DNA of 43,646 bases from Rhodospirillales bacterium (lineage in GTDB: Bacteria > Pseudomonadota > Alphaproteobacteria > BOG-932 > Roseiterribacteraceae), in assembly GCA_028291365.1 (NCBI GenBank), contig JAQGIE010000206.1, forward strand, positions 1 to 43,646, read 5' to 3'. Position 1 is the first letter of the stretch, and each line of letters begins with the position of its first letter. The notes beneath the pieces are model-generated. The model ran no database searches and was not told the DNA's origin. It saw nothing but the letters and a program-made list of their open reading frames with translations. Of the stretch, positions 1 through 43,646 are shown piece after piece. A program made the translations under genes and the position numbers.

Positions 1-505
1 CGCTGCGCGGCGGCACCCGGCTGAGCTTCTTCGCGCCCGCGTGAGTCAGCGTGGAGAAGCGCGGGCGGCTGACGATCTCGACGCCGGGCACCAGCGCGCG
101 CACCAGCGGTTCGGCGGTGGCGGAGCCCAGGATCATCGTCTCCTCGCGCCCGCGCGCGTGCAGCAGGCGGTCGGTGAAGACGTGGCCGCGCTCTCGGTCT
201 GCGGCGAGCTGCGCCTCGTCGATCGCGACGAAGGCCATCGAGCGTTCGTTCACCGGCATCGCTTCCGCCGTGCACAGCAGATAGCGCGCGTCCTTCGGCT
301 CGATCCGCTCCTCGCCGGTGATGAGCGCGACGTTCTTTTCGCCCTTGATCTTGACCACCCGGTCGTAAACCTCGCGCGCCAGCAGGCGCAGCGGGAAGCC
401 GATCATCCCGCTGGAATGCGCGCACATCCGCTCGATCGCGAGGTGGGTCTTGCCGGTGTTGGTGGGGCCGAGGATCGCCACCACCCGGCCCGCAGACGGT
501 GCCAT
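1..505 (-). CDS. SUV3-like ATP-dependent helicase, N-terminal part (runs off window)
   Basis: Only the first 168 residues are in the window; the gene continues past base 1. The visible part is the first RecA-like domain of a superfamily 2 helicase. A Walker A motif GPTNTGKT is at residues 13-20 and a DEAQ Walker B box at about 96-99, followed by GSATAE (motif III-like). The spacing and the run GFPLRLLAREVYD match the bacterial relatives of the mitochondrial RNA helicase SUV3, which are common in Alphaproteobacteria. The expected role is ATP-driven unwinding of RNA or RNA:DNA, but the substrate of the bacterial proteins is not well defined. The start is the ATG at 505 (MAPSAGR). It is divergent from the ParA gene, with 99 nt between the two starts. 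Confidence 0.8.
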   Translation of the reverse strand, partial: MAPSAGRVVAILGPTNTGKTHLAIERMCAHSSGMIGFPLRLLAREVYDRVVKIKGEKNVALITGEERIEPKDARYLLCTAEAMPVNERSMAFVAIDEAQLAADRERGHVFTDRLLHARGREETMILGSATAEPLVRALVPGVEIVSRPRFSTLTHAGAKKLSRVPPRS

Positions 506-573
506 GCCACCCAAGTGAGGCCGAATCCGCCGCCCAGCAAGGGTACCGGCCAGGGCCGCCGAATTCCCGTGGC

Positions 574-597
574 GGCTACGGAATAAGTTCCGTAGCC
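574..597. promoter_or_regulatory. Inverted repeat just upstream of the parA-like start
   Basis: A perfect 10-bp inverted repeat, GGCTACGGAA and its complement around the loop TAAG, ends 7 nt before the ATG at 605. It covers the place where the ribosome binding site should be, and no clear purine-rich Shine-Dalgarno is present there. It could be a protein operator, for example for autorepression, or an mRNA hairpin limiting initiation. There is no U-tract, so it is not an intrinsic terminator. Confidence 0.5.
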
Positions 598-604
598 TGG
601 GGCC

Positions 605-1231
605 ATGAAGTCGATCCTGGTTGCCAATTCCAAGGGCGGTTGCGGAAAGACGACGATCGCAACGAGCCTCGCCGGCGCCTTTGCGGACGCCGGCAACAAC
701 GTGCTTCTCGCCGATGCCGACCGACAGGGCTCCAGCCTGGCCTGGGCCAAGTCGCGTCCGGATCACCTGGCCCCGATCCAGCCCGCCGACTGGTCGAAGC
801 GGATCGGGACCATCCCCAAGGGGCTGCACTACCTGATCATCGACGGGCCGGCGGGCATCCGCGAGACCCAGGTCGAGGCTCTGCTCGATACGGTCGACAT
901 CATCGTGATGCCGGTCCTGCCCTCGGTCTTCGACCAGAACGCGTCGAGCGAGTTCCTGGCCAAGCTGGAAGAGCTGAAGCCGATCCGGCGCAACAAAAAG
1001 CCGATCGCCATCGTCGGCAACCGGGTCCGGGCCTATACCCGCGCCGCCCAGCGGCTGGATGAGTTCCTCGCCGACCAGGGCCACGACGTGCTGACCCGGC
1101 TGCGGGAATCGAGCTTTTATCCCGAGGCCGCCGCCCGCGGCATGACGATCTTCGATTTCGGCGACATGCGCAGCGAACTGGTCCGCGAGGATTGGGACCC
1201 GCTGATCAGCTTCATTGAGGATCGCAAGTAG
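605..1231 (+). CDS. ParA/MinD-family ATPase (orphan, VirC1-like)
   Basis: A 208-residue cytoplasmic P-loop ATPase of the ParA superfamily. The deviant Walker A motif KGGCGKTT (residues 10-17) has the signature lysine at K10, followed by Walker A' DADRQGSS (37-44) and a Walker B-like stretch LIIDGPAG. Length and architecture match the small ParA/VirC1-like group, which lacks the N-terminal DNA-binding extension of plasmid ParAs. No parB or parS site is adjacent, so this is probably not the chromosomal segregation ParA. Family members position DNA, chemoreceptors or other cargo, and the cargo here is unknown. It is divergent from the helicase gene and followed after 64 nt by a small membrane protein. 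The ATG at 605 is preceded by a strong inverted repeat rather than a good ribosome binding site. Confidence 0.85.
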   Translation: MKSILVANSKGGCGKTTIATSLAGAFADAGNNVLLADADRQGSSLAWAKSRPDHLAPIQPADWSKRIGTIPKGLHYLIIDGPAGIRETQVEALLDTVDIIVMPVLPSVFDQNASSEFLAKLEELKPIRRNKKPIAIVGNRVRAYTRAAQRLDEFLADQGHDVLTRLRESSFYPEAAARGMTIFDFGDMRSELVREDWDPLISFIEDRK

Positions 1232-1295
1232 GAACCCGCCCCCTTCCGCTCCGGTTTGTTGAACCAAGAGCGTGAATTCGGAGGAGGTTTCAGAG

Positions 1296-1550
1296 ATGCG
1301 AAGCGGAGCTTCGGTGGCCATCGTCGCGCTGGTCGCGATCGTCTTGGTCGGGTTTTTCCTGTTATTCTCGGGTGGGCGTACGACGGCCCCGGCCGGCGGC
1401 CCCGCCAGCGCAACCCGTACGACGAGCCCGGCGGGCTCGACCGGGTCCAGCGCGGTGGAGCGCAAGACCGAGACGACGACCACGGTGAGCCCCAGCGGCC
1501 CGTCGCAGTCGACCACCAGCAGCACGACCACGACGAACCCGGGTCGCTGA
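1296..1550 (+). CDS. Small single-TM protein with Thr/Ser-rich tail
   Basis: I do not recognise this 84-residue protein. The ATG at 1296 is chosen because GGAGGAGG lies 8 nt upstream, which is better than the in-frame GTG at 1272. Residues about 6-29 (SVAIVALVAIVLVGFFLLFS) form one hydrophobic helix, either a membrane anchor or an uncleaved signal. The rest is low-complexity Gly/Ala/Pro then Ser/Thr, with runs of four threonines, and would be disordered and probably periplasmic. There is no cysteine or catalytic motif. It ends 38 nt before the terminator hairpin at 1588-1609 and may be the last gene of a short unit with the ParA gene. Confidence 0.65.
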   Translation: MRSGASVAIVALVAIVLVGFFLLFSGGRTTAPAGGPASATRTTSPAGSTGSSAVERKTETTTTVSPSGPSQSTTSSTTTTNPGR

Positions 1551-1574
1551 GGACCGGGTTGCTGACAGTCAGAA

Positions 1575-1603
1575 TTGACAGGTCGGGGGCGCGTCTCTAT
1601 AGA
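1575..1603 (+). promoter_or_regulatory. Near-consensus sigma-70 type promoter for rpmH
   Basis: A perfect -35 hexamer TTGACA (1575-1580) is followed by a 17-bp spacer and a -10 hexamer TATAGA (1598-1603, 5 of 6). The start point would be near 1610, giving an rpmH leader of about 38 nt. Strong promoters at rpmH fit demand for the ribosomal protein L34 operon. The -10 and part of the spacer lie inside the terminator hairpin at 1588-1609. Confidence 0.75.
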
Positions 1604-1620
1604 CGCGCCTTCGTTTTTTT
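1588..1620 (+). terminator. Rho-independent terminator overlapping the rpmH promoter
   Basis: A perfect 9-bp stem, GGCGCGTCT pairing with AGACGCGCC around the loop CTAT, is followed by TTCGTTTTTTT. It would end transcripts arriving from the upstream small-protein gene, 27 nt before the rpmH start codon. Confidence 0.8.
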
Positions 1621-1647
1621 CTACCTCGTCCTTGAAGGATAGAAGCC

Positions 1648-1782
1648 GTGAAGCGGACCTATCAACCCAGCAAAATCGTGCGGAAACGCCGCCATGGCTT
1701 CCGTGCGCGGATGGCGACCGCCAATGGTCGTCTGGTGCTGGCGCGCCGCCGGGCCAAGGGGCGCAAGAAGCTCTCGGCGTAA
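1648..1782 (+). CDS. rpmH: 50S ribosomal protein L34
   Basis: A 44-residue, very basic protein starting [18 protein letters not shown], the hallmark of bacterial L34, and ending [13 protein letters not shown]34 is a component of the large ribosomal subunit that binds 23S rRNA. The start is GTG at 1648, with AAGGA about 9 nt upstream. It opens the classical rpmH-rnpA-yidD-yidC order and is driven by the near-consensus promoter at 1575-1603. It is 11 nt from rnpA, so the two are surely co-transcribed. Confidence 0.97.
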
Positions 1783-1793
1783 CGTTTTCAGCC

Positions 1794-2141
1794 GTGCCCA
1801 CGGAAATCCCCGTCGGCCGGCTCACGAGGCGTCCCGAGTTCCTCGCCGTCGCGGCCACCCGTTCCAAGGGCGTGGCCCACGGCCTGATCGTACAGGTCCG
1901 CAGGCGCGAGGATGACGCGCTCAGGGTCGGCTTCACCGTCACGAAGAAGATCGGTAATGCCGTGACCCGCAACCGTGCCAAGCGCCGGTTGCGCGCGTTG
2001 GCGCGCCAGGTCCTGCCCGAGGCCGCGCTGCCCGGCCACGATCTCGTGCTGGTCGCCCGCGGCGAGACTCCGACTCGCGACTTCGCGCTGCTCGAGGCTG
2101 ATTTGCGCCATGCGCTGAAGCGAGCGGGGGCATCGCGATGA
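1794..2141 (+). CDS. rnpA: Ribonuclease P protein component
   Basis: The 115-residue protein subunit of RNase P, which assists the RNA subunit in removing 5' leaders from pre-tRNA. The family signature [17 protein letters not shown] (about residues 51-67, containing the RNR box) is intact. The central beta strand RVGFTVTKK and the C-terminal helices match the family. The start is taken as the GTG at 1794, because the open frame extends upstream through rpmH and the earlier part is a shadow of it. The stop overlaps the yidD ATG by 4 nt (ATGA), indicating translational coupling. Confidence 0.93.
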
Positions 2142-2368
2142 GCCCGTTCGCCGCAGTCCTGCGAATCCCGATCCGGGCGTACCAACTCCTGCTGTCGCCC
2201 ATGCTGGGTCCGAATTGTCGGTTCGAACCGACCTGCTCGTGCTACGCACTCGGCGCGCTGGAAGAGCACGGCGCGCTTCGTGGCAGCTGGCTGGCGCTGA
2301 AGCGCGTCGCCCGCTGCCATCCATATGGCGGCGCCGGTTTCGATCCGGTACCGCGCAAGATCGTCTGA
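2138..2368 (+). CDS. yidD: Membrane protein insertion efficiency factor YidD
   Basis: A 76-residue protein with the conserved core [26 protein letters not shown] and a C-terminal [14 protein letters not shown], both diagnostic of YidD. The N-terminal stretch forms an amphipathic membrane-associated helix. In E. coli YidD lies at the inner membrane next to YidC and aids insertion of some membrane proteins; this is family knowledge. It overlaps rnpA by 4 nt and is followed by yidC after 51 nt. Confidence 0.93.
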
Positions 2369-2419
2369 CCTACCGCGCCGCGACCTGCGACGCCTTCGCC
2401 CAAGAGTTCACCACAAGCT

Positions 2420-4153
2420 ATGTCTGCCTCGCCTGCACCGCGCAATCCCGAACAGCGCAACCTGATCATCGCGGTCGTCCTGTCGCTGCTCATCTTCGCC
2501 GGCTTCCAGATTTTCTTCGAAGCGCCGAAGCAGCAGCGCCTGCGCGAACAACAGCAGCAAGCTGAACAGGCCGCCGGCCAGCCGCAGGTGCAGGGCGCGC
2601 AAGTCACCGACGTGAAGCCGGCGCCGACCAGCGCCAAATCGCGCGACGAAGCGCTGCGCGGCGCGCCGCGCGTTCGCGTGCAGACCCCGGCGTTGCACGG
2701 CACCGTGCCGCTGACCGGCAATCGCATCGACGATCTGCGCCTGGCGAAATATCGCGAGCAGGTCGATCCCAACTCGCCCGAAGTGACGTTGCTGTCGCCG
2801 GGCGGCACCGAACATCCCTACTACGCCGAGTTCGGCTGGATCGGCGAAGGCAACAAGCTGCCCGACGTCACCACCGCCTGGCAGGGCGCCGCTGCCGGCG
2901 CCACGCTGGAACCCGGCAAGCCGCTGACGCTGACCTGGGACAATGGCGAAGGCCTCGTCTTCGAACGCAAAATCGAAGTCGACCAGGATTATCTCTTCAC
3001 CGTGACGCAGCGCGTCACCAACAAGACCGACAAGCCGGTCGCGCTGACGCCGTTCGCGCTGGTGTCGCGCCAGGACCCGGCGTCGACGCAGGCCTACACG
3101 GTGCTGCATGAAGGGCCGCTCGGCATCTTCGACAGCAAGCTCGACGAGAAATCGTACGACGACCTGAAGAAGAAGCCGGTCGAACATTCGAGCATCGGCG
3201 GCTGGCTCGGCTTCACCGACAAATACTGGCTGGTCGCCGCGGTGCCGCCGTCCGATGAAAAAGTCAGCGCGCGTTTCACGCATGCGAGCGAGGCCGGCCG
3301 CGACCTCTACCAGGCCGACTATGCCGGCCAGAAACTCGTCGTCGCGCCCGGCGAAAGCGCATCGTCGGTCGAACGTCTGTTCGCCGGCGCCAAGGAGGTT
3401 GCGGCGCTGACGCGGTACGAGCGCGAGCAGAAGATCGATCGCCTCGACGACGCGGTCGATTGGGGCTGGTTCTTCTTCCTGACCAAGCCGTTCTTCTACG
3501 GGCTCGACTTCATCGCCAAGCTGGTCGGCAATTTCGGCGTCGCGATTCTGGTCTTCACCGTCATCGTTCGCCTGTTCGTCTTCCCGGTCGCCAATGCGGG
3601 CTTCCGCTCGGCCAACCGGATGAAGGATCTGCAGCCCAAGATGGCGGCGCTGAAAGAGCGCCACAAAGACGATCCGCCCAAGTTCCAGCAGGAGATGATG
3701 GCGCTGTACAAGCGCGAGAAGATCAATCCGGCGTCGGGCTGTCTGCCGATCGTGATCCAGATCCCGATCTTCTTCGCGCTGTACAAGGTGCTGCTGGTCA
3801 CCATCGAAATGCGGCACGCGCCGTTCTTCGGCTGGATCCGGGATCTGTCGTCGCCCGATCCGACGACGATCTTCAACCTGTTCGGCCTGATTCCGTGGAC
3901 GCCCCCGCACCTGCTGATGCTGGGCGCCTGGCCGTTGATGATGGGCATCACGCAGTTCTTCCAGATGCGCATGACGCCGATGCCGGATCCGACGCAGCAG
4001 CGCATCATGAGCTTCATGCCGCTGGTCTTCATGTTCATGATGAAGGATTACCCGGCCGGTCTCGCGATCTACTGGACGTGGACCAACATTCTGTCGATTG
4101 CGCAGCAGAAATATCTGCGCCGCGCGACGGCGCCGAAAAAGCAGCCGGCTTGA
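2420..4153 (+). CDS. yidC: Membrane protein insertase YidC (Oxa1 family, long Gram-negative form)
   Basis: A 577-residue inner-membrane insertase that works alone or with SecYEG. The N-terminal TM segment is at about residues 11-29 (LIIAVVLSLLIFAGFQIFF), then a Gln-rich linker and the large periplasmic beta domain to about 335. The Oxa1 core follows with TM helices at about 355-400, 425-455 and 485-565, including ASGCLPIVIQIPIFFALYK and the C-terminal PAGLAIYWTWTNILSIAQQ. The basic tail ([13 protein letters not shown]) is the kind used for ribosome contact. Length is typical of the proteobacterial form. Its TGA stop overlaps the TTG start of engB. Confidence 0.96.
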   Translation: MSASPAPRNPEQRNLIIAVVLSLLIFAGFQIFFEAPKQQRLREQQQQAEQAAGQPQVQGAQVTDVKPAPTSAKSRDEALRGAPRVRVQTPALHGTVPLTGNRIDDLRLAKYREQVDPNSPEVTLLSPGGTEHPYYAEFGWIGEGNKLPDVTTAWQGAAAGATLEPGKPLTLTWDNGEGLVFERKIEVDQDYLFTVTQRVTNKTDKPVALTPFALVSRQDPASTQAYTVLHEGPLGIFDSKLDEKSYDDLKKKPVEHSSIGGWLGFTDKYWLVAAVPPSDEKVSARFTHASEAGRDLYQADYAGQKLVVAPGESASSVERLFAGAKEVAALTRYEREQKIDRLDDAVDWGWFFFLTKPFFYGLDFIAKLVGNFGVAILVFTVIVRLFVFPVANAGFRSANRMKDLQPKMAALKERHKDDPPKFQQEMMALYKREKINPASGCLPIVIQIPIFFALYKVLLVTIEMRHAPFFGWIRDLSSPDPTTIFNLFGLIPWTPPHLLMLGAWPLMMGITQFFQMRMTPMPDPTQQRIMSFMPLVFMFMMKDYPAGLAIYWTWTNILSIAQQKYLRRATAPKKQPA

Positions 4154-4800
4154 ACGACGACGCACATCTGGTCGAGGCGAATCGCATCGAGGCCGGCAGG
4201 AAACTGTTCGCGCAACGCTGCGACTTCGTCGCCGGCGCAGTGTCGACCGACGTGATGCCTGACCCCGGTCCGCCCGAGATCGCGTTCGCCGGCCGCTCGA
4301 ATGTCGGCAAGTCGTCGCTGGTGAATGCGCTCACCGGGCGTACCACCCTGGCGCGCGTCAGCCACACGCCGGGCCGCACGCAGCAGGTCAATTTCTTCTC
4401 GCTCGCCGACGACCGCATGCGGTTGGTCGATCTGCCCGGCTATGGCTACGCCAAAGTCTCGAAGCAGCAGCTCGCGGGCTGGACCGGACTCATCAAGCTC
4501 TATCTCAAGGGGCGTTCGACCCTGCGTCGCGTCTGCCTGCTGATCGACTCGCGCCACGGCATCAAGGATGTCGACGCCGAGATCATGAAGCTGCTCGACG
4601 CCGCCGCGGTGCCGTACCGGATCGTGCTGACCAAGGCCGACGAGCCGAAACAGGACGAGCTCGCCGCGGTCATTGCCGAGGTGACCGCGACGGCACGCAA
4701 ACACCCGGCCGCCCTGCCCGACCCGCTGGTCACCAGCTCGCGCGAGAAACGCGGCGTGGAAGAGCTGCGCGCCGACCTCGCCGACCTCATCGCCGATTAG
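4150..4800 (+). CDS. engB: Ribosome biogenesis GTP-binding protein YsxC/EngB
   Basis: A 216-residue small GTPase (YihA/EngB) involved in assembly of the large ribosomal subunit. G1 is GRSNVGKS (residues 48-55), G3 is [10 protein letters not shown]4 is TKAD and G5 is the SSREKRG stretch. The only reasonable start is the TTG at 4150, which overlaps the yidC stop as TTGA and gives the usual family length. The open frame continues upstream only as a shadow within yidC. It sits between yidC and argB as in many Alphaproteobacteria. Confidence 0.93.
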
Positions 4801-4867
4801 CTCGCCGACTAGCTTTCCCGTCTCTCGACAGCTAGGAAGCTGGACCCATTCGGAGCGTCCGCACGAC

Positions 4868-5779
4868 ATGACCCGCCCCGTCATCAGCCCAGAAGCGTGG
4901 TTGGAAAAGGCAGCGACCCTCACCGAGGCGCTGCCTTTCATGCGCCGCTACAACGGCTCGACCTTCGTCGTGAAGTATGGCGGGCACGCGATGGGCGACC
5001 CCGCAGCGGGCCGCGCCTTCGCGCAGGACATCGTCCTGTTGAAGCAGGTCGGCATCAATCCCGTCGTGGTGCATGGCGGCGGGCCGCAGATCGGCCAGAT
5101 GCTGGAACGGCTGCAGATCAAGTCGAGCTTCATCGACGGGCTGCGCGTCACCGATCAGGCCGCCGTCGACGTGGTCGAGATGGTGCTGGCTGGTTCGATC
5201 AACAAACAGATCGTGTCGGCGATCAACGCCGCCGGCGGCAAGGCGATCGGCCTGTCGGGCAAGGACGGCGACCTGATCCAGGCGCGCAAGCTGAAGCGCA
5301 CGTTCAAGGATCCCGATTCGAACATCGAGAAGGCGCTCGATCTCGGCTTCGTCGGCGAGCCGCATTTCATCAATGCGGGAATCCTCGAGACGTTCGAAGA
5401 TTCCGACCTGATCCCGGTGATCGCGCCGATCGGCGTCGGTCCCAACGGCGAAACGTTCAACATCAACGCCGACACGACGGCGGGTGCGATCGCGGCCGCC
5501 ATGGGCGCGACGCGCCTGTTCATGCTGACCGACGTGGCCGGCCTGCTCGACAAGGAAAAGAACCTGGTCGAACACGTCACCGCCGACAAAGCGCGCGCCA
5601 TGATCGCTGACGGCACCATTTCGGGCGGCATGATTCCGAAAATCGAAACCTGCCTCAACGCGGTCGATCACGGCGTCGACGCCGCCGTCATCCTCGACGG
5701 TCGCATTCCGCACGTGCTGCTGCTCGAAATCTTCACGCAGCACGGCGCCGGCACACTGATCGGGCGCGGCTTCGGCTGA
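4868..5779 (+). CDS. argB: Acetylglutamate kinase
   Basis: A 303-residue cytosolic amino-acid kinase that phosphorylates N-acetyl-L-glutamate, the second step of the acetylated arginine pathway. Family landmarks are [10 protein letters not shown] (ATP phosphate lysine and glycine loop, about residues 33-42), [11 protein letters not shown] (about 61-71), [17 protein letters not shown] and [10 protein letters not shown]-like [11 protein letters not shown]. The C-terminal [18 protein letters not shown] is characteristic of ArgB. The N-terminal helix of about 25 residues before the kinase core is the kind found in arginine-sensitive hexameric enzymes. It starts 67 nt after engB, with GGAG upstream of the ATG, and is followed by a palindromic repeat pair shared with the convergent rmuC. 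Confidence 0.95.
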
Positions 5780-5783
5780 ATGA

Positions 5784-5848
5784 ACTCCCTGCGAAAGCGG
5801 GGATAGCAGCGCAGGCGGTTGAATGGATCCCCGCTTTGGCGGGGAATA
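5784..5848. repeat. REPIN-like pair of short palindromes (family A, copy 1)
   Basis: Two related palindromes in opposite orientation: one at 5787-5802 (CCCTGCGAAAGCGGGG) and one at 5829-5844 (CCCCGCTTTGGCGGGG), with a 26-nt spacer. A second pair of the same family lies at 26856-26925. This copy fills the gap between the convergent genes argB and rmuC and may also act as a bidirectional transcript-end hairpin. Short GC-rich REP-type repeats like this are common between genes in Alphaproteobacteria. Confidence 0.8.
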
Positions 5849-7183
5849 TTATTCCGCCGCGTCGCGTTCGTCGTCGAAGGCCAACAGCGGCGCCACGGAT
5901 TCGCCCAGCGCCGGCGCGCTTTCGCTTTCGACGTTCTTCAGGGCACGCGCGATGGTGCGCGATTTCTTGCCGACTTCCTCGACCGTGTTCTGCGCCGTCA
6001 AAAGCTGCTTCCCGAGCTTCTCCCACAGGCCGGTGAACTTCTCGAATTCGCTCTTGGTGGCGCCGAGGATCTTCCACACTTCGCCCGAACGCTGCTGGAT
6101 CGCCAGCGTGCGGAAGCCCATCTGCAGACTGTTGAGCAACGCAGTGAACGTCGTCGGTCCCGCGATGGTGACGCGGCTTTTGGTCTGGATGTCGTCGACC
6201 AGGCCGGGCCGGCGGATCACTTCCGCGAACAGGCCTTCGGTCGGCAAATACATGATGGCGAAGTTGGTCGTGTGCGGCGGGCACACATATTTGTCCGAGA
6301 TCTTCTTCGCTTCGTCGCGAATGGCGCGCTCGATCGCCTTGCCGTGCCGCTCGATCGCGTCGGTGTCGGCGCTTTCATAGGCATCGAGCAGACGCTCGTA
6401 ATCTTCCTTAGGAAATTTGGCGTCGATCGGCAGCCACACCGACTCGCCGTCGCCGGGCAGGCAGATGGCGAACTCGACGACCTCGTTCGAGTCCGGCCGC
6501 ACGCGCACGTTCGATTTGTACTGTTCGGCGGCCAGCGTCTGTTCGAGCAACCAGCCGAGCTGGATTTCGGCCCAGCCGCCGCGGCTTTTGACGTTGGTCA
6601 GCACGCGCTTGAGATCGCCGACGCCGGTGGCAAGATTCTGCATCTCGCCCAACCCGACCTGAACCTTCTCGAGCCGCTCCGATACCAGGCTGAAGCTCGC
6701 GGTGAGGCGAGTCTCCAAGGTCGCGTGCAGCTTCTCGTCGACCGTCGCCCGCATCTCTTCGAGCTTGGCGGTGTTGGCGACGTTGAGCGCTTCGAGCCGC
6801 TGCTCGACCACGAGACGCACCGCCTCCAGCCGCTCGTCGACCGATTTGCGCAGCGCCTCCTGGCGCCGTTCATCGGCTTCACCGCGACGCGCCAGTTCGG
6901 CGCCTACCGTCTCCAGCCGTTCTTTCACCGCCTGGCCCAACGCCGTCAGCTCTTCACGCAGCGCCTGGGAGGTCTCGCGCCCACCGCGCTGGATCTCCTC
7001 ACGCAGTGCGCGCAGCTCGTCGCGCTGGGCCTGCTCGGCGCGCACGCTGCCGGCCTCGATCCGCACCAGGCGCTCGGTCGCAGCAGCATCGGCGCCGCCG
7101 CCGCCGCGCAGGCGCCACACCATCAGCAAGACGAGGATCACCAGCAAAGCGGTCTGGAGCAGCGGCAGCAGCAGCTCGGTCAT
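5849..7183 (-). CDS. rmuC: DNA recombination protein RmuC
   Basis: 444 residues. An N-terminal membrane helix (residues about 3-22, ELLLPLLQTALLVILVLLMV) is followed by a long charged coiled coil to about residue 180. The RmuC domain then spans about 195-410, with VKSRGGWAEIQLGWLLEQTL, WLPIDAKFPKEDYERL and FAIMYLPTEGLFAEV, all conserved in the family. RmuC limits recombination at inverted repeats in E. coli and has a nuclease-like fold; the biochemical activity is not settled. Transcription is divergent from def and convergent with argB. Length is typical. Confidence 0.93.
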   Translation of the reverse strand: MTELLLPLLQTALLVILVLLMVWRLRGGGGADAAATERLVRIEAGSVRAEQAQRDELRALREEIQRGGRETSQALREELTALGQAVKERLETVGAELARRGEADERRQEALRKSVDERLEAVRLVVEQRLEALNVANTAKLEEMRATVDEKLHATLETRLTASFSLVSERLEKVQVGLGEMQNLATGVGDLKRVLTNVKSRGGWAEIQLGWLLEQTLAAEQYKSNVRVRPDSNEVVEFAICLPGDGESVWLPIDAKFPKEDYERLLDAYESADTDAIERHGKAIERAIRDEAKKISDKYVCPPHTTNFAIMYLPTEGLFAEVIRRPGLVDDIQTKSRVTIAGPTTFTALLNSLQMGFRTLAIQQRSGEVWKILGATKSEFEKFTGLWEKLGKQLLTAQNTVEEVGKKSRTIARALKNVESESAPALGESVAPLLAFDDERDAAE

Positions 7184-7291
7184 GGGTCTCTGTTCCAGCT
7201 TCGTTCCGGTCGATCTCTACGCGGTTCAGGTGAGTCGCGCCACAATCCAATGGCGCCCGATCGGCGCGTGGGCCTCCGCAGCGCACTCTCC

Positions 7292-7321
7292 TTGACCCGG
7301 CCGGACCCCACCCCCTATGTC
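7292..7321 (+). promoter_or_regulatory. Candidate def promoter giving a near-leaderless mRNA
   Basis: TTGACC (7292-7297), an 18-bp spacer and TATGTC (7316-7321). The def ATG begins at 7330, only 8 nt after the -10 element, and no Shine-Dalgarno is visible in the intervening CCGCGCCC. Initiation in the normal window would make the mRNA start at or within a few bases of the ATG. Confidence 0.45.
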
Positions 7322-7329
7322 CCGCGCCC

Positions 7330-7842
7330 ATGACCGCCCACCCGATCGTTCTCGCGCCCGACCCCGTCCTCAAGGCCAAGGCCACGCCCGTGGCCCAGGT
7401 CGATGACGGCGTGCGCACGCTGATGCAGGACATGCTCGATTCCATGTACGCGTCGCAGGGCGTCGGCCTGGCCGCCAACCAGATCGGCGTTCTACAGCGC
7501 GTGCTGGTCATGGACGTGGCGCCCAAGAACGAGCCGCCGCAGCCGATGAGGATGGCCAACCCCGAGATCATCGCGACGTCCGAGGAGACCGCGGTGAACC
7601 AGGAAGGCTGCCTGTCGCTGCCCGATCATTATGCCGACGTCGAACGGCCGGCCCGGGTCACGGTGCGCTATCTCGACGAGAACAATGAGCAGAAGACGAT
7701 CGACGCCGAAGGCTGGCTCGCCGTCTGCGTGCAGCACGAGATCGATCATCTCGACGGCGTGCTGTTCGTCGATCATTTGTCGGCGCTGAAGCGCAACATG
7801 ATCCTGCGCAAGATGACCAAGCTGAAGCGCAACCAAGTCTGA
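7330..7842 (+). CDS. def: Peptide deformylase
   Basis: A 170-residue metalloenzyme that removes the N-formyl group from nascent proteins. All three family motifs are present: [10 protein letters not shown] (residues 45-54), EGCLSLP (92-98) with the metal-ligand cysteine C94, and QHEIDHLDG (135-143), giving ligands H136 and H140 and catalytic E137. It is followed after 1 nt by fmt, the usual pairing of the formyl-adding and formyl-removing enzymes. The start lacks an obvious ribosome binding site and may be translated from a leaderless message. Confidence 0.96.
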
Positions 7843-7843
7843 G

Positions 7844-8752
7844 ATGCGTCTCGCCTTTCTCGGTACGCCCGAATTCGCGGTTCCGGCGCTCGACGCAATC
7901 GCGAAAGCGGGCCACGAGATCGCCTGCGTCTACAGCCAGCCGCCGCGCCCGGCTGGCCGCGGCCACAAGCTCGTCGCGTCACCGGTGCAGCACTGGGCCG
8001 AAGCCAACGGCCTCGACGTCCGCACCCCCGCCTCGCTCAAGGACGAGGCGGTGCGCGAGGCGTTCCGAAATCTGGGTCTCGACCTCGCGGTGGTCGCCGC
8101 CTACGGGCTGATCCTGCCGCGCGCCATTCTCGAGGCGCCGAAACACGGCTGTCTGAACATTCACGCGTCGTTGCTGCCGCGCTGGCGCGGTGCGGCGCCG
8201 ATTGAACGCGCCATCCTGGCCGACGACGCCGAGACCGGCGTCACGATCATGCAGATGGAAGCCGGGCTCGACACCGGCCCGATGCTGCTGACCGAGCGGC
8301 TCGCAATCGCGCCGGGCGCCACCGCGACGTCGCTGACCAGCGAGCTGTCGGCGCTGGGGGCGCACGCGATCGTGCGCGCATTGGCGGAGCTGGCGCGGTT
8401 GCAGCCCGAACCGCAGCCCGCCGACGGCGTGACCTATGCCGCCAAGCTGACGCGCGAAGAAGGCCGCATCGACTGGGGGCGGAGCGCCGGCGAAATCGAT
8501 CGCCAGGTGCGGGCGCTGAATCCGCGACCGGGCGTGTGGTTCGAAGCGAGCGGCGAACGCGTGAAGCTGTTGCGCGCAACCCAGCTGCCCGGCCCCGCCG
8601 GCGCGCCGCCGGGTACCTTGCTCGACGACGAACTGACGGTCGCATGCGGCGAGGGCGCGGTGCGCCTCACCGAATTGCAACGCGCCGGCAAAGCAGCGCA
8701 GCCGGCCTCGGACTTCCGCCGCGGCTTCACCTTGCCGCCGGTGCTGACGTGA
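7844..8752 (+). CDS. fmt: Methionyl-tRNA formyltransferase
   Basis: A 302-residue cytosolic enzyme that formylates Met-tRNAfMet using 10-formyl-tetrahydrofolate. The N-terminal Rossmann-like domain begins [15 protein letters not shown]. The catalytic region contains [21 protein letters not shown] (Asn-His and the SLLP loop, about residues 104-126) and [18 protein letters not shown]. The C-terminal domain (about 205-302) has the usual tRNA-binding fold with [21 protein letters not shown]-type sequence. It lies 1 nt from def and ends 1 nt before the stop of a convergent tiny gene. Confidence 0.96.
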
Positions 8753-8753
8753 C

Positions 8754-8885
8754 TCAGTCCTCGTCCTCGTCCTCGTCGGGATCGACGGCAATGGGATCGC
8801 TGGCAGGAAACGTCTCTTGCAGCGCTTCGTCGAGCAGCTCGTCCTTGTGCTTCTTCTCGTCGGGCGTCTTCTTCTTCGGATCCAT
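8754..8885 (-). CDS. Tiny acidic protein with ETFPASDP motif
   Basis: A 43-residue hypothetical protein: basic N-terminus (MDPKKKTPDEKKHKDE), a central LLDEALQETFPASDPIAV and a polyacidic tail of Asp/Glu. Small proteins carrying a similar E(S/T)FPASDPP element are widespread and uncharacterised in Proteobacteria. The ATG at 8885 is preferred because GAGGAG sits 7 nt upstream; the same frame is open to 8954 and could add 23 residues. The tail is encoded by tandem CCTCGT-type hexamers on the plus strand. Its 3' end is 1 nt from fmt. A terminator-like hairpin lies in its own leader (8965-8984). Confidence 0.6.
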   Translation of the reverse strand: MDPKKKTPDEKKHKDELLDEALQETFPASDPIAVDPDEDEDED

Positions 8886-8957
8886 CTCGATCTCCTCGGC
8901 GGCGTCGCGCGTTTGGCCGCGAAATGCGTCCCGCTCCGCGGCGGGGCTAATCAAAAG

Positions 8958-8984
8958 GTAAAAAACATGACCTGAGGGTCATGT
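8958..8984 (-). terminator. Hairpin with U-tract in the leader of the tiny acidic gene
   Basis: ACATGACC (8965-8972) and GGTCATGT (8977-8984) form an 8-bp stem with loop TGAG. Read on the minus strand, the hairpin is followed by TTTTTTACCTTTT, so it looks like an intrinsic terminator or attenuator placed between the truA 5' end and the tiny acidic gene. On the plus strand it sits 17 nt before the truA ATG, where it could also be an operator. Confidence 0.45.
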
Positions 8985-9001
8985 CTTAATCTGAACGTCC
9001 G

Positions 9002-9739
9002 ATGCGCTGGAAACTCACCCTGGAATATGACGGCGGGCCCTTCGTGGGCTGGCAACGGCAGGAACCCGGTCGTCTGTCGGTGCAGCAGGCGCTGGAAGAC
9101 GCCATCGCCGCTTTCAGCAACGAGACCGTCGCCGTCACCGCCGCCGGCCGCACCGATTCCGGCGTCCATGCGGAGGGGCAGGTCGTCCATATCGACCTCA
9201 CGCGCGACTGGACCGAAAAGACGGTGCGCGACGCGATCAACGCGCATCTGCGCCCGCTGCCCGTCGCCGTGTTGCGCGCCGAGCCGGTCAGCGACGAATT
9301 CAATGCGCGCTTTTCCGCACGCTTGCGTGCCTATCGCTACACGATCCTCAACCGCGCGGCGCCCCCGACCCTCGAGGCCGGTAAAGTCTGGCATTGCGTC
9401 GCGCCGCTCGACATCGACGCGATGCGCCTGGGCGCTGCGCATCTGCTGGGCCAGCACGATTTCTCGAGCTTCCGCGCCGCCGATTGCCAGGCCAAGTCGC
9501 CGATCCGAACACTCGACCGTTTCGACATCGAGCAACAGGGCGACAAGATCCTGTTCATCATCGAAGCGCGTTCGTTCCTGCATCACCAGGTGCGCAACAT
9601 CGTCGGCACCTTGGTGCTGGTCGGGCGGGCCCGCTGGCACGCCGACGACGTCAAGCGCGCGCTGGACGCGTGCGACCGCACGCAGGCGGGACCGACCGCA
9701 CCGCCCGAAGGACTGGTGCTGACCCGCGTCGGTTATTGA
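9002..9739 (+). CDS. truA: tRNA pseudouridine(38-40) synthase TruA
   Basis: A 245-residue enzyme converting uridines 38-40 of the tRNA anticodon stem to pseudouridine. The catalytic aspartate D52 lies in AAGRTDSGVHAEGQVVH (residues 48-64). Other family landmarks are FNARFSARLRAYRY and FLHHQVRNIVGTLVLVG near the C-terminus. Length is typical. It starts directly with ATG after a short hairpin-containing leader with no good Shine-Dalgarno. Its 3' end overlaps the convergent VOC gene by 7 nt. Confidence 0.96.
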   Translation: MRWKLTLEYDGGPFVGWQRQEPGRLSVQQALEDAIAAFSNETVAVTAAGRTDSGVHAEGQVVHIDLTRDWTEKTVRDAINAHLRPLPVAVLRAEPVSDEFNARFSARLRAYRYTILNRAAPPTLEAGKVWHCVAPLDIDAMRLGAAHLLGQHDFSSFRAADCQAKSPIRTLDRFDIEQQGDKILFIIEARSFLHHQVRNIVGTLVLVGRARWHADDVKRALDACDRTQAGPTAPPEGLVLTRVGY

Positions 9740-10137
9740 TTGACGACGACGCCGCCCCAGGCGGCGGGATCGATGTCGGCGATCGATTGCGAAAAGGTCC
9801 AGACATGGCCGACGAAATCGACCGCCGTATATTGCCGCTCGCCATAGGCCATATCGAACGGCATCTGCGCGATGCGCGCACCGTTCTTCTCGGCCTGCGC
9901 GCAATGCGCGTCGGCGTCGCCGACGCGCACCATGACGGAATTTCCGCCGCTCGACGGATCCCCCTTCACCACGACGACGGCACCCGAGCCCCGGCTGAGC
10001 TGGGCGCGATGATCGCCGATGCGCAGCCGTTCGACGAAGCCAAAGGCCTCGCACAGAAAGGCGACCGCCGCGGCGACGTCGGGATAGGCGAGCACCGGAA
10101 TTACCGCCGCATCCGGCATCGAGCGATTGCGCTGCAT
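9733..10137 (-). CDS. VOC/glyoxalase-superfamily protein
   Basis: A 134-residue protein of the vicinal-oxygen-chelate fold: PVLAYPDVAAAVAFLCEAFGF at the N-terminus is the typical beta-alpha start, and DFVGHVWTFSQSIADI near the C-terminus contains a possible metal-binding HxW. Members act as glyoxalases, dioxygenases or resistance proteins. The substrate cannot be predicted and the N-terminal metal ligands are not conserved as in GloA. It starts at ATG 10137, overlapping the upstream pseudouridine synthase stop by the ATGA arrangement, so it is the last gene of the dapD-dapE unit. It resembles PhnB-like or bleomycin-resistance-like VOC proteins. Confidence 0.75.
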   Translation of the reverse strand: MQRNRSMPDAAVIPVLAYPDVAAAVAFLCEAFGFVERLRIGDHRAQLSRGSGAVVVVKGDPSSGGNSVMVRVGDADAHCAQAEKNGARIAQMPFDMAYGERQYTAVDFVGHVWTFSQSIADIDPAAWGGVVVNQ

Positions 10138-10823
10138 CAGCCTGCCCCCTCTTGCCAGCCGCAGGCGCGCAGCTTCTCGTGCATGTGCGGCGGCGGCGGC
10201 GCTTCGACGCGAATTGGGTCGCGGCTGGGATAGAGCGGCAATTCGATCCCGTGCGACTGCAGGTGCAAGGTCGCGTCGGGACCGCCGTTGCCATAGAGCT
10301 GATCGCCCAGGATGGGCCAGCCCATGGCCTGCGCATGGACGCGAAGCTGGTGCGTGCGGCCCGTGCGCGGCGAGAATTCGATCCAGGCGATGCCCTGGGA
10401 ACGCCCCAGCACGCGATAGTCGGTGATGGTCTCCAGCCCGTCCGGGTCGACCTTCATGTGCCAGCGATCCTTGCGCTCGCTTTTCTTCGCCAGCGCCAGG
10501 TCGATCGTGCCGCTGTCCTGTTCCGGCTCGCCTTCGACCACGGCCCAATAGGTCTTGCCGACGCGCTTGCTTTCGAACATGCGCCCAAGCTTGGCCAGCG
10601 CCTTGCGGTGACGGCCGAGCACCAGACAGCCCGACGTGTCGCGATCGAGCCGGTGCGCCAGCGACGGTACGCGCGGCAAGCCGAAGCGCAGCACGTCGAG
10701 ATGTTTTTCGAGATTGTCGCCGCCGCCCGGTCCGGCATGGACGGGCAGGCCCGCGGGCTTGTCGACGACCAGGATCAGCGCGTCGCGATAGAGCAATCGC
10801 GCGAGCAGCTCGTCGTCCGTCAT
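10137..10823 (-). CDS. RluA-family RNA pseudouridine synthase
   Basis: A 228-residue single-domain pseudouridine synthase. The catalytic motif HRLDRDTSG (about residues 57-65, catalytic D61) is intact, as are [14 protein letters not shown] near the N-terminus and [24 protein letters not shown] further on. There is no S4 domain. Small RluA relatives like this modify 23S rRNA or tRNA; the exact site cannot be read from sequence. It overlaps the dapE stop by 4 nt and the following VOC gene by 1 nt, within a minus-strand operon dapD-dapE-this gene-VOC. Confidence 0.88.
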
Positions 10824-11965
10824 GACGCGAAGAAGCGCTCGATCACCGATTCATAGATGCGCGTGAGCTGTGCCAGATCGGCGACCGCAACATGTTCGTC
10901 GACCTTGTGCATCGACCGGCCGACCAGGCCGAACTCGACCACCGGACAATAGCGCGCGATGAAGCGCGCATCCGACGTACCGCCCGTGGTGGAGAGGTCG
11001 GGCCTGCGTCCCGTCACGGTTTCGATTGCCCCGGCCACCAGCTCGGTCCACGGCCCCGGTGCGGTGCGGAAGCTTTCCCCCGACACGGTGATCGAGAGAT
11101 CGTGTGCGCCGGCATGCGCCTCGACGATCTTGCGCAGATGCGGTTCGAGCACGGCGCCGCTCCAGCGATCATTGAAGCGCACGTTGAACAGCGCGTGCAC
11201 GCTGCCCGGGATCACGTTCGACACTTTCGTGTCGGTCCACATCGCGACGACTTCGAGATTGGACGGGTCGAAGAATTCGGTGCCGTGATCGAGCGGCTCG
11301 GCCTTCAATGCCGCCAGGGTCGCGACCATGCGCGGCACCGGATTGTCGGCGCGCTGCGGATAGGCGACGTGGCCCTGCACGCCCTTCACGGTCAGCGTTC
11401 CGTTCAGGGAGCCGCGGCGGCCGATCTTGACCATGTCGCCGAGCGCATCTGGATTGGTCGGCTCGCCGACGATACAGACGTCGAGTTTCTCGCCGCGCGC
11501 GGCCAAGCTTTCGAGCATCTTCCTTGTGCCGTTGACGGCGACGTCTTCCTCGTCGCCGGTGATCAACAACGCAATCGATCCGCGCGGCTTGCCGTGCGCA
11601 GCCAGATGCGACGACACCGCGGCGACGAACGCGGCGATGCCGCCTTTCATGTCGGCGGCCCCGCGCCCGTACAGCATGCCGTCGCGCACTTCACCGTCGA
11701 ACGGGCCGAAGCGCCACGCCTCGGCAGGCCCGGGCGGCACGACATCGGTGTGGCCGGCGAAGGTCAGCACCGGCGCTTCGGTGCCGAGACGGGCATAGAG
11801 ATTGTCGATCGGCGCGGTGCCGTCCTGCTCGAACCGCATGCGCTCGCAGCGAAAGCCGAGCTTGCTCAGTGCGTCTTCGAGCACCGCAAGCGCCCCCGCA
11901 TCCGCCGGCGTCACCGACGGGCAGCGGATCAGCGCTCGGGCGAGTTCGACCGCGTCGATGGTCAT
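10820..11965 (-). CDS. dapE: Succinyl-diaminopimelate desuccinylase
   Basis: A 381-residue M20 metallopeptidase-type enzyme that releases succinate from N-succinyl-LL-diaminopimelate in lysine and peptidoglycan precursor synthesis. Zinc-site motifs are [12 protein letters not shown] (about residues 69-80), [11 protein letters not shown] (about 99-109) and the acidic pair [11 protein letters not shown] (about 137-147). The C-terminal [12 protein letters not shown] and SMHKVDEHV are DapE signatures. It follows dapD by 1 nt; the two enzymes act in the same pathway. Confidence 0.95.
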
Positions 11966-11966
11966 T

Positions 11967-12776
11967 TCAGTCGCGCAGCAGTTCGTTGATCGACGTCTTG
12001 GCGCGCGTGCCGGCGTCGACGCGCTTCACGATCACCGCGCAGGCGAGCGACTGGCCGCCGCCTTCGGACGGAATCGTGCCGGGCACCACGACGGAGTAGG
12101 CCGGTACGCGGCCGCGGAAGATTTCGCCGGTGGTGCGGTCGATGATCTTGGTCGAGGCGCCGAGAAAGACGCCCATCGAAATCACCGCGCCACGCTCGAC
12201 GCGCACGCCTTCGGCGACTTCGCTGCGCGCGCCGATGAAGCAGCCATCCTCGACGATCACCGGATCGGCTTGCAGCGGCTCGAGCACGCCGCCAATGCCG
12301 GTGCCGCCCGAGATGTGGCAGTCGGCGCCGATCTGCGCGCAGCTGCCGACCGTGGCCCAGGTGTCGATCATCGTGTTGGCGCCGACATGGGCGCCGACAT
12401 TGACGAAGCTCGGCATCAGCACGACGCCGGGCGCGATATAGGCCGAGCGGCGCACCACCGCGCCGGGTACGGCGCGGAAGCCGGCTTGCTTGAACTGCGC
12501 CTCGGTCCATTTGCCGAATTTGGTCGGCACCTTGTCGAAATACCCGCCTTCCATCGGCGCGGAATCGGTGAGCCGAAAGGACAGCAGCACCGCCTTCTTC
12601 AGCCACTGATTGACACGCCAGCCGCCGTCGGCGGGTTCAGCGATGCGCCGCTCGCCGCGATCGAGCAGATCGAGCGCTTGCTCGACCGCGTCGCGTACGG
12701 CGCCCGTGGTGCTGGAATTGAGGTCGGCCCGGTTTTCCCAGGCCTGGTTCAAGGTGGTTTCGAGATCTTGGCTCAT
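11967..12776 (-). CDS. dapD: Tetrahydrodipicolinate N-succinyltransferase
   Basis: 269 residues. DapD transfers succinate from succinyl-CoA to tetrahydrodipicolinate in lysine/DAP synthesis. The central left-handed beta-helix of hexapeptide repeats is evident ([55 protein letters not shown], in order from about residue 112). An N-terminal alpha-helical domain precedes it. It is the first gene of the unit dapD-dapE-pseudouridine synthase-VOC; its promoter must lie within about 50 nt between its start and the terminator of the upstream gene. Confidence 0.96.
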
Positions 12777-12826
12777 GGCGTCCGCTTTAGCGCGTTTTCC
12801 GTTTCGCGGAAGGAAAATACGCCATC

Positions 12827-12864
12827 AAAAAGAAGGGATGATCGACCCGAGGGTCGATCATCCC
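12827..12864 (-). terminator. Rho-independent terminator of the recR-nucleotidase unit
   Basis: A perfect 14-bp inverted repeat (GGGATGATCGACCC at 12835-12848, its complement at 12851-12864, 2-nt loop) is followed on the minus strand by TTCTTTTT. The stop codon of the nucleotidase gene (12858-12860) lies inside the stem. Confidence 0.8.
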
Positions 12865-13529
12865 GTAGCACCGACCACGCTTTCCAGCCAGTCGGTCAGA
12901 TGCGTGATGGTGATGTCGACATAGGGGCCGCGCGGCTTGGCGCCGTCGGGACCGGGCGCGCCTTCCAACCACACAGTCGTCATGCCCATCGCCTTGGCGG
13001 GTTCGAGATTGACCGCCAGATCCTCGACCATGCAGGCGCGCGCCGGGTCGATGCCGAAACGCTGCGTCAGCGTCAGATACGGGCGCGGGTCCGGCTTGGG
13101 CACGTAGTCGGCGGCGATGATGTCGAAGATTTCGACGAAGTGCCGGTCGATGCCGAGCTTGGCCAGGATGCGCGTCGCGTGGGTGCGGCTGCCGTTGGTG
13201 TAGACCAGCCGACGTCCCGGCAAGGCTTCGATCGCTGCACCGAGCCGCGGGTCGGGATCCAGCGCGGTCAGGTCGATGTCGTGCACATAGCCGAGGAAAT
13301 CGTCCGGTTCGACGCCGTCATGCAGCATCAGTCCGCGCAACGTGGTGCCGTACTGGCGGTAATAGGCGCCGCGCTTCGCGACCGCGGCCGCTTCGTCGAG
13401 TCCGAACCGGTCCATGATCCAGCGCGTCATGCGCGTCGAAACCTGAGGGAACAGATCGCTGGCGGCGGGATAGAGCGTGTTGTCGAGATCGAAGATCCAG
13501 GTCTCGACGTTTTTGAGCGCGTTGGTCAC
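12858..13529 (-). CDS. HAD-family pyrimidine 5'-nucleotidase (SDT1-like)
   Basis: A 223-residue HAD phosphatase. Motif I is FDLDNTLYP (about residues 13-21, nucleophile D14), motif II is the YTNGSR segment, motif III lysine lies in [10 protein letters not shown] and motif IV is MVEDLAVNL. The DNTLYP and YTNG pattern is that of pyrimidine 5'-nucleotidases of the SDT1/PHM8 type, which often neighbour dapD in Alphaproteobacteria. The start is GTG at 13529, overlapping the recR TGA as GTGA. It is the last gene of the five-gene operon and ends in an intrinsic terminator. Confidence 0.88.
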
Positions 13530-14119
13530 AGCGTCTTTCTGCTTTTGAGCGCGGCGGTGAGCGTACCGTCGTCGAGATAATCCAGCTCCCCGCCGATCGG
13601 CACGCCATGGCCGAGACGCGAGACCGCGACACCGGTTCCGGCCAGACGGTCGGTCACGTAATGCGCCGTCGCCTGGCCTTCGACCGTCGCGCTGGTGGCG
13701 AGAATGATTTCGCGCACCTCGCCTTCGTGGGCGCGGCGCACCAAGGCGGCGATGCGCAGATCATCGGGGCCGATTCCGTCGAGCGCCGACAAGGTGCCGC
13801 CCAGCACGTGATAGCGGCCGCGAAACGCGCCCGACCGTTCCAGCGCCCACAGATCGCCGACATCCTCGACGACGCAGATCATGTGCACGTCGCGCCCCTT
13901 GTCGGTGCACACCGCGCAGGGATCGACCGTATCGAGATTGCCGCATATCGAGCAGTCCTGCACCGACGCGGCAGCCGCCAGGATCGCATCGCCGAGCGGC
14001 TGCATCAGCTGCTCGCGCTTCTTCAACAGCGTCAGCGCCACGCGCCGCGCCGAGCGTGGCCCCAGTCCCGGCAGCTTGGCGAGCAGCTGAATCAGCTTTT
14101 CGAGATCCGCGCCGCTCAC
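13526..14119 (-). CDS. recR: Recombination mediator RecR, start rebuilt by repeat insertion
   Basis: A 197-residue RecR acting with RecF/RecO to load RecA on gaps. It has the N-terminal helix-hairpin-helix ([19 protein letters not shown]), a four-cysteine zinc finger (C56, C59, C68, C71 in [16 protein letters not shown]) and a Toprim domain ([14 protein letters not shown] onward, with [11 protein letters not shown]). The start is GTG at 14119 (VSGADLEKL). An in-frame ATG at 14164 would add 15 residues translated from a palindromic repeat and is not believed. A second, ATG-containing copy of the recR 5' end lies at 14258-14286, apparently the ancestral start. The stop overlaps the next gene by GTGA. 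Confidence 0.94.
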
Positions 14120-14285
14120 GCACACACCCCTTCCGTCATGGCCGGGCTTGTCCCGGCCATCCACGCGACGGGCTGTTCGTGTACGCGCGATTCATCGCGG
14201 CTGCGCTCTGCATCGACTCCATCGGACGTGGATGCCCGGCACGAGGCCGGGCAGTACATCAGCTTTTCGAGATCCGCGCCGCTCA
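14091..14285. repeat. REPIN-like insertion flanked by exact 28-bp direct repeats
   Basis: The 28-bp sequence beginning ATCAGCTTTTCGAGATCC occurs exactly at 14091-14118 (inside recR) and again at 14258-14285. Between the copies are two inversely oriented palindromes: a 9-bp stem ATGGCCGGG (14138-14160) and an 8-bp stem TGCCCGGC (14233-14253), each flanked on the inner side by CCACG or CGTGG. This is the geometry of a REP doublet (REPIN). It differs in sequence from the family at 5784 and 26856. The repeat period is 167 nt. Confidence 0.85.
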
Positions 14286-14286
14286 T
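14116..14286 (-). CDS. Chimeric 56-codon ORF: recR 5' end plus repeat
   Basis: It begins at the ATG 14286 that overlaps the FAH-family stop by 4 nt. It reads [10 protein letters not shown] (the original recR start), continues through the inserted palindromes (containing [11 protein letters not shown]) and ends in a TGA at 14116-14118 that overlaps the recR GTG by 4 nt. It has no expected function. If translated it would act as a coupling relay from the upstream gene to recR. Existence as an ORF is seen directly; translation is inference. Confidence 0.4.
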
Positions 14287-14969
14287 CGCACGTCGAGTTG
14301 CAACTCGCCGACGCCCTCGACCTTGCCCAGCAACTTGTCACCGTGCCGCACCGGGCCGACACCCTCGGGCGTGCCCGTGAAGATCAGATCGCCAGGGGCG
14401 AGCGCCACGAAGCGCGACAGCGCCGCGATCGTTTCGGGGATCGACCAGATCAGATCGGCAAGATCGCCGCGCTGCTTCTCGACGCCGTTGATCGACAGCG
14501 CGATCACACCTTTGTCGGGATGGCCGATCTTCGCCGCCGGCACCAGCGGCGAGATCGGCGCCGACTGGTCGAACGCTTTCGCCATGTCCCAGGGATGCGC
14601 CTTGGCCTTGAAACCTGCCTGCAGATCGCGCCGTGTCAGGTCAAGGCCGACGCCATAGCCCCAGACATGCGACAGCGCATCCTCGGTCGCGATGTCGGCG
14701 CCGCCTTTGCCGATCGCGACCACGAGTTCAATTTCGTGATGCAGGTCCTGCGTCGCACGCGGATAGGCGATCGAGGCCGGCGTCGGCACCAGCGCATCGG
14801 CGGGTTTGGTGAAGAAGAACGGCGGTTCGCGCGTATCGGCGCCCATCTCGCGCGCATGGGCGGCGTAGTTGCGGCCGACGCAGAAGACGCGGCGTACGGG
14901 AAACCGCGCGCTGTCGCCAGCGACCGGCAGCGTGGTCGGCGTCGGTGCGGGAATGACGGTGTCGTTCAT
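14283..14969 (-). CDS. Fumarylacetoacetate hydrolase (FAH) family protein
   Basis: A 228-residue metal-dependent C-C bond hydrolase or decarboxylase of the FAH fold. FCVGRNYAAHAREMG (about residues 29-43) and the metal-site HHEIELVVAIGKGG (about 77-90) with the downstream GLDLTRRD aspartate are conserved, as is IFTGTPEGVGPV. The closest functional types are fumarylpyruvate hydrolases and acylpyruvases; the substrate cannot be fixed. It overlaps the upstream oxidoreductase by 4 nt. Its TGA overlaps an ATG that was probably the original recR start. Confidence 0.85.
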   Translation of the reverse strand: MNDTVIPAPTPTTLPVAGDSARFPVRRVFCVGRNYAAHAREMGADTREPPFFFTKPADALVPTPASIAYPRATQDLHHEIELVVAIGKGGADIATEDALSHVWGYGVGLDLTRRDLQAGFKAKAHPWDMAKAFDQSAPISPLVPAAKIGHPDKGVIALSINGVEKQRGDLADLIWSIPETIAALSRFVALAPGDLIFTGTPEGVGPVRHGDKLLGKVEGVGELQLDVR

Positions 14970-15670
14970 GAGACGGGACTCGGTGTGGGGCTGAGATCGG
15001 CAAAGAGACGGTCGTGCGGCAGGCCGCGCGCGAACAGCAGGTCGCGCACATGCGCCACCATCACCGGTGGCCCCGCCAGATAGGCGTCGAACCGCGCGAG
15101 ATCGGGCAGGTCGGCGATCACGACATCGCCGATCAGGCCGGTGCGGTGTTCGGTCGGTGCATCCGGCGCCGACAGAACCGCAACGAAACGAAAATTGGCA
15201 TGACGCGCCGCCAACGCGTCGAAGCGCGCCTGGCCATAGAGGTCGCGCTCGGTGCGCACGCCGAAATAGAGCCGCACCTCGCGCGTCGGATTGCGCGCCA
15301 GTGCGGTTTCGATGATCGAGCCCATCGGCGCCAGGCCCGAGCCGCCGGCGATCGCGAGCAGCGGACGCGTCGACCTTTCGTCCAGCACCGCGTCGCCGAA
15401 CGGCCCCTGCAGCCAGACGTTGTCGCCGGGCTTCAGGTCGCGGCAGGCATGCGCGCTGGCGCCGGTACCGATGTCGCGAATATGAAACTCGACATGCTCG
15501 CTGCCGGGCACCGAGGCGATCGAATAGTCGCGCGGCGCGTGGCCATGGAACCGCAGCCGCGCATACTGGCCGGCCTGGAAATCGAAAGCCCGATCGGGGC
15601 GCAGGCGCAGGATCCGGATGTCGTGCGTCGCGGGTTCGATCGCGACGACGCGCGCACCAATCTCGCTCAT
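14966..15670 (-). CDS. FAD/NAD(P)H flavin reductase-like oxidoreductase
   Basis: A 234-residue protein of the ferredoxin-NADP reductase superfamily. The FAD-binding beta barrel holds HAPRDYSIAS (R-x-Y-S, about residues 54-63), and the pyridine-nucleotide domain contains IAGGSGLAPMGSII (about 113-126). No 2Fe-2S cluster domain is attached, so it resembles the reductase part of phenol hydroxylase or CDP-6-deoxy-glucoseen reductase, or a Fre-type flavin reductase. The start is the ATG at 15670 (MSEIGARVV), overlapping the upstream stop by ATGA; the longer open frame is a shadow. The electron acceptor is unknown. Confidence 0.82.
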   Translation of the reverse strand: MSEIGARVVAIEPATHDIRILRLRPDRAFDFQAGQYARLRFHGHAPRDYSIASVPGSEHVEFHIRDIGTGASAHACRDLKPGDNVWLQGPFGDAVLDERSTRPLLAIAGGSGLAPMGSIIETALARNPTREVRLYFGVRTERDLYGQARFDALAARHANFRFVAVLSAPDAPTEHRTGLIGDVVIADLPDLARFDAYLAGPPVMVAHVRDLLFARGLPHDRLFADLSPTPSPVS

Positions 15671-16437
15671 GCCGCGTGCCGCAGCTTGGCCGCGCGGGCC
15701 CGCACCGCCTGCGCGAATCCGTCGAACAAGGCGCGGCTCACCGCGTCTTCGGCGAAGCGATATTCGGGGTGCCATTGCACGCCGACGGCAAAGTTGGATG
15801 CCTGCGCGACACGAACCGCTTCAACCGTGCCGTCTTCGGCGGTCGCCTCGACCTCGAGGCCGGGCGCGAGCCGGTCGATCGCCTGCCAATGGACCGAATT
15901 GACCGTCGCGTGTTCGGTGCCGAGCGCAGTCGCGAGCATGCCGCCGGGCGCGAGTTGCACGCGATGCGACGGTCCATAGCGTACGTCGAGCGGCGCATCG
16001 AGCGGCGCACGGTGATCGCGGCGGCCTTCTTCCTCGTGCACGCGTTCGTGCAGCGTGCCGCCCAGCGCGACGTTCAGCTCCTGCACGCCGCGGCAGATCG
16101 CGAGCAGCGGCACGCCCGCCGCCAGCGCGGCGCGGATCAGCGGCAAGGTCGAGGCGTCGCGCCGCTGGTCCTTCAGCGTGCCGTCGGACGAGGCGCCGTT
16201 CCCATAGCGTGCGGGATCGACGTTGGAGGGGCTGCCGGGCAGCAGCAGCCCGTCGATCCGTGCCAGCAGCGCTTCGATCGGCAGTGCCTCGGCCAGCGCC
16301 GGAATCAGCACGGGCACGGCGCCGAGCGCGCCGGTGATGGCGGTCACGTATTTCTCGTTGACGATGTGGAAGGGCGTCCCGGCGAGATAGCGAAAATCAG
16401 CCGGAATGCCGACCAAAAGGGCCGGGTCCATGGTCAT
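15667..16437 (-). CDS. Gamma-glutamyl-gamma-aminobutyrate hydrolase family (peptidase C26, PuuD-like)
   Basis: About 256 residues, class I glutamine amidotransferase fold. The nucleophile cysteine is in LAICRGVQELNVALGG (about residues 112-127) and the catalytic histidine is in GVQWHPEYRF, as in PuuD-type hydrolases that cleave gamma-glutamyl amides such as gamma-glutamyl-GABA. LLLPGSPSNVDPARYG is typical of the family. Three in-frame starts are close together (GTG 16449, ATG 16437, ATG 16431) without a decisive ribosome binding site; ATG 16437 is used here. It is the first gene of the overlapping five-gene operon that ends with the nucleotidase. Confidence 0.85.
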   Translation of the reverse strand: MTMDPALLVGIPADFRYLAGTPFHIVNEKYVTAITGALGAVPVLIPALAEALPIEALLARIDGLLLPGSPSNVDPARYGNGASSDGTLKDQRRDASTLPLIRAALAAGVPLLAICRGVQELNVALGGTLHERVHEEEGRRDHRAPLDAPLDVRYGPSHRVQLAPGGMLATALGTEHATVNSVHWQAIDRLAPGLEVEATAEDGTVEAVRVAQASNFAVGVQWHPEYRFAEDAVSRALFDGFAQAVRARAAKLRHAA

Positions 16438-16476
16438 TCGTGGTAGCACATAGGTCGTGCGCGGCGTGGCGGCAAA

Positions 16477-17451
16477 TCAGCCCGTGCGCTTGCGCTCCCA
16501 CGCCAGCGCCGACGCGACGATCGTGTCGAGATCCTCGAAGCGCGGGGTCCAGCCGAAATCGCGGCGCAGCCGCTTCGAATCAGCGACCAGGATGGGCGGA
16601 TCGCCCGGGCGGCGCGGCCCGACCGGGGCGGCCAGCGTGGTCCCGGCCGCGCCCTCGACCGCACGCACCACGTCGCGCACCGACGTGCCGGTGCCATAGC
16701 CGACATTGAGCACGACGCCCGACTGCCCCGCCGCCAGCGCGTCGAGCACGGTCAGATGCGCTGCCACCAGATCGGTCACGTGGACATAGTCGCGCACGCA
16801 GGTCCCGTCCGGGGTCGGATAGTCGTCGCCGTGAATGGCGAACGGCGCCCGGCCCAGCGCCGCCAGCACGGCGCGGCGGATCAGATGCGTGACCTCGCCG
16901 CCGGCCTGGCCGCTGCGAAGCGCCGGATCGGCGCCCGCGACGTTGAAATAGCGCAGCGCCGCCCAATTGAGCCCGTGCGCGGCGCCGACATCGGCGAGCG
17001 TGCGTTCGGTCATCGCCTTGGAGGCGCCGTATGGATTGATCGGCGCCAAGGTCGCGGTCTCGGGCACCGGCAGGATCTTGGGCGCGCCATAGACCGCGGC
17101 GGTCGACGAAAACACGAAGCTTCGCACGCCCGCCTCGACGCAGCTCGCCAGCAGCGCCGCCGAGCCCGCCGTGTTGTTTTGGTAATAGCGCAACGGATCG
17201 CGCACGCTCTCGGCGACGCTGATCGAGCCCGCGAAATGCAGCACCGCCTGGACGCGATGCTCTTTCAGCACGGCGCCGATGCGGCTCCGATCGGCGATGT
17301 CGGCCTGCACGAATGGCACGGCGGCGGGGATGAGCTCGCGCAGCCCGGCCGAAAGATCGTCGATGGCGACGACCTCGCGGCCTGCGTCGGCGAGCGTGAG
17401 CACGGCGTGGCTGCCGATATAGCCGGCAGCGCCGGTCACGAGCACGGTCAT
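16477..17451 (-). CDS. galE: UDP-glucose 4-epimerase
   Basis: A 324-residue extended SDR enzyme interconverting UDP-glucose and UDP-galactose. The NAD-binding TGAAGYIGSH is at residues 6-15, HFAGSISVAESVRDP follows at about 72, and the catalytic FSSTAAVYG plus YGASK (Tyr-x-x-x-Lys, about 141-145) are intact. WAALRYFNVAGADP and the C-terminal RDYVHVTDL complete the GalE pattern. It stands alone on the minus strand, 16 nt after the cold-shock gene, and could be co-transcribed with it. The role is in sugar-nucleotide supply for surface polysaccharide. Confidence 0.92.
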   Translation of the reverse strand: MTVLVTGAAGYIGSHAVLTLADAGREVVAIDDLSAGLRELIPAAVPFVQADIADRSRIGAVLKEHRVQAVLHFAGSISVAESVRDPLRYYQNNTAGSAALLASCVEAGVRSFVFSSTAAVYGAPKILPVPETATLAPINPYGASKAMTERTLADVGAAHGLNWAALRYFNVAGADPALRSGQAGGEVTHLIRRAVLAALGRAPFAIHGDDYPTPDGTCVRDYVHVTDLVAAHLTVLDALAAGQSGVVLNVGYGTGTSVRDVVRAVEGAAGTTLAAPVGPRRPGDPPILVADSKRLRRDFGWTPRFEDLDTIVASALAWERKRTG

Positions 17452-17467
17452 GAAGACAACTACGCCG

Positions 17468-18007
17468 CTACGAAAGCGGCGTCACCCAGGTGGCTTCGCG
17501 GCCTTTGTCGACCTGCTGCACCTTCATCGACACACGCTGGCCGGCTTCGAGCTGGTTGAGGCCGCAGCGGCGCAGCACGCTTTTATGGACAAAAACGTCC
17601 TTGGCGCTGTCGTCGGCGGTGATGAAGCCGAAGCCTTTGTCGGGTTTGAACCACTTGACCGTGCCGGCCATCTCCTCGGTCGGGCCGGCGTCGGGCGAGA
17701 AGTCGCGTTGCGGGCGCGGCGCCGCCGCCCGCTCGGTCCGGAGCGTGCCCTGATCGAGCATTTCGACGATCCGCATGACCTGCGGCCCCTTGGGCCCCTG
17801 GCCGATTTCGCACACCAGCTCGGCCTGCTCGCCGATTTCCTGCAGGCCGGCCCGGTGCAGCACCGAGACGTGCAGGAAGGCGTCGGGCGTTCCGTCGGTC
17901 GGCGAAACGAACCCAAAACCCTTGGTGGCGTTGAACCATTTCAGCCGCGTCTTCACGGCGGCGGCACTATCGCCCGAGCCTTCGAAAGCTTCTTCAAGAC
18001 GAGACAA
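17468..18007 (-). CDS. Two-domain cold-shock protein
   Basis: About 179 residues with two cold-shock domains joined by an acidic/Arg-rich linker. The first (about residues 20-85) reads TRLKWFNATKGFGFVSPTDG; the second (about 112-178) is the more canonical GTVKWFKPDKGFGFITADDS with VFVHKSVL. Both contain the RNP1-like KGFGF(V/I) and RNP2-like FLHV or VFVH nucleic-acid-binding elements. Double-CSD proteins of this size are typical of Alphaproteobacteria and bind single-stranded RNA or DNA. The TTG at 18007 is chosen because AAGGA lies about 9 nt upstream; other in-frame codons exist up to 18109, so the start is uncertain. Confidence 0.85.
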   Translation of the reverse strand: MSRLEEAFEGSGDSAAAVKTRLKWFNATKGFGFVSPTDGTPDAFLHVSVLHRAGLQEIGEQAELVCEIGQGPKGPQVMRIVEMLDQGTLRTERAAAPRPQRDFSPDAGPTEEMAGTVKWFKPDKGFGFITADDSAKDVFVHKSVLRRCGLNQLEAGQRVSMKVQQVDKGREATWVTPLS

Positions 18008-18183
18008 GCCAAGGTTTCCTTCGCACGAGCATGCCGTCGGCGACGTCCGGCCTGCGCCAGTTGGTCGCGGTAGACGGGATTGTATGCACAGGCAATCCAC
18101 GGCCGCCAACGGCTTTTTTCCAGGAGCCGCCCGCCCTATCGTCGGCGGTAAATATAAGAACGAATTCGAAGGGGAGGCTCCAC

Positions 18184-19890
18184 GTGCAACTGGCGTCCGG
18201 CCAAACGACTGAATACCCGTGGTTGAAAGCCTACCCGGCTGATGTCGCCTGGGACGCCCCGCTGCCCGTCAAGCCGATGCCGGCGGTCCTGGCCGACACA
18301 GTGGCGCGGGTGGGCGACCACGCCGCCGTCGACTTCCTCGGCAAGGTCACGAGCTTTCGCGAGCTGGGCGCCCTGGTCGACCGCGCCGCCAAGGGCCTGA
18401 TCGCGCTGGGCGTGAAGAAGGGCACGCGGGTCGGCCTGTTCCTGCCCAACTCGCTCTATGCCGTGGCCGCCTATTACGCCGCCATGAAAGCGGGCGCGAC
18501 GGTGGTCAATTCGAACCCGCTCTATACCGAGCGCGAGGTTCGCCACCAGGTCGAGGATTCCGGCATCGAGATCATGGTCACGCTCGACGTCGCCATGCTG
18601 CACGCCAAGCTTCTGCCGCTGCTCGGCAACAGCTCGCTGCAGAAGCTGGTCATGTGTTCGATGGCCGAAGCGCTACCGTTCCCCAAGTCGTTTCTCTATC
18701 CGATCGTGAAGCGCAAGGACGTCGCCAAGTGGCCGCGCGACGATCGCCATGTCGCCTGGCGCGACCTGGTCGACAATGACGGCAAGTTCGCTGCGCCGGC
18801 GCTCGATCCCTACAACGACATCGCGGTACTGCAATATACCGGCGGCACGACGGGCACGCCCAAGGGCGCGATGCTGACGCACGCCAATCTGTGCGCCAAC
18901 ACCGAGCAGGCGTCGATCTGGTGCGGCGGCGGCCTGCAGCTGACGGCCGCGGACAAGATGCTGGGCGTGATCCCGTTCTTCCATGTGTTCGGCATGACCG
19001 CGGTGATGAACTTCGCCATCCTGCGCGGCATCACCATCGTGCCGCTGCCGCGTTTCGAGATCAAACAGACGCTGGAAACCATCGCCCGGCAGAAGATCAC
19101 GATCTTCCACGCGGTGCCGACCATCTACACCGCGATGAACAATCATCCCGAGCGCGGCAAGTACGATCTGAGCTCGATCCGTCTGTGCATCTCGGGCGGC
19201 GCGCCGTTGCCGCTCGACGTGAAGGAGCGGTTCGAGCACGGCACGGGCTGTTCGCTGGTCGAAGGCTACGGCCTCAGCGAAACCTCGCCGATCGCCTGCT
19301 GCAATCCACCGACAGGACGCAGCAAGTCCGGTTCGATCGGCCTGCCCGTGCCGCAGACCGTGATCGAAATCGTGTCGCTGGAAGACCACACCAGCCTGAT
19401 GCCGTCCGGAGAGAAGGGCGAGATCTGCATCACGGGCCCGCAGGTGATGAAGGGGTATTGGAACAAGCCCGCCGAAACCGCCGACGTCATGAAGGGCGCG
19501 CGCTTTCACACCGGCGATGTCGGCTACATGGACGAGGAAGGCTATACGTTCATCGTCGATCGCCTGAAGGACATCGTCATCGCCTCGGGCTACAAGATCT
19601 ATCCGCGCAAGATCGAGGAAGAGATCTACCAGCATCCGGCGGTCGAAGAATGCGTCGCGGGCGGCATCAAGGACGCCTATCGCGGCGAGACGCTGAAAGT
19701 CTGGATCAAGTGCCGCGAAGGCATGACGCTCAGCGACGCCGAGCTGCGCGCCTTCCTCAAGGACCGGCTGTCGCCGATCGAAATGCCCAAGCTGGTCGAG
19801 TTCCGCAACCTGCCGCTGCCCAAGACGCTGATCGGCAAGCTGTCGCGCAAGGCGCTGCTCGACGAAGAAGCGGCCAAGACCGCGGCGTAA
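18184..19890 (+). CDS. Long-chain acyl-CoA synthetase (AMP-binding)
   Basis: 568 residues. It activates fatty acids to acyl-CoA through an acyl-adenylate. The P-loop-like motif YTGGTTGTPKGAMLTH is at about residues 219-234. GYGLSETSPI is the adenylate-forming A5 motif, and TGDVGYMDEEGYTFIVDRLKDIVIASGYKIYP includes the A7/A8 hinge. The catalytic lysine is in TLIGKLSRKAL near the C-terminus. The start is GTG at 18184, with GGGGAGG 7 nt upstream; the in-frame extension to 18031 has no such site. It is close in type to FadD and fits with the beta-oxidation operon at 22922-29556. A palindromic terminator follows. Confidence 0.9.
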   Translation: MQLASGQTTEYPWLKAYPADVAWDAPLPVKPMPAVLADTVARVGDHAAVDFLGKVTSFRELGALVDRAAKGLIALGVKKGTRVGLFLPNSLYAVAAYYAAMKAGATVVNSNPLYTEREVRHQVEDSGIEIMVTLDVAMLHAKLLPLLGNSSLQKLVMCSMAEALPFPKSFLYPIVKRKDVAKWPRDDRHVAWRDLVDNDGKFAAPALDPYNDIAVLQYTGGTTGTPKGAMLTHANLCANTEQASIWCGGGLQLTAADKMLGVIPFFHVFGMTAVMNFAILRGITIVPLPRFEIKQTLETIARQKITIFHAVPTIYTAMNNHPERGKYDLSSIRLCISGGAPLPLDVKERFEHGTGCSLVEGYGLSETSPIACCNPPTGRSKSGSIGLPVPQTVIEIVSLEDHTSLMPSGEKGEICITGPQVMKGYWNKPAETADVMKGARFHTGDVGYMDEEGYTFIVDRLKDIVIASGYKIYPRKIEEEIYQHPAVEECVAGGIKDAYRGETLKVWIKCREGMTLSDAELRAFLKDRLSPIEMPKLVEFRNLPLPKTLIGKLSRKALLDEEAAKTAA

Positions 19891-19898
19891 TGGCTAAC

Positions 19899-19932
19899 GG
19901 CATGATCCGATCCAATTGGATCGGATCATGCC
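19899..19932 (+). terminator. Perfect 34-bp palindrome after the acyl-CoA synthetase gene
   Basis: The sequence from GGCATGATCCGATCCA through the centre AATT is a perfect 17-bp inverted repeat, followed by TTCTAACTTTTTG. It can act as the terminator of the synthetase gene. A related but imperfect palindrome at 34922-34958 shares GCATGATCCGATCCA, so this also looks like a dispersed element family. Confidence 0.75.
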
Positions 19933-19963
19933 TTCTAACTTTTTGTTCGCCTCGTCGAGGGAA

Positions 19964-22024
19964 CTAGCTGCGGCCTGCGTCGCCGGTCCAGCGCTTCAGC
20001 CAGGACTCGACCGCCTGGTGCCATTGCACGCTGTTCTGCGGCTTCAGCACCCAATGATTCTCTTCGCTGAAATAGAGCAGCTGCGAAGGGATGCCGCGAC
20101 GCTGCAGGGCATTGAACGTGCCGATGCCTTGTTCAAGCGGCACGCGAAAATCCTTGCCACCCTGTACGACCATCTCCGGCACGCGCCATTTGTCGACGTG
20201 ATTGACCGGATTGAAGCGCTCGTAGGTCTCGGGCTTCTCCCACGGCGTGCCGCCATTCTCGCGTTCAGTGAACCAGAGTTCCTCGGTCGAGAAGTACATG
20301 GCGCGCGTGTCGAGAATGCCGTCGTGATTGACCAGACATTTCCACGGCTCGTTCCACCGGCCGGCGATCCAGTTGACCATGTAGCCGCCATACGAACCGC
20401 CGAGCGCGCAGGCGCGATCACCGTCGAGGAAATCGTATTTCGCGAGCGCGGCCTTCCAGCCTTTCTGCAGATCCTCCAGCGGACGATCGCCCCAATGTTC
20501 CTTGATCGCATCGGTGAAGGCCTGCCCGTAGCCGGTCGAGCCGTGGAAATCGATCATCACCACCGCATAGCCGGCGCCGACATAGGTCTGCGGATTCCAG
20601 CGATAGTGGAAGTTGTTCGAGAAGCTCCCTTCCGGCCCACCATGGATGAGGAAGGCGACCGGCAGCTTCTTGCCCGGCGCGACACCGGCCGGCTTCACGA
20701 CGAAGCCATAGACCGTATCGTCGTTCCAACCCTTGAACGAGAACTGCTCGTAGGTGCCGAGCTCGACGCCGCGCATCTTGTCGGCATTGAACTTGGTGAG
20801 GGTCCTGGTGCCGCTGCCGTCGAGTTTCGCTGTCACCAGTTGCGCCGGGCCCGACAGCGCGTCGAGCGCGTAGACCATACGGTCATGGCCAAGGTCGAAG
20901 CCGCCGACATGGCCGTCACCGGTGACCGGCTTCACCTGTCCGCTGGCGACGTCGATGGCAAAGATACGGTGCTGACCGAGATCGTCGCTGTCGGTGAACA
21001 GGGTGCGTCCGTCGTCGCTCCAGAGCAATTCGTCCGCCGAGCGATCCCAGTTCGGCGCGATTTCGCGCACCGCGCCGGTGGCGAGGTCGCGCACGAAGAT
21101 GCCGAACCGGTCGGACTCGTCGTTCGGCACTTTCATCGCGCGATAGGCGAGCATGCGTCCGTCGGGAGATACGCTCGGGCCCGCGTCCCACGCGGGATTC
21201 GATTTGGTCAGGTTCTCCGGCGCGGCGCTGCCGTCGGCAGCGGCGCGATAGATATCGAAGTTGGTGCTCCAGGCTTCTTCGCGACCAACCGCGCGCACCG
21301 CGAAGAACACGCTCTTGCCGTCGGGCGCGAAGGAGATGTCGCGGTCGTCGCCGAATGGCTTGCTCGGCACGTCGCCGTCAAGGCCGCGGCTCAACCACAG
21401 CGGCGCGCCGGCCGCGACGCCGCCGGCGTCGAGCGAGAGAAGAAAGATCTGCTTGCGGCGCCCGTCGGCCCATTCGTCCCAGTGACGGATGAACAGATGG
21501 TCGAACATCTTGCCCGCGCCTTGCCGCGCCGCCGCTTCGTCCAGGCGCTTTTTGGTGCAGGCGAAATCGGCGCCACAATCGGGAAAGACCGCGACCGAGA
21601 CGAGCAGCTTGGTGCCGTCGGGCGACAGCATGAAATTCTCGACGTCGAGCGGCAGCTTGGTCACCTGGCTCGGTGCGCCGCCGGTCGCGGCGACGCGCCA
21701 GACCTGGTGCTTCGACACCATCAGCACGCTCTTGCCGTCGCGGCTCCAGCGCGGCTGGGTGGCGGAGAATCCGGCCGGTGTCAGGCGCGTCGGCGACGCG
21801 TTGGCGTTGTCGAGCGACAACGTCCAGACGCCGTTCGACGCCGTGTTGGCGGCGAAGTCGGCTTCGCGCAGCTGGTAGGCGACGAACTTGCCGTCCGGCG
21901 ACAGGCGAGGTTCACTGACGCGATCGAGCGTCGCCAGGTCCTGGGCCGTGAAGGAGCGCGCGGCGGCGGCGGTCACGCCAGCGAAAAGTGCCGTCGCAAC
22001 GAGAAGAGCGCGGGAAAGAAACAC
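19964..22024 (-). CDS. S9-family prolyl-oligopeptidase-type peptidase, exported
   Basis: 686 residues. The N-terminal MFLSRALLVATALFAGVTA followed by AAARSF is a Sec signal peptide, so the enzyme is periplasmic. Residues about 30-420 form a WD40/beta-propeller-like domain with repeated SPDGK blades (LSPDGKFVAY, FAPDGKSVFF, VSPDGRMLAY). The C-terminal alpha/beta hydrolase carries the nucleophile in GGSYGGYM (about residue 545), the acid in QGGKDFRVP and the histidine in ENHWV. The group is dipeptidyl- or acylaminoacyl-peptidase-like. The start is GTG at 22024, with AGGA upstream. It is a single-gene unit, 29 nt beyond the palindrome of the convergent synthetase gene. Confidence 0.9.
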   Translation of the reverse strand: MFLSRALLVATALFAGVTAAAARSFTAQDLATLDRVSEPRLSPDGKFVAYQLREADFAANTASNGVWTLSLDNANASPTRLTPAGFSATQPRWSRDGKSVLMVSKHQVWRVAATGGAPSQVTKLPLDVENFMLSPDGTKLLVSVAVFPDCGADFACTKKRLDEAAARQGAGKMFDHLFIRHWDEWADGRRKQIFLLSLDAGGVAAGAPLWLSRGLDGDVPSKPFGDDRDISFAPDGKSVFFAVRAVGREEAWSTNFDIYRAAADGSAAPENLTKSNPAWDAGPSVSPDGRMLAYRAMKVPNDESDRFGIFVRDLATGAVREIAPNWDRSADELLWSDDGRTLFTDSDDLGQHRIFAIDVASGQVKPVTGDGHVGGFDLGHDRMVYALDALSGPAQLVTAKLDGSGTRTLTKFNADKMRGVELGTYEQFSFKGWNDDTVYGFVVKPAGVAPGKKLPVAFLIHGGPEGSFSNNFHYRWNPQTYVGAGYAVVMIDFHGSTGYGQAFTDAIKEHWGDRPLEDLQKGWKAALAKYDFLDGDRACALGGSYGGYMVNWIAGRWNEPWKCLVNHDGILDTRAMYFSTEELWFTERENGGTPWEKPETYERFNPVNHVDKWRVPEMVVQGGKDFRVPLEQGIGTFNALQRRGIPSQLLYFSEENHWVLKPQNSVQWHQAVESWLKRWTGDAGRS

Positions 22025-22121
22025 CGGGTTCGTCCTGCCTGCTGAGAGTGCAAGCCACGGGTCTACACTGATGTTCGCGCCGGCGGGATAGCTTCAACGT
22101 CGCAACAGCTTTGCCGGCGGG

Positions 22122-22383
22122 TCAGGTCGACGCGAGCTCGCCCTCGAATTCCTTGGCCAGCGCTTCCAGAATCGCGCGCGAACCTTCCTCGCGGTATTCG
22201 GTCTTGTCGAAATCGTCGAGAAACGCACCCTGCTCGGTAAAGATCAGTCGCGTACCGGCCCTGTCCCCTTTGAATTCGATCGTCGCGAGCGAAACCGAGA
22301 TGCGCGTTTCAAGACGCGCGCAGGGGCGCCGGATAGACGCGCTCGATCGCGAACGTCGCATGCGTGACAGAGCGTTGGGACAT
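22122..22383 (-). pseudogene. SRPBCC (AHSA1-type) gene with internal deletion and frameshift
   Basis: The first 20 codons from ATG 22383 read MSQRSVTHATFAIERVYPAP, a normal start for the SRPBCC proteins that partner ArsR regulators. This frame hits TGA at 22309. The other frame then gives LETRISVSLATIEF and FTEQGAFLDDF to the stop at 22122, which is the family's C-terminal third. The middle (the ligand-cavity segment, roughly 55-65 residues) is missing, and the join near 22305-22325 shifts the frame. A relative would be about 150 residues. The upstream ArsR gene is intact, 9 nt away. A sequencing or assembly error cannot explain the missing residues, only the shift. Confidence 0.8.
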
Positions 22384-22392
22384 GGGATTTCC

Positions 22393-22746
22393 TTATTTGG
22401 AGTCGGTCGGATCGCCGTCGTCGTTCTGCGTGGCGAGATCGTCGCCGAGCCGGTCGAAACGGCGCTCCCACAGCGCGCGTCGTTGGTTGATCCAGGCCTC
22501 CGCGTTCTGCAGCGTCGCGGGCTCGATCTGGCAGGTGCGTACGCGTCCGACTTTTTCCGAGCGCACGAGACCGCTGGTCTCGAGCACCTGGAGGTGCTGC
22601 ACCACCGCCGAGAGCGACATGCTGAGCGGCTTGGCGAGTTCGCTGACCGAGGCCGGTCCGCGGCTCAGCCGCTCGACCATGATCCGCCGCGTCGGGTCGG
22701 CGAGCGCCTGGAAAACGAGATCGAGAGGCGCCGGACTGTTAAGCAT
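22393..22746 (-). CDS. ArsR-family transcriptional regulator
   Basis: A 117-residue winged-helix repressor: VFQALADPTRRIMVERLSRG (helix 1-2), VSELAKPLSMSLSAVVQHLQVLETSGLV (helix-turn-helix, about residues 36-63) and a basic wing. It lacks the metal-binding ELCVCDL motif of ArsR/SmtB metal sensors and belongs to the metal-free group that is genetically paired with SRPBCC proteins. The start is ATG at 22746, inside a perfect 16-bp palindrome (22739-22754), a probable self-operator. The paired SRPBCC gene just downstream is broken, so the regulator may have lost its main target. Confidence 0.9.
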   Translation of the reverse strand: MLNSPAPLDLVFQALADPTRRIMVERLSRGPASVSELAKPLSMSLSAVVQHLQVLETSGLVRSEKVGRVRTCQIEPATLQNAEAWINQRRALWERRFDRLGDDLATQNDDGDPTDSK

Positions 22747-22754
22747 ATGCTTAA
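22739..22754. promoter_or_regulatory. Perfect palindrome over the arsR start codon (candidate operator)
   Basis: TTAAGCATATGCTTAA is an exact 16-bp inverted repeat, AT-rich against a very GC-rich background, with the arsR ATG in its middle. ArsR proteins bind such 12-2-12 or compact palindromes near their own start. Binding here would block both transcription and translation initiation. Confidence 0.65.
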
Positions 22755-22887
22755 GTATCACGCTCCCCGCCGCGGCGGCAAGGCGAACCGGCGCTTGGCC
22801 TTGAAGACCCTGTAAATTCCCCGGCTTTCGACTGGCGACCGGCGCCGGATTAGCGCCTCGTTGACTCTCTACCTCCCCCAGCCGCAC

Positions 22888-22903
22888 CTTACGTTAACGT
22901 AAG
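22888..22903. promoter_or_regulatory. Candidate MerR-family operator for the beta-oxidation operon
   Basis: CTTACGTTAACGTAAG is a perfect 16-bp palindrome, 18 nt before the merR GTG. It closely resembles the TTTACGTNNACGTAAA-type site described for LiuR, the MerR-family regulator of branched-chain amino acid and acyl-CoA catabolism in Proteobacteria. This suggests autoregulation of the whole operon. Confidence 0.65.
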
Positions 22904-22921
22904 CTGCCAGGACGAACCCGA

Positions 22922-23380
22922 GTGCTGATGGCGATGACGAATATGGACGACGGTCGCGTCTTCCAGATCGGAGAGTTGGCCGAGGAATTCGGCCTGACTC
23001 TGCGCACCATGCGCTTCTACGAGGATTACGGGCTGTTGAAGCCCGAACGCGACGGATTTGCGCGGCGCTACAAGCACCGCGACCGCGCCAAGCTTTCCTT
23101 GATCTGCCGCGCCAAGCGGCTGGGCTTTACGCTCGAAGAGATCAAACAATTTCTCGAACTGTATGCGATCGGCGATCACCAGGTCGGACAGATGCAATAT
23201 CTGCTCGACCGCGCGCGCGCGCGCGCCGTGACGATCGAGCAGCAGATCGAGGACGGCAAACAGACGCTCAACGAGCTGCGCGAGATCGAGGCGCAGATCG
23301 AACGACATCTCACCAAACAATCCGGGCCGCACGACACCGACGCTGCCGACGGAAAGGCCAAGGGAAGGGAACTGCCATGA
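22922..23380 (+). CDS. MerR-family regulator (LiuR-like) of acyl-CoA degradation
   Basis: A 152-residue protein with an N-terminal MerR winged helix (FQIGELAEEFGLTLRTMRFYEDYGLLKPER, about residues 14-43), then RAKRLGFTLEEIKQFLELY and a long coiled-coil dimerisation helix (about 85-135). There are no metal-binding cysteines at the C-terminus, which fits an organic or acyl-CoA effector. Start candidates are GTG 22922 (AGGA about 10 nt upstream) and ATGs at 22928, 22934 and 22943. The stop overlaps the thiolase ATG (ATGA), so it is the first gene of the degradation operon and is probably self-regulated through the palindrome at 22888-22903. Confidence 0.87.
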   Translation: MLMAMTNMDDGRVFQIGELAEEFGLTLRTMRFYEDYGLLKPERDGFARRYKHRDRAKLSLICRAKRLGFTLEEIKQFLELYAIGDHQVGQMQYLLDRARARAVTIEQQIEDGKQTLNELREIEAQIERHLTKQSGPHDTDAADGKAKGRELP

Positions 23381-24510
23381 AGAACGCCGTGATCGCCGGC
23401 TATGTCCGGTCACCATTCCATTTCGCCAACAAGGGCGCCCTGACCAAGGTTCGTCCCGACGATCTTGCGGCGCATGTCGTCAATGCGCTGCTGGCGCAGA
23501 CCAAGATCGACCCCAAGGACATCGAGGATCTGATCGTCGGCAACGCCTTTCCCGAAGGCGAGCAAGGGTTCAACGTCGCGCGCCTGATCGCGTTGATCGC
23601 GGGTCTGCCGCAAAGCGTTGCCGGCACCACGGTCAATCGCTTCTGCGGTTCGTCGATGCAGTCGGTGCATATGGCCGCGGGCGCGATCGCGACGGGATCG
23701 GGTGACGTCTTCATCGCCGCCGGTGTCGAGAGCATGACGCGCGTGCCGATGGGTGGGTACAACCCGATGCCCAATCCGGCGCTGATGAAAGCGTCGGCCG
23801 CCTATATCTCGATGGGCGAGACGGCCGAAAATCTCGCGGTCAAATACCAGATCACGCGCGCCGACCAGGAGAAGTTCGCGACCATTTCGCATCAGCGCGC
23901 GGCCAAGGCGGCTGCCGACGGCAAGTTCAAGGACGAGATCGTCCCGATCCAGACGAACGGCACGCTGGTCGACAGCGACGGCACCATCCGCCCCGACACG
24001 ACGCAAGAAGGTCTCTCGACGTTGAAGCCCGCCTTCAGCGTCGACGGCACGGTGACGGCCGGCACGTCGTCACCGCTGACCGACGGTGCCTCGGCGGTGC
24101 TGGTGGTCAGCGAGGACTACGCCAAGGCGCACGGCCTCAAGATCCTCGCCAAGATCCGTTCCACCGCGGTCGCAGGCTGCGCGCCCGAGATCATGGGCAT
24201 CGGCCCGGTACCGGCCACGCAAAAGGCGCTGGCGCGCGCCGGGTTGAAGATCGGCGACATCGATTTGTTCGAGCTCAACGAAGCCTTCGCGGCGCAGGCG
24301 ATGAGCGTGATGCGCGAACTCGGCATCGACCACGCCAAGGCCAATCTCGACGGTGGCGCGCTGGCGCTGGGTCACCCGCTCGGCGCCTCGGGCGGCCGTA
24401 TCACCGGCAAGGCCGCTTCGCTGCTCCAGCGCGAGAACAAGCAATTCGCGCTGGCGACGATGTGCATCGGCGGCGGCCAGGGAATCGCGACCGTTCTCGA
24501 GGCGGCCTGA
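23377..24510 (+). CDS. Acetyl-CoA acyltransferase (thiolase)
   Basis: A 377-residue thiolase cleaving 3-ketoacyl-CoA to acetyl-CoA and a shortened acyl-CoA. The acylated cysteine C90 lies in NRFCGSSMQSVH. The later motifs NEAFAAQAM, GGALALGHPLGASGGR (His) and CIGGGQG (second Cys) are intact. It is slightly shorter than the usual 390 residues but complete. Coupled to merR by a 4-nt overlap and 3 nt from the next gene, it acts as the FadA partner of the bifunctional protein downstream. Confidence 0.94.
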   Translation: MKNAVIAGYVRSPFHFANKGALTKVRPDDLAAHVVNALLAQTKIDPKDIEDLIVGNAFPEGEQGFNVARLIALIAGLPQSVAGTTVNRFCGSSMQSVHMAAGAIATGSGDVFIAAGVESMTRVPMGGYNPMPNPALMKASAAYISMGETAENLAVKYQITRADQEKFATISHQRAAKAAADGKFKDEIVPIQTNGTLVDSDGTIRPDTTQEGLSTLKPAFSVDGTVTAGTSSPLTDGASAVLVVSEDYAKAHGLKILAKIRSTAVAGCAPEIMGIGPVPATQKALARAGLKIGDIDLFELNEAFAAQAMSVMRELGIDHAKANLDGGALALGHPLGASGGRITGKAASLLQRENKQFALATMCIGGGQGIATVLEAA

Positions 24511-24513
24511 TCC

Positions 24514-26850
24514 ATGGCCGAGATCAAGAAAGTCGCCGTCATCGGCTCGGGCGTGATGGGCGGCGCGATCGCCGCCCACGTCGCCAATGCCGGCATTCCG
24601 GTCGTGCTGCTCGACGTTGCCGCCAAAGAGGGTGATCGCAGCGCGATCGCCAAGGGCGCGATCGACCGTCTGCTCAAGACCGATCCCGCCCCGTTCATGC
24701 ACAAGAAGAACGCGCGGCTGATCACGCCGGGCAATCTCGATGACGATCTGAACCTGCTTGCCGACGTCGACTGGATCGTCGAAGCGATCGTCGAACGCAC
24801 CGACATCAAGCACGCGCTCTACGAGAAGCTCGAGAAGGCGCGCAAGCCGGGTTCGATCGTGTCGTCGAACACGTCGACCATCCCGCTCGAGAAGCTGGTC
24901 GAAGGCCGCTCGACCGACTTCCAGCGCGACTTCGTCATCACGCATTTCTTCAACCCGCCGCGCTATATGCGGCTGCTCGAACTGGTGGTCGGGCCGAAAA
25001 ACTCGCCAGAAATCGTGCAGACCATCGCGCGCTTCTGCGACGTGGCTCTCGGCAAAGGAGTCGTGCGCTGCCACGACACGCCCGGCTTCATCGCCAACCG
25101 CATCGGCACGTTCTGGATCCAGCAAGCGATCAACAGCGCGCTCGATCTCGGTCTCACCGTCGAGGAAGCCGACGCGGTGAGCGGACGCCCGATGGGCATT
25201 CCCAAGACCGGCGTGTTCGGTCTGGTCGATCTCGTCGGCTTGGATCTGATGCCGCATATCTCGGCCAGCCTGCTCAGCAGCCTGCCGCCCAAGGACGCCT
25301 ATCGCGACATCGCGCGAGACGTGCCGTTGTTCCGCAAGCTGATCGAGACCGGCTACACCGGCCGCAAGGGCAAGGGCGGTTTCTATCGTCTCGACCGGAC
25401 CGGCGGAAACAAGACCAAACAGTCGCTCGATCTCGTCAGCGGCGAGTATCGCAGCGAACAGAAGGCCCAACTCGCCGCGCTCGACGCGTCGAAGGAAGGC
25501 GGGCTGAAGGCGTTGGTTCAGAGCCAAGACAAAGGCGGCAAGTTCGCCTGGTCCGTGCTCTCCGCGACCCTGTCCTATGCCGCCGACCTGGTGCCCGAGA
25601 TCGCCGACACGATCCACGATCTCGATGAAGGCATGCGTCTCGGCTATGCCTGGAAGCGCGGCCCGTTCGAACTGATCGACGAACTCGGCACCGCCTGGTT
25701 CGCCGATCGGCTGAAAGCGGAAGGCAAGCCGATCCCGAAGATGCTGGCGATCGCGGCTGGCCGTCCTTTCTATCGCGTCGAGAACGGCAAGCTGCAGCAG
25801 CTGCTGCCGAACGGCGACTATGCCGACATCAAACGTCCCGAAGGCGTGCTGCTGCTCGCCGACATCAAGCGTGGGTCGAAGCCGGTCGCGAAAAACGCGT
25901 CGGCGCAGCTCTGGGACATTGGCGACGGCGTGCTGTGCCTCGAATTCCGCTCCAAGATGAATTCGATGGACGCGGACATCATGGCGATGATCCAGCGCGC
26001 CATCGCCACCATCGGCGACGGCAAGAGCGGCCCGTACAAGGCGCTGGTCGTCTACAATGAGGGCGACAATTTCTCGGTCGGTGCCAATCTCGGCCTGGCG
26101 CTGTTCGCGCTCAACCTCGCCATGTACCCGCAGGTCGAGGAGATGGTGAGCGGCGGGCAGCAGACCTACAAGGCGATGAAGTACGCGCCCTTCCCCACCG
26201 TCGCGGCGCCGTTCGGCATGGCGCTCGGCGGCGGCTGTGAGATCGTGCTGCACAGCGCCGCCGTGCAGGCGCATGCCGAGCTCTATATCGGCCTGGTCGA
26301 AGTCGGCGTCGGCCTGATTCCGGGTTGGGGCGGCTGCAAGGAAATGATCGTCCGCCACCAGCAGAACAAGAAACGCCCAGGCGGGCCGATGCCGCCGCTG
26401 GCGAAGGCGTTCGAGATCATTTCGACCGCGACCGTGTCGCGCTCGGCGGCGGAAGCGAAGGAGCATCTGTTCCTGCGCGAGAGCGACGGCATCTCGATGA
26501 ATCGCGATCGGCTGCTCGCCGACGCCAAGGCGCGCGCACTCGCGCTGGCGAAAGACTACAAGCCGCCGGTGGCGCCCGAGATCCGCATGCCGGGACCGAC
26601 CGCGAAGGCCGCGTTCCAGCTCGCCGTCGACGGTTTCGCCAAGAGCGGCAAGGCGACCAAGTACGACCAGGTCGTTGCCGACGCGCTCGGCGACATTCTT
26701 TCGGGCGGCAACGCCGACATCACCGAGATCAAGACCGAAGACGACATCACTGCCCTCGAACGCGCCGCGTTCATGAAGCTCGTGCGCAACGAAGGCACGC
26801 TCGCGCGGGTCGAGCACATGCTCGAAACCGGCAAGCCGCTGCGGAATTGA
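24514..26850 (+). CDS. 3-hydroxyacyl-CoA dehydrogenase/enoyl-CoA hydratase, FadN-type order
   Basis: A 778-residue bifunctional beta-oxidation enzyme. The dehydrogenase half comes first: Rossmann VAVIGSGVMGGAIAAHVANAG (residues 6-26), HFFNPPRYMRLLELV with the catalytic histidine (about 147) and the C-terminal HAD domain to about 410. The crotonase half follows (about 440-700), with AAPFGMALGGGCEIVLH (oxyanion hole) and YIGLVEVGVGLIPGWGG (catalytic Glu). This order (HAD then hydratase) is that of B. subtilis FadN, not of E. coli FadB/FadJ. It hydrates enoyl-CoA and oxidises the product with NAD. It is followed by a REPIN-like repeat inside the operon. Confidence 0.93.
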   Translation: MAEIKKVAVIGSGVMGGAIAAHVANAGIPVVLLDVAAKEGDRSAIAKGAIDRLLKTDPAPFMHKKNARLITPGNLDDDLNLLADVDWIVEAIVERTDIKHALYEKLEKARKPGSIVSSNTSTIPLEKLVEGRSTDFQRDFVITHFFNPPRYMRLLELVVGPKNSPEIVQTIARFCDVALGKGVVRCHDTPGFIANRIGTFWIQQAINSALDLGLTVEEADAVSGRPMGIPKTGVFGLVDLVGLDLMPHISASLLSSLPPKDAYRDIARDVPLFRKLIETGYTGRKGKGGFYRLDRTGGNKTKQSLDLVSGEYRSEQKAQLAALDASKEGGLKALVQSQDKGGKFAWSVLSATLSYAADLVPEIADTIHDLDEGMRLGYAWKRGPFELIDELGTAWFADRLKAEGKPIPKMLAIAAGRPFYRVENGKLQQLLPNGDYADIKRPEGVLLLADIKRGSKPVAKNASAQLWDIGDGVLCLEFRSKMNSMDADIMAMIQRAIATIGDGKSGPYKALVVYNEGDNFSVGANLGLALFALNLAMYPQVEEMVSGGQQTYKAMKYAPFPTVAAPFGMALGGGCEIVLHSAAVQAHAELYIGLVEVGVGLIPGWGGCKEMIVRHQQNKKRPGGPMPPLAKAFEIISTATVSRSAAEAKEHLFLRESDGISMNRDRLLADAKARALALAKDYKPPVAPEIRMPGPTAKAAFQLAVDGFAKSGKATKYDQVVADALGDILSGGNADITEIKTEDDITALERAAFMKLVRNEGTLARVEHMLETGKPLRN

Positions 26851-26855
26851 ATCAT

Positions 26856-26925
26856 CCCCCGCGAAAGCGGGGGTCGATGTATGGCGTGATGAAATCTGCG
26901 GGGATGGATCCCCGCTTTCGCGGGG
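26856..26925. repeat. REPIN-like pair of palindromes (family A, copy 2) inside the operon
   Basis: The first palindrome is at 26856-26873 (stem CCCCCGC, loop GAAA) and the inverted partner at 26910-26925 (stem CCCCGC, loop TTTC). It is the same family as 5787-5844. The pair fills most of the 82-nt gap between two beta-oxidation genes. Its last bases, GGGGA at 26922-26926, stand where the Shine-Dalgarno of the next gene should be. Confidence 0.85.
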
Positions 26926-26932
26926 AATTCAG

Positions 26933-28723
26933 ATGCCCACCTACAAGGCGCCGATCGAGAATGTGCGCTTCGTGCTCAACGAAGTGTTCGACGTCTCGCA
27001 GATCGCGAAGCTTCCCGGTTACGAGGATGCGACGCCCGACGTGATCGAAGCCGTGCTCGAAGGCATGGCGCAGTTCTGCGAAGAAGTGGTGCAGCCGCTG
27101 AATCTCAGCGGTGACGCCGAAGGCTGCAAATACGAGAACGGCGTCGTGCGCACGCCGAAAGGCTTCAAGGAAGCCTACGACCAATATGTCGCCGGCGGCT
27201 GGATGGGCGTCACCTCCAACCCCGCCTATGGCGGCCAAGGCCTGCCGCACACGGTCGGCGCGGTGCTGGAAGAGTTCGTCACCTCGGCCAACATGTCGTT
27301 TGGCATGTATCCCGGCCTGTCGGCAGGCGCCATTCGCGCCATCGAACATTGGGCGCCCGACGATCTGAAACAGCTTTATCTGCCCAAGATGGTCGCGGGC
27401 ACGTGGTCGGGCACGATGTGCCTGACCGAAGCGCATTGTGGCACCGATCTCGGCCTCATCCGCACCAAGGCGGTGCCGGATACGGATGGCACCTACAAGG
27501 TCACCGGCAGCAAGATCTTCATTTCGGCCGGCGAGCAGGACCTGACCGAGAACATCATTCATCTCGTGCTGGCCAAGCTGCCCGACGCGCCGCCCGGGGT
27601 AAAAGGCATCTCGCTTTTCATCGTGCCGAAATTCCTGCCCAAGGAAGACGGCAGCGTCGGCCCGCGCAACGGCGTCATGTGCGGCTCGATCGAGCACAAG
27701 ATGGGCATCAAGGCATCGGCCACCTGCGTGATGAATTTCGACGACGCCAAAGGCTGGCTGATCGGCGAACCGCATAAAGGCATGCGCGCGATGTTCACCA
27801 TGATGAACGCAGCGCGTTTCGGCGTCGCGATGCAGGGCCTCGGCATCGCCGAAGTCTCGTATCAGAACGCGCTCGCTTACGCGAAGGATCGCCTGCAGGG
27901 ACGGTCGTTGACCGGCGCCAAGGCCACGGACAAGCCGGCCGATCCGATCATCGTCCATCCCGACGTGCGCAAGAACCTGCTGACCATGAAAGCCTTCACC
28001 GAAGCGGCGCGCGCGCTGTCGGTGTGGATCGGCATGCAGCTCGACGTGATCGAGAAACATCCCGATCCGAAGGTCCGGCAGGAGGCCGACGATCTGCTGG
28101 CGCTGATGACCCCGATCATCAAGGCGTACTTCACCGACATGGGCAGCGAAGTCGCCAATCTCGGCGTCCAGGTCTATGGCGGCCACGGCTACATCCACGA
28201 ATGGGGGATGGAGCAGTTCGTGCGCGATGCGCGCATCGCGCAGATCTATGAAGGCGCCAACGGCATCCAGGCGCTCGATCTGGTCGGCCGCAAGCTGCCG
28301 CAGAATATGGGCCGGCCGCTGCGCCGCTTCTTCCACCCCGCGTCGCAGTTCATCGAAGCCGAAATGGAGAACCCGGCGCTCGCCGAGTTCATGCCGCTCT
28401 TCGCCAAGGCGTTCGGCAAGCTGCAGCAGGCGACCGCGGTCGTCGCCCAGAAGGGCATGGCCAATCCTGACGAAGCCGGCGCCGCGTCGACCGACTATCT
28501 GCGCATGTTCGCGCTGGTCGCGATGGCCTTCATGTGGATGAAGATGGTCAAGGTCGCGGTCGCCAAGCTGCCGGAAGCGAATGGCCGCGCCAGCTTCTAC
28601 GACGCCAAGATCAAGACCGCGCGTTTCTTCTTCCAAAAGATGTTGCCCGAAACCGAAACCCGCTTCCGCACCATCATGGCGGGTTCGAAGCCGCTGATGG
28701 ACCTCGACATGGAGCAGTTCTGA
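26933..28723 (+). CDS. Acyl-CoA dehydrogenase, large (~600 aa) type
   Basis: A 596-residue FAD-dependent acyl-CoA dehydrogenase for the first beta-oxidation step. The N-terminal extension (residues 1-55) is followed by the ACAD core: AGTWSGTMCLTEAHCGTDLGLIRT (about 157-180) and KITGSKIFIS-like TGSKIFISAGEQDL. The C-terminal FAD domain has GGHGYIHEWGMEQFVRDARIAQIYEGANGIQALDLVGRK, where YEGANGIQ normally holds the catalytic base. A C-terminal domain of about 120 residues follows, as in the FadE/DmdC-like large ACADs. Electrons would go to ETF. The start lacks its own ribosome binding site apart from GGGGA in the repeat; the stop overlaps the SCP2 gene by 1 nt. Confidence 0.93.
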   Translation: MPTYKAPIENVRFVLNEVFDVSQIAKLPGYEDATPDVIEAVLEGMAQFCEEVVQPLNLSGDAEGCKYENGVVRTPKGFKEAYDQYVAGGWMGVTSNPAYGGQGLPHTVGAVLEEFVTSANMSFGMYPGLSAGAIRAIEHWAPDDLKQLYLPKMVAGTWSGTMCLTEAHCGTDLGLIRTKAVPDTDGTYKVTGSKIFISAGEQDLTENIIHLVLAKLPDAPPGVKGISLFIVPKFLPKEDGSVGPRNGVMCGSIEHKMGIKASATCVMNFDDAKGWLIGEPHKGMRAMFTMMNAARFGVAMQGLGIAEVSYQNALAYAKDRLQGRSLTGAKATDKPADPIIVHPDVRKNLLTMKAFTEAARALSVWIGMQLDVIEKHPDPKVRQEADDLLALMTPIIKAYFTDMGSEVANLGVQVYGGHGYIHEWGMEQFVRDARIAQIYEGANGIQALDLVGRKLPQNMGRPLRRFFHPASQFIEAEMENPALAEFMPLFAKAFGKLQQATAVVAQKGMANPDEAGAASTDYLRMFALVAMAFMWMKMVKVAVAKLPEANGRASFYDAKIKTARFFFQKMLPETETRFRTIMAGSKPLMDLDMEQF

Positions 28724-29016
28724 TGAGCCTCGAAGACCTCCAGCAGAAGCTGGCGATGAAGGCCCGTACCTCGCCGCCGCTCGGCAAGACGGTGAAGTTC
28801 GATCTCGGCGCCGACGGCGCCCTGCGGATCGATGGTCAGATGGTCAGTATCGACGGGGGCTCGCCCGCTGACACGACAATCACCATGACGCGCACCAATT
28901 TCGAGAAGCTGCTCGCGGGCGATCTCGATCCCACGCTCGCTTTCATGACCGGCAAGCTCAAAGTCGCCGGCGACATGGGCGTTGCGATGAAACTGTCGTC
29001 GCTGCTCGAGGACTGA
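28723..29016 (+). CDS. SCP2 sterol-carrier domain protein
   Basis: A 97-residue stand-alone SCP2 domain: TVKFDLGADGALRIDGQMV, then DTTITMTRTNFEKLLAGDLDPTLAFMTGKLKVAGDMGVAMKLSSLL, the full beta-sheet plus LAF-type hydrophobic cleft of the family. SCP2 domains bind lipids and acyl-CoA, so here it probably presents or buffers acyl-CoA intermediates. It overlaps the dehydrogenase stop by 1 nt (TGATG) and is followed after 3 nt by the thioesterase. Confidence 0.9.
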   Translation: MSLEDLQQKLAMKARTSPPLGKTVKFDLGADGALRIDGQMVSIDGGSPADTTITMTRTNFEKLLAGDLDPTLAFMTGKLKVAGDMGVAMKLSSLLED

Positions 29017-29019
29017 GCC

Positions 29020-29556
29020 ATGTCGCTGCTGGCACGGCTGATCGGCGTCATTCTCGGCGCGTTGTTCGGCCGGACGCTGCAGCCGATGGAGACGAGCCGG
29101 TTGGCCATGCGCGTATGGCCGACCGATCTCGATCCCAATCTGCACATGAATAACGGCCGCTACCTGACCGTGATGGATCTGGGCCGCGTCGACCTGATGG
29201 TGCGCAACCGCGTCGCGCACGCGGCGCTCAAGAATCGGTGGATGCCGGTCATCGCCGCGGTCCAGGTGCGCTATCGCCGCTCGCTGGCGCCGTTCGAACG
29301 CTACACGCTGACCACCCGGCTGCTGGGCTGGGAAGGCAAGTGGTTCTATCTCGAACAGCAATTCGTGCGGCGCGACGGCAGCGTCGCCGCGCTGGCCTGG
29401 GTCAAAGCCGCCATCCGCAGGCGTGGCGGCACCGTCGATGCCGAAGCGTTGCAGCGGGCCATGGGCGTGACGCTTGTCCCCAAGCCGCTGGCGCCCGACG
29501 TCGCGCGCTGGATCGAACTCACCAACGAACCGGCTCAGGTCGCCGACGCCGCCTAG
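29020..29556 (+). CDS. Hotdog-fold acyl-CoA thioesterase (4HBT-like)
   Basis: A 178-residue thioesterase. The signature VWPTDLDPNLHMNNGRYLTVMDLGRVDL (about residues 32-59) is that of the 4HBT_2/THEM6-like hotdog group, with the catalytic Asp in TDLD and the LHMNN loop. The N-terminal hydrophobic stretch LLARLIGVILGALFG suggests membrane association. It likely hydrolyses acyl-CoA and relieves CoA trapping. It is the last gene of the degradation operon, 3 nt after the SCP2 gene. Confidence 0.85.
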   Translation: MSLLARLIGVILGALFGRTLQPMETSRLAMRVWPTDLDPNLHMNNGRYLTVMDLGRVDLMVRNRVAHAALKNRWMPVIAAVQVRYRRSLAPFERYTLTTRLLGWEGKWFYLEQQFVRRDGSVAALAWVKAAIRRRGGTVDAEALQRAMGVTLVPKPLAPDVARWIELTNEPAQVADAA

Positions 29557-29595
29557 TCTTTGTTCGGGTCCACGGCCTGGGAAGGAGGTAGCAGC

Positions 29596-29637
29596 TTGTT
29601 CGCGGGCGCGACGTCCCGCAACATCGGCGCATGTTGA
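29596..29637 (+). CDS. Candidate 13-aa upstream ORF with perfect Shine-Dalgarno
   Basis: AAGGAGGT at 29582-29589 is a full complement of the 16S 3' end and sits 6 nt before a TTG at 29596. The reading frame gives MFAGATSRNIGAC and stops with TGA at 29635-29637, overlapping the ATG (29631) of the two-TM protein. The only initiator at good distance from this very strong site is the uORF's TTG; the frame of the 89-aa protein has a stop at 29589-29591. Confidence 0.45.
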   Translation: MFAGATSRNIGAC

Positions 29638-29900
29638 CGACGCCAACCGAGACCAGCCCCCACCGCGCCCGCGCTGCGCTGAAAGCCGCGATGGTCGCAG
29701 CCATCGTGCTGGTGGTGCTGATCGGCGCGCTCGCCATCGTCGACGCCGATGCCGTCTATAATCTCAAGCGGCGCCTGTCGCTGTGGCTGATCCTGGCGAT
29801 CGTGGTGATCATCGACCTGCTGTCCTTCATCGTCTTCGCGCTGCTGTTCGCCGCCTATAAATGGATCAAGCGCGACCTCGACCCGGCTACCGATGACTGA
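29631..29900 (+). CDS. Small two-TM membrane protein of unknown function
   Basis: 89 residues. Two hydrophobic helices (about residues 19-40, MVAAIVLVVLIGALAIVDADAV, and about 52-75, LWLILAIVVIIDLLSFIVFA) with a short positive loop (YNLKRRLS) between, and a charged C-terminus KWIKRDLDPATDD. I do not recognise the family. The ATG at 29631 has no ribosome binding site of its own within 12 nt; the strong site at 29582-29589 serves an overlapping uORF, so expression probably relies on coupling. It overlaps the next small ORF by 8 nt. Confidence 0.7.
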   Translation: MLTTPTETSPHRARAALKAAMVAAIVLVVLIGALAIVDADAVYNLKRRLSLWLILAIVVIIDLLSFIVFALLFAAYKWIKRDLDPATDD

Positions 29901-30033
29901 GTCCGGCTCTCGTCGGGCCGTCCGGCAGATGCGGGACTGGGCGCGCAACGACGAATATTTCCTCAATGACGATGCGCTCTTCCGGGAAACGGATTTGGCC
30001 GCAATCAAACTTTCAAAGGCAAGCGACACGTGA
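29893..30033 (+). CDS. 46-aa small ORF coupled between membrane protein and methyltransferase
   Basis: It begins ATG at 29893 inside the end of the membrane-protein gene and ends TGA at 30031-30033, overlapping the methyltransferase GTG by 4 nt (GTGA). It encodes MTESGSRRAVRQMRDWARND and then an acidic segment with EYFLNDDALFRETDL: soluble, charged, with no cysteine and no known motif. Without it there would be a 129-nt gap in a tightly packed cluster. The coupled overlaps on both sides are the main support. Confidence 0.55.
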   Translation: MTESGSRRAVRQMRDWARNDEYFLNDDALFRETDLAAIKLSKASDT

Positions 30034-31544
30034 GCGACTGGACCCGCGGCTATCGTACCGACGTCAATTACACGGCGGGGTACTATCCCTATCTCAATCC
30101 CGCGGCGCATGTTTTTTCGCTGCTCGCAGCGGGTTGGCGCGCGCCGAAACTCGATGGCGCCTTCACCTATGCCGAGCTTGGCTGCGGTCAGGGATTGTCG
30201 ATCCAGGTGCATGCGGCGGCCGCACCACATGGGCGCTTCTTCGCCAACGACTTCATGCCGGCCCACATCGCCACGGCGCAGGCCCGCGTCGATGCGAGCG
30301 GGCTCGCCAATCTTGACCTGTCCGATGCGTCGTTCGCCGACTATCTGGACGCGCCGCTGCCCAAGCTCGACGCGGTCGTGCTGCACGGCGTCTGGTCCTG
30401 GGTCGACGACGGGTCGCGCGCCGACCTGGTGCGGTTCCTGCGCAAGCATCTCAAGCCCGGCGGCTACGCCTTCGTCAGCTACAACGCCCTGCCGGGCTGG
30501 GCGCCGATCATGCCGCTGCGCGAGCTGCTGCGCAGCGGCGAAGGCAGCGACAGCGCTGCGCGGGCGCGCGCCGGGGTGGCTTTCGCCGACAAGCTTCGCG
30601 ATTCCGACGCCCGCTGGTTCGCGGGTAACGAGCCGGCGCGCACGATGCTGGAGCGGCTTCGCACCTTGCCCAACGCGTATCTCGCGCACGAATACATGAA
30701 CGACAGCTGGCGGCTGCTCTATCACCACGAACTCGCGACCGAGCTCGATGGCGCCCAGATGCAGTTCGCGACGTCGGCGTCGCTGCGCGACAGTCTCGAC
30801 GAACTCGTTCTCACCGACGAGCAGCGCGCGCTCCTGGCCGCCATTCCCGAAGGCCCTCGCCGTGAAACCGCACGCGATTTCTGCACCAACCCGCTGCTTC
30901 GACGCGACCTGTTCCTGCGCGGCGGCGTGCGGCTCAGCACGATCGAACAGCTGCAGCGGCTGAACGAATGCACCTTCGTCCTCAACGTTCCCCGCGCCCG
31001 GATCGGGCTGAAACTGGATCTGCCGGTCGGCAGCGTCACGCTGGCGCACGAGATCTACGCGCCGATCCTGGACGCGCTGCAGGACGGACCGCGCACGCTG
31101 GGTCAGATCCGCGAACGCACCGGCGAACAGAATGACATCGCCACCACCATCCAGGCGGTGAAGGTGCTGGTCGGCGCCGAACTGATCGCACCGTGTCTGC
31201 CGCAGGCAGGGCTCGCTGAGCGGAAGGCGATCGCCGACGCGTTCAACGATCGCGTGCTGTTCGAATCGCTGCACGAAGCCGAGCTCGACGTACTCGCATC
31301 ACCGGTCACCGGCGGCGGCTTCCGCCTCGAGCCGATCGATCGCCTGTTCGTGTTCGCGATCCGGCGCGGCGCGAGCGATCTCGCCGGCCTTGCCTGGCAG
31401 GTCCTGTCGCAACTCGGCCAGGCGGTGGTGAAAGACGGCCAACCGCTGATGACCGACGACGCCAATTTGGCCGAACTGCGCCGCCGCGAGGCGCAATTCC
31501 GGGCCGAGATGCTGCCGCTGCTGCGGCAGCTCGCGATCGTCTGA
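30030..31544 (+). CDS. SAM-dependent methyltransferase with regulatory domain
   Basis: 504 residues. The N-terminal class I methyltransferase domain has motif I YAELGCGQGLSIQVHAAAAP (about residues 47-66), an acidic FANDFMPAH and LDAVVLHGVWSWVDD (motif IV region, about 113-127), then HLKPGGYAFVSYNALPGW. Residues about 210-300 match the 'methyltransferase regulatory domain' layout that follows such enzymes, and the C-terminal part holds a winged-helix-like segment. The substrate is not known. The start is GTG at 30030, coupled by GTGA to the 46-aa ORF. Confidence 0.82.
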   Translation: MSDWTRGYRTDVNYTAGYYPYLNPAAHVFSLLAAGWRAPKLDGAFTYAELGCGQGLSIQVHAAAAPHGRFFANDFMPAHIATAQARVDASGLANLDLSDASFADYLDAPLPKLDAVVLHGVWSWVDDGSRADLVRFLRKHLKPGGYAFVSYNALPGWAPIMPLRELLRSGEGSDSAARARAGVAFADKLRDSDARWFAGNEPARTMLERLRTLPNAYLAHEYMNDSWRLLYHHELATELDGAQMQFATSASLRDSLDELVLTDEQRALLAAIPEGPRRETARDFCTNPLLRRDLFLRGGVRLSTIEQLQRLNECTFVLNVPRARIGLKLDLPVGSVTLAHEIYAPILDALQDGPRTLGQIRERTGEQNDIATTIQAVKVLVGAELIAPCLPQAGLAERKAIADAFNDRVLFESLHEAELDVLASPVTGGGFRLEPIDRLFVFAIRRGASDLAGLAWQVLSQLGQAVVKDGQPLMTDDANLAELRRREAQFRAEMLPLLRQLAIV

Positions 31545-31545
31545 T

Positions 31546-32157
31546 CTAGAAGCCCGCGGCTTCGCGAATTCCCTTGGCCATCACGTCGGACGGCGTGCCG
31601 GCGGGAAAGACCGTGGCGAGCGTCGCATCCGGCTTCATCAGATAGACGAAGGACGAGTGGTCCATCAGGTACGAGTCGGCATCGGCGCCGGGCGACTTGG
31701 CGTAATAGACGCGATAGGCGCGCGTCGCGGCCTGGACCTGCGGCACGCTTCCGGTCAGCCCGACCAGATTGTGGCCGAACAGGCCGACATAGTTCTTGAG
31801 CTTCTCGGGCGTGTCGCGCGCCGGATCGATGGTGACGAAAATTGGCTGCACCCGGTCAGCCTTCGGACCCAGCTCGTCCATCGCGTCGACCATCGTCTGC
31901 AATTCGGTCGGGCAGACGTCAGGGCAGAACGTGTAGCCGAAATAGACCAGCCGCCAGTGGCCGCGAAAGGTGGTCTCGTCGGTGGTGCGGCCATCCTGGT
32001 CGACCAGGCGCAATTCACCGCCCAGGCCGCCGGCACCGCCGACGCTGCGGTCGGTGAGTTTCCAGGCGGTGACGACGGCGGCCAGCAGGCCAAGCCCGAA
32101 CAGCGCAAAAATCGCGCGCGGCAGGATGGTACGGGCAGCGGGTCGCCGGGGAGCCAT
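31546..32157 (-). CDS. SCO1/SenC-family copper chaperone
   Basis: 203 residues. An N-terminal TM anchor (about residues 11-32) places the thioredoxin-like domain in the periplasm. The copper-binding CPDVC (C78 and C82) and the distal histidine H167 in DHSSFVYLM are present, and FGYTFCPDVCPTEL is the family signature. SCO proteins deliver copper to, or reduce, the CuA site of cytochrome c oxidase, and some respond to redox stress. It is convergent with the methyltransferase gene (1 nt between stops). No cytochrome oxidase gene is in the window. Confidence 0.92.
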   Translation of the reverse strand: MAPRRPAARTILPRAIFALFGLGLLAAVVTAWKLTDRSVGGAGGLGGELRLVDQDGRTTDETTFRGHWRLVYFGYTFCPDVCPTELQTMVDAMDELGPKADRVQPIFVTIDPARDTPEKLKNYVGLFGHNLVGLTGSVPQVQAATRAYRVYYAKSPGADADSYLMDHSSFVYLMKPDATLATVFPAGTPSDVMAKGIREAAGF

Positions 32158-32244
32158 TGGGGCGCGACTGTAGCCAGCCGCGCCCCGTTCTCATCTGCGG
32201 CGAAAGCACGCCTTCGCGTGCCGTCGCCGTGTTCGCCTAAGCGA

Positions 32245-32985
32245 CTAAAGGACGCCGATCATCGTCCCAACCAGCGGGTGGCGAACGATGTCGGCTTCTT
32301 CGAGCCGGATCACCGCGATGCCGGGCAGCGGGGCCAGTCGGTGGGCCACCTGGTCCAGCCCGGACATGCCGTCGAGCAGATCCGACTGACCCGGATCGCC
32401 GGTGACGACCATGGTCGAATGCCAACCCAACCGGGTCAGCAGCATCTTCATCTGCGCGTAGGTGCAATTCTGCGCTTCGTCGATGACGATGAACGCGTTG
32501 TTCAGCGTGCGACCGCGCATGAAACCGATCGGCGCGATTTCGATTTCGCCTTCCTGCATCAACTGCCGCAGGCGTTTGGTGCCGAGCCGGTCGGTCAGGC
32601 AGTCATAGAGCGGGCGCAGATACGGCGCCATTTTCTCCATCAGGTCGCCGGGCAGGAATCCCAGGCTCTCGCCCGCTTCAATCGCCGGGCGCGACAGGAT
32701 GATGCGCTCGATCTTGCCCGCTTCGAACGCGTCGACCGCGGCCGAAATCGCGAGGTAGGTCTTGCCCGTGCCAGCCGGGCCGATCGCCAGCGTCAGGCTG
32801 TGGTCGGCAATGGCCTCGAGCAGCGCTTGCTGGTTCGAAGAGCGCGGTTTGATCTTGCGGACGTAGCTTTGGTCGCGTCGTTCCTCCTCCATTGGATCCC
32901 AATTGCCGGCCTCCCCTTTTGAAAACAATGGATGCACCTTGGTCGCGGCCTCGGATTGGTGCAGGCGCGCGCTACGCTTTGCCAT
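32245..32985 (-). CDS. PhoH-family P-loop ATPase
   Basis: 246 residues. Walker A is GPAGTGKT (residues 69-76), Walker B FIVIDEAQN, and TGDPGQSDL is sensor-like; SRPAIEAGESLGFLPGDLMEKM is typical of PhoH. The family is linked to RNA metabolism and phosphate stress, with uncertain biochemistry. The ATG at 32985 is chosen because GAGGAG is 9 nt upstream; an in-frame extension to 33036 passes through a terminator hairpin. The N-terminal 40 residues are charged and poorly conserved. It has a promoter, a leader and a terminator-like hairpin upstream (33016-33211). Confidence 0.9.
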   Translation of the reverse strand: MAKRSARLHQSEAATKVHPLFSKGEAGNWDPMEEERRDQSYVRKIKPRSSNQQALLEAIADHSLTLAIGPAGTGKTYLAISAAVDAFEAGKIERIILSRPAIEAGESLGFLPGDLMEKMAPYLRPLYDCLTDRLGTKRLRQLMQEGEIEIAPIGFMRGRTLNNAFIVIDEAQNCTYAQMKMLLTRLGWHSTMVVTGDPGQSDLLDGMSGLDQVAHRLAPLPGIAVIRLEEADIVRHPLVGTMIGVL

Positions 32986-33015
32986 CGGGGAGCTCCTCGA
33001 ACGGGGCGGTGGTGG

Positions 33016-33046
33016 AAACAAAAAACCCTGTCGCAAGCGACAGGGT
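33016..33046 (-). terminator. Terminator/attenuator hairpin upstream of phoH
   Basis: ACCCTGTCGC (33025-33034) pairs perfectly with GCGACAGGGT (33037-33046) around a 2-nt loop. On the minus strand it is followed by TTTTTTGTTT. It stands 31 nt upstream of the phoH-like start codon and about 130 nt after a candidate transcription start. Confidence 0.75.
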
Positions 33047-33176
33047 CAGACGTGACGAACGAACGTGTGGACGCGAGAGCAACGCGACAGGCCGCGGACG
33101 ACCAAGGAATGTTGGCGGTCGAAGGGGCGGCAATGGCGACGCTCACCTCTCGCAGGATTCGGGGACCGAATCAGTC
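33016..33176 (-). ncRNA. Candidate ~160-nt small RNA or attenuated leader
   Basis: Bounded by a good minus-strand promoter (33183-33211) and the intrinsic terminator at 33016-33046. The interval has internal pairing: GATTCGG/CCGAATC with a 3-nt loop near its 5' end, and GCGAGAG near the start pairs with CTCTCGC about 80 nt later. No conserved protein is visible. The length is in the 6S RNA range, but I could not confirm the 6S consensus. It could equally be the regulated leader of the phoH gene. Confidence 0.4.
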
Positions 33177-33182
33177 ACTCCG

Positions 33183-33211
33183 ATCGTACGCTGGCCTAGA
33201 CTCCTTGTCAG
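33183..33211 (-). promoter_or_regulatory. Candidate promoter for the phoH leader or small RNA
   Basis: On the minus strand, CTGACA (complement of 33206-33211, 5 of 6 consensus), a 17-bp spacer and TACGAT (complement of 33183-33188, 4 of 6). The start point would be near 33176. Confidence 0.5.
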
Positions 33212-33250
33212 CCGTGGCGTGGAAGTTCTTGATGTAACGACGAGGTTCCT

Positions 33251-33475
33251 ATGGTCCATCGGCAACAGACGCCGCCCCCCGCGGCGGCTTCGCGGATCGC
33301 GGATGAAGAGAGCGGGACCGAAGGCGAGAGCCTGCGCCGGTCCCTCTTCGCCCTCGACGCGATGCGCCAGCGCGGCCTGATCGACGAGGCGACCTGGCAG
33401 GAGCGCCGCCGCGCCCTGATCGCGGCCGAAAAAGACCCGGCCAGACTCAATCCCTGCACCGGCGATGGGGAATAG
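33251..33475 (+). CDS. Small SHOCT-like protein
   Basis: 74 residues, soluble. The C-terminal half (SLFALDAMRQRGLIDEATWQERRRALIA) has the pattern of a SHOCT-type short helical domain: leucine-rich helix, G-L-I-(D/T)-E-x-x-(W/F)-x-x-(R/K)-(R/K). This element is often found at the C-termini of membrane or stress proteins and its function is not defined. The N-terminal 25 residues are disordered and Pro/Ala/Glu-rich. It is divergent from the phoH leader and about 55 nt upstream of the ECF sigma gene, with which it may be co-transcribed. Confidence 0.6.
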   Translation: MVHRQQTPPPAAASRIADEESGTEGESLRRSLFALDAMRQRGLIDEATWQERRRALIAAEKDPARLNPCTGDGE

Positions 33476-33530
33476 AGACGCCGGCTGATACGTCCTCGCG
33501 ACGCGGGACAATGAGCCGGTCCCCGCAGGA

Positions 33531-34154
33531 TTGGATTTCGATGCGGCGAACAGTTTGATCGCTTTTTTTTCCGGACGCGGCCGGCGTGAGACGGATGGCA
33601 AGCCGAACGCGGATTCAAATGAATCCGCGACCGACTTCTCCGATCGGCTTCTCACGCATCTGCCGCGGCTGCGCCGCTATGCGATCTCACTGACGCGCAA
33701 CGTCACATTGGCGGATGATCTGGTGCAGGACTGTATCGAACGAGCCTGTCGCAAACAGGACCTGTTGCAGGATCCCGAACGGCTGATGGGCTGGCTGCGA
33801 ACCACGCTGATCAACCTGTATCGCGACAATCTGCGGCGCGAGCGGCGGCGCGGCGCGCCGGTCGAGCTGGACGCGGTGGTCGACCTCGCCGGCTCGGAGC
33901 CGCAACCGTCGGATTGGCTGGCGATGAAGGAATTGGCGCGCGCCATGGACCAGCTGTCGCCGGATCATCGCGAGATTCTTCTGCTCGCAGCCCTCGAAGA
34001 CCTGTCCTATCGCGAGATCGCCGAGACGCTGCGCCTGCCGATCGGCACCGTCATGTCGCGCCTGTCGCGCGCACGCGCGCAGTTGCGCGAGACGCTGGAG
34101 CGCCCAGATGGCGCCGCGTCGCAGCCGATCCGTCGCGCCGGAGGGTCGACATGA
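33531..34154 (+). CDS. ECF-type RNA polymerase sigma factor
   Basis: Up to 207 residues. Region 2 (about residues 40-105, LPRLRRYAISLTRNVTLADDLVQDCIERACRK and MGWLRTTLINLYRDNLRRERR) binds core and the -10 element. Region 4 (about 138-185, LSPDHREILLLAALEDLSYREIAETLRLPIGTVMSRLSRARAQLRE) contains the helix-turn-helix for the -35. There is no region 1 or 3. The N-terminus is uncertain: TTG at 33531 or TTG at 33555, and a run of eight T at 33563-33570 lies just inside. The stop overlaps the anti-sigma ATG by 4 nt. Confidence 0.88.
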   Translation: MDFDAANSLIAFFSGRGRRETDGKPNADSNESATDFSDRLLTHLPRLRRYAISLTRNVTLADDLVQDCIERACRKQDLLQDPERLMGWLRTTLINLYRDNLRRERRRGAPVELDAVVDLAGSEPQPSDWLAMKELARAMDQLSPDHREILLLAALEDLSYREIAETLRLPIGTVMSRLSRARAQLRETLERPDGAASQPIRRAGGST

Positions 34155-34900
34155 ACGACGCACGCGTCACCGACATCGAACTCAACGCCTTCGTCGACGA
34201 CGAGCTCGACGAAACGCGCCACCGCGAGGTCGAAGCGCTGCTCGAGCACGCGCCCGAGCTCGCCGCGCGCGTCGCACTCTATCGCGCCGACATGGCGCGC
34301 ATTGCGCGGCTGCATGCGCCGCTGCTCGATCTGCCCTTGCCGCCGCGTCTGGTCGATGCGGCGCGGCGCGGCGCGGCGCGCAAGTCGCGCACGCCGAACG
34401 CGGTCTGGGCCGGCCTGGCCGCGGCGGCCGTGCTGCTGCTGGCGGTATGGATCGGTCCGATGCTGCGCAACCGCCCGGAACCGATGGTCGCCGAAGCGCT
34501 TTCAGCGCGCGCCGGCGCAGCGCGACCGGTGCGTGAAGTGGCGCTCGACCGGCTGACCTCGCGCAGCGAGCGCGACCAGGTGCTGCAAGCGGCCCTGACC
34601 GTGCCGGTCCGCGTGCCCGATCTCGAACGTGCGGGCTTCGAGCTCACCGGCATGAAGCTGTATGACGACAGCGCTGGACGGCAGGCGGTGCAGATCACCT
34701 ATCGCGACCGGCAGGCGCGATCCTTCACCGTCTATCTTCGCACGCCGACCGGCACCGACCGCTTCGACCTGCAGCAGCATGACGCCCTGCAGGTCTGCAT
34801 CTGGCAGAACGATTCGATGGGCGTGGTGATGCTAGGCGACATGTCGGCGCGCGAGATGTTGCACGTCGCGGCGCTGACCTACGCCGACCTGGAGTTCTGA
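34151..34900 (+). CDS. Membrane anti-sigma factor
   Basis: 249 residues. The cytoplasmic N-terminal anti-sigma domain (residues about 5-55, DIELNAFVDDELDETRHREVEALLEHAPELAARV) is typical of proteobacterial ECF anti-sigmas. It has no HxxxCxxC zinc motif. One TM helix follows (about 80-100, VWAGLAAAAVLLLAVWIGPML), then a periplasmic sensor-like domain of about 145 residues. The ATG at 34151 overlaps the sigma stop (ATGA), so the two are coupled and stoichiometric. The signal it senses is unknown; neighbouring genes point to envelope or redox state. Confidence 0.88.
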   Translation: MNDARVTDIELNAFVDDELDETRHREVEALLEHAPELAARVALYRADMARIARLHAPLLDLPLPPRLVDAARRGAARKSRTPNAVWAGLAAAAVLLLAVWIGPMLRNRPEPMVAEALSARAGAARPVREVALDRLTSRSERDQVLQAALTVPVRVPDLERAGFELTGMKLYDDSAGRQAVQITYRDRQARSFTVYLRTPTGTDRFDLQQHDALQVCIWQNDSMGVVMLGDMSAREMLHVAALTYADLEF

Positions 34901-34921
34901 TCCAGCCAGCCGCGAAATTAG

Positions 34922-34958
34922 AAAGCATGATCCGATCCAGTGGATCAAATCATGCTTT
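34922..34958. repeat. Imperfect palindrome related to the 19899 element
   Basis: AAAGCATGATCCGATCCA pairs imperfectly with TGGATCAAATCATGCTTT (two mismatches where the other copy has GG). It lies between the convergent anti-sigma and DUF1329 genes and overlaps the DUF1329 stop codon. It shares GCATGATCCGATCCA with the perfect palindrome at 19899-19932. It can act as a terminator for both sides: T-tract CTTTTA on plus, CTTTCTAATTT on minus. Confidence 0.65.
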
Positions 34959-36316
34959 TAGTCGGGGCTTTCGCGCGACAGCTGCTCGGGTGAGAACGCC
35001 AGGTCACCTTGGGGCGACTCGTGCTTGTACTGCACCGCTTCGTCGTTGAAGGAAAAGGCGAACAGATAGCCGCCGCCAAGCAGATCGTAGGTGATGCGCG
35101 AGCCGAGCACGACGGCCGGCAGGTCGGGGACCAGATACATGGTGCCGTGGCTGAACTTCCACAGCCGCCCCGCCTCGTCCCATGCGTCCGCGTACACGGC
35201 AAACCAGGTATCTTCGTCGAGATAGAAACGACGACGCGGAACCGTATGCCGTTTTCCGGGCGCCAAAGTGGCTTCGACCACCCAGACGCGATGCAGCTCG
35301 TAGCGCAGCGCGCCATTGCGCAGATGCGTCGGCCCGACCAGGTCGGCGACCGGCGTGCGATGAAAGCGGTTATTGTTGTACGGCACGATCATCTCGCGCT
35401 TGCCGAGCAGGCGGAACTGGTAGCGATCGGGACTGCCGCTATAGACGTAATAGTCGTCGAAACTCTCGATGCCGGCGCCGTCGGGCGTCGGCGTGTCGTA
35501 GGAAAGCAGCGGCGAACGGCGCACGCGCCGCTCGCGCGGGAGATACTGCCAGGCCTGAATCGGCTGCCGCGCGAGATCGACCGGTTGCCACAGAAGATAG
35601 CCCCGCCCGGCCAGGGCCGGCGGCCCGTCGCTCAGTTCCCGCCGCTTGAAATAGTAGCCGGCGAAATTGCCCAGTGTGGCGGCCGGATCGTAGTAGGGAA
35701 ATTCGACGCGCTCGTGATAGGCGTTGGTTCTTTCCACCCTCCCGTCGGCGGCGATGAAATAGTTGCTGACATGGCCTGCACGCGCCACGCCCCAGAAGGC
35801 GAGCAGATGGTTCCAGATCGCCTCGAATCCATCTTTCGGTATCGGGAAGGGAATACCGCCGATGGCGCCGTCGACACCGGCCGCGATTCCCTGCGCGCCG
35901 GCATGGGCGCCCGCGGCGTTGGCGCGGATATTCTCGTAGATGCGCGTCGGCAAGGCCGCGGTGCGATGCGTTGGGTAGACGTCGATCCGATAGGCCGGAT
36001 CTTTGGCGAACAGCGCCTTCTGTCCTTCCGGCAGGCGGTCGGCGAAACGGCTGAGATTGTCGGCGGTGATCGAATAGAGCGGCCGTTCGTTCGCAAACGG
36101 ATCGATCCGCGGCTGGCCGACGACATAGCCGGGCGGCACGGTCGTATAGCCGCCGGTCCAGGCCGGAATCGTCCCGTCGGGATTGCCGGCGCGTTCGGCG
36201 CCGACCGGGGTCAGGCTGCGTCCGAGTTCCGCCACCTGGTCCGGCGCAACGGCTGCGCGCGCCGCCGAGGCGAACAGAGCGAGGGCGCAACAGGCGAGGC
36301 GGATCGAACGTTTCAT
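34958..36316 (-). CDS. DUF1329-family exported protein
   Basis: 452 residues. MKRSIRLACCALALFASAARA is a clear Sec signal peptide (cleavage after about residue 21), and the start is ATG at 36316. The mature part has the DUF1329 pattern: AELGRSLTPVGAERAGNPDGTIPAWTGG, PYNNNRFH, and RRRFYLDEDTWFAVYADAWDEAGRLWKF. Related to outer-membrane lipoprotein-sorting (LolA/B-like) folds, these proteins usually accompany DUF1302 outer-membrane proteins and are linked to hydrophobic-compound or surface-lipid export. It is divergent from the DUF1302 gene, with only 18 nt between the start codons. Confidence 0.88.
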   Translation of the reverse strand: MKRSIRLACCALALFASAARAAVAPDQVAELGRSLTPVGAERAGNPDGTIPAWTGGYTTVPPGYVVGQPRIDPFANERPLYSITADNLSRFADRLPEGQKALFAKDPAYRIDVYPTHRTAALPTRIYENIRANAAGAHAGAQGIAAGVDGAIGGIPFPIPKDGFEAIWNHLLAFWGVARAGHVSNYFIAADGRVERTNAYHERVEFPYYDPAATLGNFAGYYFKRRELSDGPPALAGRGYLLWQPVDLARQPIQAWQYLPRERRVRRSPLLSYDTPTPDGAGIESFDDYYVYSGSPDRYQFRLLGKREMIVPYNNNRFHRTPVADLVGPTHLRNGALRYELHRVWVVEATLAPGKRHTVPRRRFYLDEDTWFAVYADAWDEAGRLWKFSHGTMYLVPDLPAVVLGSRITYDLLGGGYLFAFSFNDEAVQYKHESPQGDLAFSPEQLSRESPD

Positions 36317-36334
36317 GCGCAGGTTCAGCCGACA

Positions 36335-37927
36335 ATGCCACTCGCCCGCTCCCGCAACCAGCGCTTCGGCGTAGCGTCTCTCCTGATGGCGCTGGGTCTC
36401 GCCGTCGCAGCCCCAGCCGCGGGCGCACCGATCGACACCGGCAGCGACGTTGCGCTGCGCTGGGACACGACGGTCTGGCTCACGACATTGCTGCAGCCGG
36501 GACGTGCGACACTCAACCTGCGCAATTATTGCGACGGCACGGCCGGACGCCAAAGCGACTGTACCTATCAAGGCGTTCGCCAAGGCCGGCTCGACGTCGC
36601 GACCTCGCTCGATCTCAGCATGCAATGGTTCAGCGCGCGTGCCGGTGCCATCGCCTGGTACGACGCGGTCGATCGGCCGGATCACCACGATCTGCGCGGC
36701 GTCGAGATCGACACCTCAGCGCATGGCGGCCAGGCGGTCGAGGTCTACGAGGCATTCCTGCGCGGCGAGTTCGACCTGGCCGGCGGTCGCCTCTCGGTGC
36801 GGGCCGGTCGCCAGTCGCTGATCTGGGGCGAGACGCTGTTCTTCACCAGCAATGGCATCGCAGCGGCGCAGGCGCCGGTCGACACCTATCGCCCACAAAC
36901 GCGCGGCGGCTATAGCGGCACCGATGCATTCCTGCCGGTGAACCAGATTTCGGTGAATTGGCAACCCGCCGGCGGCTGGTCGGTCGAAGCCTATGCGCAA
37001 CTCGAATGGCGGCGCAGCCGGATCGATCCGCACGACGCCTATGCCAGCGCCAGCGACATACTGGGCGCCGAAGGAAATCGCGCCTTCGGGCTCGACGCCA
37101 GCAACGGCGCGACGCCGATCTATACCCGGATCGGCGACCGGCGGCCGCGCGACGTCGGCGCGTTCGGCTTCGCGTTACGGGGCCATGTCGCCGATCTGGA
37201 CGTCGGTCTCTATGCCATTCGCTACAATGCCACGACTCCGACAGTGCTGATCCAGCCCGGGCGTGACGGACCGAGGACGTACCAGCTCGACTACAAGCGC
37301 GACATCGAGCTCTACGGACTCAGCGTCGCGGGCCCGCTCGGCGATGCCGAGTTCGGCTTTGAACTTTCGGCGCGGCGCAATGCGCCGCTGGTCAATGGCG
37401 GCGTGGTGGTTCCGAACGGGTCGAACCTGGCCACGGTCGCACGGGACGAGGTCGAGCCGATCGGCGACTCGCTGCATGCCCAGTTCTCCTGGATGCAGAA
37501 ATTGTCGCCGTCATCGCTGCTCGTCGGCGGCGCCGATTGGAGCGGCGAGATCGCCGCCAACCAGCTGCTCGATCGCAATGACGCGGCGCGACGGCAGCCG
37601 GCACGCACGCGCTTCGCCGCCTCGGTCCGCACCGTTCTCGCGCCGCATATCTTTCAGGTGCTGCCGCATCTCGATCTCAGCCTGCCGATCAGTGTCGGCT
37701 ATAATTTCGTCGGCCTGTCGTCGCTCGACCCGGCGATGAATCGCGGCACCGGGGATATCAGCATCGGGATTCGCGCTGATTTCCAGCAAGCCTGGAAGGC
37801 CGAGCTGACGCTCACCCACTATTTCGGCCGCGCCAAGAACGCCGATACCGTGTTCGGCGGCGGCGGCGCGTTGCAGCCTCTGTCGAACTGGGATTCGATC
37901 CAGATCACGCTGCAACGCAGCTTCTGA
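36335..37927 (+). CDS. DUF1302-family outer-membrane beta-barrel protein
   Basis: 530 residues. The N-terminal MPLARSRNQRFGVASLLMALGLAVAAPAAGA is a signal peptide. The mature chain is rich in alternating beta strands and ends ...SIQITLQRSF, the aromatic C-terminal residue needed for BAM-dependent insertion. RAGRQSLIWGETLFFTSNGI and the LNRYCDG-like early region fit DUF1302. It pairs functionally with DUF1329 and likely forms an outer-membrane channel or barrel. Unlike the usual same-strand arrangement it is divergent from its partner. Confidence 0.85.
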   Translation: MPLARSRNQRFGVASLLMALGLAVAAPAAGAPIDTGSDVALRWDTTVWLTTLLQPGRATLNLRNYCDGTAGRQSDCTYQGVRQGRLDVATSLDLSMQWFSARAGAIAWYDAVDRPDHHDLRGVEIDTSAHGGQAVEVYEAFLRGEFDLAGGRLSVRAGRQSLIWGETLFFTSNGIAAAQAPVDTYRPQTRGGYSGTDAFLPVNQISVNWQPAGGWSVEAYAQLEWRRSRIDPHDAYASASDILGAEGNRAFGLDASNGATPIYTRIGDRRPRDVGAFGFALRGHVADLDVGLYAIRYNATTPTVLIQPGRDGPRTYQLDYKRDIELYGLSVAGPLGDAEFGFELSARRNAPLVNGGVVVPNGSNLATVARDEVEPIGDSLHAQFSWMQKLSPSSLLVGGADWSGEIAANQLLDRNDAARRQPARTRFAASVRTVLAPHIFQVLPHLDLSLPISVGYNFVGLSSLDPAMNRGTGDISIGIRADFQQAWKAELTLTHYFGRAKNADTVFGGGGALQPLSNWDSIQITLQRSF

Positions 37928-37935
37928 TCCTGCCG

Positions 37936-39297
37936 TCAGAACGCGATCCAGCTGTAGACGAACATCGTATTCTTGTCCGAAGCGCCGCGGCTCGTGCCGT
38001 CGAATTTCTCGTAGGCGACATATTGCACGCCGAGACGCGCATTGAGCCACGGCCAGAACGACGGCCCACCATGGGCGAACGGCGTATAACTGATCTCGCC
38101 GATCCAGCCGGAACTGTTGGGCGATCCGTTGTCGGTGCCGTTCTTGGTCGTGTCGCTGTTCCCGCGCACGGCGAAATAGCCGGACGTCAGGCTATAGGTG
38201 CGGTCATAGGCGTAGGTCGCCGAGGCGCGCATGCTGCGCAGCGAACCTTGTGACAGATCGGCAAGGCCTAGCGCCTGGCTCGCCGACAGATCCTGATGTT
38301 CATGGATCCAGCTCGCACGGAGCGTCACGGTGCTTGGTTGGCCCAGATATTGATACTGGGCGTCGACACCGATGTCGGTCGCACGATCGGCGCCGAAGCC
38401 GTGCTGGCGGTCGGGCGAGGTCCGTCCGCGCATGCCGAACGTGCCGACTTCGAGCCAATGCGCATCCCAATGCTGCTCGACCGCCAGTCGCCAATAAGGC
38501 GAGATCCCGACCAGCGGATTCTCCTTGGCCGGATCGACGCCAAGCGCAACTTCGGTGCGCCGCGGCAACGATCGGTAGCCCGACACTTCGGCATAAAGAA
38601 AGTCGCCGAGAAATATGTAGCCGCCGAGCCCGAGCACGCGTTGCGACGCGGCGCCTTCGAGCAGCGTCGCGGCGGCGGGCGTCGGCGCCAGGCCCGAGCT
38701 GATATACGGGAAGCCCCATGCCGGCGTCGTATTCCAGACGTCCTGCACGCTCGGATTATTGTTCAGCGTGATGCCCCAGAGCATCGGCTGTCCGAACAGC
38801 GAGCCCTTGTCAGCATAGCGCAAGTCGAGATTGTCCCAGGCGAACGTGCGACCGATCCCGTCGAACGTCACCTGCGCGAAGGCACCGAACTGGCCCGCGA
38901 TGCGCCCGCCATAGAAAACTGACGCCTGGTCGACCGCGAGATTGTTATTGGGACCGAAATGCGGCGCCGCACCACCGGCCTGATCGGCGCGCGTGCGCGT
39001 GAAGCTCGTTTCCAACATCGCCGAGAGATGATCGAGCGGTTGCGGATCGCCCTTGGTCAGCGTGTAGCCGCCCAGTTTGAAACGGCGACCGAACGGCGTG
39101 AGTTCGGGAAAGCTCGTATGGCATGCGGTGCACGGCAACCCGGTCTGGCGCGCGAACGACGGCACGGCGCGCGCCGGAATGGTGGCCAACAGAATCCATA
39201 GCGCAGCGCCGACGAAAAAACCGAAGGCCAGCAAAGCTGTCCCAGGCAAGCGGCGTGTCGGGATCGCATCGTGTTTGGAAGCAGGCAGGTTTCGCAC
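37936..39297 (-). CDS. Heme-c-containing outer-membrane-like protein
   Basis: About 453 residues from the GTG at 39297. A hydrophobic N-terminal helix (about 20-42) is followed by PSFARQTGLPCTACHTSFPELTPFGRRFKLGGYTL, one CXXCH heme-c site at 56-60. The rest has beta-barrel character with alternating aromatic strands and ends MFVYSWIAF with a terminal Phe. Such monoheme barrel-like proteins are usually annotated just 'cytochrome c' and their role is unclear; electron transfer across the outer membrane is one possibility. The start is uncertain: the frame is open to 39462, and an AGGAG-preceded ATG at 39338 is in another frame. Confidence 0.75.
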   Translation of the reverse strand: MRNLPASKHDAIPTRRLPGTALLAFGFFVGAALWILLATIPARAVPSFARQTGLPCTACHTSFPELTPFGRRFKLGGYTLTKGDPQPLDHLSAMLETSFTRTRADQAGGAAPHFGPNNNLAVDQASVFYGGRIAGQFGAFAQVTFDGIGRTFAWDNLDLRYADKGSLFGQPMLWGITLNNNPSVQDVWNTTPAWGFPYISSGLAPTPAAATLLEGAASQRVLGLGGYIFLGDFLYAEVSGYRSLPRRTEVALGVDPAKENPLVGISPYWRLAVEQHWDAHWLEVGTFGMRGRTSPDRQHGFGADRATDIGVDAQYQYLGQPSTVTLRASWIHEHQDLSASQALGLADLSQGSLRSMRASATYAYDRTYSLTSGYFAVRGNSDTTKNGTDNGSPNSSGWIGEISYTPFAHGGPSFWPWLNARLGVQYVAYEKFDGTSRGASDKNTMFVYSWIAF

Positions 39298-39482
39298 AAG
39301 CCACCGTTCTGGTCGAGGTCCGGCCCCAGACGCCGCATGCCCTGCTCCTATTCCCTTCGTTCGGAAATTCGCCGTGGAATAGATCGATACGTCCCGTCGT
39401 CGTTCGCCTGCTTCGTCAATGATCGCGTCGACTCGTCGACCGGCTCGACCGGTCCGCGGCACGCGCAGAAGGAGGACGTTTC

Positions 39483-41378
39483 ATGGGCGGCTACGATCCC
39501 TACGGCTATGGTAATCCGACACCACCGCCGCCGCCTCCGCCGCCGCCGACTGTGACCCCAACAGCGCCGCCGCCGACTGCAGCGCCGCCGGCAACACCGC
39601 CGGCAACACCACCGGCAACACCACCGGCAACACCGCCGGCAACACCGCCGGCCTCGACATCAAACCCGGCGCCAGCGACACCGACTGGCTTCTTCGACAT
39701 CACCAGCCTGGTCACCGACGACAACGCGTTTCTCACGCGCGCCGGTCTCCCCGCAGCTGCCGTGGTCGACCCGCACCTGATCAATCCATGGGGTGTCGCG
39801 TTCACCGCCGACGAGCCATTCTGGATCAGCGACAACGGAACCGGGCTGACGACGATCTACGCGCCGAACGGCCAGTTGCTGTCGCCGATCGTGACCATTC
39901 CGGCGCCGGCCGGCGCGCCCGCCGGTACGCTTTCGACGCCGACCGGCCAAGTCGCGAATATCGGCACGAGCGCGGATTTCCGCATCACCAGCGGCGGCCG
40001 CACGCAAGCCGCCCAGTTCATCTTCGTGACCGAAGACGGGACGATTTCAGGTTGGAATCCCAATGTGGACATCAACCATGCCATCACCGTCGTCGATCAG
40101 TCGGCGCAGGGCGCGGTCTATAAAGGCGTCGCGATCGGCCAGACCGGCGGCAGCACGTTCCTGTATGCCGCCGACCTGTCGAAAGGCACGGTCGATGTCT
40201 TCGACCATAATTTCGCGGCGGTGAAGAGCTTCACCGACCCGAACCTCCCCGCCGGCTATGCGCCGTTCAACGTGCAGGTTCTCAATGGCAAGCTGTATGT
40301 CGCCTTCGCATTGCAGGACGCGACCAAGCAGGGCGACCAACCCGGCCTCGGACACGGGTTCGTCGACCAGTTCGACCTGGCGGGCAATCTCGTGCAGCGC
40401 GTCGCCTCGCAAGGCATGCTGAATTCGCCCTGGGGCCTCGAGATTGCGCCCAGTACGTTCGGCAAATTCGCCGGCGCGTTGCTGGTCGGAAATTTCGGTG
40501 ATGGGCATGTGCTCGCCTACGATCCGAACAGCGGTGCGTTTCTCGGTTCGTTGTCGGACTCGGCGGCAAACCCGCTGGTACTCGGCGATCTGTGGGCGCT
40601 CACGACCAGCAACACCGCCGGCGCCAATCCCAACGCCGTCTATTTCACCGCCGGCGTGCAGAACGAAGCGCACGGTCTGTTCGGCACACTGACGGCGTCG
40701 ACTGCGGTGATGGCGGCGAGCAGCGCACCGGGCTCGACGTTCATGGGCACCAGCGCAGTCGACCAGCTCACCGGAACCGCCGGCAACGACATCTTCGTGC
40801 TGCTCGGCGGCAACGACACGGTGGTCGGCAATGGCGGCCACGACACCATCGTGTTGACCGGCAATCGAAGCGCCTGGACGCTGGCGCTGACCAACGTCAA
40901 CGGGCACGAATCCGGCACGCTGACCGGTCCGGGCGGCGTCAAGCTCGTCGACAATATCGAGGAGATCCAATTCGCCGACGGCCGTCTCGTCTTCGACGAT
41001 GCGTCATTGGACCCGAACATGGCCCCGATCGCCTATCGACTCTACACGGCGGCGCTCAACCGCCTGCCCGACCAAGGCGGACTCGAAGTCCAGGCACATG
41101 CGCTCCAGGCCGGCATTACACCGCTGCAACTGGCCAACAACTTCTACAATTCGAGCGAGTTCCAGATGCGATACGGGACGCCGACCGACACGCAATACGC
41201 CACGCTGCTCTACCAGAACGTTCTCGGCCGCGCGCCGGATGCGGGAGGCCTGGCGGTGCAGGTCAATGCGCTCGGTACCGGACTGGCGCGTGACCAGTTG
41301 TTGTTGAACTTCAGCGAAAGCGCCGAGAACGTCGCGCGATCGCATGTGAACACCGACTTTGGCTTCCTGCTGACGTGA
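39483..41378 (+). CDS. TIGR03118-like extracellular protein with Pro repeats and DUF4214 tail
   Basis: 631 residues with no Sec signal. The N-terminal MGGYDPYGYG is followed by a run of nine prolines and a PPAT repeat tract (about residues 14-58). Residues about 68-420 form a TIGR03118-type propeller (INPWGVAFTADEPFWISDNGTGLTTIYAPNGQ at about 98-129). RTX-like turns GTAGNDIFVLLGGNDTVVGNGGHD follow (about 430-455), and two DUF4214 units (AALNRLPDQGGLEV, NVLGRAPDAGGLAV) are near the C-terminus. This layout suggests type I secretion to the surface or medium. Its stop overlaps the cupredoxin start (TGATG). It starts at ATG 39483 after GGAGG. Confidence 0.78.
   Translation: MGGYDPYGYGNPTPPPPPPPPPTVTPTAPPPTAAPPATPPATPPATPPATPPATPPASTSNPAPATPTGFFDITSLVTDDNAFLTRAGLPAAAVVDPHLINPWGVAFTADEPFWISDNGTGLTTIYAPNGQLLSPIVTIPAPAGAPAGTLSTPTGQVANIGTSADFRITSGGRTQAAQFIFVTEDGTISGWNPNVDINHAITVVDQSAQGAVYKGVAIGQTGGSTFLYAADLSKGTVDVFDHNFAAVKSFTDPNLPAGYAPFNVQVLNGKLYVAFALQDATKQGDQPGLGHGFVDQFDLAGNLVQRVASQGMLNSPWGLEIAPSTFGKFAGALLVGNFGDGHVLAYDPNSGAFLGSLSDSAANPLVLGDLWALTTSNTAGANPNAVYFTAGVQNEAHGLFGTLTASTAVMAASSAPGSTFMGTSAVDQLTGTAGNDIFVLLGGNDTVVGNGGHDTIVLTGNRSAWTLALTNVNGHESGTLTGPGGVKLVDNIEEIQFADGRLVFDDASLDPNMAPIAYRLYTAALNRLPDQGGLEVQAHALQAGITPLQLANNFYNSSEFQMRYGTPTDTQYATLLYQNVLGRAPDAGGLAVQVNALGTGLARDQLLLNFSESAENVARSHVNTDFGFLLT
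39587..39646 (+). repeat. Five tandem 12-bp repeats encoding PPAT
   Basis: Five uninterrupted copies of (G/A)CCGGCAACACC; copies 3 and 4 carry A at the first base, the others G. In frame, each unit encodes four residues of a Pro-Pro-Ala-Thr linker, so changes of copy number keep the frame. There are no spacers, so this is not CRISPR. Confidence 0.9.
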
Positions 41379-41842
41379 TGCGGATGACGTCGATGCGCCA
41401 GGCGTTTGGACGAAACGCCTGGCTCGCCTTGGGCATCGCAATCGCCGCGCAACTGGTGCCGGCGCCTGCGTGGTCGTTCGTAGAGGGTGGTCAATCGACC
41501 GGCGTGCCGCCGGCCGATTGGTCCCGGGCCTCGACGGTGAAGATTGCTTTGGCCGATTACGCATTCGAGCCGAAAGAAATTCGGCTCGATGTGAACGCGC
41601 CGGTGCATCTCGTGCTTGTCAACACGGGCGCCTTTGCACACGATTTCAGCGCCGAGCATTTTTTCCAGACGGCCGCGCTGCACATGTCGACGCGTCCGCT
41701 CCAGCACGGTGCGGTTGAGTTGCGTCCAGGCGAAACCATCGCCCTTGATCTGGTCCCCGGCCAACGTGGCCAGTTTCCGCTCGAATGTTCGCTCGAATTC
41801 CACGCCGCGATGGGCATGACCGGGACCATCGACGTGCGCTGA
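41378..41842 (+). CDS. Periplasmic cupredoxin-like protein (type 1 copper site)
   Basis: 154 residues. A signal peptide (about 1-33, ...WLALGIAIAAQLVPAPAWS) is followed by a cupredoxin fold. The copper ligands are present in ideal spacing: H88 in NTGAFAHDF, then C137, H142 and M147 in LECSLEFHAAMGM. This supports a blue-copper electron carrier or copper-binding protein of the plastocyanin/CopC-neighbour kind. The ATG at 41378 overlaps the stop of the DUF4214 gene by 1 nt, so the two are translationally coupled. GTG 41375 and ATGs 41384 and 41393 are alternative starts. Confidence 0.85.
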   Translation: MRMTSMRQAFGRNAWLALGIAIAAQLVPAPAWSFVEGGQSTGVPPADWSRASTVKIALADYAFEPKEIRLDVNAPVHLVLVNTGAFAHDFSAEHFFQTAALHMSTRPLQHGAVELRPGETIALDLVPGQRGQFPLECSLEFHAAMGMTGTIDVR

Positions 41843-41968
41843 ACGGTGCGGCGGGGCCGCAGACACGCAAGACGAAAACCGGCACGGCGCGGCCGCATCG
41901 CTGCGGTCGCGGCCCTGCCGCGTCCAAAGCGCGCTTTACACATCGCAGCGCGCCGTCGATGAGAGCGG

Positions 41969-43168
41969 ATGCCGAACGCCAAAGGCCTCCCCTCACGCCT
42001 GCCCCTGCTTCTCACCCTCGGTGCGTTGACCGCAGCGGCGCCGCTGTCGGTCGACATGTATCTGCCGAGCCTGCCGGAGCTTGCACGTGCCTTCGCCGTC
42101 GATCCCGTGCGTGCGCAGCTCACGCTTGCCTCCTTTTTCGTCGGTTTTGCCGGCGGCCAGGCGATTTATGGCCCGCTGGCCGACCGGTTCGGACGCAAGC
42201 GCCCGTTGATCGCGGGGCTGTTCCTGTTCGCCGTCGCGTCGGTTGGATGTGCCCTCGCACCGACCATCGAGGCGCTGATCGCGCTGCGAATGGTGCAGGC
42301 GATCGGCGCCTGCGCCGGCGGCGTCATTTCACGCGCGATGGTGCGCGACCTGTTTCCGCCGGACGAAGCGGCCAATCTGTTTTCCAGCCTGATGCTGGTG
42401 ATGGGCGTTGCGCCGTTGGTGGCGCCGCTGCTCGGCGGCTGGCTCCTGAGCCTGTTCGGCTGGGCGTCGATCTTCTGGGTGTTGGCGGTGCTGGGCGCCG
42501 CCGCCTGCGTCGCGACCTTTGCGCTGCTGCCCGAAACGCATAAGGCGGATCCGACGCGGCCGTTCGCGCTGGGAAGCGCGCTTCGCGTCTATGCGCGGCT
42601 GCTGCGCGACCGGCACTTTCTCGCCTACGCGCTGGCGGGCGGCCTCAGCATGGCGGGGATGTTCGCCTATATTGCGGGCGTCCCGTTCGTGCTGATCGAC
42701 ATCTATCACGTGCCGCCCGAAAAATTCGGCCTGTTCTTCAGCATCAACGTGATCGCGCTGATCGGTGCGGCGCAGTTCAATCGCCTGGCGCTGCGTCGCC
42801 TGACGCAGAGTAAGGTCATTCAGCGCGCGCTGGTGGTGCAGTTGCTGGCGGGGCTCACGCTGTTCGCGCTGGGATCGACCAACACGTTCGGCATTCTCGG
42901 CATCGTCGGGCCGTTGTTCGTCTTCGCGGGCTCGATCGGTTTCGTCACGCCCAACTCGACCACCATGGCGATGGCGCCGTTCGGGCGCGACGCGGGCAGC
43001 GCCTCGGCGCTGCTCGGCACCATTCAGTTCACGCTGGCGGCGATCACCGCCTCGGCGGTCGGTGCGTTGGAAGACGGCACGGCGCGGCCGATGACCCTGG
43101 TCATCGCCTGCTGCGGCGTGCTGGGCGTCGTAAGTTTCGCGGTGCTGCGACCGCGAAACGCTCTTTAG
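41969..43168 (+). CDS. MFS multidrug transporter, Bcr/CflA family
   Basis: 399 residues, 12 predicted TM helices with charged loops. The signature LTLGALTAAAPLSVDMYLPSLP at the N-terminus and GPLADRFGRKRPLIAGL (MFS motif A, about residues 66-82) identify the Bcr/CflA drug:proton antiporter group; SNAVIS-like GAVSRAM and GVAPLVAPLLGGWLL follow. Substrates of the family include bicyclomycin and chloramphenicol; the actual substrate is not predictable. The start is ATG at 41969. It ends overlapping the convergent nrdB stop by 3 nt. Confidence 0.92.
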   Translation: MPNAKGLPSRLPLLLTLGALTAAAPLSVDMYLPSLPELARAFAVDPVRAQLTLASFFVGFAGGQAIYGPLADRFGRKRPLIAGLFLFAVASVGCALAPTIEALIALRMVQAIGACAGGVISRAMVRDLFPPDEAANLFSSLMLVMGVAPLVAPLLGGWLLSLFGWASIFWVLAVLGAAACVATFALLPETHKADPTRPFALGSALRVYARLLRDRHFLAYALAGGLSMAGMFAYIAGVPFVLIDIYHVPPEKFGLFFSINVIALIGAAQFNRLALRRLTQSKVIQRALVVQLLAGLTLFALGSTNTFGILGIVGPLFVFAGSIGFVTPNSTTMAMAPFGRDAGSASALLGTIQFTLAAITASAVGALEDGTARPMTLVIACCGVLGVVSFAVLRPRNAL

Positions 43169-43646
43169 TCGAACGCCTCGTCCCACGAACCGCGCGTCGC
43201 GGCCTTGGAATATTCGGTGGCGCGCGCTTCGAAGAAGTTCGCGTGTTCGACGCCGTTCAGGATCTGGTCCATCCACGGCAGCGGATTGGACTCGACGCGA
43301 TAAATCGGCTGCAGGGCGAGCTGCGTCAGGCGGCGGTCGGCGATGTAGCGGATGTAGCGCTTCACGTCTTCGGCGGTCAGGCCTTCGATGCCGCCCATCT
43401 CGAACGCCAGGTCGATGAAGGCGTCTTCGTGGGTGACGATGGTCTCGCACGCGACATAGATCTCGCGCTGCAGGTCCGGCGTCCAGATTTCCGAGTTCTC
43501 GTCGATGAAGGTGCGGAACAGCCGGATCATCGACGCGGCGTGCAGGCTTTCGTCGCGCACCGACCAGCTGACGATCTGGCCCATGCCCTTCATCTTGTTG
43601 AAGCGGGGGAAGTTCATCAGCATGGCGAAGCTGGCGAACAGCTGGA
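43165..43646 (-). CDS. nrdB: Class I ribonucleotide reductase beta subunit, C-terminal part
   Basis: The last 160 or so codons; the gene continues beyond 43646. The visible chain contains VRDESLHAASMIRLF (Glu and His iron ligands of the di-iron centre), THEDAFIDLAFEMG, and LALQPIYRVESNPLPWMDQILNGVEHANFFE. The tail EARATEYSKAATRGSWDEAFD is the flexible C-terminus that binds the alpha subunit. The protein generates the tyrosyl-type radical for reduction of ribonucleotides. The form is that common in Alphaproteobacteria. It is convergent with the MFS gene. Confidence 0.93.
   Translation of the reverse strand, partial: QLFASFAMLMNFPRFNKMKGMGQIVSWSVRDESLHAASMIRLFRTFIDENSEIWTPDLQREIYVACETIVTHEDAFIDLAFEMGGIEGLTAEDVKRYIRYIADRRLTQLALQPIYRVESNPLPWMDQILNGVEHANFFEARATEYSKAATRGSWDEAFD

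Follow-up and report, generated by a model that had tools for sequence, protein, structure and literature searches.

The FAH/recR junction

The window (the whole stretch of DNA analysed, 43,646 nt) comes from a draft genome of 271 contigs (G000), and its minus strand carries an operon (16437 to 12858) with the gene order peptidase C26, oxidoreductase, FAH, recR and HAD hydrolase. The order was read from the list of open reading frames (ORFs) and the gene names are backed by Pfam (Peptidase_C26, oxidoreductase domains, FAA_hydrolase, RecR domains and HAD hydrolase). As the first-pass annotation had described, three of the junctions are 4-nt overlaps of stop and start: ATGA at 15670–15667, ATGA at 14969–14966 and GTGA at 13529–13526, the first of these taken from ORF coordinates and provided that the oxidoreductase starts at MSEIG. 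The FAH/recR junction is the interrupted one, with 139 bp inserted between the two genes. The features of this region are as follows.

14283–14969, minus strand: FAH-family gene (ORF and Pfam), its stop TGA overlapping the old recR ATG
14116–14286, minus strand: ORF of 56 codons that starts at the old recR ATG and crosses the insert, no Pfam match
14258–14285, minus strand: outer copy of the 28-bp repeat, with the FAH stop and first recR codons; a non-functional copy of the recR 5′ end
14119–14257, no strand assigned: 139-bp insert, a REP dimer and, towards recR, about 15 nt of outer flank; absent from the related genome G001
14229–14257, minus strand: right REP, in opposite orientation, 8-bp stem, CCA inward, outer tag altered or cut
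14134–14163, plus strand: left REP, an intact CGTC-REP with CGTC tag, 9-bp stem, 5-nt loop and CCA tail inward
14127–14134, minus strand: GGAAGGGG, a Shine-Dalgarno-like purine tract of putative function, 7 nt before the GTG (position by eye)
14091–14118, minus strand: inner copy of the 28-bp repeat, the 5′ end of the present recR gene
13526–14119, minus strand: recR (ORF and Pfam), present start GTG at 14119

The pair of inverted palindromes reported between the FAH gene and recR is indeed flanked by exact 28-bp direct repeats (14091–14118 and 14258–14285, 167 nt from start to start). The outer copy had been given as 14258–14286; the repeat is real, but that interval exceeds it by one base. 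The repeat does not take in base 14286, the A of the old ATG, and for this reason the start in the inner copy is GTG. For two flanks of 250 nt, the number of 28-bp matches expected by chance is about 2e-11, assuming a match probability of 0.28 per base. In a gapped alignment the similarity continues for five bases (CGCAC) beyond a one-base gap, which by the same simple model has a chance of about 0.3%, and the duplication may originally have been 33–34 bp with one base since lost. These extra bases also hint that the inner copy once had its A, in which case the old ATG would have been in frame into recR (168 nt). No second place in the G000 assembly matched the whole insert, and the longest other match among those listed was 76% identical over 124 nt.

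Palindromes of the CGTC-REP family

The two palindromes of the insert fold as hairpins of 9 bp and 8 bp (DNA fold z −3.96). The left one reads CGTC-ATGGCCGGG-CTTGT-CCCGGCCAT-CCA, and has every element by which CGTC-REPs are defined: a CGTC tag, a stem of 8–9 bp beginning with AT, a loop of 4–5 nt and a CCA tail. The right one has the stem, loop and tail, while its outer tag is altered, with GTAC in place of the GTCA of CGTCA. The palindromes are CGTC-tagged REPs, a described family (PMC3733652), and they recur in G000 as members of that family do, in many copies that often form inverted dimers. The locus gave at least 48 BLAST matches in this genome (itself included), a REP pattern matched 23 times against none on the reversed control, and 13 inverted dimers of 83–123 nt were found among the matches listed. 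Across the class, the strict dimer pattern was matched in 9 of 385 genomes.

According to the accessible text of Di Nocera, De Gregorio and Rocco (2013, PMC3733652), CGTC-tagged REPs occur mostly in alphaproteobacteria and are said to have no dedicated transposase. The recR locus shares with their dimers the CGTC tag, the stem starting with AT, the 5-nt loop, the CCA tail and the inverted arrangement, but differs from them in being flanked, at a gene junction, by a 28-bp duplication; the main text of that paper does not contain the word 'duplication'. The inverted pair is present as one inserted unit, and in this it resembles the REPINs that are associated with RAYT genes, which likewise have two inverted REPs as the unit of insertion (Bertels and Rainey 2011, PMC3116915, as far as its accessible text goes); it is unlike them in that the genome gave no match to Y1_Tnp and in having long direct repeats around the insert. 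Rickettsia palindromic elements, some of which are CGTC REPs, likewise enter or touch coding sequences and leave the gene usable (PMC3733652, accessible text), whereas recR is not extended here and the element sits before the start codon. The palindromes are ordinary for this bacterial group, and it is the long copied segment that is unusual.

An empty site in a related genome

If the REP dimer entered the operon together with a duplication of its target, then a relative without the palindromes might be expected to have a single copy of the 28-bp segment. Alignment with G001, the only other genome of the same genus compared, confirmed this at the predicted place: the matches to the FAH and recR halves of the query share exactly 28 bases (G001:C1:2319677-2319704), and the junction has no palindromes and one copy of the segment, which differs from the window copies at 3 of 28 sites. 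Relative to G001, comparison of the two sequences thus supports a reading of the locus as an insertion with duplication of the junction.

A direct ATGA overlap had also been predicted for the empty state, but in G001 the FAH TGA and the recR ATG are 10 nt apart. The stop/start of G001 has a repeat of its own, of 11 nt, 91% identical and with 14-nt spacing. Two copies of the 28-bp segment without palindromes had been named as evidence against a single event, and G001 goes part of the way, with a near-tandem copy of the 11-nt stop/start and not of the full 28 bp. The state in the window could be reached from that of G001 by a 14-nt deletion, and the reverse by a near-tandem duplication plus changes; an ancestral stop/start overlap between FAH and recR is plausible from these sequences.

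The polarity of the insertion is taken from G001. In two genomes of the sister genus (G002 and G003) recR directly follows the peptidase gene by ORF reading, so no outgroup informs on polarity; the oxidoreductase and FAH genes lie between peptidase and recR in G000 and G001 (window 14283–15775; L013, L020). Beyond these two genomes, none of 80 FAH relatives had a recR match within 3 kb on either side. Loci with both genes were found in G000 and G001 only, the taxonomic order being represented by five genomes.

Flanking duplications at other REP sites

At 21 REP sites of G000, up to 250 nt on the left of the element was compared with as much on the right, with element limits set by hand and clusters merged. 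Two sites stood out. The site on contig C268 scored 76 and the recR site 30, the remaining 19 sites scored 8–11, and the highest score among 412 mismatched left/right pairs was 21. Long flanking duplications were therefore present at 2 of the 21 sites, 28 bp at recR and about 98 nt at C268, where the 3′ end of a permease gene occurs twice, once on each side of a REP dimer (98 alignment columns), one of the copies having a 7-nt deletion. At the corresponding site of G001 the segment is single and the dimer is missing. In other genomes, 21 REP sites scored 8–14 against a control maximum of 21 (420 pairs; an ungapped test was also run), and five more scored 8–12 without a control of their own, giving no long flanking duplication at any of 26 sites. 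This outside set includes one G001 site (L202), L203 was dropped as belonging to the source genome itself, and some flanks fall short of 250 nt where a contig stops. Sites on C113, C124, C82, C167, C269 and C123 were scored separately from the 21 (best score at most 10), and those on C45 and on C247 near 5856 lie outside the flank-tested set; G000 may have more REP copies than those listed.

The expectation that other REP pairs would be flanked by repeats of about 28 bp did not hold as a rule, 19 of the 21 sites having no repeat above the control, and a general long target duplication at REP dimers is rejected by these tests (2/21 here, 0/26 elsewhere). High flank scores at C268a (67) and C153a/b (14 and 19) came from repeats of neighbouring REP units and are not target copies. 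Comparison with G001 at C16, C36, C134, C171b, C195, C200, C207, C234 and C41 met either a spacer too diverged to place the insertion ends, or other palindromes or DNA; the alignments of C16 and C234 give a partial view. In the literature searched, mostly outside subscription journals and in part accessible only as excerpts, no account of a long target duplication at a REP was found, and the available portions of PMC8049555 and PMC12306157 held nothing bearing on duplications.

At C76 (8444–8530; L166, with L188), a REP dimer occupies a gene junction whose counterpart in G001 overlaps (ATGA, by eye). Stop and start are both kept, without a detectable long repeat. A short duplication is not claimed there, as the downstream start (ATGACG) perhaps derives from the REP end itself.

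The C268 region (L173) has two further repeat structures. At 9523–9726, inverted pairs of a second palindrome family (TTCCCCGCGAAAGCGGGGATCCA) adjoin the duplicated permease end, and a unit is repeated there with 77-nt spacing. At 4720–4986, two adjacent REP units have in common an imperfect direct repeat of 85 nt, dimer spacer included, which amounts to local amplification of a REP unit.

Search for a transposase

A DDE-type MITE makes a short target duplication of constant length. Such an element does not fit a genome in which the two duplications measure 28 bp and about 98 nt and 19 of 21 sites have nothing above the control.

The locus had been proposed as a REPIN mobilised by a RAYT, and the search for an enzyme used the Y1_Tnp profile (PF01797) alone. 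It gave no match in G000 (completeness given as 100%) and none in G001, while as a control it was positive in 5 of 14 genomes, including E. coli and Caulobacter. Matches were present in two of five genomes of the order and in 4 of a further 12 picked for carrying such REPs (G002 and G003 are counted in both sets). With G000 and G001 counted, 4 of the 14 REP carriers searched had any match; the carriers G028 and G046 lie outside this set, and two carriers, G293 and G056, are 78% and 87% complete. Movement by a RAYT is thus unsupported, a cognate Y1 gene being what G000 lacks by this profile. The IS200/IS605 enzymes, which have been proposed as relatives of those mobilising REPs, are reported in the accessible part of PMC2817692 not to make larger target site duplications, in contrast to the 28-bp repeats at recR.

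Translation across the junction

The chimeric ORF described earlier, from the old ATG through the insert, does exist, and its TGA overlaps the recR GTG (14119–14117). It had been taken as a coupled junction recreated by the insertion. The overlap of TGA and GTG stands, but the case for coupling is weak: the frame is open in 33% of mononucleotide-shuffled inserts, and the GTG is preceded by GGAAGGGG. Since a third of the shuffles are open and the closing TGA lies inside the repeat, the arrangement needs no selection. At the RNA level, folding is only slightly better than in shuffles (z −2.15).

The GGAAGGGG tract is part of a purine-rich stretch lying outward of CGTC-REP tags. Over 35 REP ends of G000 (that at recR included) and 35 from elsewhere (together L165–L184, L146, L152, L153, the window and L201–L222), the 11 nt that come directly after CATGAC are rich in purines and Shine-Dalgarno-like, with 0.63–1.0 purines per position in G000 and 0.57–1.0 elsewhere, against 0.31–0.63 and 0.40–0.63 at positions 16–30, as a plain comparison of proportions. 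The tract may thus be typical of the REP element or of its target. A downstream ATG at a usable distance from the purine tract was seen at several sites, including C200, C40b and C234. The present recR would be translated from its GTG with GGAAGGGG, supplied by the insert, as ribosome-binding site; ribosomes that have finished the 56-codon ORF may re-initiate there as well.

A bolder reading, which we regard as improbable, is that CGTC-REP dimers are built to enter tight operons. Their outward CATGAC would supply a ready ATGA and the purine-rich stretch a site resembling a ribosome-binding site, with occasional long duplications restoring the junction, so that insertion at a coupled pair would leave translation undisturbed. 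For recR, an in-frame extension of 56 residues (168 nt from start to start) may then have come first, and been trimmed away later when the inner ATG lost its A.

Origin of the insertion

The account we tentatively favour, at a little under even confidence, is that a CGTC-REP dimer was inserted with duplication of the junction by a rare, repair-type capture and not by a Y1 transposase, and was kept because both genes remained whole. Two nicks on opposite strands, 28 bp apart at the FAH/recR junction, would leave overhangs whose fill-in gives a 28-bp copy on either side, and a free fragment bearing the REPs would be joined in by Ku and its ligase, or by an equivalent template switch. An insertion that duplicates an overlapping stop and start would leave FAH and recR both whole, and would be retained because the two signals survive. 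This account draws support from the empty site in G001 and from the second long duplication at C268, and at C76 too an element at a junction that overlaps in G001 has spared both stop and start. G000 encodes Ku (PF02735), next to which lies an ORF, running off the locus, that has an ATP-dependent ligase domain (PF01068), and G001 has two Ku matches; a Ku and LigD-like pair in the genome is compatible with end-joining capture, and is no proof of it for the recR event. Against capture, two cases in 21 are few, C76 keeps both signals without a long repeat, no second place in the assembly matches the whole insert, and the polarity comes from a single in-genus relative.

The near-tandem stop/start copy of G001 also counts against capture in one event, as the duplication may be older than the REP insertion. 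A history in two steps, with a tandem stop/start duplication first and a REP dimer inserted later between the copies without any duplication, is a serious though less probable alternative. The 11-nt repeat of G001 (91% identity, 14-nt spacing) spans this stop/start and has no palindromes, only a few bases separate its beginning from that of the repeat in the window, and flanking duplications are normally absent at REP dimers. It needs, however, an insertion exactly between the copies, the full 28-bp double has not been seen without an insert, and C268 has the same kind of arrangement at quite a different length. Alternatively, the insertion could be ancestral and G001 a deletion derivative in which a remnant of the duplication was left. 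Such a repeat with 14-nt spacing could result from a deletion that starts inside the outer copy and runs to the inner one, yet a long-lived insertion in the ancestor would be needed, and the window has kept its 28-bp copies identical even though G001 shows differences from them at 3 of 28 sites; we consider this unlikely.

An enzyme of some other type, moving CGTC-REPs and making long target duplications of variable length, would account for two such duplications in one genome, and only Y1_Tnp was covered by the search. We nevertheless give it quite a low probability: no site of 26 elsewhere has a long duplication, 19 of 21 here have none above the control, and one end of the insert is irregular. 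The irregularity comprises about 15 nt of flank on one side and the altered tag on the other, and together with the differing lengths (28 and 98) argues against the fixed duplication of a transposase. A draft genome of many contigs also raises the question of an assembly or contamination artefact, which is very improbable, as the insert is unique and lies inside a 43.6-kb contig, and G001 has both flanking genes in the same order.

Implications for REP spread

What is new relative to the described CGTC-REP dimers is the long duplication at a gene junction. How REPs spread without a transposase is an open question in the literature (PMC3733652, accessible text), and an empty site combined with a long, clean duplication is the footprint of at least one possible route. 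The locus also suggests that selection for intact stop and start signals decides which insertions into operons survive.
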